This document shows, in pieces, positions 1 to 64,000 of a stretch of 64,000 bases of DNA (positions are counted from its first letter, which is position 1; each line of letters begins with the position of its first letter). Source of the DNA: Geosiphon pyriformis (Eukaryota; Glomeromycota; Glomeromycetes; Archaeosporales; Geosiphonaceae); assembly GCA_016748015.1 (NCBI GenBank), contig JAAOMT010000239.1, positions 683,864 through 747,863 of the forward strand, given 5' to 3'. The position numbers and the translations under genes were made by a program. Under the pieces are notes generated by a model. It had not been told where the DNA came from, searched no databases, and saw only the letters and a program-made list of their open reading frames with translations.

Positions 1-845
1 ACCACCTAAGCGGTCCGACTACGTATTGGATCAGTTATGGATACGTCCGGTGGGGTTCAGTAACAAGAAGGATTTCGTTTACAGGCCTTTTCTCGCTTGC
101 TTTTGTTGATACCACCACCTAAGCGGTCCGACTACGTATTGGATCAGTTATGGATACGTCCGGTGGGGTTCAGTAACAAGAAGGATTTCGTTTACAGGCC
201 TTTTCTCGCTTGCTTTTGTTGATACCACCACCTAAGCGGTCCGACTACGTATTGGATCAGTTATGGATACGTCCGGTGGGGTTCATCTTAAGTATGGAGA
301 CACAGTGCCGAGGACGAATTCTTTCGCAGCTGTCTGATGGGATTTGGTGCCAAAAAAAGATTGCTTTTGCAACCCTGACTTACTTACTGATACCACCACC
401 TAAGCGGTCCGACTACGTATTGGATCAGTTATGGATACGTCCGGTGGGGTTCAGTAACAAGAAGGATTTCGTTTACAGGCCTTTTCTCGCTTGCTTTTGT
501 TGATACCACCACCTAAGCGGTCCGACTACGTATTGGATCAGTTATGGATACGTCCGGTGGGGTTCAGTAACAAGAAGGATTTCGTTTACAGGCCTTTTCT
601 CGCTTGCTTTTGTTGATACCACCACCTAAGCGGTCCGACTACGTATTGGATCAGTTATGGATACGTCCGGTGGGGTTCATCTTAAGTATGGAGACACAGT
701 GCCGAGGACGAATTCTTTCGCAGCTGTCTGATGGGATTTGGTGCCAAAAAAAGATTGCTTTTGCAACCCTGACTTACTTACTGATACTGCCACCTAAGCG
801 TTCTGACTACGTATTGGACCACTTATTGATACTATTGATATTGGA
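1..845. repeat. Higher-order tandem repeat array (113-bp and 168-bp units)
   Basis: Unit starts fall at 1, 114, 227, 395, 508, 621 and 789, so spacings run 113, 113, 168, 113, 113, 168. This is a higher-order A-A-B pattern with a 394-bp period. All units share a ~59-bp head beginning ACCACCTAAGCGG. Type A has a 54-bp tail and type B a different ~109-bp tail. The last copy (789 on) diverges and fades out near 845. The unit is much more GC-rich than the surrounding genome. Open frames across it are products of repetition and are not called as genes. The array probably extends left of the window. Confidence 0.9.
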
Positions 846-882
846 AATTTTTTTTTAGCGTCAAGCTCGGTCGGAAAAAGTA

Positions 883-2776
883 ATGTTATTCTGGGAAGAA
901 ATGGAAGCTGATTTGCAATTCAACAATCCTGTAAATCCTAAGAGCATTGAATCCTTGTCTAAAAGAAGTTCTAAAAGTGATGATGATACCTACACATATC
1001 TACAGCCTATAAAGAAAAAAGTAATAAACCAATCGCCTCTTTCAAGATTCATTAAATTAGTCGGATTTTCAACCCTTTGTTTTAATTGATTATTATTTAG
1101 AGAACCAGCAAGAATGCTACAACCTATACAGTGGAAGAGAGGAACCTCTCATTTGAATATCATGGTTCTGATGAAAGTAATAACGCATCTGAGAGGAATC
1201 TTCTATGTAAAAAAAGTGAGTTTATGGCCTATGATGATGCATTGGAAAGATGTGCCAGAGAGACTTTTCAGCGTGATGGGGAATGGCTTGTCGGTATTAA
1301 AAAGATGAATGTGCGCGATATGCTGACATTATGGCAGAATGAAAGGGAGCGTTCTCATGATGAGTAAGTTTTGTCTATTTTATTTTGTAAAATGTATTAA
1401 GTAAACAAACTAATTTACATAGATAATATACAAAAATTAGTTTAGCCTATTACGATATAATTGATATCACACCTAAGACCAATAGTGATTTCCTTAATGA
1501 TTGGCCAGATGAAAAAGGAGAAATGAGTAAATTTGGATCGCCATTACCTAATATTCAATATGCTGACATCAAGGCATTAATTGTAAAAATAATTAAGGTA
1601 TTTTATTTTAAACGATTTAGCATCAAATAGATGTTAAAATATTTATTAACATGTTTTTTATTATAGGCATCTGATTTTCGAAAAGAATTAGAAACAAATT
1701 TTTTATCGACAAGAAATGATGAGCGAAAAATGTTTATGTGGGACTTTATGTATCAACTGTAAGTATTTTTATTTGCTATAGTAAATATATATAAAATTAA
1801 TATTTTATGATTAACATTTTATTTATTTTTTATAGTCTTAATTCTTTTGATCGTAGAAACGATCTTCTACATGAAAATTTATCTGAACGAATGTATCGTG
1901 AAGTTTTCTTATCACCAGTAATACAAAGTTTATTTCAAAAAACAGTCAACAATATGAATGTTTTTTTGTAAGTAATGAATATTATAAATTTTATGATTTT
2001 TTATTTCATAAAGTCATTAACTTGGTAAAATTTAATTTTATAAGTGGTGAAGTATGCTTGTTTGCTTCGGCAGAAGATTATGATTTAAAAAAAAGTGATG
2101 AAGAACATCGTAGTATTGGACGAAAAATCGACATTATTTGGACAACAAAACCACCAAAATTGGAATTTGCTATTGCTGAAATTAGTGGTCCACCTAATCA
2201 ACATCAGCATTCACATTTCTTTGAAGATAAAATAAAAATCGCCAAAATGCTGAAAATAATGTTGAATAGAATAGTACGATTATATGGTGGTATTAGCAAT
2301 AACCTTAATTTGTTGAAACTTTATGGCTTACAAATTTACGGTAAATACTTTCAAATTTTTTATTATATTTTTTTTTGAATGTTTGCTTAGTTATTATTTT
2401 TTTAAATTCTAGATCATACTGCATATGTTTATGAAATGACTATTCCATATAGAGGATTATATATACATAGAGAGGTTTTACAATTTAAATTACCGACGAA
2501 TCAAATTAATATATCGTTATTGCGTTCATGCGTGCCACAATTTCTTTTATTTAAGGTAAGTATTTTTGTTATTTTTTCCTTTAACTTCTTGTTTATTAAC
2601 TAAGATTTATGTAGGAAATGCTCATACAAAGCTTGACCAATTTGAATACTTATATAAGAGAAGCGGGTATGAGTACACCAACTGAAAATGATCGTGCATG
2701 TTTATTTGTGACACCAATGTCATACACACCAAATAGTAAAAAAAAGATTAAATCTAAAAAAAGTATTGAATTATAA
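883..2776 (+). CDS. Uncharacterised multi-exon protein of an expanded Glomeromycotina family
   Basis: Eight exons join in phase: 883-1020, 1101-1363, 1441-1597, 1667-1758, 1836-1967, 2045-2340, 2413-2555, 2615-2776, giving 460 aa and ending in TAA. The first exon begins with an ATG only ~40 bp after the tandem array. The C-terminal half carries the most regular segment, GRKIDIIWTTKPP then FAIAEISGPPNQ, followed by alternating hydrophobic strands. An Asp before a short beta-strand that ends in Glu is reminiscent of PD-(D/E)XK folds, but the final Lys is not evident, so I assign no activity. I recall similar sequences as a lineage-expanded Rhizophagus family of unknown function. The tail is lysine-rich. 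No signal peptide or membrane segment is seen. Exon structure is well supported; function is unknown. Confidence 0.75.
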
Positions 2777-3014
2777 ATTTAAGATTATCCGATTTTTTCC
2801 TTTCTCATTATCAAAACTAAAATGTAAGATATATTATATCATTCTCAAGAAAGCGATCATGTGAACGAGATTATCTGGCTTTCTAAATGTGCAATGATCA
2901 CCTGACTTCATACAGTTATTAACAATCAAATTTCAGTTAGTATCAAGGATCCCGCTTATTACTGACGCTACGCCGCGCAACTCAATTTCCGTTCTTTTCT
3001 TGCACTTGCACAAT

Positions 3015-4444
3015 ATGATTAGACTCGCCTCTCATGCTGGCTTTTGGTACACTGATAAAGGTGACTTTTATAAACAATAAATAGCCCACTGTTAAAACGT
3101 TTGTAAAAGACCTTACAGAAATACTGTTGAATTTATCAAAGGGTCCCTTTTAAGTGAACAACTTTCTCAGTGGCTAGAATGTGTGCCTTCAAAGACAGAG
3201 GACGGCATGCCTATTCCTGTCAAAGGTGCTCGGGCTATTATCGCTCCGTGAGATACTTTAAGATTACTTTGAGTATTATTTTACCATTTTAATTTTTTGA
3301 CAACTTGATCTTTACTTCCTTTTCTAGGCATGCGGGTTACTCTTATAGTGGACCGGCTGCCGCCTTTGCGTACAAGTGTATTGACCAAAGACCATTGTAA
3401 AATTTACATAAAGAACTATCCTATTCAATTTTGAATCTGCTTCAACTTTGGCTTTATTACAGAAAACGTGTTTTTATACTCGGACCTTCACATCATTTCC
3501 ATCTTTCTGGATGTGCAGTTTCGCAGTGTACCCAATATGAAACACCTTTGGGAAATCTAAATTTGGATATGGATGGTGAGTGAGACAGTTAAACCTAATC
3601 ATTTTATCATAAAATTAATACTTAAAGAATTTCCCAATTGTAGTTTCAAAAGAACTCCAGGATACGGGATATTTTACCGAAATGACACAAAATGTGGATG
3701 AGAATGAACATAGTATTGAGATGCATTTACCATACATCTACAAAATCTTTGAGAGGTTAGTTTCATTGAGCAATTTTTTGTAGTATCACGCGGCAATGGC
3801 TTATATTGTTTTGTTTTTATGATTATTCATTTAGCAAAATTGATTCAATCAAAATTATCCCTATATTAGTGGGTGCTTTGTCAACATCCCAAGAAGTTCT
3901 TTATGGGCGCTTGCTTAGCCAATACCTTGCTGACACGGATAACCTATTTATAATCTCATCGGATTTTTGTCATTGGTAGTCGAATTTTTCTATACTTTTG
4001 TTACGAATGACCAAAGTATTGACCGCTGATTTGGTATTGTCATTTCCGCCAAGGGGTCATCGATTTTCGTATACTTATTATTCAGATGGGACGGATACAA
4101 GGACTCAACTGTCTGGCAAATTCAACACACCACTTCCGATCCCTATTTACAAATCAATTGAAAACCTTGATCGGACAGGAATGGCAATAATCGAGAAGAT
4201 TAACCACCAAGATTTTGTTTCCTATTTGGCAAAAACAAAAAATACTATTTGTGGTCGCCACCCAATCGGAGTACTTCTTTGTGCAATTCAAGAACTAAAT
4301 CCGCACTTATCAGGGAGAAACGCAAGTCATGCCGTGAATGCAGAACCAAAAATGAGATTCATTCATTACTCACAATCTAGTCAAGTGACTAGTGAGAGAG
4401 ACAGTAGCGTAAGCTACGCCTCGGCTTACTTTTATTTGCCCTGA
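3015..4444 (+). CDS. MHO1: MEMO-family protein (MEMO1/Mho1-like)
   Basis: Seven exons (3015-3060, 3142-3247, 3328-3396, 3463-3575, 3644-3755, 3835-3975, 4054-4444) join in phase to 325 aa, close to the ~300 aa usual for the family. The start [12 protein letters not shown] matches the family N-terminus. Conserved metal-site blocks are present: [10 protein letters not shown] (~residue 52), LGPSHHFH (~85), SSDFCHWGHR, and a Cys in [11 protein letters not shown]. The tail YSQSS...[11 protein letters not shown] is also typical. MEMO proteins share the fold of extradiol dioxygenases and LigB; human MEMO1 is linked to cell motility and metal/redox handling, and yeast Mho1 is cytosolic. It is convergent with the next gene across 250 bp. 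No lesion was seen. Confidence 0.93.
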
Positions 4445-4468
4445 ATATCACCATCATGTGATTAGCCA

Positions 4469-4532
4469 GTCAAATGATAATAGTGAATATTTGATAGGCC
4501 AAAAAACCCCATCATTCACTTTATCATTTGAC
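4469..4532. other. Imperfect inverted repeat (hairpin) downstream of the MEMO gene
   Basis: Arms 4469-4488 and 4514-4532 (GTCAAATGATAATAGTGAAT and its near-complement) differ by one inserted base and flank a ~25-nt loop containing CCAAAAAACCCC. It lies 25 bp past the MEMO stop, in the space between two convergent genes. It may act in 3'-end formation or be a small MITE relic; the sequence does not decide. Confidence 0.6.
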
Positions 4533-4577
4533 ATATAATAAGGCAACATAAAACATAGCCGCACAAATATGAACTGA

Positions 4578-4634
4578 TGCATTATCGTGATATAGCCTCG
4601 TACGAGGACACAATAATGCATAGTTCAACTATGC
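4578..4634. other. Nested and adjacent perfect palindromes between convergent genes
   Basis: The core CCTCGTACGAGG (4596-4607) is a perfect 12-bp palindrome. It is enclosed by arms TGCATTATCGTG (4578-4589) and CACAATAATGCA (4609-4620), which pair with one mismatch. This is immediately followed by GCATAGTTCAACTATGC (4618-4634), perfect arms around one central base. The site sits ~60 bp beyond the stop of the minus-strand zinc-knuckle gene and ~130 bp beyond the MEMO stop. The role is unknown. Confidence 0.7.
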
Positions 4635-4695
4635 TGTCGTTATGTCAAAAAAAGCGAATATTAAAGAGTTGATCCTTCCTTGATATAGTCAATGG

Positions 4696-5952
4696 TCATC
4701 TCTTCTTGTAAGATTCGTAAACTACCGATTTCTCTTTGCGATCTTTCCGAGAGGGAAAAACTTTTTCGCTCGATTGGTCTTCCAATCTATCACGACGATT
4801 ATTTGAATTAGAAATTTCATAGTTATAACGCTTGTTTCTTTCGTACATGATGTTTCCATCGAAAAGATGGTGGCTATTTCGTCTGCTTGCTAAATCCTCT
4901 CGAGCAAGTGATGTTCTTACATAATTACCGAGTCTTTTCTCAGAACAATGGTCTCCACTGTGTGCTTTACTCCCGCAGAGATAGCATAAAGTAACGGGTG
5001 GTCTTCCTTCCATAGAAAATCCTGGATTAAGTATATATCGTCGCCATATAGATTCCTTTGGTATATCAAATTCTCCCTCTTCTGAGTCATCGACTTCATC
5101 TGAATCCTCGATCACTTCTGGGCAATTCCGAGGTGAATGTCCTTGTTTTCTGCATACGTTACAATATTGTGGCACGAAATACCTATTATTTTTTCTTGTA
5201 TTCTTCTCCGATAAATTATAACTGTTGGGAGATTCATTAGGCTTTGGTAAACTTGATGGTGGATGAATAGTGATAATTTGTTGAGAAAAGAAAGCTTGAT
5301 CGCTAATTTCTACGTTAGAAATTGGTTGAATAGCCTTGTCGACTTTCATTTCTCGATCTGATTGCTCTTCTGAAGAATAAGAATCAGATGGATCACCCAA
5401 TGATATTTTTTCCTTTGCTTGAAAACAATTAGAAAATCTCATTGAAGAAATAGGCTTGCGACCTATAGCATATTTTGATTCATTTTCGGGTGGTTTTTCA
5501 GGGATTTTAGACGCTCGGTGCCTTGAATCGATCTCATACTCATCGCTTGAACTATCAATTATGTAAACTTTTGGTTCCTCGCCTTTACTATCTATTTTAT
5601 GGGGTGAGTTGTACCTTTTTCTAGTTGGGCTTTTTGGGAAGAATTGTCTCGGGCTGTTTGATGGTGTTGTAATTAGGCTATTGGTGTCTGGAGAGAAGCC
5701 TTCGTTTTTTTTGTAATTTTTAGAAGTGTAATCTGATTTTGTTACTGGTGAGTTACCAGCACTCGAAGAATTTTGTTGCTTTTGAGGTTTAAGGCAATCT
5801 TGAAAAATAGAGGGTGCCTTGCTTGTGTAATATATATGGCTCAATAAAGTTTCTGTATCGCTGAGTTCAGCTTCACAATCTGTCTCCAAATCTTGTTCTT
5901 TATATAGTTCATCTTCTAGCTGCAAAGCTTGATCATAAGCTTCTTCGTCCAT
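4696..5952 (-). CDS. Zinc-knuckle (CCHC) protein, disordered
   Basis: Single exon, 418 aa. The open frame extends to 5991 but the first ATG is at 5952 (MDEEAYDQALQLEDEL), so this start is chosen. The N-terminal half is acidic and Ser/Asn-rich with SP/TP sites (GNSPVTKSD, NSPRQFFPKSPTRKR) and looks disordered. In the C-terminal half are a canonical knuckle CNVCRKQGHSPRNC and a variant CYLCGSKAHSGDHC with Ala in place of the usual Gly. Both fit C-x2-C-x4-H-x4-C. Such knuckles bind single-stranded RNA and occur in TRAMP-complex Air proteins and ZCCHC7, but those have more knuckles, so the exact role is open. The C-terminus is basic (KDRKEKSVVYESYKKR), suggesting nuclear or RNA contact. Confidence 0.8.
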   Translation of the reverse strand: MDEEAYDQALQLEDELYKEQDLETDCEAELSDTETLLSHIYYTSKAPSIFQDCLKPQKQQNSSSAGNSPVTKSDYTSKNYKKNEGFSPDTNSLITTPSNSPRQFFPKSPTRKRYNSPHKIDSKGEEPKVYIIDSSSDEYEIDSRHRASKIPEKPPENESKYAIGRKPISSMRFSNCFQAKEKISLGDPSDSYSSEEQSDREMKVDKAIQPISNVEISDQAFFSQQIITIHPPSSLPKPNESPNSYNLSEKNTRKNNRYFVPQYCNVCRKQGHSPRNCPEVIEDSDEVDDSEEGEFDIPKESIWRRYILNPGFSMEGRPPVTLCYLCGSKAHSGDHCSEKRLGNYVRTSLAREDLASRRNSHHLFDGNIMYERNKRYNYEISNSNNRRDRLEDQSSEKVFPSRKDRKEKSVVYESYKKR

Positions 5953-6420
5953 GCTAGCTGATGTTATAAAAAGACAAAACCTTGTAAACAATGAACCAAA
6001 TTATTTCCAGATCTTTCAATTTAGTATAGTAAACCGAGCTAGCCTAAAATTAATAATGATACAAAATTCCTTTGTACGCATCTCGGACTCTCACAGTTGG
6101 AAAGAATTACTATGAATGAGAGAAATTAGCTTGATAATTCTGCCAGGCGTATCGCGATAATGCTCCTATACATCTTGATACAAGATCTTCGTAAGTTATA
6201 TGATACAAGGCTTCAGTATTCAGTGCTAACATGCCAAAGATAGAAATTCTATACAGATTTTGATGCTCCAATTGAATATTTCATCACTAACATATTTCTA
6301 ATTATCCCTACAATTAACCAACCAAATAGAATTGAAAAGAATAGCTGGTCAATCAAGGGGCACTCGTATTAACTATTTGTTTGCAGAGCATCTTTCTCAC
6401 TCAGTTTTTTCCCTTTGCTC
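5953..6420. promoter_or_regulatory. 468-bp divergent intergenic region
   Basis: This sits between the start codons of the zinc-knuckle gene (minus) and the Nudix/CCCH/W2 gene (plus), so it should hold both promoters. No TATA box or repeat stands out. No open frame or recognisable element was seen. Confidence 0.4.
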
Positions 6421-9257
6421 ATGGACGAGAACAAGTCTCAAACTCTCCATGTTACAGGAATACTTATTTATCGTTTACACCGCCAAGTTGAATTTTTATT
6501 GTTAAACGACAACTTCACACATAAAAAACATTGGACAGCCCCTAAGGGAAACGTTATTGGATTTGAAGACGAATTAAAGTGAGTTTTTAATTGAGCTAGC
6601 AGCTTTCTGGAAAAACCCACTCACCTTGCTATGGGTCCAAGATTTGCATTTATCTCTCAGTTTTGGTATCCTGATTCGATATAAAATAGAGTATGATACT
6701 GCGAATTTTCAGACCATTCATCAATTGGACTTAAAAAGGTATTTATCAACTTTCACTGGCAGATGCGCACTCCGTAACACTATCGAAATCACTGGTCTTT
6801 CCCCAAAGGATTTGAGAATTGAAGAAAATTTTAGAGTTGAAATTAAATATCTGTCAGGAACCCGGTTAGCCAATTTAAATCAATTCCTTTGATATAAAAT
6901 TCACAAAGAAAGCATTTGTTAACAATATTTAATAATTCTTACAGACCAAAAAGAGTTGTCTATTATCTTGCCCAAGTCAGCGATCATGCTCGTGTTTATA
7001 CGACCGGTGAAGGTCTCAATTTTAATTGGTTACCCCTTCAAAATGCTGTCGAAAAGGCGATTTACAGAAATATGCAGGATGTTCTCCGACAGGCCGCCTC
7101 TTTTATTGAGAAAAATAAGCCGCAGAGAAATCCCGATTCATCATTACGAGTACGAATTCAAAAGGGTCAAGGTCAAGCCAACAGCGATAGACTAGAGTCT
7201 AGATTCAAGAACTTGAATTTAGCCTTACCCCTGGACTCGCAACGTCAAGCAATGTCCAGACAGAGAAATGAACTGCAAAATGAACAAAGACAGCAGAATC
7301 ATCATCGTACAGAGAAAAATGGCAATGGTTATTCTTCGCCCCTTCACTCTCCTGTAATGCCTTTCGAGAACCCGCTTTACAAAACCCGTCTTTGTGAGCG
7401 ATTCGAGACCGAGGGATTCTGTCCATATGGTTCAAAATGTACCTTTGCTCATGGAACTGATGAATTACGAGAGAGACCACTTACTGAAGATAAACCTGGA
7501 CTGCCGACTATGACAAAAGATGGTCCTGAAAACCCTCTTTATAAAACGCGTCTGTGTGAGCGTTTTATAAAAGAGAATTTTTGTCAGTATGGGCCAAAAT
7601 GTAATTTTGCTCATGGAGAAAAAGAGTTAAGGGAGCAAAAACATCACCCTCCTAATTATCCACATGGGGAACATAAACAGAACCAAAATAATCCTAACTA
7701 TCAAAGGAATCAGCAACAGTTACAAGGGAAGGAAGATGGCAAAAATCACGAAAAAGATTTTACTCAAAATCCCCACTCTCAAGATGAAAAAGAAACGCGC
7801 CCTTTTCGCGATAATTTTCAGATTCTGAAGCATTTTCCGAATCGCTATATTAACATTCCAGGTGACGCGTCAAAAAGGTCATCTTTTGCGAGCGCGACTA
7901 ATTTTTCCCGGTCCGAAATTCAGAATGGGATTTTTAATCGCATTTCTATTGTTTCGGTCAATGATTCATCATCCTCAATTCCATCAGTCAGTCGAGTCAG
8001 GTAAAATTCGAACAATATTTTATTATAATAATTTTTTAACATTTAATTTTCCCAATATACAATTCAGGCTTCCTAATTTCGCATCTGTTTTCTTATTGTG
8101 CCATAATTTTTTTTATAATTATGTAATACATTTAGTCCTTCCCAACAGTCGCCTAATGAGGAAGATTTTCCCATCGAACGCCATCAGGCCGAAAATCACC
8201 AGGAAGTTTTTAAGAATGATGACAAGCAGGAAGAACATATGCATCTTGAAATTGATCAGAAGGAAAACCAAGAAAAAGAAGAGATAAATAATAGAGAAGA
8301 AAACGTCGAAAGGAAGGAAATAGAAAATAAAGAATCCCAACCACGAGATTTATCTCCTTTGCCACTGGCGAATAGCCCTAGGGTACCAGTGAACGCGCGT
8401 CGTAAGCCTGCTATCAACGATACTGTCTCCTTGAAAGATTTACTAAGTGGCAACGTAAAGGTATTTAGCATTCATGTATATGCGTTTATCACATGATTTT
8501 TAATTTTTTAATTCTTGACATAAAGCCACAAAATGAAAAATCATGGATGAAAGTAGTCGAATTTTCAGACGATGAACTGGCAAAACTGGAGAAAATGTAA
8601 GTGCACTTTTTCGCTTTGATTTTTGGTCCATCCATGTTTTATCACTTATTTCGAGTTCCCTTCCATATTGAATCAGTAAAAAAATTGATACGCATCCATT
8701 AACTGTGGATAAAAGATCACATGAAGATTTGCTTGTTAATGATCTAAAGCGATTTTTTGCCACTGTGAAAGAACAATCAAAACTCATTTCTGAGGAGATA
8801 AAGGAGATCACACGTATCGAAATGAGGCATGATTTGAGTAAACAGCAATTGTTCACGACAGTTATCCGAGGCCTGTATGAAGGCTCTACATGGGATACTA
8901 TTTACCAAAGCGTACCTAATAAAGAAAAGTTATTCAAAACGGTAGAAAAATTGATACTTCTAATTTGATTTAAAAAATTCCATAGTCTTATGACTCATTT
9001 GTTTACTATCCGTTTAGTACATTCATTCCAGCCAAGATCAAATTATTTTCCTCACATGCTGGGAGAAATTCTTTCTGCAACGCAGTTCAAACCTTATTAT
9101 TAAAACACCTCTTCTCTTCAAGCTATTTTACGATAAAGATTGGATTGAAGAAGATTCTATTCTGGAATGGTACGATAAAGCAAACGATACAAGTGACGTA
9201 AAAAAGAAATGTGCTATTTTCGTTAATTGGCTACGAGAGGCCGAGGAAGAAGAGTAA
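6421..9257 (+). CDS. Degenerate Nudix (Ap4A hydrolase-like) + tandem CCCH zinc finger + W2 domain protein
   Basis: Exons: 6421-6578, 6763-6864, 6945-~8000, 8149-8460, 8526-8596, 8677-8941, 9018-9257; about 732 aa. Residues ~1-150 align with the asymmetric Ap4A hydrolase NUDT2: HWTAPKGNVIGFEDELK, then PKRVVYYLAQV. The Nudix box reads GNVIGFEDELKCALRNTIEI then TGL: the catalytic RE became RN and the EE pair became EI, so hydrolysis is probably lost. Two TTP-type fingers follow (~236-258 and ~290-311), each YKTRLC-x8-C-x5-C-x3-H, separated by a linker longer than in TTP. After a Lys/Glu-rich stretch comes a C-terminal W2 domain (~575-732) ending LEWYDKAND...VNWLREAEEEE, as in eIF5, eIF2B-epsilon and DAP5. 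Inferred role: an mRNA-binding regulator contacting translation initiation factors. The exon 3/4 junction is uncertain: the strong donor at 8001 gives the wrong phase with the acceptor at 8148, while a weak GT at 7996 restores the frame. Confidence 0.85.
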
Positions 9258-10285
9258 GTTTATGAAAGGCCCAAGTATTTCTCTATCAATTTTTCCAATA
9301 AAAATTATTTCCTTTATATGTTTATTTTCTTTAACGTTTGAGGATAACTTTGTTCGACTTATTATACATCCTTATCGGTTTGAGATTTTAGTCACGTTTT
9401 AATTACTAGAATGAACTTTTCTATATTTATTCAATGAGGGTTAGTGACGCATATAAAGCTGGCTACCTACAAATTTCCTTAAGTTCATGATGGCGCGAGC
9501 CTACAAGTCGTAATGGGCAAAGATCAATTGGTTATAAATATTGTATAGCTAAGATGAAAAGTATACAAGAATTTCTCGCATCTTTTCGAGCTTTTGGCGG
9601 AAAAAAAGGGTAGCTTATTATTTCAGTGTTGAGGGATCTAAAATTTTCGACTATTAATTTGAACCAGCAATCGCTGAACGAACCTTCAAACAGTTTCAGA
9701 TGTTCATCGCCACGTTTGTGGGTCCCAATTTTGGTTTAGATTGTATCATTATTGCCGGACCTGGATGTACATAACTTTTAAATCTAGAGATGAAAGGTTC
9801 GTTGAAATTTAATTTTCCTAGAATTGGATGTTCTAATGATCACCATATTAAAATATGACTGTCAGAAAATCTGGTCGCCGATTCAGATTCACGATCGATA
9901 AGCTTCTCAAAAAGGCATTGGGAAGCGCCTTTGTAAATGTACGTTCAGCCTAAAATCGGAAAGAGTAAAACTGCATAAGGTAGGATGCAATGAGAATAAA
10001 TACAGATTTCTGATTGGATAAAATATTGTCTCGACATCCTATAATATATTGATTCTTGAGCTTTTCAGAATTTTTAAATCTAATCAAAGAATTCTTCGAT
10101 TAAAAAAAGGTGAATTAAATTCAAATATTTGATTCTATCAAGTGGGAATCTTAAAATTACTCTTAATACAAGATAAATCCTAAACATTTTTTTTCCGACT
10201 ATCAAATGCGACATTCAAACAATGGAGTCATGTTCATAAAGTTATTTGACAATCAATCAATTTCATAACTTTTTTCATTTGCCAA
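9258..10285. other. Intergenic region between convergent genes
   Basis: About 1 kb between the W2-gene stop and the aprataxin-like stop. Moderately AT-rich and stop-dense in all frames. No repeat family, RNA gene or conserved motif was seen. Confidence 0.5.
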
Positions 10286-12661
10286 CTATTCTCCTTCTGT
10301 AACATGCCAATGTTCTCCCAGATGCTCACGCAACTTTGGCATGGTGGATATCGCTTTTCTTTCACATAAATGACAATTCAACTCTCCCTTCAACTTGTTT
10401 TCATAATATTGCTTGTCAAACTATGTTCGCAAAGCAGATTAGGGAACTTAACAGTAAATAAAGAGAAAACAAAAAATCCTAATCACTAACCTTAATCTCC
10501 TCATTTTTTTCTAACATTTCTATTATGTCTTCCGGGGTTTTGAAGAAATCGGTGGTAAATGAGAGGTAATGCATTTTCTTTTTTAGACACGTAGACACCA
10601 TGTCACGAGATATGATGTGCATGTGGAGTTGTCTATTAAAGAATATAGGAGAAATCAAAGAGAAATAAAATAAGCAAAAACAATTGAATCACCCACTTCA
10701 TGCTGGGGATAGCGTGAAATCCAAGTCGAAATTCCAGTTTTTGATGGCCTTGTAAATTGTAGGGATGATTCTCTTTCAACCTTATACCAAAAATGTTATT
10801 AAAGATCAGTAGAAAGGTGTGGTGAAAATAATTAACTAGGGATTCTTGAAGGGATCGTCTCACCCTCGCTCACCTCTCAATCACCCATTTGGCCAGTGTT
10901 TGCATATCACGCACCAATGGTATATCGTCTTTTGTCAGACTTTCGATGTTATCAATCTTCCGTCGAGGAATCACCAAAAGATGTTCTCTTGCTTTGGGAA
11001 ACTTATCCCAAACAACGACAAAGTCTTTATCGAAAAAGAAAATTTCATTTTTGCTAAACCTCTCTGGTCGGTCTAAATACTCCAGAAGAACGAGATTCCA
11101 TGAAAGTACATTCTTGGAGTGTGATGGCGAACCGGAAGCAGATTTTATAATAGGAGATGCAACAGGATTCCGGGCACTTTGCATTAACACATCAACTAAA
11201 AAGTTAAGGTGTTCTCAATATAAGGAGCTATCCAAAAGAACAAATGGCTAATACTCACATGCAGATTTTTCTTTCTTTTCTCCTGATGGTTCAAAGGGGA
11301 GTGGGGACTTTTTACTGCGTTTTAGAGCTGAAAATGCGTCAAGGATTCCTTTGTAACAGTTTCTAAGCAACTTTCTTCCTTCACCCAGTGAGACAGGATT
11401 ACTTCTTATTGGACTCATATTTGGTGAAACAACATAGATTATCTGTTTTCCGAAAAAATACGTTACTAAATCTCATCAAATAAAATTAGAAAAGAAGGGA
11501 TTTTACATTTTCGATGCCTTCTCTTTGACAAAATTGACTATTTTTTGGAACTGGTAGCGGATATACACCGCCTTGCTAAAAAATTTCAAATTACTATGAT
11601 TAAATGAAGTTATAAAACGGACTTATCGTTGAAGAGACGGAAATAACCCACGATTCCAGGATGTGGATATAATTTTTCTATCTCTGATGCAAGTTCAGGG
11701 CCGATTGCATCTTTGATCATTTTACTGAAGGATGTCGTGTCTCAAAAATACAAAAATCCATTGAGGAACAAATCAACAAATTTCAAGCAAAACCAAGGTT
11801 ATTCAGAAAAAATAAAAAATAAAACAGAAACTCACAAGGTTTGAGTCGCCAAGTAGTCTCATTAACGAGATACCTTTAAAATTTTAGCTCCAAGATTAAA
11901 AACATAAAATTTTTTAATCAGGTTCGCAAAATTTCAATCGAACCTTGACTCCAGATTAGGTAGAAACTTCATTTCATCATTAAACAATTGATGAGCAAAT
12001 TTTAGCCTTGAATCACCATCTGGACCCCATTGCTATATACCAAATTTCAAAATTTGAAAGTTAAAATTTTTGGATCATAAATAATTCATGCTCGATAGTT
12101 ACATCTTTGTAAGCCTGTAAAATTTTGTGATCAGGGTCATAGAGGATCAATTCAAATGGGTCATCTTTATCCGAGTCTTCCTGTTGTTCATTGCTGGTAT
12201 TATGTCGCGTAAGAAATTCTCGAATAATCTACCAGTCAAATTTCATCATCTTGAATTAAAAAATTCGATTCAAAAATCAACCAGTTCGTTTTTTTGTGGT
12301 GCACAGGATAAAAAAACTCGCCTCACAAGCTATAGAGGCGGCTTCGTGTACTGGGAACATAGCAAGATCGGTAGATAAAGAGGGAAAAGTAAGCCGTATC
12401 ATGTTCTTCTTGACGTATATCATGATATAATATTAAGTATGTGGATACATAGTTGAGCACGCGACAAAATATACCTGCATAAAATTATAATACTTTGACA
12501 AATTGAAAAACGAAAATCTTTAGAGTAAAGAAACCCTCACCTACCAGTCTTCGGGTTTCGTTTTCTGGACTGTTGTCACGTTTTTCAGTCGAGTTTATTT
12601 TTTTAGGGCGGCCTGGTCTTGGGAACGTTGTGCTGCTGTTTTCCGTACTACGTTTACTCAT
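10286..12661 (-). CDS. Aprataxin-like DNA-adenylate hydrolase (HIT + C2HE finger, possible macro-like N-half)
   Basis: Starts at ATG 12661 (MSKRSTENSST, then GRPKKINSTEK). Well-supported exons are ~11507-11575, 11259-11442, 10874-11195, ~10697-10791, 10491-10632 and 10286-10411; those upstream of 11580 are less certain. The HIT domain begins KNVLSWNLVLLEYL, continues VVVWDKFPKAREHLLVIPRR and holds the active site FRLGFHAIPSMKQLHMHIIS. It ends with the family C2HE finger CHLCERKAISTMPKLREHLG. Aprataxin/Hnt3 removes 5'-AMP from DNA ends left by failed ligation, in the nucleus. The N-terminal half contains IIYVVSPNM and GGVYPLPVP blocks resembling a macro domain, an arrangement also known in plant aprataxin-like proteins; this part is an inference. 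It is convergent with the W2 gene. No lesion in the HIT part. Confidence 0.85.
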
Positions 12662-13091
12662 TTCTATTGTAGTGGGGAGAGAAGAAAAAAGCTCAGAGCA
12701 TAAGAATCATTCACCTAAAGAATCTAAAAGGGTGTATTATTGACCTGATCCTAAATGTTTGTCGAAATAAAGGATATGTAATCTTTTTTGATTATAAAAT
12801 GGATCAACGATTGAATAATCTCTTTAAAAAATTTTATGGTGAAACGTTGAAAAGTTACATCTTTTTACCCCAAGCTCCCTTTGAAAACCTTTATTTTTGA
12901 TGCTTCTTAACTCTGATAAAATCAATTGAATTAGAAAATTGTGAATTTATTCATTTATTAAATGAGATTATGATGCCAGGATAGATGAAAAAAATCCTAA
13001 ATTATCTACGTGTTTTTTCGAATGATTAAAATATACAGTATTATATTAGAAATATAGAAACATGAAAAAATTAGTTGGAGGATGACACTGA
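12662..13091. other. Intergenic, AT-rich
   Basis: 430 bp separating two minus-strand genes; it should contain the aprataxin promoter and the epoxide hydrolase 3' end. Nothing else recognisable. Confidence 0.5.
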
Positions 13092-14766
13092 TCAATATTC
13101 CAGATTATGGCTTCTATCTAGACCACCGCTTATAAATAGGGATAGATATTGATTGAATAATTGAGGTCTTTCTTCTGGGAGAAAATGCCCTGCTCTTGGA
13201 ATTCGGATCTCAATTGATTCAGGCAAAAAATTAGAAGAGTTCTCACGGGATACTCTTTTTCCCAAGAACGGATCTTGATCCCCCTGATTATCGTAGAAAA
13301 GTAATTAAAGAAACTTTAGCGATTAAAAAAAGACTAGAAAAATTCCCAATCTAAAATAGAACCAAATGAATAAATAAATAAATAAATTACCCAAAGTATT
13401 AACGTTGGATAACCAATCTTTCCAAAGTCCGGACCAATTTGCTCCCGCCAGATAGAATCTTGACTAAGAGTCATCTGATGCCCTATTAGTCTACTCGTGT
13501 GATATTTCAATAACCATTCCTCACTGAGAAACAATCTAAATAGTTTTACAGCCGATTTGATTCCTGTTTCATCTTTATAAGCCATTGCTGCTTTGTACAG
13601 CTCTTGATCCATTTTCTTTATGAATTTAGCGCCAGCGCATTCAGATATTTCCCCGATAAAAGTATCATAATCGAAAGCTTGAAGCCAAAATTCCGGTATT
13701 GGTGAGGGAAGTTGAAATATAAAAAGATGATAGGAACGAAAAATTTGAGCTACAGCAAGCCATAAATGTGAAAGAGAACTTTCCAATGTTTTGAAAGGAC
13801 TTTTAAAGAGATTTTGTGGTGTAATATTTGTTATTGCAGTCAAAAGAGCATCGATCATATTTCCGGGCATTACTAATGGATGTGGTACGTTACTAATCAT
13901 CAATTTGTCAATGAAACCGCGACGACAACGTAATTGATCCAATTTCCATGATTGCATGGCTGCTGCATAAGCGATAAACCCTCCTATATCATGTCCAATT
14001 ATTGCATGAGCACGATGTGTAGGCGATAGAACCGAAATAAAATTTCGAATATCTGTTACAACTTGTCCTATAGAAAATTTTGCAGGTGGGTTTGATCCTC
14101 CAAAGCCAGGCTTAAAAAGATTTTTAGAATATTAGCTAAATTGCATATAATTGTGTAGCAAAATTATCAAAAGGAATACGAACCAAATCAAGAGCAACTA
14201 AGTGATAATGCAATTCGCTAAAAGCTGCAAGTTGATGCCTCCATTGATACCAACACTAACCAAATTTGAAAATCGCGTAAATATCTAGATTCTTGGTGAC
14301 AAGGATAATTTCGAAAAAGTATTTTTTTTTCTCAACTAACTTGTGGAAATCCATGCAAAAATAATACAAGAGGACCATTTGAATTTCCCGCTTCTACATA
14401 ATGATAAAAATGACCTTGTATTTCAATATGTCGATGGCTACCATATGGTGGATCCTCTTTGAATAATGAAATTTGATCTTGAGAAAATACAGTTAAAGAA
14501 TTCGTTAGTTGAAGAACCCTTTGAATCCTCAAAAACTCCAAAAAACATCTCTTACAGTTTCTTCTATCCTTTTTCTCTCCAATGGATCGTCCCTTTATCA
14601 CCCAAAAATATGCAAACTTGAAAAGTTGTAGTCCTGCAAAAATACTGGCTATCCAATAAATAGTTATTCTAAGTAAAAATGATATTGCTTTATCCATGAT
14701 ATGGAGTATTACTCCTCTAACAAGACGAATGTTTGCCATAATATGTTGGAACTCTTCGCTTTCCAT
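13092..14766 (-). CDS. Membrane-anchored epoxide hydrolase (alpha/beta hydrolase, EPHX4-like)
   Basis: Four exons (14341-14766, 14184-14255, 13391-14110, 13092-13283) join at phase 0 to 469 aa. An N-terminal hydrophobic segment, IYWIASIFAGLQLFKFAYFW, is a likely membrane anchor. The alpha/beta hydrolase core follows: oxyanion motif LFLHGFPQ, nucleophile elbow IIGHDIGG with the catalytic Asp, acid block ILWGDQDPF and base block RAGHFLPEERP. The family opens epoxides through an ester on the nucleophile Asp; membrane members act at the ER on lipid epoxides. The cap region between elbow and acid block is ~200 residues, longer than in soluble members, and contains an extra hydrophobic stretch near FRSYHLFIFQLP. 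All catalytic residues are present, so it is likely active. The substrate cannot be told. Confidence 0.9.
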
Positions 14767-15060
14767 CTTTTGGATGTACTACTTTCTTCAAAAGTTTCTT
14801 ACTTCTAGCCTTTTACCCAAAGTATATTTTGGAAAAAAGGTTTTAACCTTTTCCAGAAAAATTTAACATGAAGCAAAGAAAAAGGGAGTGTAAAGGGAAA
14901 AGAGGAGACGATAGGTATGGGGGGGGGGGATATATCTCTAAAAATATTGAATTTTTTTTTGGAAATTTGGCAGCTGGTTATTGCTAGTTTCGACGCATCA
15001 CCTCAATATTTATTTGGGAAAATTGTGTGACTCTATGCATTGTAACACATCAATAATAGG
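14767..15060. other. Upstream region of the epoxide hydrolase gene
   Basis: Promoter-side sequence with a G10 homopolymer near 14920-14930 and a T-run near 14951. No gene. Confidence 0.4.
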
Positions 15061-15063
15061 TAG

Positions 15064-15330
15064 TACAGTGATACCTCCCCTCAGGGACAAAGCTCCATCA
15101 AGCAATGGCTATTCTCATCTCTTTCCATTACAGCGCGTTTGTACATTTCAGATCCTCCAATGCTCTTTATGTTACCACACTAACTACAAGTCTTGTATCT
15201 ATAAACCTCATTCTGGATTAACCCCTCGACCTTGACCTTGACCTTGGCCTTGGGATCAGACATTGACAGAAAAGCCAATGTACCCAGCAGATAGTATTTC
15301 CCTTGCTTTATGATTCGTCATGTCTGACAC
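15064..15330. repeat. Dispersed repeat, copy 1 (partial, diverged)
   Basis: Shares scattered blocks with 30531-30790 and 43590-43880: AAGCTCCATCAAGCAAT, then CTCTTTATGTTACCACACTA with an ACTACAAGTCTTG block, then CTTTATGATTCGTCATGTCT. Order and spacing are kept between copies. It contains a short CCTTGA/CCTTGG run near 15228-15250. No coding capacity. Likely a non-autonomous element; its class is unknown. Confidence 0.65.
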
Positions 15331-17239
15331 GTCAAATGGCGGGGTCAAACTCGCGAGTGAAGAATACAATTGTCTCTCTGGGTCTCACTCTGCAAACGCG
15401 CAATTCTTCGTCGTATGCGCGAGACTCTTTGTCGAGTTGCCAGACCCTGAGTTTCTTACGCTTTGAATTAAAGACAGCCTTTTCGAAATAAAGTCATCCA
15501 TATATTTGCAAAGGAGCCTATTTTACTCACGCCTTTAGGGGAGAAATACCAAATGAAGGGTGTACGAACGCCAGCATCAATAGAGACTGTATGGACGGAG
15601 CTATTCGCTTGAGTTTTGCGTACTTAACTTTGTGTCTCATAGACGTTCGTTCGTCGAAAATGTGGAAGTTTGCCGTTGGATGTAAACGTTGTGCGAATAG
15701 GGGCACTCATTGTTTCGGGCACTTAGTTTCGCATAGCACGCGTTTATTTGTATTATAAAAAAGAAGTTTAAAATTAAAAAAATATAGTCCTATAAATAGC
15801 TTTTTAGGAAACTAAAACATTTACCTTGTCTAGATTTACATAGGTATGCATTTTACAAAGCTTAAAGATACGAGACATGAAAACGATTCCACGATGATAA
15901 TGAAAATTTCTGAGCGCGAATGATAATAGTTTGATGCAATGACTTATGTGGGGTACACCTTTTTGTCGGTGTGTATAATTTCGTCTCATGCATTCAGCGC
16001 CTAATCAATGGCTTTATCGTAAGAGCATGCTGAGACGGACGACAACCGTAAAAGACTTTCGTTTGCAAAACACCATCAAAAAGAAGACATGGGGATTAGA
16101 TTTTCTCCCGAGCGCCGTCACTTCTTGTTTTCGTCTTGGGTTTTTTACTTGTTGTGACACTCTCTTCTTTATTTACCTCCTCGCTATCCTTACATTCAGG
16201 AGATGGAGATAGAGGGAGAAGATTTATTGAAGGAGGTCGAATGCAAAGTGTGTATCTTGGGGAAGAAAGGAGATGGGAAGAGAAAAAGGTGGATTTATTT
16301 CGCGATTTCGAACCTGATAGCATTACTAAACAATTGGTTGGTATTTTTATTGATAGGTGTTCAGCAAAAATTTTCAGGGGTAAAACGAATATAACTGTTC
16401 TCCTATATAAATACATGCCAACAAAATTTGAAGAAATGAGAAAACGAAAGTTAATGATAAAACTTAAAATTTGCCTTCAACCTCTCCAACAATGGAAGTT
16501 ATGGTAGAATTGATGGGTCGAGGGAGAACTTTTTCAAGTTTCCGAAATGACACAAATTAAATTGACCAAGTTCTTAAAAAGTTCAATAGAACAAGAAACA
16601 ACTTGCACCATGTTAAAAACATTCATGGTTCTTATACATTATTAAAAAAGTTGTCTCTTAACTTTTTTTAAAAGCAACATTTAAATTATTTGTATGAGTT
16701 AAATTAAAATTTTTCTTACAATATATCATCAGGCCGTTCTCAAAGCCGTATTAGGACTCTAATTATTCAAGACTAGGAAGACTGATGCATATCAAAAAAA
16801 TTTTGTTTTGTCAAATTTCTTTGGGATATTTTTTCTCTTGTCAAAAAATCATTATAAATTTAAATTTTATAGAGTCAAAATTTGATAAAGGCAAAGAAAG
16901 AATTTAAAAATATTAAAAAATTATATCAATACCTTTTGAATGGGTTAGTATCTTTAAACCTACTCCTTTGAATCTAAGATAATAACCTACCAGAATCTTT
17001 CACTTGTTTCCAAAAAAAAAAAAAAAAGAATTGGTTAAAGTATTTATTTAATAAAGTTAACAAAGTTGCTGATTCGTTAAAAAAATTTCAAATATATAAA
17101 TTCTTATTAAGAAATATAATTTATCACATCAATTTATAATGAATATTAAAAAATTTAATTATTTCAAAATTAAAAAATTGTTGTAATTTAGAAAAAATAC
17201 TAATTAAGTATATTATTTGTTAATTTTTAAATTGATCTC

Positions 17240-17290
<51 letters not shown>

Positions 17291-18237
17291 TTGTTATTGA
17301 ATCCAATGTGTTTTTTCATTTCAGATATTATTTAACATCCACCTATTTTGATATGCCGTGTTAATTAGAAAAGAATAAAGATTAGTGATAATGAACGAGT
17401 TATCATGGACTTGGTCATCAATAAAAACAACAATAAGAGTAATCAAATGAAATAAAATAAAATATTCTAAAATCAATGTCTTTTTAGCTATAATATCAAT
17501 AAAAAATATTCAGAAACAATACCTATTCTTAATTTCTTATGTAATTTGTTACGAATACTATAATGTATGTCTAAGATGTCATTTTGTGAGGGAGGGTTTT
17601 TTTTTTGCACCCCCGAATAAGAAACCATAATTTTATTAATAACATTTACTCTCCTGAATTTTAACAAGGCTCTTTTACAAAAGTAATTAAGGGCCTCTTT
17701 ATTTTTTCCTTTTGAATTCCAAAATGATTAGTATTCCAGTAAATTATTTTTTTTTTTTTCAAAAAATAAGTTGTGTAATCACAAATTTTTCATTTTCTTA
17801 AGAGATTCCTCGTTCGAGTTACCCGATCCCGTCACCTATTTACGCTTTTTAAATTCCCAGAGTCTCCCATCATTAGTAAGGAAATCGTATTAAACCAAAG
17901 AAAGATTAGTTCATTAAATATTTAACTGTCATCCCTTTTGGATGCTTTTTATAATGAATCTAATGATCCTGAGTAATTTTTACCCCTCAATCATACTATA
18001 AATCATGGGTCATATTTCATGGCGTGAGTTCCTTTCCAAACATAAATGCAACTATTATGGTTCGATAAGGCAATGCGGCATTTCTCTTACTCAATTCTTA
18101 CGTCTTTCTAAAATCAATTTTACTAAATTTTTCCCACTCATCATATCAAAAATCACAGAGAAAACATGTCATCTTCAATTATAAAAGAAGTCGTCATATT
18201 GTCCTAAATCTTATTAATTAATAAAAATTCCTCGAAA
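15331..18237. other. Long intergenic region, no supported gene
   Basis: Short open frames occur (for example 15988-16212 on plus and 15804-15989 on minus) but they overlap on opposite strands and show no recognisable domain. The 15500-16300 part is GC-richer and may hold promoters or a relic. After 16500 the sequence becomes AT-rich. The 3' part (to 18237) is the promoter side of the AT-hook gene. Confidence 0.4.
17240..17290. repeat. (AAT)n microsatellite
   Basis: About 16 uninterrupted AAT/ATA units in AT-rich intergenic DNA. Confidence 0.95.
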
Positions 18238-20208
18238 ATGCCACCAAAGAGAAAAGTCGTCGATAAAACTTCTGAGAAGGGTACCTCGATAACTACCGCA
18301 GCTAGTCGCAGTAAGAAATCAGTCAACAACGATAAACAACAAATTACTAATCCTAGTATTGAAGGTGACCATCATCCAGAAGGTAATAATGATCAAGAAA
18401 AGGATCCTCCACAACTAGGTAGTGAAACTCCAGCAATTAAACGTAGGAAAAAAGGAAATAAGGTGGATAAAATTTCCCCTGCCAGTTCTGATCTATCAAC
18501 CGGCTCACCACCACAAAAAGAACAAGTAACGAAATCTACCCGGCATTTGACCGGGGTCAACATTAAACGCGGATCCAGAGGTAGACCAGTGAGAGTATCC
18601 GACAAAAAAGAAAAAGATGATGTGAATAATGAATCCCCTTCCACACCATCAGCGTCAGCCGAGGTTACTCATCTTGAGAATGGTCCACGTGATGATGAAT
18701 CGCAGCAAGAAGTTGGAAATGATAGAATGACGATTAATGATTTTTCTCAATCTGTGGAAGAATCAAATGAACCAAAAAATAATCAGGAAACGCAAAACTC
18801 TGCTGAAAAGCCAACAAATGTGGCTAGTGAAGAAAAGAATGGTATTCAAGAGCATAAAAAAAATGTGAAACCAGCTACAAAAGAATCATCAAATGATTAC
18901 AGTCAAGTAAGCCAGTATCAAAATCCAAAAGAAAAAAATTCCAACGATGCTGATATAGTAGCAGAAGATAAAGATAATAAAAATCAAGCTGCTTCTAAAT
19001 TAGAGAGAGCTAGAAATTATATGCCTTCTAATGTCCTAGAAAAGGGTCACATTAATTTCTTTTATCGTCCCAAGGTTTTGGTGTCCAGAATATAAAATTT
19101 TTGTTGTGGATTTCGTTACGTAAATATTAAAATCCCTTCTCCCAACATACAAAGATCGACGCTTTCCATCCTGATAGTCCGGATGGCGTTCAACGTTTGT
19201 ATATAATGCTATTACCTATTCTCGTTCGCCCTACGTTGGCCGATCCGGTAATTGAGGCTGCTGCGTGTAAAAAATTAGAAGCAGAGCCAATGGAAAAAAA
19301 TAACCCAAATTTGGGGAAAACTCGTCTATTGATAATTGGAAGAAAAAAGCTTCCTGAAATTGGAAAACATGCTCGTTATTGGGCATATGTGGTATGTAAA
19401 TTTTGTATTAAAATTTTCGAGTTTTAATGTTCGTAGGACTTACTTAATAGTGGCTCTCCTCTATGTTTGGGAAACAGGATAAAGTGTTTGAGAATTTAGA
19501 TGATATTAAACAAGTCCTCGGAGAAGGTCATTACAACACTGCTACTAGAGGCGAAAGGATCGTTCAACCATGTAGACCCTTGGTACTTTTTTTTTATTCG
19601 TTAAATCTCTTGTATATCCATGAGATATAAATTTTTTTTGCTAATTACTAATTAGTTGATGTGCCTAGGGGCGAGGTGCTTATTCTATCTTGGAGCACGA
19701 AGGTCACACGCATTTGGCGTATGTCTTGGAGTTGCCAAGTCAACCTGGTGAAGTTCAACATGCGTTCAACATCAAACACGAGGCTAGTTATATCATAACT
19801 GTCAAGGTAATTATTGAGCTTTAAATAAATTTTATTCTAATCTATTTATCTAATTTCCCTTTTTAAACTATGGCATAGAACCCTGAAATAGCTAACCCAG
19901 GATACGCCGGCCTTCCTAATAAGCAAAGAAAGTCATTTCCATCTCATTTGATGGAAAAATTTCAAGGACGCCGATTCAATCCACTTACCACCACTGAATA
20001 TCTCGATTATGAAAACTGCGAGATTATACTTATCGGCGCAGATGAGGATATTACTGGTGAATTGGGAGAAACTGGTGAAAACCTTGAAATTTTGGCCGAG
20101 GAAGAAGCTAAGATGATTGAACCATTAAAAGCTAAAGCCTTATTCCAAGAGTTACATTTGGAACCAAAAGATTTCCCCTCGGAGACGTTGGAGGGGTTCT
20201 GGGAGTAG
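18238..20208 (+). CDS. Conserved fungal nuclear protein with AT-hook-like motif
   Basis: Five exons (18238-19074, 19155-19391, 19478-19582, 19669-19806, 19879-20208), all phase 0, give 548 aa. The first ~260 residues are low-complexity and charged (MPPKRKVVDKTSEKG, many Ser/Asn/Glu) and include RGSRGRPVRVS, an AT-hook-like RGRP core, so minor-groove DNA binding is plausible. The C-terminal ~290 residues are well ordered: INFFYRPK, then GVQRLYIMLLPI, RLLIIGRKKLPEIG, RYWAYVDKV, HLAYVLELP and NPGYAGLPNKQRKSFP. I recall this C-terminal block from ascomycete proteins annotated loosely as BTB-domain transcription factors, although no BTB fold is obvious. It ends acidic (DEDITGELGETGE...EEEAKMIEPL). 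It is convergent with the WW-domain gene. Molecular function is unknown. Confidence 0.8.
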
Positions 20209-20663
20209 ATTTGGGGGTTAAAGGAATTGGATTGTCAGTGTAAACGAGATATCTCTTCCTTAGCAGATAAAGAGCTCACGAAGCTTTTATGATTATTCCA
20301 ATTGTAATTTTTGTCTTGCAATCATTTTACGTGATGTCTTTTTTATTTCTCAAAAGAAGGGCGAATGTAAAATTATCGTTTTTAGTTTTTTTAAATGATT
20401 CCAATTAAATTTTTTTTAATAGAATCAATATTAATACTAAATTGATTGCGACGAATACATTGGTATTCCAAACTATACAGTTGCTTTCAATATTAAATAT
20501 GCTCAATTAATATCTGAGAATAAATAAAAGCAAAAAAAAAATTTATTTTAAAGGTAAAACTATGAAAAATATGCAGAAACTCGTGAATTTAAAATACAAA
20601 GGGATCTTCGTAAACCAAACCAATAAAAAATAAATTACTGCTGCTAAACTCAGTGTAATCTAT
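20209..20663. other. Intergenic region between convergent genes
   Basis: 455 bp, AT-rich. It should contain both 3' ends. No repeat or gene. Confidence 0.5.
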
Positions 20664-21815
20664 CTAAAAGAATCCACCCATTCCATTAAAGCCACCACCC
20701 ATCATACCGTTCATCCCGTTCATACCGTTCATACCATTCATACCGTTCATACCATTCATACCATTCATGAAACCGGATAAATCAAATCCGTTATTATTGT
20801 TACCGCCACCACCATTCAATAAACTTGAGAAATCGAATTGATTATTTCCATGATTGGCGTACTATGGAAAAAAAAACGGCAAGTTTTTGAAGATTTGAGA
20901 TTTTTAGTAAATTTTTAAATTATTCCCACAATATAAAAATCTCAAAAACTTACCATTTCGGTGTATATTTTTTGAAGGTCATTATAATTCGGGGTTTGAA
21001 CATGTGCTTGATTATTATTATTATTATTTAGATAATTTTCCATATTTATTTGCCCACCACCATTATTAGCATTAGCACTGCCTCTGCCACCGCCACCGCC
21101 ACTGCTATTTGTGGCAGCATTAATACTACTAGCTACATTTAGAAAATTACCCAGAGGGCCATTTATTGGTGCACCTAACATTTGGTTCATTTTTGCGGCT
21201 GAACCTAGTGCTGAAAGGATCGATTTTGCTGACTGTATTGTTGATACTCGTGATGGTGGTGGTGGTGGTGGTGGTGAAGTTGGAATTGGACTTGGACTTG
21301 GATGATGAATTACAATGATTCGTCTCGGTGGTGTTTGTGTAGCTGGATAAAATTGTTGCTGTTGAGGATGTTGGTAATTTTGATAATTTTGATAATTTTG
21401 ATGTTGGGGATTAGGGTTTTGGGTTTTTCGGGGGTCATACTGTAGTGAGAATGAAATGTGTAGAATGAAATGGTGTAAAATAATTTAGTATGTGAAAAAA
21501 TAAAGTTCAAGAAAAGAAAGAAAGGAATAAACAAATAAACAAACCCATGTGGTTGTATTAGTTGATTCGTTAATATCTATTTGAAAAAAAAATTAATTAG
21601 CTCAAAATATTTAATGAATTCAAAGAGAAGGTAAACCTTAGCGAAAAAACCCCCCCCCCCCACTCACAATAAAATCTTTTATAATTTTCGTCGAACTGAA
21701 AAAGTAAGATAATTAAAAAGACCGTTAATATTTATAGGGACTCGATTAAATTTTTCAATGAAAAAAATATACTGCCTACCTTTTCTTTCCATCCTGAAGG
21801 TAAAGGTCCAGCCAT
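20664..21815 (-). CDS. WW-domain protein with Asn/Gly-rich tail
   Basis: Five exons (21780-21815, 21668-21695, 21545-21576, 20954-21439, 20664-20861) join in phase to 259 aa. The WW domain is split over the first four exons: MAGPLPSGWKEK, FDENYKRFYY, INESTNTTTW, YDPRKT. It keeps both Trp, the Tyr pair and the closing Pro, so it should bind Pro-rich peptides. Then come an NYQ repeat, a Pro-rich segment (PSPSPIPTSPPPPP) that could be a self or partner ligand, a short helix (SAKSILSALGSAAKMNQML), and a tail of Gly, Asn and Met. The last exon encodes about seven Asn-Gly-Met units (~20710-20770) from an in-frame minisatellite. The intron near 21648-21660 holds a C13 run. The low-complexity tail may drive condensation; that is an inference. 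Confidence 0.85.
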
Positions 21816-21986
21816 TAAAATAATACTATTATGTTTTTTTGAATGGTCAAGATAAATTTGAAATATCAAAGAAGTTGTGAAGTAATATTTTCTACCCTTT
21901 TAAAAAGAGCGAAAAGAAAATAATTATAATGAATCAGAAAATGGAGAACTGGTAGTCATTAATTTATGAAACTAGGATCCCCCCTA

Positions 21987-22030
21987 GTGTGGTGTGATTG
22001 CGGGTGTGGTGTGATTGCCGGTGTGGTGTG
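21987..22030. repeat. Three tandem copies of a 17-bp GTGTGGTGTGATTGC unit
   Basis: Short G/T-rich minisatellite ~170 bp upstream of the WW gene start, unusual in base composition for its surroundings. The third copy is truncated. Confidence 0.8.
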
Positions 22031-22039
22031 AAGATTTAG

Positions 22040-23700
22040 AATTAAAAATGAAAACTAAAAAGGAAGTAGATAAATTTTTTTTCGGCCGCAGAAGCAGAAT
22101 TTGAAATTTCCATTCCACAGGAACTAACCTAAAAAATATTAATTTTTTTTAACAAAATAAATGGTAAAAGATAACATTATTAATTATGTCAAAAAAATTG
22201 GTATCATTTCATGGTTTTGGTACGATTTGGCAAAAGAAAAATGTTCTAAATTTTTTAGCTTTTAAATTAATCTTTCAAAAATCATATATTTAAGATTAAA
22301 TTGGAAATAATTATTGTGCTACATACTAATACATATTTTTTACAAGACTTTTCAAAATATTTTATTATTGAAAATTATTTAAAAAAAAACAATAAAAAAT
22401 AATTTCTTATTATATTTAAATTAAAAATTAAAAATTAAAAATTAAAAATAAATTTATAGTATTTACTTATAATTAATTGAATTTTTAAGTTATAAAAATT
22501 GATCAAATTTTTAATATATGTTTTTAATATGTTTTTAATGTTTTTGCAAGTTTTTAATAGAATTTAAATTTAAAAATTTTAATATTATTGTTTTAAATTA
22601 CTTTTTTAATAAGTTTTATAATTGAAAATAATGTTTTTTTTATATTAAAATTTAATTGCTTTAAAGTTTTAATAAAAATAACAGATTTTTAAATACTATA
22701 TATTATAAAATAATATAATAATATAATGATAATTTTATTAAATTTTATTGTTAATTTTTAATATTAAAATTAATTTTATTATTAATTTTAATATTTTTGA
22801 ATTTTTACTGTTTAATATTGTTAAATAGAAATAGCAAAACTAATTTTTTATTTATTATATTTATATTTATATTTATATATATTATAATAAATTTAGATAA
22901 AAAATACTATTATTTTAAACAAATTCTATTATTAATTAATTTTTTAATAATTAATAATTATTTTATAATAGTTATAAATTATTATAAATTAAAATTTTTT
23001 TTTAATTATTTTATCAACTATTTTATTGTTACTTAAAAAATTTTTAATAAAAAAATATGAATCAATATACTACATATTTTTTGTTTTTATTTTTTTAAAT
23101 ACTTTTTTGAAAAGTATAATTATAAGTTTTTAAATAAGTTATTTTAATTTTTTTAATTTTTTATGATATAAATAAAAAATAAAAAATTATAAATAACAGA
23201 GTAACTTAAACTGTTATAATAATAAAAATTAATTTTTAATATGTTTTATTCAAATTTATTTTCTCTTAGGTTGAAGTTTATTAATAAATATATATTATTA
23301 ATTAAGAATATTAAAATTACTTTAATTTATCAATTTTTTAATTTTCTTTGTTTATCATCTTTAAATTTGAGACTCATTGTAAAATTAAATAATTTATAAA
23401 ACTTCAAATCTTTTAATCATTATACTACTAGTAATAAATTGATTTTATTATATTCTTAATATATTTTTATGAAAATCTTATTTACATGCATATATTATTT
23501 TATATTAAAATAATATTATAAATTTGAATTAAAATAACGTTAATATTTAAATTTTTAACAGTTAAAATATCATATAAAAAAATAATTTTTTGTTATAAAA
23601 ACTACAAAATAAATACATGTATAAATAATTTATAAATTTTTTAAAAAAATAATTATATTAATTAAATCAAAATATTTAAATAGTTTTTTTTATTTGCTCA
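22040..23700. other. AT-rich desert
   Basis: Extremely AT-rich, with homopolymer and TTAAAAAT-type runs. The only longer frame is low-complexity Ile/Tyr/Asn/Lys. No coding, RNA or element signal is seen; it may be decayed transposon DNA. Confidence 0.6.
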
Positions 23701-23947
23701 AAAAAGTGAGGGTAATTTTCATGCATCACACGAAGCCTAAATCGTTTTTATTAGTATTATTATTGTTGTTGTTGTTGTTGTGTTGCTATTGTTGTTATTT
23801 TATAAAGAAATTGAACTACTCATTTAATTTAGGTAACAATGAGAAACTTGTTTGGCGCCTCTGTGCATTATAGCTAATTAGATTTGTAGCGAATCACAGT
23901 CTGATGAATAAGGTTAATAAATTGATTTGTTACACTATGTGAAACAA

Positions 23948-23955
23948 TATAAATA
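23948..23955 (+). promoter_or_regulatory. Probable TATA box of kinase copy 1
   Basis: TATAAATA lies 113 bp upstream of the ATG at 24068. The same octamer lies at the same relative place in the paralogue (50325-50332), within a conserved ~200-bp promoter that is otherwise intergenic. Confidence 0.55.
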
Positions 23956-24067
23956 AGAACTCGCCTTTAGACAAATAACTATAAACGTACTATCAAATAA
24001 ACCTTTAAAGAAACCCTCTTTGAATAATAACTTATTCACATTTTATCCTTTGTCCGTTATTTATATC

Positions 24068-25336
24068 ATGGAAAACAAAGAAATTAAAAGAACGACTCGT
24101 CCAGAGGCTCATGATTGCAATGAATGTCAACAGTGTCAACGGTTTATTGAATATACTGGTAATTTTTGTAAAGCATGCCAGTTCATGTTTTTCAAAAAAC
24201 ATTATAAAGACTTTTCAAGTGGCAATGAAGAAGTTGATAAAATAATTAAGAATCCAATCTATATTCAATATGATCAATCTGATAATTATGGTGAATTGAA
24301 TTACTATGAATGGATTCCATGGGAGCATTTGTCGAATATCAACGAAATTGCTAGAGGAGGGTTTGGGATAATTTATAAAGCAACCCTAATTGATGGATTA
24401 ATTTATTCAGCAAGTATAAAACATTATGGTTCAATGGAATATAAAACATATAACAAAGGGATGCAAGTAGCAATAAAAATAATAAAAAAGAACAGTTCAG
24501 AAGTGTTTAAAGAGGTAACAAACTATTTATATTTATATATTAATTTAATTCACATTTACCTATTATTTATTTACTATATATATTATCTATTTACTTAATC
24601 TTTTTTTCACTGTGTTTTGATAGTTAAATATTCAAAGAGCTATATTTATTAATAACAGTGAAGAGTTGTATAATATCTCTAAAATATTGGGGATTACGCA
24701 AAACGCTGAAACACTCGAGTATGGAATTGTGATGAAGTTTGCCAGACATGGAGATATGCGAAAATATTTGTCAACAAATTTTCATTATACGAGTTGGTCT
24801 AATAAATTTGAGATCGCGATCCGTATAGCTTCTGGACTTGATTCAATTCATTCTTCTGGTATGGTTCATCGTGATCTACATTCGGGCAACATCCTACAAT
24901 TTGATAAACACTTGGTAAATATTGGAGACCTCGGATTATGTCAAACTACAAACCATGAAGCAACAACAACAACAATAACAACAGAGGAAAAAAAGATATT
25001 TGGAGTGATTCCATATATTCCACCAGAAGTTTTAAGAGGAGAAAAGTTTACAACAGCTGGTGATATTTATAGTCTAGGAATGTTATTATGGGAATTATCA
25101 ACAGGAAAACCTCCTTTTCATGATTGTCCTCATGACGAAATCCTTATAATGGCTATTTTAAATGGTCAAAGACCTAATATTACCTCCCCATTTATTCCAC
25201 CTCCAATTGCTAAACTCATTAAAANNNNNNNNNNNNNNNNNNNNNNNNNNNNNNNNNNNNNNNNNNNNNNNNNTTTCTTTTTAAAGAATTAGTCTATTTG
25301 CCTGAGAGTAAAAAAGTTGAAGAAAATTTTGAATGA
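24068..25336 (+). CDS. TKL-like protein kinase, copy 1 (interrupted by assembly gap)
   Basis: Exon 1 is 24068-24514, exon 2 runs from 24624 into the N gap, and the last exon 25293-25336 ends VYLPESKKVEENFE. The N-terminus has a four-Cys motif, CNECQQC...CKAC, probably a small zinc ribbon. Kinase blocks: P-loop IARGGFGIIYKA, VAIKII with the ATP-binding Lys, catalytic loop MVHRDLHSGNIL, GDLGLC in place of DFG, and PPEVLRGEKFTTAGDIYSLG. The first Gly of the P-loop is Ala, while the catalytic Asp, Asn and metal-binding Asp are kept. The family is hugely expanded in Rhizophagus and is probably Ser/Thr-specific signalling. The C-terminal lobe is missing because of the gap. The paralogue at 50447-51947 is complete and very similar. 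Confidence 0.85.
25225..25273. other. Assembly gap (49 N) inside a kinase gene
   Basis: The flanks match the paralogue at 51588 and 51885, where the intervening sequence is 296 bp. The 49-N gap therefore understates the missing sequence by about 250 bp, unless this copy has a deletion. Confidence 0.95.
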
Positions 25337-25784
25337 ATTTTCAATGTGTAATCGTTTAAATGAGTTTAAATAGATTTAATCTTTTTAATTATAAATCAAT
25401 CATAATTAGATTAGAATTATATTTTATATTTAGCAAAATTATCTTTTATTAATAAAATTTAAATATATAAATGTAACATACTTTTATTTTCCATTTTACC
25501 GTTTTAAAAAAAAATTTATAATTATCTTTTAATATTTATAATATTAATTAAAATATTTAACTATTTTGTTTTATATTATTCGTGATAAATTAAATTAAAT
25601 TAAATTAAATTAATTAATTAATTAAAATCAAAATAATCAATAATTAAAGCGCAAACAATAATAATAAATAAATAATTACTACAGTGGGAGCGAAAGACTT
25701 GTAGCAGACATCCTTATCTCATACTCCTTTATTCCTATATTCTTGTAAGCATTTCTGCCAATACTAACCCTTTTATTGTTATAG

Positions 25785-26660
25785 ATCTAGTGGCTTTTTC
25801 GGCTGGTGTTTCTAGCAGTGGAGAGACTGGTGTGGGGTCTTGTTCTGTTGTTAAAAAGAATCAATTTTTGCCTATATTTATCTATGACAACGCGGACAAG
25901 AAGGCCAGAAAGCTCAGTATAACTGCTACCATGGTTGACACTTCTGCTGGCCTCCTGTATTTTGGTACTTTAGGTGATGGTAAACACATTTTACATCAGT
26001 CCTGGAGAAATGAAGTGGGCAGTGTGAGCAAAGCTTCAGAAGTCGAGGAATTAGAAAATTTAATAATTAAGGAAACTCACTATGCTGATTTGGATGACTT
26101 GGAGGGTGATAAAGATATGAATGATGTGACATCATGATGCATTCGAACTACTACTTATAATTTAATCAAATTACCACCTGTATTTGTTATTGATAGTATA
26201 TGTGATAACGAAGTTCTGGATCTTTTTTCGCTGATTTCAGTTGCAAAAGATGGCCAGATTCCTTTGCTGGTAAAAGAAAAAAGAGTTTTTAGTCCAGCTA
26301 AGTCATTTACTCTAAATATTGACATGTTAGCTGTTCCTGAAAAAAATTTATAGAAGGAAAAACCAGCTCGTTAACTGGTCTGTTATTAAAAACTTTTGGG
26401 CTCTTGGATGAAATGAAGACAATACTAGGATTAACCCAAATATGTTTCTTTGAAAAAACTTTGACTGATGAAAAACAAGCCAAAAATAGAAAAAATACTT
26501 TAGTGGTCATCAAAGGCAGCTTTTTATTATTACTAGTCATAAAAAAAGCTTCTAAAACATTCTGTCTAGCTGTTTTTACAACAGAAAGAACTTTTCTGGT
26601 TAAAACTTTGTAAAAAGATACCAGTTACAGCATTTTTATTCTTTGCTTTAGTTGTGATCA
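25785..26660 (+). pseudogene. LINE ORF1 relic, truncated
   Basis: An open stretch to 26135 has the codon use and style of the Rhizophagus LINE-like ORF1 I recall: KKARKLSITATMVDTSAG, a SWRNEVGSV block and a Glu/Asp-rich DDLEGDKDMND block. From ~26136 it continues only through stops (for example near 26344) with a SFTLNIDMLAVPEK block. It is GC-richer than the flanks. No RT or endonuclease remains. The 5' boundary abuts an AT-rich repeat. This is inferred from recalled family resemblance, not from the full LINE on this window, whose ORF1 start differs. Confidence 0.55.
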
Positions 26661-26664
26661 TAAA

Positions 26665-27589
26665 ATTAAGAAGGTAAGGAGTTTAAATTTAACAAATATA
26701 TTATTATTATGTAAATTATACACAAATTACATATAATAAATTATTTAAATTAATTAAAATTATTTTATTTTACTATAATAAACTTTTTATTTAATATTAA
26801 ATTTAAAAAATCTTTATTAAAAATATTTTTATTATTTAAAATAATTTATATATACTTATAATACACAAATAAGTTAATTATATACTATATATTTTTCAAT
26901 AAATTTTATTTTTGTTTATATTTTTTATTATTTTAATATTATTATTCTTTAATATTATATTTAATTATTTATATTAATTTGTGTTTTTACAATTAATATT
27001 TAAATTTTTTATAATATATAATATATAATTTTTTATTAATACAATAATTTTTGTAATAATTATTTGGTATTTTTTAAATATTATAATTATAATTACATAT
27101 TAATTTTTACATATAATAGTTTTTATTAAAATTATATATATTTTTTTTAAATTATTATTGATTTTTTCAATTATATTTAATATATTTTTATAAATATATT
27201 AAATAAAATAAAATTTAGAAAATAATATTTTATTTCTTAAAAATAATATTACATTATTTATTAATTTTATTAAAAATAAATTAAAAAATTTTTAATTTTA
27301 ATTAAAACACAAAGCACAAAATATTTTTTATCATAAAATAATTAAATAATTTAGTTTTAAATTTTAATTTACCAAATAACAATTAAATTGCCACAAAAAA
27401 AAAACTTAATTTAATTATATGATTTTAAAATTACAAAAAATTATGTTTAAGTAAGAATTATTACTACTTAAATACTTAAAAATTTTGCTTTATAATAATT
27501 AAATAACAGTTAAACAAAATATTATAATTTTTTTTTAATATTATAAATATTAACAACTTTTAATTGTTTTAAAAACATTATTTTTTTTA

Positions 27590-27628
<39 letters not shown>

Positions 27629-28788
27629 TTATTTTACAAGTAAGATCTAACTTTTATGTACTACAATACAATAAAAATATGATCTAAAATAAAAGTCATT
27701 TATATATTTTTATATGTAATTAACTATTTAATTAATTAAAACTATATTGTATACTTAATACAACTCTAACATCTATAACCAAATCTAAAAAAAAAAAACA
27801 AATAGGCTTTTTTAAAACCAAAACCAATTAAATGGCTTTTTAAGCACATCTAATTTCTAAACAATTATTTTGAAAACAACAATTACAGAACTCCAAGCCC
27901 AATCATTTATTTCTTAAACTTTTAAAAAATGACGTTATTTACGAAATTATTATTAGCTAATAGCCTTAATAGTTAAACAGGTTTTAATTTTAGTTAAAGC
28001 ACAATAACGCCAATACAGAATAGAAAAGCTATCTTTTAACTAAAAGAATTAATCAAATTCTATTTGTGCAATAACTAAACGATTTAGTTTTCATACCTTG
28101 ACAAAATATAGTTGAGTTGAAAACTCCACATGGAATACGTGATCTTATAAATTCAATTAAAAAGAATTAAAAAACATATTAAAAGTTTTAATAAAATCAC
28201 TTAATTAAAAGTGGTTATTTAATTTAAAATTATTATTTTGCAATCGGAAAAAAAAGTTTCAATTTAAATAAAGCTGTTTTTTTTGTTTTATTAATAATGT
28301 TTAAAATTAACTTAATATTTTATAATAATGTAAAATTGTTTATTTTTGTTAATTTTATTAAAATAATTAAATATAATTTACATATTTTGTATTTTTTCTA
28401 ATTAATTTTTTTTGTTTTTATAGTTATTTTAATTATTTAATAAAATATAAATTTTTTCGGTTACAATATTTTACAATATAATACATTAAATACCTAAATA
28501 TTTATATATGCATAAAATCAAACCAAAAAAACATAATTATTAACTAAATAACTTTGTTAGTATTTTTAAATTTTTTGTTATTTTGTTTAAATACATTTTT
28601 AACTATTTTTCAAATACTATTTTATTTTTTTATTTTTTTATTTCACAATTAAAACAGTATTACAATACCAATTATTAATATTTAATTTAAATTTATTTTT
28701 AATAATAAATTAATTATTTTGAAGTTTAAATTCATTTAAACATAATAAATAATAAAATAAATAAAATACATAAAATTCATTCGAAAAT
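26665..28788. other. AT-rich desert with (ATT)n microsatellite at 27594-27628
   Basis: No coding signal. The microsatellite has about a dozen ATT units. A stretch near 27695-27770 resembles a strongly mutated LINE-tail motif (see 62700-62790). The remainder has no recognisable feature. Confidence 0.6.
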
Positions 28789-30323
28789 TTATTCAACTTC
28801 GTTATTTTCAGGCAAATAGATTAATTCTTTTAAAAAGCAAAATAAAAAGCAAAAAGTTTAGCATATTCAATTTAACTAATAACCTAATCAGTCATTTTGA
28901 AATTAAATGAACTAACCTTTAGAAAAATGAATCATTTGAGCAGTTAAAGGACGACTTGTATAAACTGCTCCTGTATGAATTATTTTCTTATCGTGTTTCA
29001 TAGTCTTTTTAAGGGGTTGAATGCTTTTTGAAAATTTTATTGTCCTAAAGTATATCCATCTTTTAAATATATTATTATACAAATTTCCAAGTTTTCCCGA
29101 CTTCTTCCAAATTTCTTCAGCAGTAGGACGATTCTTAGAATTAGCATCCCAACACTTTTTAATGAGTTTACCGATAGAAGGTGGAATAAGGGGTGAGGTA
29201 ATATTAGGTCTTTGACCATTTAAAATAGCCATTATAAGGATTTCGTCATGAGGATAATCATGAAAGGGAGGTTTTCCTGTTGCTAATTCCCATAATATCA
29301 TGGCAAAACTATAAATATCACCCGATGTCGTAAACTTTTCTCCTCTTAAGACTTCTGGTGGAATGTATGGAATCACTCCATATATCTTTTTTTCCTTCGT
29401 TGCTTTTCCTGTTGTTGTTGCTTCATTGTTTGTAGGTTGGCATAATCCGAGGTCTCCAATTTGTACCGTTCGTGAATAATATATTAGGATGTTGCCCGAA
29501 TGTAGGTCACGATGAACCATACCAAAAGAATGAATCATACTAAGTCCCCAAGCTATACGTTGCGCGATCACTAATTTATCTTTCCAACTCATATAATGAA
29601 AATTTGTTGATAAATGCTTCCGCATGTCTCCATATCGAGCAAGGTGTATCACAATTCCATATTCAAATGTTTCAGTGTTTTGGGTAATTCCGTATATTTT
29701 AGATATATTGTATAGGAAATCGCTATCGTTATTATTGAACATGGTTCTTTGAATATTTAACTATCAAAAAGCGAAAGAATGATAAATAGATAATCAGATT
29801 AAGCATATAAATATAATAAAAATAAACAAGAATGAACCCTTCAAAATAATAATAATAATAATTTGATTACCTCTTTAAAGACTTCGTTACTATTCTTTGA
29901 AGATGATTTCATAAATTTTATTGCTACTTCCATCCCTTTTCCCCATGTTTCATATTCAATTGAACCATGATGTTTTATAATATCAAAACGAATAAATCCA
30001 TCAATAAAGGTTGCTTTATAAATTGTACCGAACCCTCCCTCTCCAATTTTGTTAATATCTGACAAACTCTCCCATGGAATCCATTCATAATAATTAACTT
30101 TACTAAAAGAATGTTCAGTAGGTGAAGTATAGATTGGATTCTTAATTATTTCATCAATTACTTTATTTCCGCTTGAAAAGTCTTTATAAAGTTTTTCAAA
30201 AAATAAGAATTTGCATGCTCCACACTTATTCACTACATTTCGAATGCTCTCTTGACATTCTTCACATAGGTTACAATCATGAGCAGCTTCTGGACGAGTT
30301 CTTTTAATTTCTTTCTTTTCCAT
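28789..30323 (-). CDS. TKL-like protein kinase, copy 2 (intact)
   Basis: Three exons (29871-30323, 28917-29760, 28789-28826) join in phase to 444 aa. ATG at 30323 gives MEKKEIKRTRPEA. The N-terminal four-Cys motif is CNLCEEC...CGAC. The kinase domain is complete: canonical P-loop IGEGGFGTIYKA, VAIKFM, MVHRDLHSGNIL, GDLGLC, PPEVLRGEKF, GDIYSFAMILWELATGKPPF and CWDANSKNRPTAEEI. The C-terminus ends ELIYLPENNEVE. Relative to paralogues the last intron uses a different AG (the usual TTAG is TTAA here), which adds residues but keeps frame. Likely an active Ser/Thr kinase. Its promoter (30340-30450) is nearly repeated upstream of the pseudogene at 34224. Confidence 0.9.
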
Positions 30324-30464
30324 GGTTTGAGTAAATAAAATGGGAATGAATCTTTAATAGAATTAAAAATTTTGAAGCTTTTATTAATAGTAAGTTTAGA
30401 AACTTTAACACACAGCCATTTCCTGATAAGGAATAGGTTAAAACACGAAAGAATAAGTATGAAT

Positions 30465-30790
30465 TTACTGTTTATTAATGATATTTTACAGTTGGATTGT
30501 AACACATCGACCATTTACAAATAAAACACCTATTTCCTCCATAATCTCAGGAGAGGAACAGAGCTTCATCAAGCAATCTCAGGAAGAATTTCCTCCCAAG
30601 CGCTATTCTCATTTCTGTCAATTAGAATCCTGAAATTCCGGCATTGTACACTTTAGACCCTATAATCCTCTATGTTACCACACTAGCTATAATTCTTGGA
30701 TGACAACACAAAGACATTGTGGGAAAGGTAATGTGCTCAGCAGAATATTTTCATAATTTGCTTAGTGACTAATGTTTCAAGATCAAAGAT
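30465..30790. repeat. Dispersed repeat, copy 2; left edge of duplicated segment
   Basis: Matches 43535-43880: blocks TTTATTAATG, ACAGTTGGATT, CTCAGGAGAGGAAC, GAAATTCCGGCATTGTA and CTCTATGTTACCACACTAGC occur in the same order. A third, more diverged copy is at 15064-15330. It forms the upstream edge of the segmental duplication carrying the aldo/keto reductase. Confidence 0.8.
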
Positions 30791-31800
30791 GTCATAAAAA
30801 TAACATCCACTGGAATCAATGTAATAGAAACCATTAAAACTAATTTTCTTCCAATAAAAACTATTCGTTAAAGAAAATCCTCCAGAAATATGTCTTTTAA
30901 TCTGCTGACATCATCATTGCCTATTGTTGAATTTGATCATCTTGTAGCTATGACGCTTTTTGATGAGTCATATCATATTTTAGACCATCTTACATATATA
31001 AAAAACTTATTTTTAGAATCAACGTCCTATTTGAAAATATTAATCATAGTCAGACATCCAAGTTAAGCCTAAATTAGGAAAAACAGTACAGAAACATATA
31101 ATTTTGGATTTATGCTTCGAGTGATTTTTAAGAACATATATCATTGCATTCGTAAAATATTACAACCCATTTAGAATTTAAAACGCGGTTCAAAATTCTC
31201 CCAGATAACAACCAAGGAAAATTTCATCAGAGTTCACTTTGTATTCTCACTCTAAAGCGTAAGTAAAATAGACTCAAGTGATATCAGAGAAATTGTTCAC
31301 CTGTACAAGTATATGGATGACCTTATTTAGAAAAAAGACAAACTGGCTGTCTTTATTTCAAAGCATAAGGAATACAGGGCCTGAAAACTCGACAAAGCAG
31401 CCCCCACATGAAAAGAATTGCGCATCTTTAGAGTAAGATCCACAGAAAGGCGATCATACTCTTCATTCGCGAATCTTCATCTCGCCACAATAGGTTTCTA
31501 TTTTAAATCAAAATCACAATAGGTTTCTATTCTTGATAAAATGACAAACAGGAAATATTAATTTCTATTCTTAATTCAGGAAAGTAATTTTATCGGGTAT
31601 TTTCAAAGAAACTTTTTTATTATTAGACCTTCTATTGGACAAATAACGTTTGATTAAACGTTTGAGTAATTTTGGAAAAATGTATTTAAAGACACCTTGA
31701 CCTTTTTCTTTTTGAGGTATCTGAGATTTTAAAGCCAGATATAACAGCTACTTTTAATTCCTTTGAATATTCTTTTTCTAAATTTAATTTATATTGTAAA
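30791..31800. other. Intergenic part of the duplicated segment
   Basis: Upstream flank of the aldo/keto reductase copy; it aligns in blocks with ~43870-44774. From ~31600 the two copies are nearly identical. No separate gene. Confidence 0.5.
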
Positions 31801-33679
31801 ATGTCTTCTTTAATTCCTCTTCGTTAACTTGGTAAAACTGGTACCATGATTCCTGCCATTGGATTGGGTTGCATGGTTAATTCATTTTCATTTTCATTTT
31901 TGAATCTGAAATCAATTCGAGTACACACCATTTCTAAATAGGATTAATTATTTGATAATAGGGAATGAGCGAATTTTATGGAAGTGCTGATGATGCTCAA
32001 AGTCTCAAAGTGTTGAAATGTGCCATTGAATTGGGGTGCACTTTTTGGAACACTTCTGATATGTATGGAAAGGGACATAATGAGGTATGTACATATTATT
32101 AAAATGTTGAAATTTATTTAAAAAATAATGTGACCAATTATTATTTGGTAAATCTAGGAATTGATTGGCAAGGTACTCAAAGAACATCGAAATGAAGTGT
32201 TCATTGCAACCAAATTCGGTTTGTTTTTGAATTTTTTTTGATTGGGTTCTTCCATTTCAATTAGGATATTTCCGTTTTCAAATATTTTTTATTTTTGAAG
32301 GTGTTGTTCGTAACGAAATACACAATATCTATGGTACACCTTTTTTTTTTTGTTAACAAGGTCTTTTATTATATCAGCCAATATGGCCTTTTCATAAAGC
32401 CGACTCACCCAATAACCTAAATTACAAGAATCGGGTGACCATATCGATGGTACACCAGAATATGTTCGCGAAGCTTGTGAAAAGAGTTTGAAGAGATTAG
32501 GTGTTGATCAAATTGATCTTTATGTTCAGCATCGGGTTGATCCTCGAACGTAAATATATTAAATTTCGTAATTGCTAAAATTCAATCTCTTCCGTATATT
32601 CTATGAAAGTCTTGTATATCCAATTATTTTGCTTCAATTCCTGCATTTACATTTCTATATAGGCCAATCGAAGAGACTGTAAGGGCACTAGCAGAACTCG
32701 TGAAGGAAGGAAAAGTAAAATATATTGGATTATCTGAATGCAGCGCAGCTAATCTTCGTCGTGCTTACAAAGTTCATCCAATTGCAGCTCTTGAGGTAAA
32801 ATATCTGATTTTAGAATGGAGGAAAATAAGTTTTATTTCTTCATGATTTTTAACTTTCATCATTTAGATTGAATATAGCCCTTGGACTCTTGATATCGAA
32901 GAAAATGGAATCCTTGAAGCGTGTAGAGAATTAGGTGTCACGATTATAGCATATAGTCCATTGGGACGCGGGTTCTTAACTGTAAGTCAAGTTTTAGTTC
33001 ATTAAGACTCTTAACTCTTTTCTTTTAATCAGTTTGAATAACTTAAAATTTTGCACAAATGGCAGGGACAATATAAGTCAATAGAAGATTTTGCTCCAGA
33101 CGATTTCCGAAGAACAAATCCACGTTTTGAAGGTGAAAATTTCCAAAAAAATCTCGAACTCGTAAATCGATTTGAGACTTTAGCAAAGAAAAAAGGGATC
33201 TCAAACAGTGAACTATGTTTGGCTTGGGTTTTAGCTCAGGTATGAAAAATGGTTATTTGTTTCTCAAATTAGTGAAAAATATTGTTAAAAGTCTTGAATT
33301 TATTTTTACAGGGAGAGGAATTTGTGGTTATTCCGGGAACTAGGAACATCAAGTAAGTTTTTCTCGAGAATTGACTGTTTATTTGTTTATTTTAAGTTTC
33401 CTGAATCTTCTCAAACCTTTTGCCCTTATTATAATTCATCAAAAAAACTTCAGGCATCTTGAAGAGAATGTTGGAGCCGGAAAGGTACAATTAACACCTG
33501 AAGAAATTGCCGAAATTCGGGATGTGATTAATTCTATTAATATTTCTGGGGAACGATATCCTGATATTCTTTTGAAGGTAAACTTTTTTTGGGCATTGCT
33601 TGTTTCGTAAAATTCTGGTATTAATCGTAATGTATTCTTTTATATTTAAAACTTTTAGGCTCTCGATTCAAGAAATTAG
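31801..33679 (+). pseudogene. Aldo/keto reductase, copy 1 (disrupted)
   Basis: Ten-exon layout that encodes an AKR: LGKTGTMIPAIGLGCM, then GMSEFYGSADDAQSL, the catalytic Tyr in NTSDMYGKG, Lys in FIATKFG, His in LYVQHRVDP, then [31 protein letters not shown] and a final exon ALDSRN. Two lesions are clear. Codon 9 is TAA where copy 2 has CAA (31825-31827). A ~116-bp SINE-like insertion interrupts the exon at 32325-32456. The exon near 33063 ([14 protein letters not shown]) is intact here but broken in copy 2. AKRs reduce carbonyls with NADPH; fungal relatives are often close to auxin-induced or pyridoxal-reductase-type AKRs. No intact product is expected. Confidence 0.88.
32325..32456 (-). mobile_element. 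SINE-like retroposon with target-site duplication
   Basis: Flanked by ATATCTATGGTACACC (32325-32340) and ATATCGATGGTACACC (32441-32456), a 16-bp target-site duplication with one mismatch. The 100-bp insert begins with T11, the complement of a poly-A tail, so it lies on the minus strand. It is absent from the paralogous exon at 45263-45310. Its tail-proximal part reads GACCTTGTTAAC before the A run. Likely a 5'-truncated SINE; a tRNA or 5S origin cannot be shown. Confidence 0.85.
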
Positions 33680-33784
33680 AATATTGAAATATAAATAAAA
33701 CTTTTTTATACTTGAATAGATTAGCCAATTGTAACTTTTCTTCTTGAAAACCTTCCAATTTCGTACCTTGGACGATTCTCCGTT

Positions 33785-34224
33785 TTTTTTAAAGACTTTA
33801 TTACTATTTTTTGAAGATGTTTTTATAAATTTTATTGCTATTTATATCTCTTTTCTCCATGTTTCATATCCCATTAAATCATAATATTTTGTAACATCAA
33901 AACGAATAAATTCATCAATAAAGATTGCTTTATAAATTGTATTGAACTTTTTCTCTCCAATTTTGTTGATAATTGAAAAACTCTTCTATGTAATCCATTC
34001 ATAATAATTAACTTTACTATAAGAGTGTTCAATAGGTGGAGTATAGATTGAATTCGTAATTATTTTATTAACTACTTTGTTTCACTTGAAAGTTTTTCAA
34101 AAAATAAGAATTTGCATGCTCTACACTTATTCACTACATTTCGAATGATCTCTTGACATTTTTCACATAGGTTGCAATCATGAGCAGCTTCTGGACAAGT
34201 TCTTGTGAATTCCTCGTTTTCCAT
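33785..34224 (-). pseudogene. Kinase exon-1 fragment (copy 3)
   Basis: ATG at 34224 with MENEEF and a four-Cys motif closely matching exon 1 of copy 2 (CNLCEKC...CRAC), followed by several in-frame stops and a small deletion where copy 2 has YKDFSSGNK. The P-loop region is out of frame and its Gly residues are lost. There is no exon 2: the kinase core is absent. The upstream ~130 bp matches the promoter of copy 2, including the block AACTTTAACACACAGCC. Confidence 0.85.
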
Positions 34225-34399
34225 GGTTTGAGTAAATAAAATGGGAATAAGTGTTTAGGAAAATGTTAATATAATTAAAATTTTTGAATTTTAAATGGGA
34301 GGAGTTATTTAAAAAGCTTTTATTAATATTAAGTTTAGAAACTTTAACACACAGCCGTTTCCTAATAAGGAATATATTAAAAAATGAAAGAATAAATCT

Positions 34400-34990
34400 T
34401 ACCTTTTTTTTTTACATGCTATTTTAAATTATCTTGTTTACATAAATTCATAAATTCATAAATTACCACTCCTTTTTAAATCACAAATAATTTTTTTAAT
34501 AATTAAACTTTTTTTAAACTAAAAAAATTCCATGAAAATAAACATGTTTTAATTTTAATTCAAATCAAATAAAATTTAATAAAAAACAAAAATAATATAT
34601 GTCAAATTTCAATTATTTTTATATATACTATTAATTAAAATTAGTTTTAATGTAAACTTTAATATTGTAAATTTAATAAAAAACTAATAAAAAAAATATA
34701 AAAAATTATTACACTTAATTTAATGTTTTAACTAAAATTTAATAAAACTAATTTTGTTTTTTAAAAATTTTTATTGAATTTTTTTTTTCATAAAAAAAAA
34801 ATTTCTTATTGATTTAAAACATATAATGTAATCTAATTGTTATTTAATATATATTTAATATATTTATGTCTTATATTAAATACAATTTATGTTTTTTCTA
34901 TATATATAATTAGCTATTTAAACCAAATAAAACTATATTATCTTATACTTAACTATTTGATATTATTATATAAAAACAAAACTATTATAA

Positions 34991-35023
<33 letters not shown>

Positions 35024-36948
35024 TAAATAATATACAAAATTTGTTAATTTATGTTTTTTTTTTTAATTTTTTTAACAAATATTTTATTTGAAATATTAAA
35101 TATATATATATATATTAATAATTAATTGTTAAAAAATAAATTAAGCTAAATTAAATATTTAATTATTTAAAATTTTAATAATAAGCTTTTTTGTAAATAT
35201 AAATATTTAATAATTAAATAAAAATTAACAAATATTGAAATTTTTTTTTACATGCTTGTGATGTAGCCCAACTACAAATTATTGTCATACGAACTATTTT
35301 TTTGTATATATAGACATGGATCATGCACAAACCACACATGATCGCCATTTGATATGGAATTTATTAAATAATAAAAATTTTAAAAGCAAAAAAAATCAAT
35401 TATTAAAATTCACAATATAAAATATTAAATTTTTTTATTAAATTTTTTGTATAATATTATTAATTAATTAATTAATATTATTATAAATTTTGAATTAATT
35501 AACTAATTGTTTTAAAAATATATATTATAATTCAAAAAATTTTTGGCTTAAATTGAATTCTAAATATAATAAATAAGCATTATATTAATTTCAATTAATT
35601 ATATTTATGATTTAAAATTATAATCATGTTGAAAATTTTAATTGAAATTTAATTTTAAACTTTTAATTAGTTTTATTTATTTATTTATTTATTATATATA
35701 TTGATTTAAGTAAAACTACTTTAAAAATTCAAATTTATAATTAACTTCAATTTTTATTAAGAATTTTTTTGGTTACACGATTTAATCCAACTACTAACTA
35801 TTTTCTTACAACGTTATTATCCCTGAATTTTAAATATTAAATCTCAAATTAATAAAAAAATGGATTCTAATTAAATAATTCAAAAATAATAATTCAAAAA
35901 AGTAATAAAAATTAACTTAATAAAAAAATTAATTGCAAAAAAAAATTTTCTAAAAGCAAAAAATTACATAAAATTTACTAAATATTTATATTAAAAAAAT
36001 ACTATATTAGCAAAAAAAATTTAAATTTTCAAACAAAGCTTAATAAAAATTATACAATTATATAATTTAAATAGACCAAAATAAAAGCTTTAAAATAATA
36101 TATTAAATTATATAATAAATCTTTAATAATAATCAATGTATTTTTTTTTATTTAACATGCTGTGACAAAGTGAGATCCTTCCACTACCTAAAACGTAAAA
36201 CACATGTGTCCTACATTAGGTGTGGATCATGCGCTTTCTTCACGTGACCAGCCACCCGGACTTACGTCAAGACCTCCCTAAGCACTAAACGAAAAATTAC
36301 CAGTCGCGTACAAACCACGCGCTACACGACCTAAAATATCTGCAACATCAGAAAAAATTCTTGACCCCTAGATGAAATTAATGTTTTTTGATATTTTGTT
36401 AAATTATATTGTTTAAAGAAAACTAAAAAATAAAAACTGTTTCTTTGCAATACTGTTTTTTTTTGTTTATAAATTAATCTGTATTTATATTTATATTTAT
36501 ATAATAAATTATTTGCTATTTAATTTATTTAATGATTAGTATTAATTATTAATTAATATTATATAATATTAATATTAAACAAGTATTATAAGCATATTAT
36601 TGGGTTAAAAAAGAATTATAATATTATTATTTTTGAATTTAGAGTTGTATTAACATTGCAAATCTATTTTTAATATTTAATTATTAATTATTTTAAGATT
36701 TCTATATTAATTATGTGATGTTTATTTTAATAGTTTATTATTTTTACCAATTTCTTTTCAAATTATTTTGTTTTTTTGTAGTTTTTATCTATTTTTAAAT
36801 TTTATAGAATAATAGATTAAAAATAATATAAAGTTTTTATTTTAATAGGTTTTGAATGTTATTATTAAAATTAAACTTGTTAAATTACTTTTTTTATTAC
36901 ATTTAAAAATGCCAAACAAAATTAATTTTTTTGTTAAATGTTTTTGTA

Positions 36949-36984
<36 letters not shown>

Positions 36985-37300
36985 TTTAATGCTATTATAA
37001 CACATTAAGATAAAAAAAAATTTTATGGTCTGTAAAACAAAAAGTGTTTAATATATTAAATTTTAAAAAAAGTGTATTTGTTGTAAAAAAGTTTTGATTA
37101 GCTAATTACATGTAAAAAATGTATTATTTACATTTATTAACACAAAAAAGCAATAAAAAAATCAAGAAATTAATTATAAATTTATTACAAGTTTAAACTT
37201 TAAAAAATTTTTATACAAATAATAAAATATACTCTATTATAAAAAGATCAACTAATTAGAATAAAAGTTTATTAATTATAAATTAAAAGAACTAACCTTT
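34400..37300. other. AT-rich desert with two (AAT)n microsatellites and GC-richer LINE-tail-like islets
   Basis: Microsatellites lie at about 34994-35022 and 36952-36983. At 35262-35350 and 36160-36350 are GC-richer islets: the second has ACGTGACCAGCCACCCGGAC and resembles the LINE 3' tail at 55640-55690. At 34878-34937 is a strongly mutated version of the same tail. No genes. Confidence 0.55.
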
Positions 37301-37651
37301 TGTTTCTTTATTTAATTTTCAAAGTTAAATGACAACTTGTATAAACTTTACCCGAATGAATTACTATCCTTGAACTATTAACCGTTTCTTTTACGTAATT
37401 TTCTGATTTTAATAACTCTACCCTCTCATTTGAAGACTCAGGCCGATATAGCTTTCCCAGCTCATCCAAGTTTTTTTTTGAAGCTCATTCAACTTCCAGT
37501 AAACTTCTTTAGCAGTAGGACGATTCTTAGGATTAGTATCCAAACACTTTTCGATGAATTCAGCAATTGAAGGTGGAATAAAGGGGGAGGTAATCTTAGG
37601 CCTTTGACCATTCAAGATATCCATCACGAGAAAGCGATCATGAAAGAGAGG

Positions 37652-37775
37652 AGAAAAAAAAAATATATGGAGTAATTCCATACATTTCACCAGAAGTTTT
37701 AATAGGAGAAAAATTTACGATAGCTGGTGACATTTATAGTTTTGCCATATTATTATGGGAATTGGCAACAGGAAT
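37652..37775 (+). other. Short inversion inside kinase copy 4
   Basis: On the plus strand this block encodes GVIPYISPEVLIGEKF then TIAGDIYSFAILLWELATG, the activation-segment part missing from the minus-strand reading of the same gene. The breakpoints sit between the Lys-rich stretch before GVIP and the PPFHD motif of intact copies. About 120 bp has been flipped in place. Confidence 0.85.
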
Positions 37776-38172
37776 GCCCGCTAGTGCTGTTGTTTCCGAA
37801 TTTAATGTTTCATTGTTTGGTGCTGCTGTTTTATTATTTTTAGGTTGACATAATCCGAGGTCTCTAATATTCACATAAATTTCAGGATAATCATAATGTA
37901 GGATGTTGCCCGAGTGTAGGTAAGAATGAACCATACCAGCAGAATAAATTATAATAAGTCTTTTGGCAATACTAATTGGTATCAATAATTTAATACGCCA
38001 AGACATGGAATGAAATTCTGTTGATAAATACTTTCGCATGCCTTCATATATAGCAAATTCATCACAATCCCATACTCGAGTGTTTCAGGGTTTTGCGTAA
38101 CTTCTTATATTTTAGAGATATAGTCTTGGTCAACAACATTATTAATAAATATAGCTCTTTGAATGCATACCT

Positions 38173-38219
38173 ATCAGAAGAGAAGAGAAGAGAAGAGAAG
38201 AGAAGAGAAGAGAAGAGAA
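38173..38219. repeat. (AGAAG)n pentanucleotide microsatellite
   Basis: About nine AGAAG units in the intron of kinase pseudogene copy 4, just past the acceptor side of exon 2. Confidence 0.9.
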
Positions 38220-38720
38220 AATAAATAAATAAATATTTAATTCAATTAATTGAACATTTAAATGATTTTAAATAATAATAATAATTTAATTACCTCTTTA
38301 AAGAGTTCTTCAATGTTCTGCAAAGATGTTTTTATAAATTTTATTGCTACTTCTTCCCATCCATTTCTTTTATATTTGATTGAAACATTATGTTTTATAC
38401 TCCACCCATCAATATACGTTACTCTATAAATTGTACCAAATCCTCCCTCGCCAATTTTGTTGATATTCTTTAAACGTTCCCAAAGGAATCCATTCATAAT
38501 AAATTAATTAATTTTATTTACGCAAATAGATTGGAAACTTAATTATTTCATCAAATACTTTATTCCCGCTTGAAAAGTCCTTGTAAAAATTTAAAAAAAA
38601 TAAGAACTGGCATATCGCACACTTATTCTCTTTATTATTTTTAATGCTCTCTTAACACTCTTCACACTCGTCGCAATCATGAGCTTCTGGACGAGTTCTT
38701 TTAATTTCAAGTTTTTCCAT

Positions 38721-39396
38721 GGTTTAAATAAAATCTGAATAACTATTGTGAGAACGTCAATAAAATAGATCTTTTTTTTTTATAAAAGCTTTTCTCAATA
38801 GTAAGACGGGACTCGTGAAGATAGTTAACAAATCAAAATTAAAAAATCACATTTCATATAATTTTTAATTCTCAATATATTTTTCATATATTATAATTTT
38901 TGCTACAATTAACCTATTAAAAAGCTTTTAAATTGCAAATTTTTATTTTTAAAAATATTTATTATGGATTTTTGTTTTTGATTTATATAAAAATGAAAAT
39001 GAAAATGAAAATAAATGAAAATAATAATTATGAATAAAGAATTTTCACGCGCATTTTTTTTATTTTAATACATATTGTTATAAATAAGTTTTAAAACATA
39101 ATAATAAAACATATTGTTGTTAATTTTTTCTTTGTTTTATAAATTTTTAAAACACTCAAAATTATTTTCCTAATTATTATATTTTTATAAGTATCAATAT
39201 AATGAGTTTATTTAATATGTTTAGAAAAGTTTTTTATTTATAAATGCAAATTATTTAAAATATGAGATCTTCGAATTGATGTATCAATAAATATCTAAAC
39301 ATTGTAAAATGTCTATTACAAATATTGCTGTAAATTCTTGAAAAAAGGAAAAACATGTCGAGGCTCTTAACGTAAAAACATTATTTTATTCTAAAT
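38721..39396. other. AT-rich intergenic
   Basis: Upstream of kinase pseudogene copy 4 and downstream of the END3-like gene. It includes GAAAAT runs near 38990-39010. No gene. Confidence 0.5.
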
Positions 39397-41347
39397 CTAC
39401 CTTACACTTTTAGCATAATCGATATCCCCTTGCAACTGTCGTAACTCACGTTCACTATCACTCAGATATGTGTCTAGTATACTCATCTGTGTTTTTAGCG
39501 TCTGTATATTATCCTCTAATTCATGAATTGCAGCTCGTTCTTTCTTAATATGTTCTTCGAGCAACGATGATTTGCTTTTTCCACTGATATCTTTTAAAGC
39601 CGATAATTGTTTTTGTTTGTACTCATAAAGTTGTCGAAATTCTGTTTTTACTGCTGAAGAATTGGAAGAAGTAAGGGCAGTAGTGTAAGTTGATAATGCT
39701 TTCTCTTCGGCCCTTTGAAGTTTTTCATTTAATTCCGCTAATTCTCGGAGCAATTGTTCTTCTTCCCTGTTTGTCCCGCCTCCTAAAATGATAAATTACA
39801 TATAAATAAAATAATTCGAAAAGTAATAATATTTCAGGATACTTTACCTCTATGAATGGATCTTGGTGATCCCTTATTACTTGATGTTGCCCTACGCGTA
39901 GTAGATGTAGGATCTAGAGTCTCATTGTAGTTATAATTAAGCTTTCCACGTACCAAAGATGTTTGCAAGGCTTTTGGTAAAACATTGGGTATTCTTTTTC
40001 CTTTGCTTCGCTCATTCAAAATATGCAAAAAAACGAGGCAGGCATCTTTTCCAAGCTTTTGTTCAAAATTAACATCCACAAGACTCCTAAATAATATGTA
40101 TTAAGATTTTTCAAAAATGCCAGTTTGAAAAAACATCATTAATATTTGGGAAAAATTTTTGACATTGAACCATGCTTCTATGCATTCTTCTCTTGGTATT
40201 CCAAGTGTTTCATAGAGATCATCGAAAAAAGCAACTAAACAATAAATAAAGAAGATTTCAAACATCAATCGAACTTTTCCTGAATAGCCAAAAATTATTT
40301 ACTAACTGATAATTACATCGTACATATCCATGAGGACCCACATGGCTCGAATATTGATTTTCGTAATTGAATTTATCAGCGGGCGGCATATACCAATCGA
40401 AATCATCAGTCAAAGGGGCCGTCGGAAAATTACCCAACTTTAAATGAGAACAAAATAATATTTATTTACATCAAACATGGGAAAAAATGAAACATAAATA
40501 CGAAATTCTCCAATACCTGATGTCGTTGAAGGGTAGGCGGTGGGGGTACTGGTGGAGGAATTTGCGAATACTTCAAAATATTGATAACTATACATTATAT
40601 TGAATCCTTAAAATTATGAAAAAAAACTCAAGGCAGGGTAAAAATAATAAAACAAAACCTGAAGTTGAGAGGGTGATGGAGGTACAGGTGGGGGAACTTG
40701 TGAATACTGTTGTTGTTGTCGCTGCTGCTGCTGCTGTTGCTGTTGTTGTGACATTAATCCAATCCCAGCAGAATATCCACCACCACCACCACCACCACCA
40801 CTACTACTACCTCCTCCACTGATAAAATTCCCCCCACCACCTCCAATAAAATTTCCACCACCCTGAATTATGTTTCCTCGCGAGAATAAGTGAATTTTAC
40901 TTTGAGGAATAAGATGCGCTGGAAGTGCTGGCGGAACATCAGGGTAAACGCCGGCCAACAAATCATTAACTAATCTGTACGTAACCGAAAATTCATCAAA
41001 ATCAAGGTTACCGTCCTTATCTATGTCGCATAGATCCCTGAGCAGAGGGCAAAAGGGAAAATGAATGGGTCTTTGAGATGGTTTAAATGAAAAAACCAAG
41101 GCTTTCAACTTACCATATTTTTTCGAGTTTGTTCACCGGGATATTAGAGTTTACGAGCCATTTGTGTGCTTGGGCACCTTTAAATCAACATTATTTTACA
41201 AACGGAAAAAGTTAAAAACTGGTAATGAACAAAACCAACTTCATTAAAACAGATGAGAGTCATACCAGTAAGATATCCATTAATAGGGCCAAGTTGGGTA
41301 AACATGGAAAAATATTGTCGTTTTTCTGCCTCGCTTATACCACTCAT
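39397..41347 (-). CDS. END3: END3-like EH-domain endocytosis protein
   Basis: Start ATG 41347; exons include 41266-41347, 41114-41177, 40659-41037, 40517-40570, ~40307-40437, then ~40150-40240, ~39848-40085 and 39397-~39780. EH1: EKRQYFSMFTQLGPINGYLT, AHKWLVNSNIPVNKLEKIW and the EF-hand loop DIDKDGNLDFDEF. Then the END3 signature PPALPAHLIPQSK, a low-complexity spacer (Gly-rich and poly-Gln, 40690-40860), PPP-VPP stretches, a second EH with DDFDWYMPPADKFNYE, and RIPNVLPKALQTS. The C-terminus is a coiled coil (LNEKLQRAEEKAL to LRQLQGDIDYAKSVR). End3 works with Pan1 and Sla1 at cortical actin patches. The Gly/Gln spacer is longer than in ascomycete End3. The junctions around 40150-40310 are not fully resolved. 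Confidence 0.88.
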
Positions 41348-41654
41348 TTTCAAAAAGATAACTGTTAAAAGAAGGAAAATTGCAAAATATAAATAGGTTT
41401 TGGTGAAGGTAAAATCTGGCATACAAGTAATGTTTCTTATTATTGCCGATGCAACTGTACAGTTGGTCACACTGATGATCCAACTTTTTGCTTATTAAAA
41501 ACTATTTGTGATTTGCTATGTCTTACTTTCTCACTGCTTCTCGTAAAAGTTCAAAACAACCACAAGTTTCCCTTCTCTTTCAAAATTTTTAGTATTTACC
41601 CGTGACTGTTTTGTCAGTGAGGTTTGGGGTAGCGAAAAAGAAAAAGTCAAGAAC
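41348..41654. promoter_or_regulatory. Bidirectional promoter region of END3 and LSM8
   Basis: 307 bp between divergent start codons; moderately AT-rich. No TATA-like element could be picked with confidence. Confidence 0.45.
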
Positions 41655-42315
41655 ATGTCAGATTTGCAACAGTACGTTGATCGTATCCTTTTTTTTTTGC
41701 CAACAAGAGTTGATTGGGCTGTTTTGGAGTATATACTCGATTAGAGTGAAAGGAAATAATTAATATTGATGTGAATCGAGCAATAAAGGTTATCATGAAA
41801 TCTTCCTTTGTGGATTCAAGGATTCATCATACTCTCTTCATAACTGCGCCTCAAATTCCAAATAAATTCCTTGACATCTTTTTCACCAAATTATTTCAAG
41901 AATCTGTGGAAATTATCACCGTTGATGGGCGCGTTATAGTGGTAAGGATATAAAAATGGTCATAATATGGTTTCCTTATGAATTATTAACATCTCAATTG
42001 CCTTTCATTTGTTGAAGGGAACCTTAAAAGGTTTCGATCAGACGACCAATATTATACTTTCTGGATGCCACGAACGTGTGTTCTCGGAGACAGAAGGTGT
42101 TGAGAAGGTGCCCCTTGGATTGTACATAATACGCGGGGATAATATGTAAGATGAACAATCAAGTTTAACAATCGGATTAAGTTTCTTTATCTCATTTCTT
42201 AGTTTGTTGAATACTTTGCAGATGCGTTGTAGGTGAACTAGATACGGAACGAGATGAGGCAATTGACTATTCAGAGATCAGAGCTCCACAATTACTTGAT
42301 ATGTCAAGACGTTAA
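41655..42315 (+). CDS. LSM8: U6 snRNA-associated Sm-like protein LSM8
   Basis: Four exons (41655-41682, 41901-41941, 42018-42145, 42222-42315) give exactly 96 aa, the usual LSM8 length. MSDLQQYVDQSVEIITVDGR begins the Sm1 motif (TVDGRVIVGTLKGFDQTTNI), followed by CHERVFS, then Sm2 LGLYIIRGDNICVVGELD. The GLYIIRGDN block is diagnostic for LSM8 rather than LSM1. LSM8 completes the nuclear LSM2-8 ring that binds the U6 3' oligo-U tail in splicing. Exon 1 is only 28 nt and the first intron ~218 bp. No anomaly. Confidence 0.95.
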
Positions 42316-43530
42316 TTTTTTGAAGAAAAAATAAGGCATGGTTTACTAGTTTTTGCTGACAAGATCTTTTTGTAAATATATAGATAATCATTATACAAAT
42401 TTACTGATATTTCTTAACTTGGAGATTTTAAGAAATTTGTGGATTATTTCCTGATTCAAAGAATGAGGTTTAATGTTAATAGTTTTATCCAAATGGAGAC
42501 AATTGTGAACTTCCACCAAAATTTATTTTTTAAAATCATTATTCTTGATTGAAATCCTAACAATATCGGTAAAATTGGGTTTTTCTTGCTTTTACAAAAT
42601 TTCATTTTAGCTTTGGTTTGGAGGCAAGCATTTTAGGTAGCCTCAGGATTCATTATAATGAAAATTTCCTATTTGGTCAATTGATTTTTACGTTAACTTT
42701 CAAATGAAAAGATTTGCTCATCAATAAAAAAATATTAATCAATTGCTTGATAATTGCTTATCAGGTGCCCTCTTTTCTGAGTCCCTCAGCATTAGCATAT
42801 TTTAGTCAGGAATTCAATAGTTTTTTGATGACATGACCGAGGGCACATTTATTATCAATGCAGTAGCTCCCATCATCAATGAAGCTTTTGTTCACGGGCA
42901 CAATCTTCCAGGATATTCTTGCAGTTAACAAAGTCTTAATCTGCCGCATGCAGAGAAGGAGAGCTTCTAGCTACTAAAGAAGTGCAGGGCAAAAGCGCAA
43001 AGAAAAGGTAACAGCAGCCCGTGGCAAACGCTAGAAGACGGAAGGCATCTTCAACCGCACTTTACTAGTTAAGATGCATCCCAGCTACCTTAAAAGCAGC
43101 TATTGAAGTGATGGATGGGCTTGGCGAGATTTGCCTTTAATATTTGGTGGGATGGAGCAGGCTTCGCATCATTATGAAACAAGATGTATCACGGAACAAA
43201 GGGTGGTTAAAACCCATGACGTTTCAACCAAAAACATCTTTTCGATGATGTTTCGGTTATCTGGGCGAACCAAAGTTTTGTAGAGCCGTCATGTGTTTTG
43301 CCATGCCACTGTTTCCTACTTGGTAACAGCGAAGTCGTCACTTGAAAGGAAAAAATACATCAAGAAAACCTTGTACACTTTACATGGTATGTCAAAAAAA
43401 ACGCGACTGAAAAATATGTACACCATCAAGTATAGAGATTCTTTGTCAGAAGTAAAATAATCTGTTGCAATCTGCTATGATCAAGTTAGGCGTACATTGC
43501 TTTGCAATATACAATAAATGTGAATTGATT
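42316..43530. other. Intergenic, GC-richer, possible decayed element
   Basis: Stretch 42840-43380 is GC-richer than its surroundings but has stops in all frames and no domain I recognise. It may be an old insertion. No gene is called. Confidence 0.4.
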
Positions 43531-43534
43531 ATTT

Positions 43535-43880
43535 ATTAATGGATATTTATACAGTTGGATTCAATAGTGACCAGTGCCGAGTAAAATATCTATTTCCTGC
43601 ATGACCTCAGGAGAGGAACAAAGCTTCATCAAGCAATTTCAGGAAGAGTTTCTGTCCATTACAATCCTGAAATTCCGGCATTGTATACCTCAGACCCTTT
43701 AATCCTCTATGTTACCACACTAGCTATAAGTCTTGGATCTATAGACTTCATTTCGGGTGACAACACAAACTCCCAACTCCTCGCCCTTGGCCTTGGTTCC
43801 AGCAGACTATTTTCCGACAGTCTTTTGTCGCCTTATGATTCCTCATGTCTGACACCTCATAATCTGCTTAGATAGACATC
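43535..43880. repeat. Dispersed repeat, copy 3; left edge of second duplicated segment
   Basis: Paired with 30465-30790 (same block order) and, more weakly, with 15064-15330. The GATTCCTCATGTCTGACACC block near its right end is shared with copy 1 but poorly kept in copy 2. Confidence 0.8.
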
Positions 43881-44774
43881 CGAGTTAAGCCTAAAATAGT
43901 CAAATCATACATGCAAGCAAAAATTACTTTTTTGATAATAGGAAAAACAGTACAGAAACATATATTTTTATTTGAGCAAATAAATTTAACTGAAAAATCT
44001 TGGATTCATGTTTCGAGTGATTTTTAAGCACAAATATCATTGCATTCGTAAAATATTACAACAAGGAAAATCTCATCAGAGTTCGATTCAATTTCCCTTT
44101 TATTAAGACAGAAAGAGTTGAGGGTTAACTTATAATGGGAAGAGGCTCCTTTAAACTTCGAAACTAAGCCCAAAAACAATAAGTGGCTTATCCGTGGAAG
44201 ATTAAATCTGATGGTAAACTGGCATATTCTTGAAAATCAAAAAATCGGTTTCCTGGGTTTATAAGACACAAAGACAAGTTTAAAAAACCTAAGCGGAAAG
44301 CAATTCTATTGATCTTGGCTGTCTTTATTTAAAAGCATAAGGAGCGCAGGGCCTGACAACTCGACAAAACAGCCCCCACATGAAAAGAATTGCGCATCTT
44401 TAAAGTAAGATCGATCATCCTCTTAATTTGCGAATTTGGCCCAATCTTCATCTCGCCGCCTGGATAAAATCAAGATCATAATAGATTTCGATTCTGGATA
44501 AAATCGTGATACAGTAGGTTTCTATTCTGGATGAAATCATAAATTGGAAAATATTAATTTCTATTTTCGGGTATTTCTAAAGAAACCTTTTTATTATTAG
44601 ACCTTCTATTGGACAAATAAGGTTTGATTAAACGTTTGAGTAATTTTGGAAAATGTATTTAAAGACACCTTGACCTTTTTCTTTTTGAGGTATCTGAGAT
44701 TTTAAAGCCAGATATAACAGCTACTTTTAATTCCTTTGAATATTCTTTTTCTAAATTTAATTTTATCTTGCAAA
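43881..44774. other. Intergenic part of second duplicated segment
   Basis: Upstream flank of aldo/keto reductase copy 2; block-wise identical to ~31000-31800. No independent gene. Confidence 0.5.
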
Positions 44775-46519
44775 ATGTCTTCTTCAATTCCTCTTCGTCA
44801 ACTTGGTAAAACTGGTACCATGATTCCTGCCATTGGATTGGGTTGCATGGTTAATTCATTTTCATTTTTGAATCTGAAATCAATTCGAGTACACACCATT
44901 TCTAAATAGGATTAATTATTTGATAATAGGGAATGAGCGAATTTTATGGAAGTGCTGATGATGCTCAAAGTCTCAAAGTGTTGGAACGTGCCATTGAATT
45001 GGGGTGCGCTTTTTGGAACACTTCTGATATGTATGGAAAGGGACATAATGAAGTATGTACATATTATTAAAATGTTGAGATTTGTTTAAAAAATAATGTG
45101 ACCAATTATTATTTGGTAAATCTAGGAATTGATTGGCAAGGTACTCAAAGAACATCGAAATGAAGTGTTTATTGCAACCAAATTCGGTTTGTTTTTGAAT
45201 TTTTTTTGATTGGGTTCTTCCATTTCAATTAGGATATTTCCAATTTAACTATTTTTTTTTGAAGGTGTTGTTCGTGAAACTAATTACGGTTTCGATGGTA
45301 GACCAGAATATGTTCGTGAAGCTTGTGAAAAGAGTTTGAAAAGATTAGGTATTGATCAAATTGATCTTTATATTCAGCATCGGGTTGATCCTCGAACGTA
45401 AATATATTAAATTTCGTAATTGCTAAAATTCAATCTCTTCCGTATATTCTATGAAAGTCTTGTATATCCAATTATTTGCTTCAATTCCTGCATTTACATT
45501 TCTATATAGGCCAATCGAAGAGACTGTAAGGGCACTAGCAGAACTCGTGAAGGAAGGAAAAGTAAAATATATTGGATTATCTGAATGCAGCGCAGCTAAT
45601 CTTCGTCGTGCTTATAAAGTTCATCCAATTGCAGCTCTTGAGGTAAAATATCTGATTTTAGAATGGAGGAAAATAAGTTTTATTTCTTCATGATTTTTAA
45701 CTTTCCTTATTTAGATTGAATATAGCCCTTGGACTCTTGATATCGAAGAAAATGGAATCCTTGAAGCGTGTAGAGAATTAGGTGTTACGATTATAGCATA
45801 TAGTCCATTGGGACGCGGGTTCTTAACTGTAAGTCAAGTTTTAGTTCATTAAGACTCTTAACTCTTTTCTTTTAATCAGTATGATTAACTTAAAAATCTT
45901 TCACAAATGGCAGGGACAATATAGACGATTTTGCTCTAGACGATTACCGAATAACAAATCCACGTTTTGAAGGTGAAAATTTCCAAAAAAATATCGAACT
46001 CGTAAATCAATTTGAGACTTTAGCAAAGAAAAAAGGGATCTCAAACAGTGAACTATGTTTGGCTTGGGTTTTAGCTCAGGTATGAAAAATGGTTATTTGT
46101 TTCTCAAATTAGTGAAAAATATTGTTAAAAGTCTTGAATTTATTTTTACAGGGAGAGGAATTTGTGGTTATTCCGGGAACTAGGAACATCAAGTAAGTTT
46201 TTCTCGAGAATTGACTGTTTATTTGTTTAGTTTAAGTTTCCTGAAACCTCTCAAACCTTTTGCACCTTATTCTAATTTATCTAAAAATTTCAGATATCTT
46301 GAAGAGAATGTTGGAGCCGGAAAGGTACAATTAACACCTGAAGAAATTGCCGAAATTCGGGATGTGATTAATTCTATTAATATTTTCGGGGAACGATATC
46401 CTGATATTCTTTTGAAGGTAAACTTTTTTTGGGCATTGCTTGTTTCGTAAAATCCTAGCATTAATCGTAGTGTATTCTTTTAAATTTAAAATTTTTAGAC
46501 TCTCGATTCAAGAAATTAG
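44775..46519 (+). pseudogene. Aldo/keto reductase, copy 2 (frameshifted)
   Basis: Same ten-exon layout as copy 1 (31801-33679). Start ATG 44775 gives MSSSIPLRQLGKTG, with Gln where copy 1 has a stop. The catalytic Tyr (DMYGKG), Lys (ATKFG) and His (IQHRVDP) are kept, and the exon interrupted in copy 1 is intact here ([20 protein letters not shown]). The exon at ~45914 has lost 8 nt net relative to copy 1 (after GGACAATATA), which shifts frame through the rest of that exon. One DDF codon pair is also changed to DDY. The C-terminal exons are intact: FVVIPGTRN, KVQLTPEEIAEIRDVINS and TLDSRN. If the 8-nt loss is real this copy is also dead; alternative splicing around the exon cannot be excluded. 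Confidence 0.83.
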
Positions 46520-46984
46520 AATTATCAACAATATTGAAACTTTTTTATACTTGAATAGATTAGCTAATTGTAACTTTTCTTCTTTGTTAATAAATAATAA
46601 ATAGTTAATTAGCTATTAAAAAGCAGTAATGGCATTGTTATAAAATGAAATAAAAACTAAAAAAAACTTTTTTGGTTAATGTATGCAGGTGTGAGCACAA
46701 GAATTAATAGTTTAATGTCTAAAAAGTTGTAATACTAGTAACCTAAAGTTAAAAGTTGATTTTGCCAAATAAACAATCTTATTTTATTTTTAATAACAAG
46801 ATAGAAGTTGTACAATTAAAAAATTAAAATTTCCCAATTTCGCACCTTTGGGCGATTCTCCTTTTTTTTGTAATGATTGAAGATTATCTTGCATACATTG
46901 TAATCCTTAACTATAATTCTTAATAACTATTTTGTTCACGTGATCCTCGACGAGAGTGATTACGATGTAAAGGTTTAATAGAAT

Positions 46985-47990
46985 TGAAGTAATATGTGTA
47001 AAACCTTTAGAAAAATCATTAAATTTACAAAGTTAAAAGATGATTTATATGAACTGCTTTTGGATGAAATTATTGTTGGAGTTTTTGTTTGTTTGTTTGT
47101 TTCCTTATCGTCACCTTCCGCATTTTCTTTTGTGTATTTTTTCGACTCCTTAAACTGTATACTCACGTTTACAGGCTTATCACAAAAATTTAAAAGTTCT
47201 TCCAAAGTTCAACAGTAGAACAATTTTTAGGGTTGACATCCCAACACTTTTCCAAATATTTTAGCAATCGTAATATTAAGTCTAATATCATTAAAACAAT
47301 TTCATCATGAGAAAGCAATCGTGAGGAATATGATAAAAAGGAGCCTTTTCTGTTACCAATTCCCATCAAAACTATAAATATCCCCGACTGTCAAAAAAAA
47401 ATTTCCACTTAAAACTTCTGGTTGAATGTATAGAATTACTTCATATATTCCTCTTTTTCTCCTCTGTTGCTATTGTTTTTTCATTTTTTGATGTTTAATT
47501 TTTTGCTGGTTAGATAAATTCCAGGATAATATAGGATGTTACCTAAGTGTAGGTCACGAGGAACCATACCAGCAGAATATAGTTCTTTGAATATTTAACT
47601 AAATTAAGTAAATAAATAATAATAATTTGATTGCCTCTTTTAAAGATGTCTTTCTTAATTTTATTGCTACTTCCATCTCTTTTCCTCATGTTTCATATTC
47701 CATTAAACCATGATAATTTATAATATCAAAACGAATAAATCCATCAATAAAGGCTGCTTTATAAATTGTACCGAATCTTCCCTTTCTAATTTTGTTGATA
47801 TTTGACAAACTCTCTCATGGAATTCACTCATAATAATTAAGAATGTTCGGTAGGTGAAGTATAGATTGGATTCTTAATTATTTCATCAACTACTTTACTT
47901 CCACTTGATAAAGTTTTTTCAAAAAATAAGAATTTGCATGCTTCACACTTATTCACTCCATTTCGAATAGGTTAAAACACGAAGAATAAT
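46985..47990 (-). pseudogene. Kinase pseudogene (copy 5), heavily decayed
   Basis: Relics in order on minus: Cys-rich exon-1 end (CEACKFLFFEK), a P-loop region with multiple stops, then a catalytic loop MVPRDLHLGNILYY (HRD changed to PRD), a GDIYSF block with neighbouring deletions, and a C-terminal region of unrelated composition. Many in-frame stops. It corresponds in position to the kinase fragment downstream of AKR copy 1, so the AKR-kinase pair was duplicated together, and the deserts between them have since changed. Confidence 0.8.
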
Positions 47991-47999
47991 CTTAATCCT

Positions 48000-50110
48000 T
48001 TTTTACATGCTATTTTAAATTATCTTGTTTAAACTAATTCATAAATTCATAAATTACCACTTCTTTCTGAATCACAAATAATTTGCTTAATAATGTAACT
48101 TTTTTTTAACTGAAGAATTATATGAAAATAAACATGGTTTAATTTTTCTCAATAAACTCAATATATTCAAATTTTATTTAAAATGAATTTGCATAAAAGT
48201 TTTAAATTTAAATTTGAAAATAAATTAATTAATTTACTAAAATTGATAACTAGTCAATTTTAAATTAAAGATTTAAATAATAATTAATAAATATAAAATA
48301 ATAACATATATTAATTAATAATAAAAATTAAAAAAGCAATTTATGTTAATTTTAACTCAAGTTTCAATTAATAACATCAAATTATTATTATTATTATTAT
48401 AAATTAGTTAATTATTAATTAAAACATTAAATATATGTAATATAATACAAATATATAAAATAATAATTATATTAAACCAATATAAATAATAATATATAAA
48501 TATATATACTTAAATATAACAACATATAATTGTTAAGAAATTTGTTTTTTAAATTTGTTTTTTTATAATATATATTTTTAATATAAAATTATATTGTATT
48601 TAAACTTATAAATTATTATAAAAAATATTATTTAAAATATTAAAACTACTTAAAAATTTTAAAAATTATTTAATAATTAAACAAATATAATTAAATTTTT
48701 TAAATATATACTTTTAAAAAACATATCTTTTTAAATAAACTAGTTTTATAATAAAAAAATTATTTTTTTTAATTTACTTTAATAAAATTTATAAATAATT
48801 TTTAATTTTATATATAATAATATATTTAATTATTATTATTTTTTAAAAAAAACACCAAATATTTAAAAAAATTATTTTAATTTTAATTTTTTATATAGTT
48901 TATTACAATTTTTGTAAATTTTTTTGTTTAAAAATATAGTTTTTTAAAATAATTTACAAAATAATAATTTATAAATTATTAATATGTTAAACTTTGATTT
49001 TTTTTAAACAAAATCAATATTTTTCTCATTTTCTAAAAATAAAACAAATTAAGCAATTATTTACAACTTATTTACTTTTAATATAAAATATATATATAAT
49101 TCTTTTTTTTTAAAAAAATTCAGTGAAATTATTTTTTAATTCGATGAAAAAAAAAATGAATTATTTATTAAAAAAAAAATTAATTTTTTAAAATGTTTGT
49201 TAATTATTATTGTTAAATTAAATTTTTTTAAGAAAAACGATCTTATAATATATAATTTATTTATTTGTTATTTATTTATTTATTTTATTTATTTACTTAT
49301 TTATTTACAAATATTGTTTGATGCAAAAATTTGGATATAATACATTAATATAATAAATATCTTTTTTTTTGGAAAAATCAATATTAAAATTTTTTTATTA
49401 TATCCCCAAATGATTTTTGTATATAATAAAATTATTATTGTTGAAATTGTTTTTCTGCATAAATTCTAGAAAATGGTTTTGATTTTTTGCTTAGTATCAT
49501 AAAGAATTATTTGAGTTTTTAATTTTTTTGAGATTTATTTTAATTTCTAACAAAGAAAAAATAACGATAAATTTTATTCTAAATAAATAAATAAATTGAT
49601 GACTAATTTAAAAGTTATTATATATATTTAATATAATCAATCAGTTAAAAATAACACTGTGAAAAATCATTTTTGTTTATTGAAAAAAAAATAATGATGA
49701 TGAAATTGAAAACTTCAATTTTTAATTGGTTTAAAAATAGTGTTAATCCATCAATATTTTAACGACATAAATAAACAACTTTTTAATTAATCTATAATCA
49801 TATTTAAATTTATGATAAAAATTAATAAACCTACCATTTATTAGTAAATGAAATAAAAGGATACTAAATTAAAATATGTTTATATTTCATAATTGCCTTG
49901 ATTATAACTAATATATATATTACAGTCCTAATTATAATGGCGATAGGCATGCATTTATTGCAAGCGCTTCTTCTTGAAGCTTTTAGTGAACAGAGGGATA
50001 AATAAAAATGATGGCGACGGGAATAAATATAAGATTTGATGATATCAAAAATAAAATTTACGTGTCGGCCTTTTTTGGAATTTAGAAACACGATAAGTTT
50101 TGGCCCTCGC
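48000..50110. other. AT-rich desert
   Basis: Extremely AT-rich, including (TTTA)n near 49250-49310 and A/T homopolymers. A slightly GC-richer patch at 49910-50110 precedes the duplicated kinase promoter. No gene. Confidence 0.6.
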
Positions 50111-50324
50111 AGAATGTGCATCACACGAAGTGTAAATATTTTTTATTAGTATTGTTGTTGTTATATAAAAGAAATTGAACTATTCATTTAATTTAGGTAA
50201 CAAGACAATGTGACAATGAGAAACTTGTTTAGCGTCTCTGTGCATTATAGCTACTTAGATTTGTAGCGAATCACAGTCTGATGAATAAGGTTAATAAATT
50301 GATTTGTTACACGATGCGAAACAA

Positions 50325-50332
50325 TATAAATA
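50325..50332 (+). promoter_or_regulatory. Probable TATA box of kinase copy 6
   Basis: TATAAATA 115 bp upstream of ATG 50447, identical in place to 23948-23955. Confidence 0.55.
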
Positions 50333-50446
50333 AGAACTCGCCTTTAGGACAAATAACTATAAACGTACTATCAAATAAACCTTTAAAGAAACCCTCTTTG
50401 AATAATAACTTATTCACATTTTATCCTTTGTCCGTTATTTTATATC

Positions 50447-51947
50447 ATGGAAAACAAAGAAATTAAAAGAAAAACTCGTCTATACGCTCATGATTGCAAT
50501 GAATGTCAACGTTGTCAACAGATTATTAAATATAATTCATCTAATGATTGTAGAGCATGCCAGCGCATGTTTTTCAAAAAACATTATAAAGACTTTTCAA
50601 GTGGCAATGAAGAAGTTGATAAAATAATTAAGAAACTAATCTATATTCGTAAACATAATGAATTGAATTACTATGAATGGATTCCATGGGAGCATTTGTC
50701 GAATATCAAAGAAATTGCTAGAGGAGGGTTTGGGATAATTTATAAAGCAACCCTAATTGATGGATTAATATATGTTGGAAGTATAAAACATCATGGTTCA
50801 ATGGAATATGAAAGATATAAAAAAGAGATGGAAGTAGCAATAAAAATTATAAAAACAAACAGTTCAGAAGTGTTTAAAGAGGTAACAAACTATTTATATT
50901 TATATATTAATTTAATTCACATTTACCTATTATTTATTTACTATATATATATTATCTATTTATTTAATCTTTTTTTACACTGTGTTTTGATAGTTAAATA
51001 TTCAAAGAGCTATGTTTATTAATAACGGTGGATATAGAAGTTCTTATGTCTCTAAAATATTGGGGATTACGCGAAACGCTGAAACACTCGAGTATGGAAT
51101 TGTGATGGAGTTTGCCAGACATGGAGATATGCGAAAATATTTATCAACAAATTTTCATTCTACGAGTTGGAAAGATAAATTAGAGTTCGCGTCTGATATA
51201 GCTTCTGGACTTTCTTCAATTCATTCTTCTGGTATGGTTCATCGTGACCTACATTCGGGCAACATCCTACAATTATACGCTAATGTGGTAACTATTGGAG
51301 ACCTCGGATTATGTCAACCTACAAACAATGAAGCAAAAACAACAACAGAGGAAAAAAAGTTATTTGGAGTGATTCCATATATTCCACCAGAAGTTTTAAG
51401 AGGAGAAAAGTTTACAACAGCTGGTGATATTTATAGTTATGGAATGTTATTATGGGAATTATCAACAGGAAAACCTCCTTTTCATGATTGTCCTCATGAC
51501 CAAATCCTTATAATAGCTATTTTAAATGGTCAAAGACCTAATATTACCTCCCCATTTATTCCACCTCCAATTGCTAAACTCATTAAAAGGTGTTGGGATG
51601 CTAATTCTAAGAATCGTCCTACTGCTAGAGAACTTACAGAAAAGTTTATGGAACTTCGATATTTGTATAATTATAATAGGTTTAAAAGATGGATACACTT
51701 TGGGAAATCAGATAAACTAAGAAAAATAGCAAAAAATGACTCGACAACAACAAAGATAGCAATTCATCCAGAAGCAGTTTATACAAGTCGTCTTTTAACT
51801 GCTCAAATGGTCAATTTTTCAACAGGTTTGTTTATTTAATTTATAAAATGATTCATTTTATTTGCTTTAATTACATATTTTAACTTTCTTTTTAAAAAAT
51901 TAGTCTATTTACCTGAGAGTAACAAAGTTGAAGAAAATTTTGAATGA
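50447..51947 (+). CDS. TKL-like protein kinase, copy 6 (intact)
   Basis: Three exons (50447-50881, 50994-51825, 51904-51947) join in phase to 436 aa: MENKEIKRKTRLY to VYLPESNKVEENFE. The four-Cys motif is CNECQRC...CRAC. Kinase blocks: IARGGFGIIYKA, VAIKII, MVHRDLHSGNIL, GDLGLC, PPEVLRGEKFTTAGDIYSYG, LWELSTGKPPFHD and CWDANSKNRPTARELT. As in copy 1, the first P-loop Gly is Ala, while the catalytic residues are kept, so some activity is plausible. A ~1.8-kb segment including the promoter is duplicated from or to 23715-25340. It is followed 130 bp downstream by a DNA transposon that copy 1 lacks. Confidence 0.9.
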
Positions 51948-52078
51948 ATTTTTCATGTGTAATCGTTTAAATAAGTTTAAATAGATCTAATCATATTTAT
52001 TTTTTTTTAATCATGATTTTTTAATTTTAATTATTTATATATTTAGCGAAATCATCTTTAATAAAAATATATATGTCA

Positions 52079-52261
52079 TGAGTTGGAACAGGATTTGAGT
52101 TGATTTGGGATTCTAATTCAACTTGAGTTAATTCGGAATCTTTAATTCAACACTGTGTTGATTCCGAATCAACTCAACCAATCACATTATTTGGTTAATT
52201 GGCCAGTAAAAAGTTTTCCTTTCATTAGCCAATCAAAAAAATCAAAGTTTCGATATTTGAC
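52079..52261 (+). repeat. Left terminal inverted repeat
   Basis: Starts TGAGTTGGAACAGG and ends GATATTTGAC. It is the better-preserved (GC-richer) arm. The block TTATTTGGTTAATTGGCCAG is identical in both arms. Confidence 0.85.
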
Positions 52262-52271
52262 GCGTTTTTTT

Positions 52272-54559
52272 ATGGCTTCCCAACATCATTTATCATCGAT
52301 AAATTATGAATGGCTTACTCAAGAAACATTTTCTGATCTTCTTAAAAGCTATTTATTAGCTAGAAGTAAAAAAAGATAAGCCAAAACTTTGCTTTCTCAA
52401 GATTACATAAACTAATGCATTAAGATATTAAAAAATACTTCTGAAGGAGAAAACTTCGATTTTAAATTAAAGTATTGGATACGCACTATCTTTTATATTG
52501 CACAAGTCGAAAGACAAGATATACTTTATCTTAAAAAACTAGTTTGTCTGAAAGAAAAATTATATGAAAAACTATGTGAATTTCATTTAGAAATAGGTCA
52601 TAAAAGAATGAGCAAAACTTATAATGCAGTATAAAATATTAATTTAATTTTTTATATAAATAGATATTAATAATTTTTTATTTATAGATTAAAGATAAAT
52701 ATGCTTGAATGCCTAAAAATTTAGTAAAACAGTTTTGTTTTTGCTGTACTAAATGTATTATATAATAATCTTTAACTCAACCAATAGCTGTAAATCCGAT
52801 TTTAGCAAAAGACTTTATGTGCCATTTATAAGCAGACTTGGTTGATATGTATAATTGACCAAATAATTCTTATAAATATATCTGTCATGTTTGGAATTAT
52901 TTTACAAATTTTTTTTGAACTGCAGCCCTATTTTTTAAAGAAGCAAAAGAAGTAACAAGCTTTCTTTTTAAACTTTTTAACACATTTAAATCTCTAATTA
53001 TTCTTTAAACTAATAATAGAAAAGAGTTTACAGCTAATATAATCAAAAAATTAACAGAAATATGACCAACTATTTATATTATAAATGAATACCTAAGACA
53101 TTCTCAATCTCAAAAATTAATTGAATAAGCAAATAATATACTTTAACAAAAACTTTCAAAATTAATAAAGAATATAAAAACTAATAATTGGTTGCATAAT
53201 TTATATTAAATAACATGTAAAAAACATTATTTTTATATTAATTGAATTATTAAACAATAACTAATTTATTTTTATGTTTAAATACAATAAATACAAAAGT
53301 TTTATAATTATTGGCTTTTTACTTTATCAAATAATATTTGGAAAAAAACTTTTCATCAATTATTTTTTTTTTAAGTTTTTTTTTAAACAATTAATTATGC
53401 AAGAATAAAATTTTTTTAATAACTTAAATATAAAGCCAGCTAATAAAAAACCAATTCAACAGAAAATAAAAAGTAATAGTAATTAGCAACAAAACAAATT
53501 ACAGCAACAAAATAATTAGTAATAACAGCAAAATAACTAGTGACAAAATAACCAACAGCAACAACAAAATAATAAGTGACAAAATAATTAGTAACAACAA
53601 CAATATAATATATAACAAGATAATTAGCAGCAACAAGATAATAAGTAATAAGATAACCAGCAGTAACAGCAAAATAATTAGCAACAAAATAATAAACAAC
53701 AAAATAACCAGTAGTGGCAACAAGATAACCAGTGACAAAATAATAAACAACAAGATAATTAGTAATAATAGCAAAATATCTAATAGTTATAACAAAATAA
53801 CTGGAAGCAGTAACAATAACTATTAAATCAGTAGCAACAATATAACATAGTAAATAATATTAAAAAAAATTAAGAAAAATTGAGTCATAAGTAAAAAAAC
53901 TAAGCAATCTCTTAAAAAATATTGGTATTTACTTTAATAACTTTTATATTTCTTCTGTTATAATTTCAAGAAATAAGATAATATTTTTTATTATTTGCAT
54001 TTTTTAATATTATTTTGTATTAATCTCATATTTTTTAATAGAATAATAATAACCAGAATAATATGCTACATAATATTATTAATTTTTCTACTAATTATTA
54101 TAAAATACACCAAATTGCTTATAATCAATATGTTAATAATATTAAAATAATACAAAAAAAAATGCTGTGTAAAAATATAAATTTTATGTGAATTGGAATT
54201 TTAAAGATCAATTGTTTAAGTACTAATAGAAAGTTTTTTATCTGTAAAATGATCAAAACTGTTAATAAAAAATCATATAAACTGAGATACAAATTAAGAA
54301 TATTAAAAAAATTCTTATCACACAATAAAGTTAATACTTACTAAAACTACTAATTTCCAGAATTATGAAAAATACCAAACACTTTTATTTTTTATATAAA
54401 ATAATCTTATACCAAAGTTAAAAAAAAAAAACAGATTATCAATACAATTATAAAAAAAACTGTAGAATTAATTATTGTAATTGCAAAAAAACTGGGATTT
54501 TATGTAGTATACAATGTTATAATAATAATAGTAATACTTGTAAAAATTGTAACAAATAA
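52272..54559 (+). pseudogene. Integrase-type (rve, DDE) transposase relic with CXC-like tail
   Basis: Single readable frame with many stops: MASQHHLSSINYEWLTQETF, EIGHKRMSKTYNAV, a short intron-like piece, then VKQFCFCCTKC (HHCC-type zinc-binding region), ADLVDMYN, a SLIIL...TNNRKEF block where the expected catalytic Asp of SDNGREF is Asn, and YLRHSQSQKLIE with the Glu kept. This order is that of KRBA2/SCAND3-like and Ginger integrases. A Gln/Asn-rich spacer (53465-53850) follows, and near 54461-54556 a Cys-rich tail YCNCKKTGILC...CKNCNK resembling a tesmin CXC motif. Nearly every stop is reachable by one C-to-T or G-to-A change from Gln, Arg or Trp. Dead. Confidence 0.8.
53465..53850. repeat. 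Imperfect A/C-rich minisatellite (decayed Gln/Asn tract)
   Basis: Variants of AACAAAATAA and CAGCAACAG repeat across ~380 bp. In the transposase frame it reads as Asn/Ser/Ile/Lys with stops, consistent with a former poly-Gln/Asn spacer mutated by C-to-T changes. The long minus-strand Leu/Ile open frame here is an artefact. Confidence 0.75.
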
Positions 54560-54592
54560 TTAGAATTATTAAAATTGATAATAAAAAAATAT

Positions 54593-54795
54593 GTCAAATA
54601 TCAAAACTTTAATTTTTTAATTGGTTAATAAAAAGAAAACTTTTTACTGGCCAATTAACCAAATAATGTAATTAGTTAAGTTAATTCAAAATTAACACTA
54701 TGTTGAATTAAAAATTTCGAATTAACTTAAGTTAAATTAGAATTTCAAATCAACTTAAATTAATACTAAATAAACTCAAATTTTGTTTTAACTTA
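54593..54795 (-). repeat. Right terminal inverted repeat
   Basis: Read from its outer end it begins TAAGTTAAAACAAA and ends GATATTTGAC, matching the left arm with predominantly C-to-T and G-to-A changes plus a short duplication. Confidence 0.85.
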
Positions 54796-54799
54796 TAAA

Positions 54800-55049
54800 A
54801 TATATATAAAGTTAATAATTTGTGATAAGTTATAATAAAAAATTATAAAAAAATAATATACTTTTATGTTATCTTATTTTTATTTTTATTATTATTTTTT
54901 TAATATTTATAATATTAATTAAAACATTTAACTATTTTGTTTTTATATTTTTTTATATTAATTATAATAATTAAATTAAATTTATTAATATTAATATAAT
55001 CAATAATTAAAACACAAATAACAACAACAAAAACAACAACAACAATAAC

Positions 55050-55082
<33 letters not shown>

Positions 55083-55565
55083 TTTTTATAATATTTAATA
55101 TAACTTTGTTTTAAACAACATAAGTAAATTTTATTTAAGCCAACATTTTTTAAAAAATGAAATTATTACCAAATTAATAAGTAATTGATTTTTTTAACAA
55201 AAATTACAATTAAAATTATCTTTTAAATACATAATTTATTTATTATTATATTTAAAAAAATATATTTTTTTTTTTATTATAAATAATTTTATATTTAAAA
55301 TTGTGTTAATTTAAATGATTGATTGATTGATTCATTTAATTATGAACAGAAATTAAATTATTAAAATCCTTAATTTATTTATTTAATTATGTTTTCTGGC
55401 TAAATAATTATTTTTTACACTATTTTTACTATTAAAAAAATGAATTAAACACAAAAAAATAATTATAAGTAATAAATTTAAATTTATTTTTCAAAAAAAC
55501 ATTGAAATTTTTTTTAATAACAATATTAATAACTAATTTTAATATTTATTTATTTTTTTTATTTT
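54800..55565. other. AT-rich, with (AAC/AAT)n microsatellite at 55016-55080
   Basis: No gene. The microsatellite changes from AAC to AAT units along its length. Confidence 0.6.
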
Positions 55566-55685
55566 ATTTATTAATGAGTACAGCCCAACCAAAGTCTAGA
55601 ATAAGTTACAAAGAAAAGTAGCCAACTAAACATGATTCACGCATTTGCTACATGTAACCAGCCACTCGAGCCAATCAAGGCAACA

Positions 55686-58600
55686 CTATACACTTATAGA
55701 AACACTAACCCTATAAATAGCATCAGACAAAAACAAGAACCTATTCTTAAAACTGAAACCGACATCAAGAGAATCCAACACACCAGTAAGATGAACCATG
55801 TCAGCTAAAAGAAGCAGAGCACCTGTACCAAGAGCACTGGTCACAACAATATCATCACCAATCAAACCACTTCTCTCTATGTCAGACCTGAACTTAGTTC
55901 TAAAAAGCCAGAGGTTCATCCTATGACTCTTAGCCAAATGACAGACGAAATCCACTACCACAAAGGCCACTTTCTTCTTGTCATTGAGAGAAACAATGGC
56001 CTCATCCATCCAACTCTTGAGAACAAATCCCTTGCAAAAAACCGAATACAAACCAACATCAGACACCCCCAGAGAGAGATCTTGCAACACAAAAGACGGC
56101 AACAGTAGATTAGGACCCATCAGAGTTTTCCACAAACCACCAAAGTCACCCAAAATATCTGACCACACAGAAGCATTCTTAACACAAGTAAAGCCATGAT
56201 TGGAGAGTTCCATATCACCACAAAATAGACATGACACACCAAGGTAATCTTTATTATACAGCCTCTTTCAAACAGCAACAGGCAACTTGAAATGAACAGC
56301 TTTCATGAAATACATATGAAGAGCAGCAGTGGCTCAACACATATTCCCAGAAAGCATATGAGAGTCAGGATACCAAACTAGAGCAGTATTATTCCAATTG
56401 ACAACCAGACCAAACAAACAAGACAAAACCCCTTGGCCAGGACCCACCTCCCACTGAAACTTACAAATGGAACAAAAAATGTCATGTACAAAATGGCAGG
56501 CATTACCAGAAACTGGCCTGCCATCAGTCAGCCATAACATTATCAGCAATGCCAGCATGACCTTTGACTTTGATCCAGTAGACAGTCAAATCTTTGGATT
56601 TAATCAAATCAACCATATGGTGTCTTTTTATTCAGCAACTATTGCGACAATCCAGCTGCAAGAGACCCAATTCGGCCACACATGCATCAATAGCTGCTTG
56701 ACTATCTGTGTGCAAAGCCACTGAAACAGAGGCAGAAATGCACTCCAAAGTCAGAGCAACAGCCTGTAATTCAGCCAGAGTCAAAGACAGCACACCATGT
56801 ACCTCTACTCCTAAACCTTTGTTCAAGCTAGGAAAATAAGCAGCAGCACCACACGCCACCTGAAACGTACTCAAGCCTTTAAGAGAACTGTCAGTATAAA
56901 CATCAATCTCATCAGCCCACAATCCATGAATCTCTTCACAAATATCAGCAAAAGATGTCAAATCTAAAACACTAGCACAGACAGAAACTAAACTCACAGG
57001 AAGGGGAGCATGCAAACAACTATTCAAGTAAGTGGAGGCCTTCAAAAACCATAAAGGCACGGGGCCTCTAGAACCAAGTTTTTTCCATCGGCAAAATGTA
57101 CGCCAACTAACAACAGAACCATTTTTGTTCAGAAGTTGGTTACCATATGCCACACCAGCAATTTTCAAGGAGCAAACCACATTGAAATACAAAAGATCAC
57201 CCAATACCAATGACATTGGGAAACAGCCAGGAAAGCAAAAGACACAGAAAAGCCTGTTATCCAAAGACAGCTTGTTGTCAAGAAATATACAAACCACATC
57301 CACTAGAAAATTGTTTGAAGTGTTCACTTTTAGCTTAACAGGATATTGAAGAGGATTCAGCGGAGTCCAGCACAAAACCTGCAAATCCAAAAATCAATGT
57401 TCAAACAGTTGACCAAGAATTCCAGAAGAATTTGCAAATTGCACAATAGAAGCTACGTTGCATTTAGCTTGCAACTGTTCAAAAGATTTCAGTCCATAAA
57501 AAGAGAGGTGATACAACACCTCATTGGGAAAGTCTCTCGGCAAATTGGCTTTCGACCTAAGACTTTTTCTAATGAGAACATCCTATTTTAGACAAACAGC
57601 TTTGGAAACAAAACTAAACTGTGTCTGATAACTGACTATGGGCTGCAAAACAGCCAAAACCAGATAAGAGAATTGTTTATCAGAGACAGCCTTCCAGAGA
57701 ACCATATTTGAGAAGAACCTAATATCTGAATTGGCTTTGGCAAGACTCGGCTTAGACAAACCATTGGTGGACAAGAAAATACCCAAATATCGATGACTCA
57801 CACCAGAATTGGCAACAGCAATAGCCTGGCCGTTAATGGATAAAACAGGAACCCCCATTTTTTTGTTGATAGGAATGGCAACTGTCTTCTCATTGTTTAT
57901 GTTAATGTCATTGATGAGGAAAAACTCGCTGACTACATTAAGAATGTGTTGTATAGAGGCTTGCCCATTTCCCACCCAAATAGTGTCATCAACAAAGACA
58001 CCAGCCATGAAAAAAGAAGTCATACTCCCACTAGTCTCAATCCTTTCAGTCTTTGTCACAAAGTTCAAATTGATCTGATAACTACACAAATGATCTTGTC
58101 TCGCAACTTTACATAACAAGAGGTCGTAAAAAATTTTCCATAGAAGAGGTGAGAAAACTTTACCCTGATCCAAACCATCAAGAACTTTGTATTTATCAGA
58201 AAGGCCAAAATCTGTCATGACTCTGTTAAAGTGATTGTTGTGAATGTTGCCAAAAAACTTGATGAACTTGCCACACATTTTGATACAGTATAAACTAGCT
58301 TCCAAATGAGGCCAACCAACAGAGTCATATGCTTTGCACATGTCTTAAAAAACCAGCCAAAGTTCATGGCCTTTTTCCAAAGCATCCTCCACAATTGAAC
58401 CCACAGCTGAAATTGGTAACTGAGTGGAAGTGCCTTTGAGGACAGAAAAGTTGTTACCATGGAGAACATCAAACTTATTACAAGCAAGAGAAATCCTGTC
58501 TGAGAGAACTTTTGACAGAATCTTTCTGGCCATCTCAATCAATACAATAGGCCGTGTATTTGACAAAACACTATTCCAATCATAAGGCTTAGGAATCATG

Positions 58601-60279
58601 GACACCCAGGCCTCTTTCTAATAGACTGGAACATTACCAAAATGCAAACAAGAGTTCAGCAAAGACAACAAACACTCCAAAACCAAACAGCCAGCATGTT
58701 TTCAAAGTTCATTGGTAATACCAGACAAATCAGCAGCTTTGCCATTAGGAAGATTGCTTATAACTGAAGACATCTCACACATGGTAATATTACATATGAC
58801 CAAACTAAAGACACTATCATTAACATAAGCCAAAAAGGCATATTGTTGTGCCCAGAGACCAGACAGGACAGAAAGAGCATTCTGCTTTCTGGTCCAATTA
58901 ACCATGATGTTATTTATTTTGAGCTTTATTTCATTAAGTTCCAAAATAAGAGAATCACCAACAACCAAATGGTCTAAAACAACTTTGCAAAAAGATTGTT
59001 CCAAGATGCTCTGAATTATCTCACCTTTGTCCATATTGAACTTTTCCATACACTTATCAATTACGTCTCTGATAGCAGATCTTTTGGCCACCTCAGATTC
59101 ATAATATTTGGATTTTCTATATTGCTTTCTAACCTTTGCAAGATGACTTATTAAGCCAGCAGAACCCACATCATCCCTGACCATACCAAAAACTTTGGAA
59201 GCTTCAGAAGGGTCAACTTTAAACCAAGTGTCAGCCAGACGATTAAAGCCTAACATATCATCCAGTCTTAGCACTTTTAATAACTTGGCAACCAACAGCT
59301 CTAACCTGGAAAATTTAGAAAAAAGTCTATTCTTAGCACAATCAAATTCACTATACCAATGTCTTAAAAAAATTTTTTCAGCAGAAGCAGTCATGGCTTC
59401 AGTTAGCACCTCCCACATTCCATCTAAGTTGCCACCATCTTCAGCCATTTTGAACCTATCCAGAGAATCCAAAAGCGCACATTCAGAAAGTTTTTTAAAA
59501 TGTGCCCACTTTTTCTCATTAGCATCCTTAATCTTAAACTTCCAGCAATCTTTATTAGCATGCTTGTGGATGCTGTTCAAACAAGCATCCAGAAGACCAC
59601 CCAGCCCAATAGACATTGAGACAGCCAAGTGATCCATGTTAAAAAATTCTGAGACAGAACTAACATCATGATCCACAACAGCTGAAATCAAAGAGTTACT
59701 AACTAGAATATAGTCCAAAATTCTGCTAACACCTCTTGAATTGCTCCAAGTAAGAATTCTAGCTAGAGAGTGGCCACCAAAAACATTAACTAAACCCAAA
59801 CCTAAACATTTTTTAAGACTTGCCCCCTTGACTGAACAGTTTTCATTGAAGTCCTTACCCAAAACAACAAAAGAACTTTTGTTGACAGTATCAGCAATGA
59901 ATGAATTAATAACAGAAGCCTGAGCAAAATAGTTACCACCAGACACACAGGCATAAAGCCCAATGACAGACACAGAAAGCTTGTTCTTAAACAAAAGACA
60001 AATCAAAAGAACTCTGCCCTTCACCTTCTTAACTTTGGAAACATGACGAGTTAGAGAATTGTTCACAAAAATGGCCACACCAGCCCCACAAAACCCAACA
60101 TCCAGACCAAATGTAAAAACCCAAACACCCTCAAACCTTTTCATGATCCATGGTTGTGAACTAAAACACAACTTGGTTTCTGTAACAATCGAGATCAAAC
60201 TACCAGATTTCTTATGCCAGTGAAAAATGTCTTTTTGTTTTGCAGGATTGTTCATTCTCCTAACATTACATGTGGCAAT
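55686..60279 (-). pseudogene. LINE ORF2: APE endonuclease, reverse transcriptase, RNase H
   Basis: Frame from ~60279 (KIATCNVRRMNNPAKQK) down to 56632, broken only by stops at 58702, 58618, 58345, 57583, 57394 and 56632, then a frameshift near 56543 into the frame ending at 55686. Endonuclease: ITETKL-like TETKLC, LGKDFNEN, RILDYILVSNS and MDHLAVSM. RT: LPNGKAADLSGITNEL, DMCKAYDSVGW, FVDDTIWVG (catalytic DD kept) and HRYLGIFLS. RNase H: DVYTDSSLKG, LAELQAVAL, LHTDSQAAID and KVKGHAGIADNVMAD. A Cys/His block, CLFCGDMELSNHGFTC, lies near the C-terminus. The order fits APE-type, I/Tad-like LINEs that carry RNase H. All six stops are TGA, TAG or TAA reachable by single C-to-T or G-to-A changes. 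Confidence 0.9.
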
Positions 60280-60296
60280 TTTCTAAATAAAACTGG

Positions 60297-62219
60297 TTAT
60301 TGTGATGAAGAAATAACTGAAGAACCTGAGCCAGCACACAACTGATCCAACTTAGCCAAAATCAAACCAATAGAGATGTCGAAGACAACCAACTTCAATT
60401 CCAGACCACCAACTTTGGAAGTCAGGACTTTGGAACTACTTAGACCCAAGAGTGAATTGGTAACACCTGAAGAGAAAGAAGTAGGCTGGACAAAAAGATC
60501 ATCAACTGCCATGTCAAAATCCAAGTCAGAGTTTACAACCACAAGAGAAACAGAGGTTGGGAACTGAGAAACAATCACAGAAGGAACCATTTGAGAGGAA
60601 GGCGCCAAGGGTGCTGAACCAATATTGTCAAAATGAGAAAAAATGTTTAAAATTTGACCAGACAAAAGCTCGACAAAGCATTCCAGAAGTGCTAAGTGAG
60701 CACTCAAAGGAGAATTGATCACAGGTAGAGGGGAAGGTGCTCTACCTGAACTCAAAGCACCAGAAGACAGAGAACCAGAACCAGAACCAGCACAAAAACC
60801 ATGAGAGACTAAAGTAACTGAGACCACTTGAGCCCAAGATTTGCCACCAAAGGCAACAGGATGAGAGATTGATACATTCTTCTTTGCATACAATTTGGCC
60901 AGCTGGTGACAAGTATCTAGGTTGGCAGGCCTTATAAAAAACTTTGAAGATTTGAGAGCTGACGCAACCTCAGCATCACATTCCAAGGCAGAATGACCAA
61001 ACTTCTTACACCATTCACAGCGAACCAAATCCAGCCTAGTCCATGAGAGTTTTACACCACCAAAGATTGGCTCCGTGTGAAAAGCTGACTCTAAAACCTC
61101 ATCAGAATCAAAACAAACAACAGCACAGCAGACCCTATTACCAGTCTCCAATAACCAATTTATAACACAAGTTTTTCCACCAGTCCCTTCAAGAAGATCC
61201 CCAAGATTATGAGCAGTAGTTCTCACCGGCAAAGTAAACAAAAGCACCCTGAACTGATCTCTAAAAGCCCAAGTTTCATGATCGCCCACCACCATAGCCA
61301 CACGAACCGAGTCTTTACCAATTAGGAAGGACCACCTAACAGCCAAAGACACAGCCTGTTCTAGTTCAGCAAATTCTACCACAGCCTTTTGCCATAAACC
61401 AATTAACTGGATTTTGATCGACTTAATTTCTCCAAACTCAGATACTGCGGCAACGATCATTTTCTTTGGCATATTCATGGGAATTTCTTTGATTACTACA
61501 GTCTGATCTGAGCGAATTACTTGTCTCTTAAGATCACTGTTTACAATAATGTTATTTTCTCTGACCAATGACATGATCTTTTCCATGCTTTCTGATGAAG
61601 TAAACATTGATCAGATGATCCCTTCAAATTTTGAGGGGATAGTGGCCCCCCCAAAATCATTGATTCCTGAAAATAATTTTCTTATAACTTGAGTTTTGGC
61701 TGTTGCCAATTTCCCTTCTATAGCCAAAAAATTAATGTCCAAAGTGAAAAATTTTTTCACAGCTACTTCCACCTGAGTTTTAATGATTTTGGGATCAATA
61801 CATGCCTTATCCAAAGAGAAAGACTTACAGGAAAGAAGAAAAATCTCTTCTTCCTCCTCCATGTCATAATTAATAAAGTCAAGAAGAGAGCCAATAATCG
61901 CACCATTATTGAAACACTTGGCTTGTGGTGTATTCATCTTGGAATCAGATATTCCTTCACTTTCAGAAGCCTTCCCATCAGTATTTATGCTATTAAACTG
62001 CTCGACTACTTGACCAGACCCATTATCATTGAGAGTTGCACCATTACTTGATAGCTTAGTACCACTGAGAGGTTTCTTGATCTTATGACTTGAACCACTA
62101 CCAACTAAACCAGAAGTTGGAACTCTGGTCAACCTTTTTTTAGCACCAGTACCACTTATAGGAGCAGCCAGATCAATAACAAAAGGATTTGTTTCTTGTA
62201 AAGTGTTGGATGACAGTAT
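60297..62219 (-). pseudogene. LINE ORF1 (RRM-like and zinc-knuckle protein), one in-frame stop
   Basis: The frame opens at about 62219 (ILSSNTLQETNPFVIDLAAP; the expected start ATG appears as ATA) and is open to 60297 except for one TGA at 61611-61613, a position where CGA to TGA explains the change. Content in order: Ser/Thr-rich N-terminus, acidic patch YDMEEEEE, VIKEIPMNMPKKMIVAA and IKIQLIGLWQKAVVEF, which look like RRM-type strands, then the knuckle CEWCKKFGHSALEC. A Ser/Pro-rich C-terminus follows. ORF1 proteins of LINEs bind the element RNA. Length is ~640 codons. Confidence 0.85.
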
Positions 62220-62279
62220 GAAATGACAGAAAAAAAACTTCTTTCAAATTATGACTCTTTTTCAAGAATTTGGGACAAA

Positions 62280-64000
62280 GGAGAGAAAGAAGTTTTTTTT
62301 ATTTATTATATATAATTATATATAATTAAATAATTAAAAAAATTAAAAACTAAAAAATTAAACTGTATTAATATTATTTTTATTTTTTATTAAATTTATA
62401 TTTTTTATTTAAAAGTGTTTAATTAATAATTAACTAATTTATAGTAATAATTTTAATTTAATACTAATTTTTAATAAAGATATTATAAAATCTTAAAAAT
62501 AACAATCTTTTATTATAATATAAATTAAAATTAATTAATTTATATTTAATTCAATAATTATTGTCTACTTAAGTTATTTATTAACAATATTAAATATTTA
62601 TTTTTATAATATTAATTATTTAACTTGATTTTTTTTTATTAAATATTTAATAAATAAAGTCTAATTATTATCTAGTACATAGAACCAAACTAAGTGGCTT
62701 AAACTAAATACAGTTTATGTTTTTACTATATATAACCAGTCATTTAGACCAAACAAAACAACATTAAATATCTATATTAATATATGTATCTTTACTTAGA
62801 CCAGAAAAAAAAAACATTATTTATATCTACCAAAACTAATTGTAAAAGACTCTATTATACTAAGCAATTAAATTATTCTATCTAATAATATAGACATTAT
62901 ACAACAAGGCAAATCTGAAATTATGCTACTATTTTTAACTAATCCAGCTTTTTCTATGTTTACTCTATGCTTTGATCTTATAAGTCATAATTTAGTCTAA
63001 TATAATTTTACTAAACATTCTATATATTTAATAAAAATAAAAACTGTTTTTACTTTTCTATCAAAAACTGTGACAGCTTTAATATATTAGTCTTTTAACA
63101 CAAATTCTTTGCAAATTGCCATATACAAATCTATATTTAATGAACATTAAGAAAGCATTTACAAAACAGCAAAAAAAAATAAACAGCAAGTATTTATTAA
63201 TGATATTTATTTTTTAAAAGTCTTTACCAAAATTTTTTCCTTTAACTTAATATTAAAAATAAATATTTTATATCTATTTTACTTATAAAGCAATTTAAAT
63301 ATGTATTATTTTAAAATAAATTTATTTATTTAGATATCAATAAAATTTTTATTATTTTTAATTTTAAAAATTTGCAGATTCTTAAATTTTTAAATATGTT
63401 TTATTTACAAAATATATAATTTTTGTCTATTTTATTATTATATAAAAAACATATACTGTGTTTTTTTAATTTTAATAAAACTTTTAAACAAATTAATAAC
63501 AATATTAATAACTTTTTTATTCGAATTTTTAAAGTAAAAAATTAATTTTTTTGTTAATTAATAAGAAAAAATCTGTATTACCAAAAAACTAATAGGTTTT
63601 ATTAATAATTTTATTACATAATTAAGTTTAATATTTAAAATTTTAAAATTTTTAAATATTATAAAGTTTTTTTTTGTTTTTTTATTAAACATTTAATAAA
63701 TATAGACCAGTCAAAATTTAGTATACATAAATAAATTAAGAGTTTATAGTTAAATATAGTTTATGTATTTTTTATATATGATTAATCACTTAAGCTAACT
63801 AAAACAATATTACTTACTTATAATAACACTAATACTATTAGACAAACCAGAAAAAAACATATACTGACTATGTAAACTCCAATTAATAACAACAGTATTG
63901 TTAATATCTAATAATTTAATCATATTATCTAATAAAAGCACATATTATAAAGTAAGATATAACAAATTAAATAATAGTTTAAATATTATAATTAAGTAAA
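62280..64000. other. AT-rich desert with two mutated LINE-tail relics
   Basis: At about 62690-62790 and 63710-63860 sequence resembling the LINE 3' tail (55640-55690) recurs: CAGTTTATGT...TATATAACCAGTCATTTAG versus ACATGTAACCAGCCACTCGA. No gene or intact element. Confidence 0.6.

Follow-up and report, generated by a model that had tools for sequence, protein, structure and literature searches.

An incomplete Nudix box beside two CCCH fingers and a predicted W2 domain in a putative NUDIX subfamily A protein of Geosiphon pyriformis

Described relatives

The closest described system is subfamily A of the fungal NUDIX proteins, a group of 84 proteins that was defined after 183 proteomes had been searched (Pasterny et al. 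2025, PMC12210691). Table 2 of that study lists the subfamily as 100% fungal and states that "most have W2 and zf-CCCH". Its residues are reported to be disordered to 51%, it is considered most likely a distant kin of NUDT2, and its expression was seen in Glomeromycota, Mortierellomycota, and Mucoromycota (PMC12210691). The authors treat all of their new subfamilies as enzymes, that is, as hydrolases; at least two metal-ligand glutamates are kept in each of these, and the motif is called well preserved, with substitutions in the box being reported (PMC12210691). Docking across the new subfamilies was best for NADPH, NAD+, Ap3A, and Ap4A—a result for which the authors ask for empirical validation—and a nuclear location is predicted for the majority of members when the new subfamilies are pooled, with no figure for subfamily A alone (PMC12210691). 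The main text of that study assigns no function to the W2 and CCCH parts and contains no words beginning with "pseudo" or "inactive" (PMC12210691). For binding or activity of any subfamily A member, we found no results in the literature.

The window analyzed here is the whole stretch of 64,000 nucleotides from Geosiphon pyriformis (Glomeromycota; assembly GCA_016748015.1, contig JAAOMT010000239.1, positions 683,864 to 747,863 of the forward strand), and all positions of the gene and its neighbors are counted within it. Judged by its sequence, the gene at 6421–9257 (+) is almost certainly a member of subfamily A, with which it shares the NUDIX, W2, and zf-CCCH architecture and the kinship to NUDT2 (PMC12210691). 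A sequence-only reading of the same DNA was aware of no earlier description of this domain set—a statement that has to be withdrawn in view of the published subfamily, most of whose members carry W2 and zf-CCCH (PMC12210691). This is a real single gene of already known architecture and uncharacterized function. What we add to the catalogue of 2025 is a residue-level reading of one member, whose active site appears to be weakened or dead and whose fingers are not spaced as in TTP.

Gene structure

From start to stop codon, the gene is predicted to consist of seven exons encoding 738 amino acids, a model that builds on in-phase GT...AG splicing and on Pfam domains over cut-off. Rebuilt from the DNA, the seven-exon join bears no internal stop; its introns are all GT...AG (6 of 6), measure 65–184 bases, and agree in phase at each of the six junctions. 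PF00293, PF00642, and PF02020 are present in this one protein, all above the curated Pfam cut-offs: zf-CCCH with E 2e-17 (two stretches), W2 with E 1.2e-15, and NUDIX with E 4.1e-6 (aa 13–134).

In the spliced model, exon 1 (6421–6578, +) aligns with NUDT2 and encodes the N-terminal half of the Nudix domain through PKGNVIGFEDEL, followed by exon 2 (6763–6864, +) with the remaining Nudix box (CALRNTIEITGL) and the next strand. Exon 3 (6945–8000, +), part of a single open frame at 6898–8004, bears the C-terminal half of the Nudix domain (to about 7113), a Q/N/R/S-rich linker, both CCCH fingers, and the start of a second linker. Because this one open exon holds the fingers together with the C-terminal Nudix half, the Nudix–CCCH connection is firm, independently of any splicing after 6945. 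The CCCH–W2 connection is a predicted one and depends on four predicted introns together with the published architecture. Exon 4 (8136–8460, +) encodes a charged linker, exon 5 (8526–8596, +) leads from the linker to a helical region, and exon 6 (8677–8941, +) encodes the N-terminal, HEAT-like part of the W2 region, full-length eIF5 chains matching from aa 591 onward. Exon 7 (9018–9257, +) carries the W2 domain (PF02020, aa 666–738; 62.3 bits in a scan of the own genome), AA-box-like motifs, and the stop codon.

As the CCCH and W2 parts are joined by predicted splicing only, the locus could also be read as two adjacent genes—a Nudix–CCCH gene that stops near 8000, followed by an independent W2 gene from exon 4 on. 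The introns at 6579–6762 and 8597–8676 indeed resemble their neighboring exons with a GC fraction of 0.36, the other four lying at 0.21–0.25. However, the intron at which such a split would fall (8001–8135) is an in-phase GT-AG intron with a GC fraction of 0.21 against 0.41–0.42 in the flanking exons (0.42 in exon 4), and the combination of NUDIX, zf-CCCH, and W2 has been published as one architecture (PMC12210691). We consider a division into two genes highly improbable. The spliced model, the Pfam domains, and the PDB matches agree instead with the sequence-only reading, which had seen an unbroken frame from Nudix into two CCCH fingers and exons joining in phase to W2.

Nudix domain

Among the sequences of the PDB, the only human sequences that were compared, the nearest protein to the Nudix part is human NUDT2 (3u53, E 3.7e-19; 40 of 101 aligned residues identical), followed by the Ap4A hydrolase of C. 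elegans (1kt9, E 9.5e-19) and a putative Ap4A hydrolase (5cfi, E 1.7e-12). The next Nudix families match much more weakly: the decapping protein g5R and CT771 with E 0.0012, an entry named DCP2 with 0.041, and an RNA pyrophosphohydrolase with about 0.7. NCBIfam returned four weak Nudix matches on the protein, none above its cut-off.

The Nudix box reads GNVIGFEDELKCALRNTIEITGL, with R-N-T-I-E-I in the place of R-E-T-Q-E-E of human NUDT2. In human numbering, E49, R57, and E61 are retained, whereas E58 is replaced by Asn and E62 by Ile. Compared with the complete active box GX5EX7REUXEEXGU, the sequence found here, GX5EX7RNTIEITGL, is two glutamates short—the same loss of the RE glutamate and of one of the EE pair that had been noticed from the sequence before. 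A NUDT2 orthologue would stand alone with an intact box, as NUDT2 itself does; here, the box is incomplete and the domain is fused to fingers and W2. The published members of subfamily A, in turn, are regarded as hydrolases that retain two metal glutamates or more (PMC12210691); the present gene has lost both E58 and E62.

The splice at 6762 is the choice that yields the GX5EX7R spacing, and a mis-drawn splice at this point had been named as a possible source of the missing glutamates. Downstream of the exon 1 donor lie 11 AG sites, seven of which were tried as acceptors; three of these seven are in frame, and RNTIEI is kept with all three. The codons of R57 (6773–6775) and E61 (6785–6787) were read directly and hence place N58 at 6776–6778 and I62 at 6788–6790. 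Both changed codons lie within exon 2, and the lost glutamates are therefore not accounted for by an error in the splice at 6762.

At the position of E58, the PDB chains 4ick and 1xsa, whose sequences are part of the match list, carry an Ala. We take these chains to be mutants made to abolish activity. From the residues of the box, it appears fairly well supported that catalysis is weakened or lost. We think it rather unlikely that the domain has remained a hydrolase of Ap4A/Ap3A or RNA ends with a changed metal site, which would make the entire protein an RNA-targeted enzyme. E49, R57, and E61 are kept, and the published docking favors NADPH, NAD+, Ap3A, and Ap4A across subfamilies whose motif is called well preserved (PMC12210691); yet Asn and Ile replace two of the three REUXEE glutamates, human NUDT2 with Ala at the first of the two sites is present in the PDB as a mutant form, and docking is no test of catalysis.

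On the ligand side, the resemblance to human NUDT2 is partly retained, with W38, K42, Y82, K89, and Y93 conserved, whereas the ligand-side loop differs at three positions (H109 to G, H111 to G, and R115 to N). Tyr87 of the human enzyme in structure 1XSC has been described as the tyrosine for ApnA specificity (PMC5389931); as 1xsa runs five residues ahead of 3u53 in the alignment, we infer that it corresponds to Y82, which is conserved here. Noncatalytic Nudix domains exist, as in DBC1, which is predicted to bind NAD metabolites, and nonenzymatic Nudix domains are known in protein interaction (PMC5389931). The present domain might, by analogy with the latter, bind no small ligand and serve as a structural or protein-binding scaffold, with the function residing in the fingers and W2. 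The two lost box glutamates and the three loop substitutions would fit such a role. Against it stand the five conserved ligand-side residues and the overall identity to human NUDT2 given above, and we regard a pure scaffold as doubtful.

A scan of the own genome with PF00293 found six other Nudix loci, five of them above cut-off (L014 lies below). Read by eye, the RE/KE and EE glutamates are present in five of the six (L009, L010, L012, and L014, whose box was read across an intron, as well as L011 with K for R); the remaining one, L013, has the isomerase-like box RKLEHEL and resembles isopentenyl-diphosphate isomerase. In this small sample, the Nudix box described here appears to be the odd one out of its own genome. 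With the Nudix protein as query, the genome gave three matches, all within this gene, and only one copy of a subfamily A-type gene was found. Since the PF00293 scan missed the intron-split Nudix domain of the gene itself, the absence of a second NUDT2-like gene from the genome is to be taken tentatively.

CCCH fingers

Pfam and motif reading place finger 1 at aa 237–256 (7393–7452, +) and finger 2 at aa 291–310 (7555–7614, +), 34 residues after the first; both are of the form CX8CX5CX3H with the lead-in YKTRL. With TTP/TIS11 they share this pattern twice, the YKT of the lead-in, FAHG and then ELR after each finger, and Tyr/Phe at the stacking places. The differences are an Arg for the lead-in Glu and a Glu for the Arg after the first Cys (YKTRLCE in both fingers against YKTELCR in TTP), and an inter-finger gap of 34 rather than 18 residues. 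A spacing of 18 from His to Cys, which together with the YKTEL lead-in marks TTP/TIS11 proteins, is found in the coordinates of TIS11d and in a TTP-like gene of the own genome (contig C379). Hence, the label "TTP-type" given in the sequence-only reading holds for the CX8CX5CX3H pattern, whereas lead-in and spacing depart from it.

The lead-in R/K-Y-K/R-T-E/K-L strongly affects the specificity of CCCH fingers: Glu5 helps to set U1, Leu6 and Arg8 bond A2, and a basic residue stands at position 5 in MEX5 and ZC3H11 (PMC3616968). Mapped to this numbering—tentatively, as the number of the Phe in that paper differs from the count made here—both fingers carry Arg at position 5 and Glu at position 8 and retain Leu6 and the two aromatics. 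Trypanosome ZC3H11, with its basic residue at position 5, retains a preference for AUU repeats and has a weak affinity for poly-U; a basic residue at this position alone does therefore not abolish an AU-rich preference (PMC3616968). From their sequence, RNA binding by the fingers is likely, and AU-rich binding of exactly the TTP kind is less sure. A relaxed RNA specificity is known from MEX-5.

Relatives were also sought in contig collections of viral, bacterial, and archaeal sequence, where absence means little. A 232-aa part of exon 3 gave 38 pattern matches in genome contigs, the finger region gave two in viral contigs, and none of either set was confirmed; a degenerate DNA pattern for YKTRLCERF had no match in viral contigs. 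One match to this pattern in an archaeal MAG (L034) reads YKTSLCERF in frame with a stop two residues on, and was set aside as chance.

W2 domain

The W2 domain scores 57.7 bits against a Pfam cut-off of 30, and the C-terminal part matches eIF5 (6knd, E 9.7e-8) and eIF2B-epsilon (3jui, E 1.1e-5) among PDB sequences. Exon 7 folded alone gives four helices in a poor model (mean pLDDT 60.6), with which Foldseek found nothing at E 0.001 and 14 matches at E <= 10, the best at E 1.9 and none named a W2 protein.

Scanning the own genome with PF02020 gave six matches: one in this gene, two for eIF5, one for 5MP, and two for eIF2B-epsilon. The eIF5 matches lie near both ends of contig C147, and the one copy that was identified is eIF5 in 10 of 10 matches. 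On contig C389, the open frame upstream of the 5MP W2 exon is PF25504 (E 7e-65)—the identity of 5MP comes from Pfam, a 265-aa fragment having no match in the PDB—and the frame upstream of the eIF2B-epsilon exon matches eIF2B-epsilon in seven of nine hits (best E 5.3e-12). In a crude shuffle test against these own-genome fragments, which differ in length, the W2 domain gave z 9.6 for eIF2B-epsilon, 8.9 for 5MP, and 5.0 for eIF5. The two comparisons disagree on the nearest W2 relative: the shuffle test favors eIF2B-epsilon/5MP, and the PDB chains rank eIF5 first. With 5MP/BZW, eIF5, and eIF2B-epsilon, the present protein shares a C-terminal W2 domain; those three are encoded elsewhere in this genome, and we know of no Nudix or CCCH domains in them.

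The eIF2-beta tail carries lysine boxes to which eIF5, eIF2B-epsilon, and 5MP bind with their W2 domains (PMC12224906), and DAP5 binds eIF2-beta through AA-boxes (PMC4402527).

The two eIF5 C-terminal exons on C147 are near-identical and stand in opposite orientation at the contig ends (4743–4964, +, L006, and 105692–105913, -, L005). A stretch of N precedes the former, and the arrangement might be an inverted duplication or an effect of assembly.

Genomic neighborhood

In the divergent neighbor at 4699–6000 (-), an open frame of 434 aa contains two CCHC-knuckle-like motifs, CNVCRKQGHSPRNC and CYLCGSKAHSGDHC, and has no Pfam family at E 0.01; if it starts at MDEE, its start codon lies about 470 bases from that of the gene. 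At 10870–11214 (-), possibly extending to 10479, Pfam finds a HIT/DcpS_C-type exon. The downstream frame at 10479–10688 has no Pfam match and is, by eye, presumably aprataxin-like. Farther along the window, three similar genes encode a short Cys-rich part and then a protein kinase domain (23957–25289, +; 28915–30353, -; 50402–51836, +), which looks like a local expansion. END3 and EH-domain frames (Pfam) at 39400–39795 (-) and 40617–41132 (-) possibly belong to one endocytosis gene, and long open frames in a row at 55689–62243 (-) look like a non-LTR retrotransposon, with a sub-threshold RRM match in 60300–61610.

Possible function

The best explanation overall, to which we give an even chance, is that a weakened or dead NUDT2-like domain is carried by a protein that is tethered to RNA and regulates translation initiation, the mechanism being one that we infer. 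Through its CCCH fingers, the protein would settle on U-rich or AU-rich mRNA. Near this mRNA, its W2 domain would compete with eIF5, 5MP, and eIF2B-epsilon by binding the lysine boxes of eIF2-beta (or eIF3c/eIF1). The Nudix domain would serve as a regulatory site whose ligand, a dinucleotide polyphosphate or the 5' end of an RNA, is bound but not efficiently hydrolyzed; NUDT2 itself also works on RNA 5' ends (PMC9283932). Taken jointly, the RNA and W2 steps might equally well hold or fail, and the ligand-sensing step is the more tentative part, possible but leaning toward doubtful; the idea of a nucleotide sensor, raised in the sequence-only reading, is plausible. Several points speak against this explanation. 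Some hydrolysis is possible, as E49, R57, and E61 remain; the motif of the new subfamilies is called well preserved (PMC12210691); the substitutions of H109, H111, and R115 fall in the ligand-side loop; the nuclear prediction, made for the new subfamilies pooled (PMC12210691), would be awkward for a role in translation; and the poor model of exon 7 did not confirm the W2 fold.

The apparently weakened active site and the finger spacing unlike that of TTP change which assays come first. Extended to the entire subfamily A—a step that we consider unlikely and offer as speculation—the members would be fungus-specific pseudoenzymes, in which a dead NUDT2 domain would act as a sensor of Ap4A-like alarmones or RNA 5' ends. 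This sensor would switch the W2 domain, a competitor of eIF5/5MP on CCCH-held mRNAs. If true, the choice of start codon on selected mRNAs would thereby respond to a nucleotide stress signal. The proposal that Ap4A is a stress signal is an old one, and, to our knowledge, few Ap4A receptors in eukaryotes are defined. A protein in which a NUDT2-like pocket has lost catalytic residues and is joined to RNA fingers and a domain of the eIF2-beta-binding type would be a direct candidate for an Ap4A receptor in fungi.
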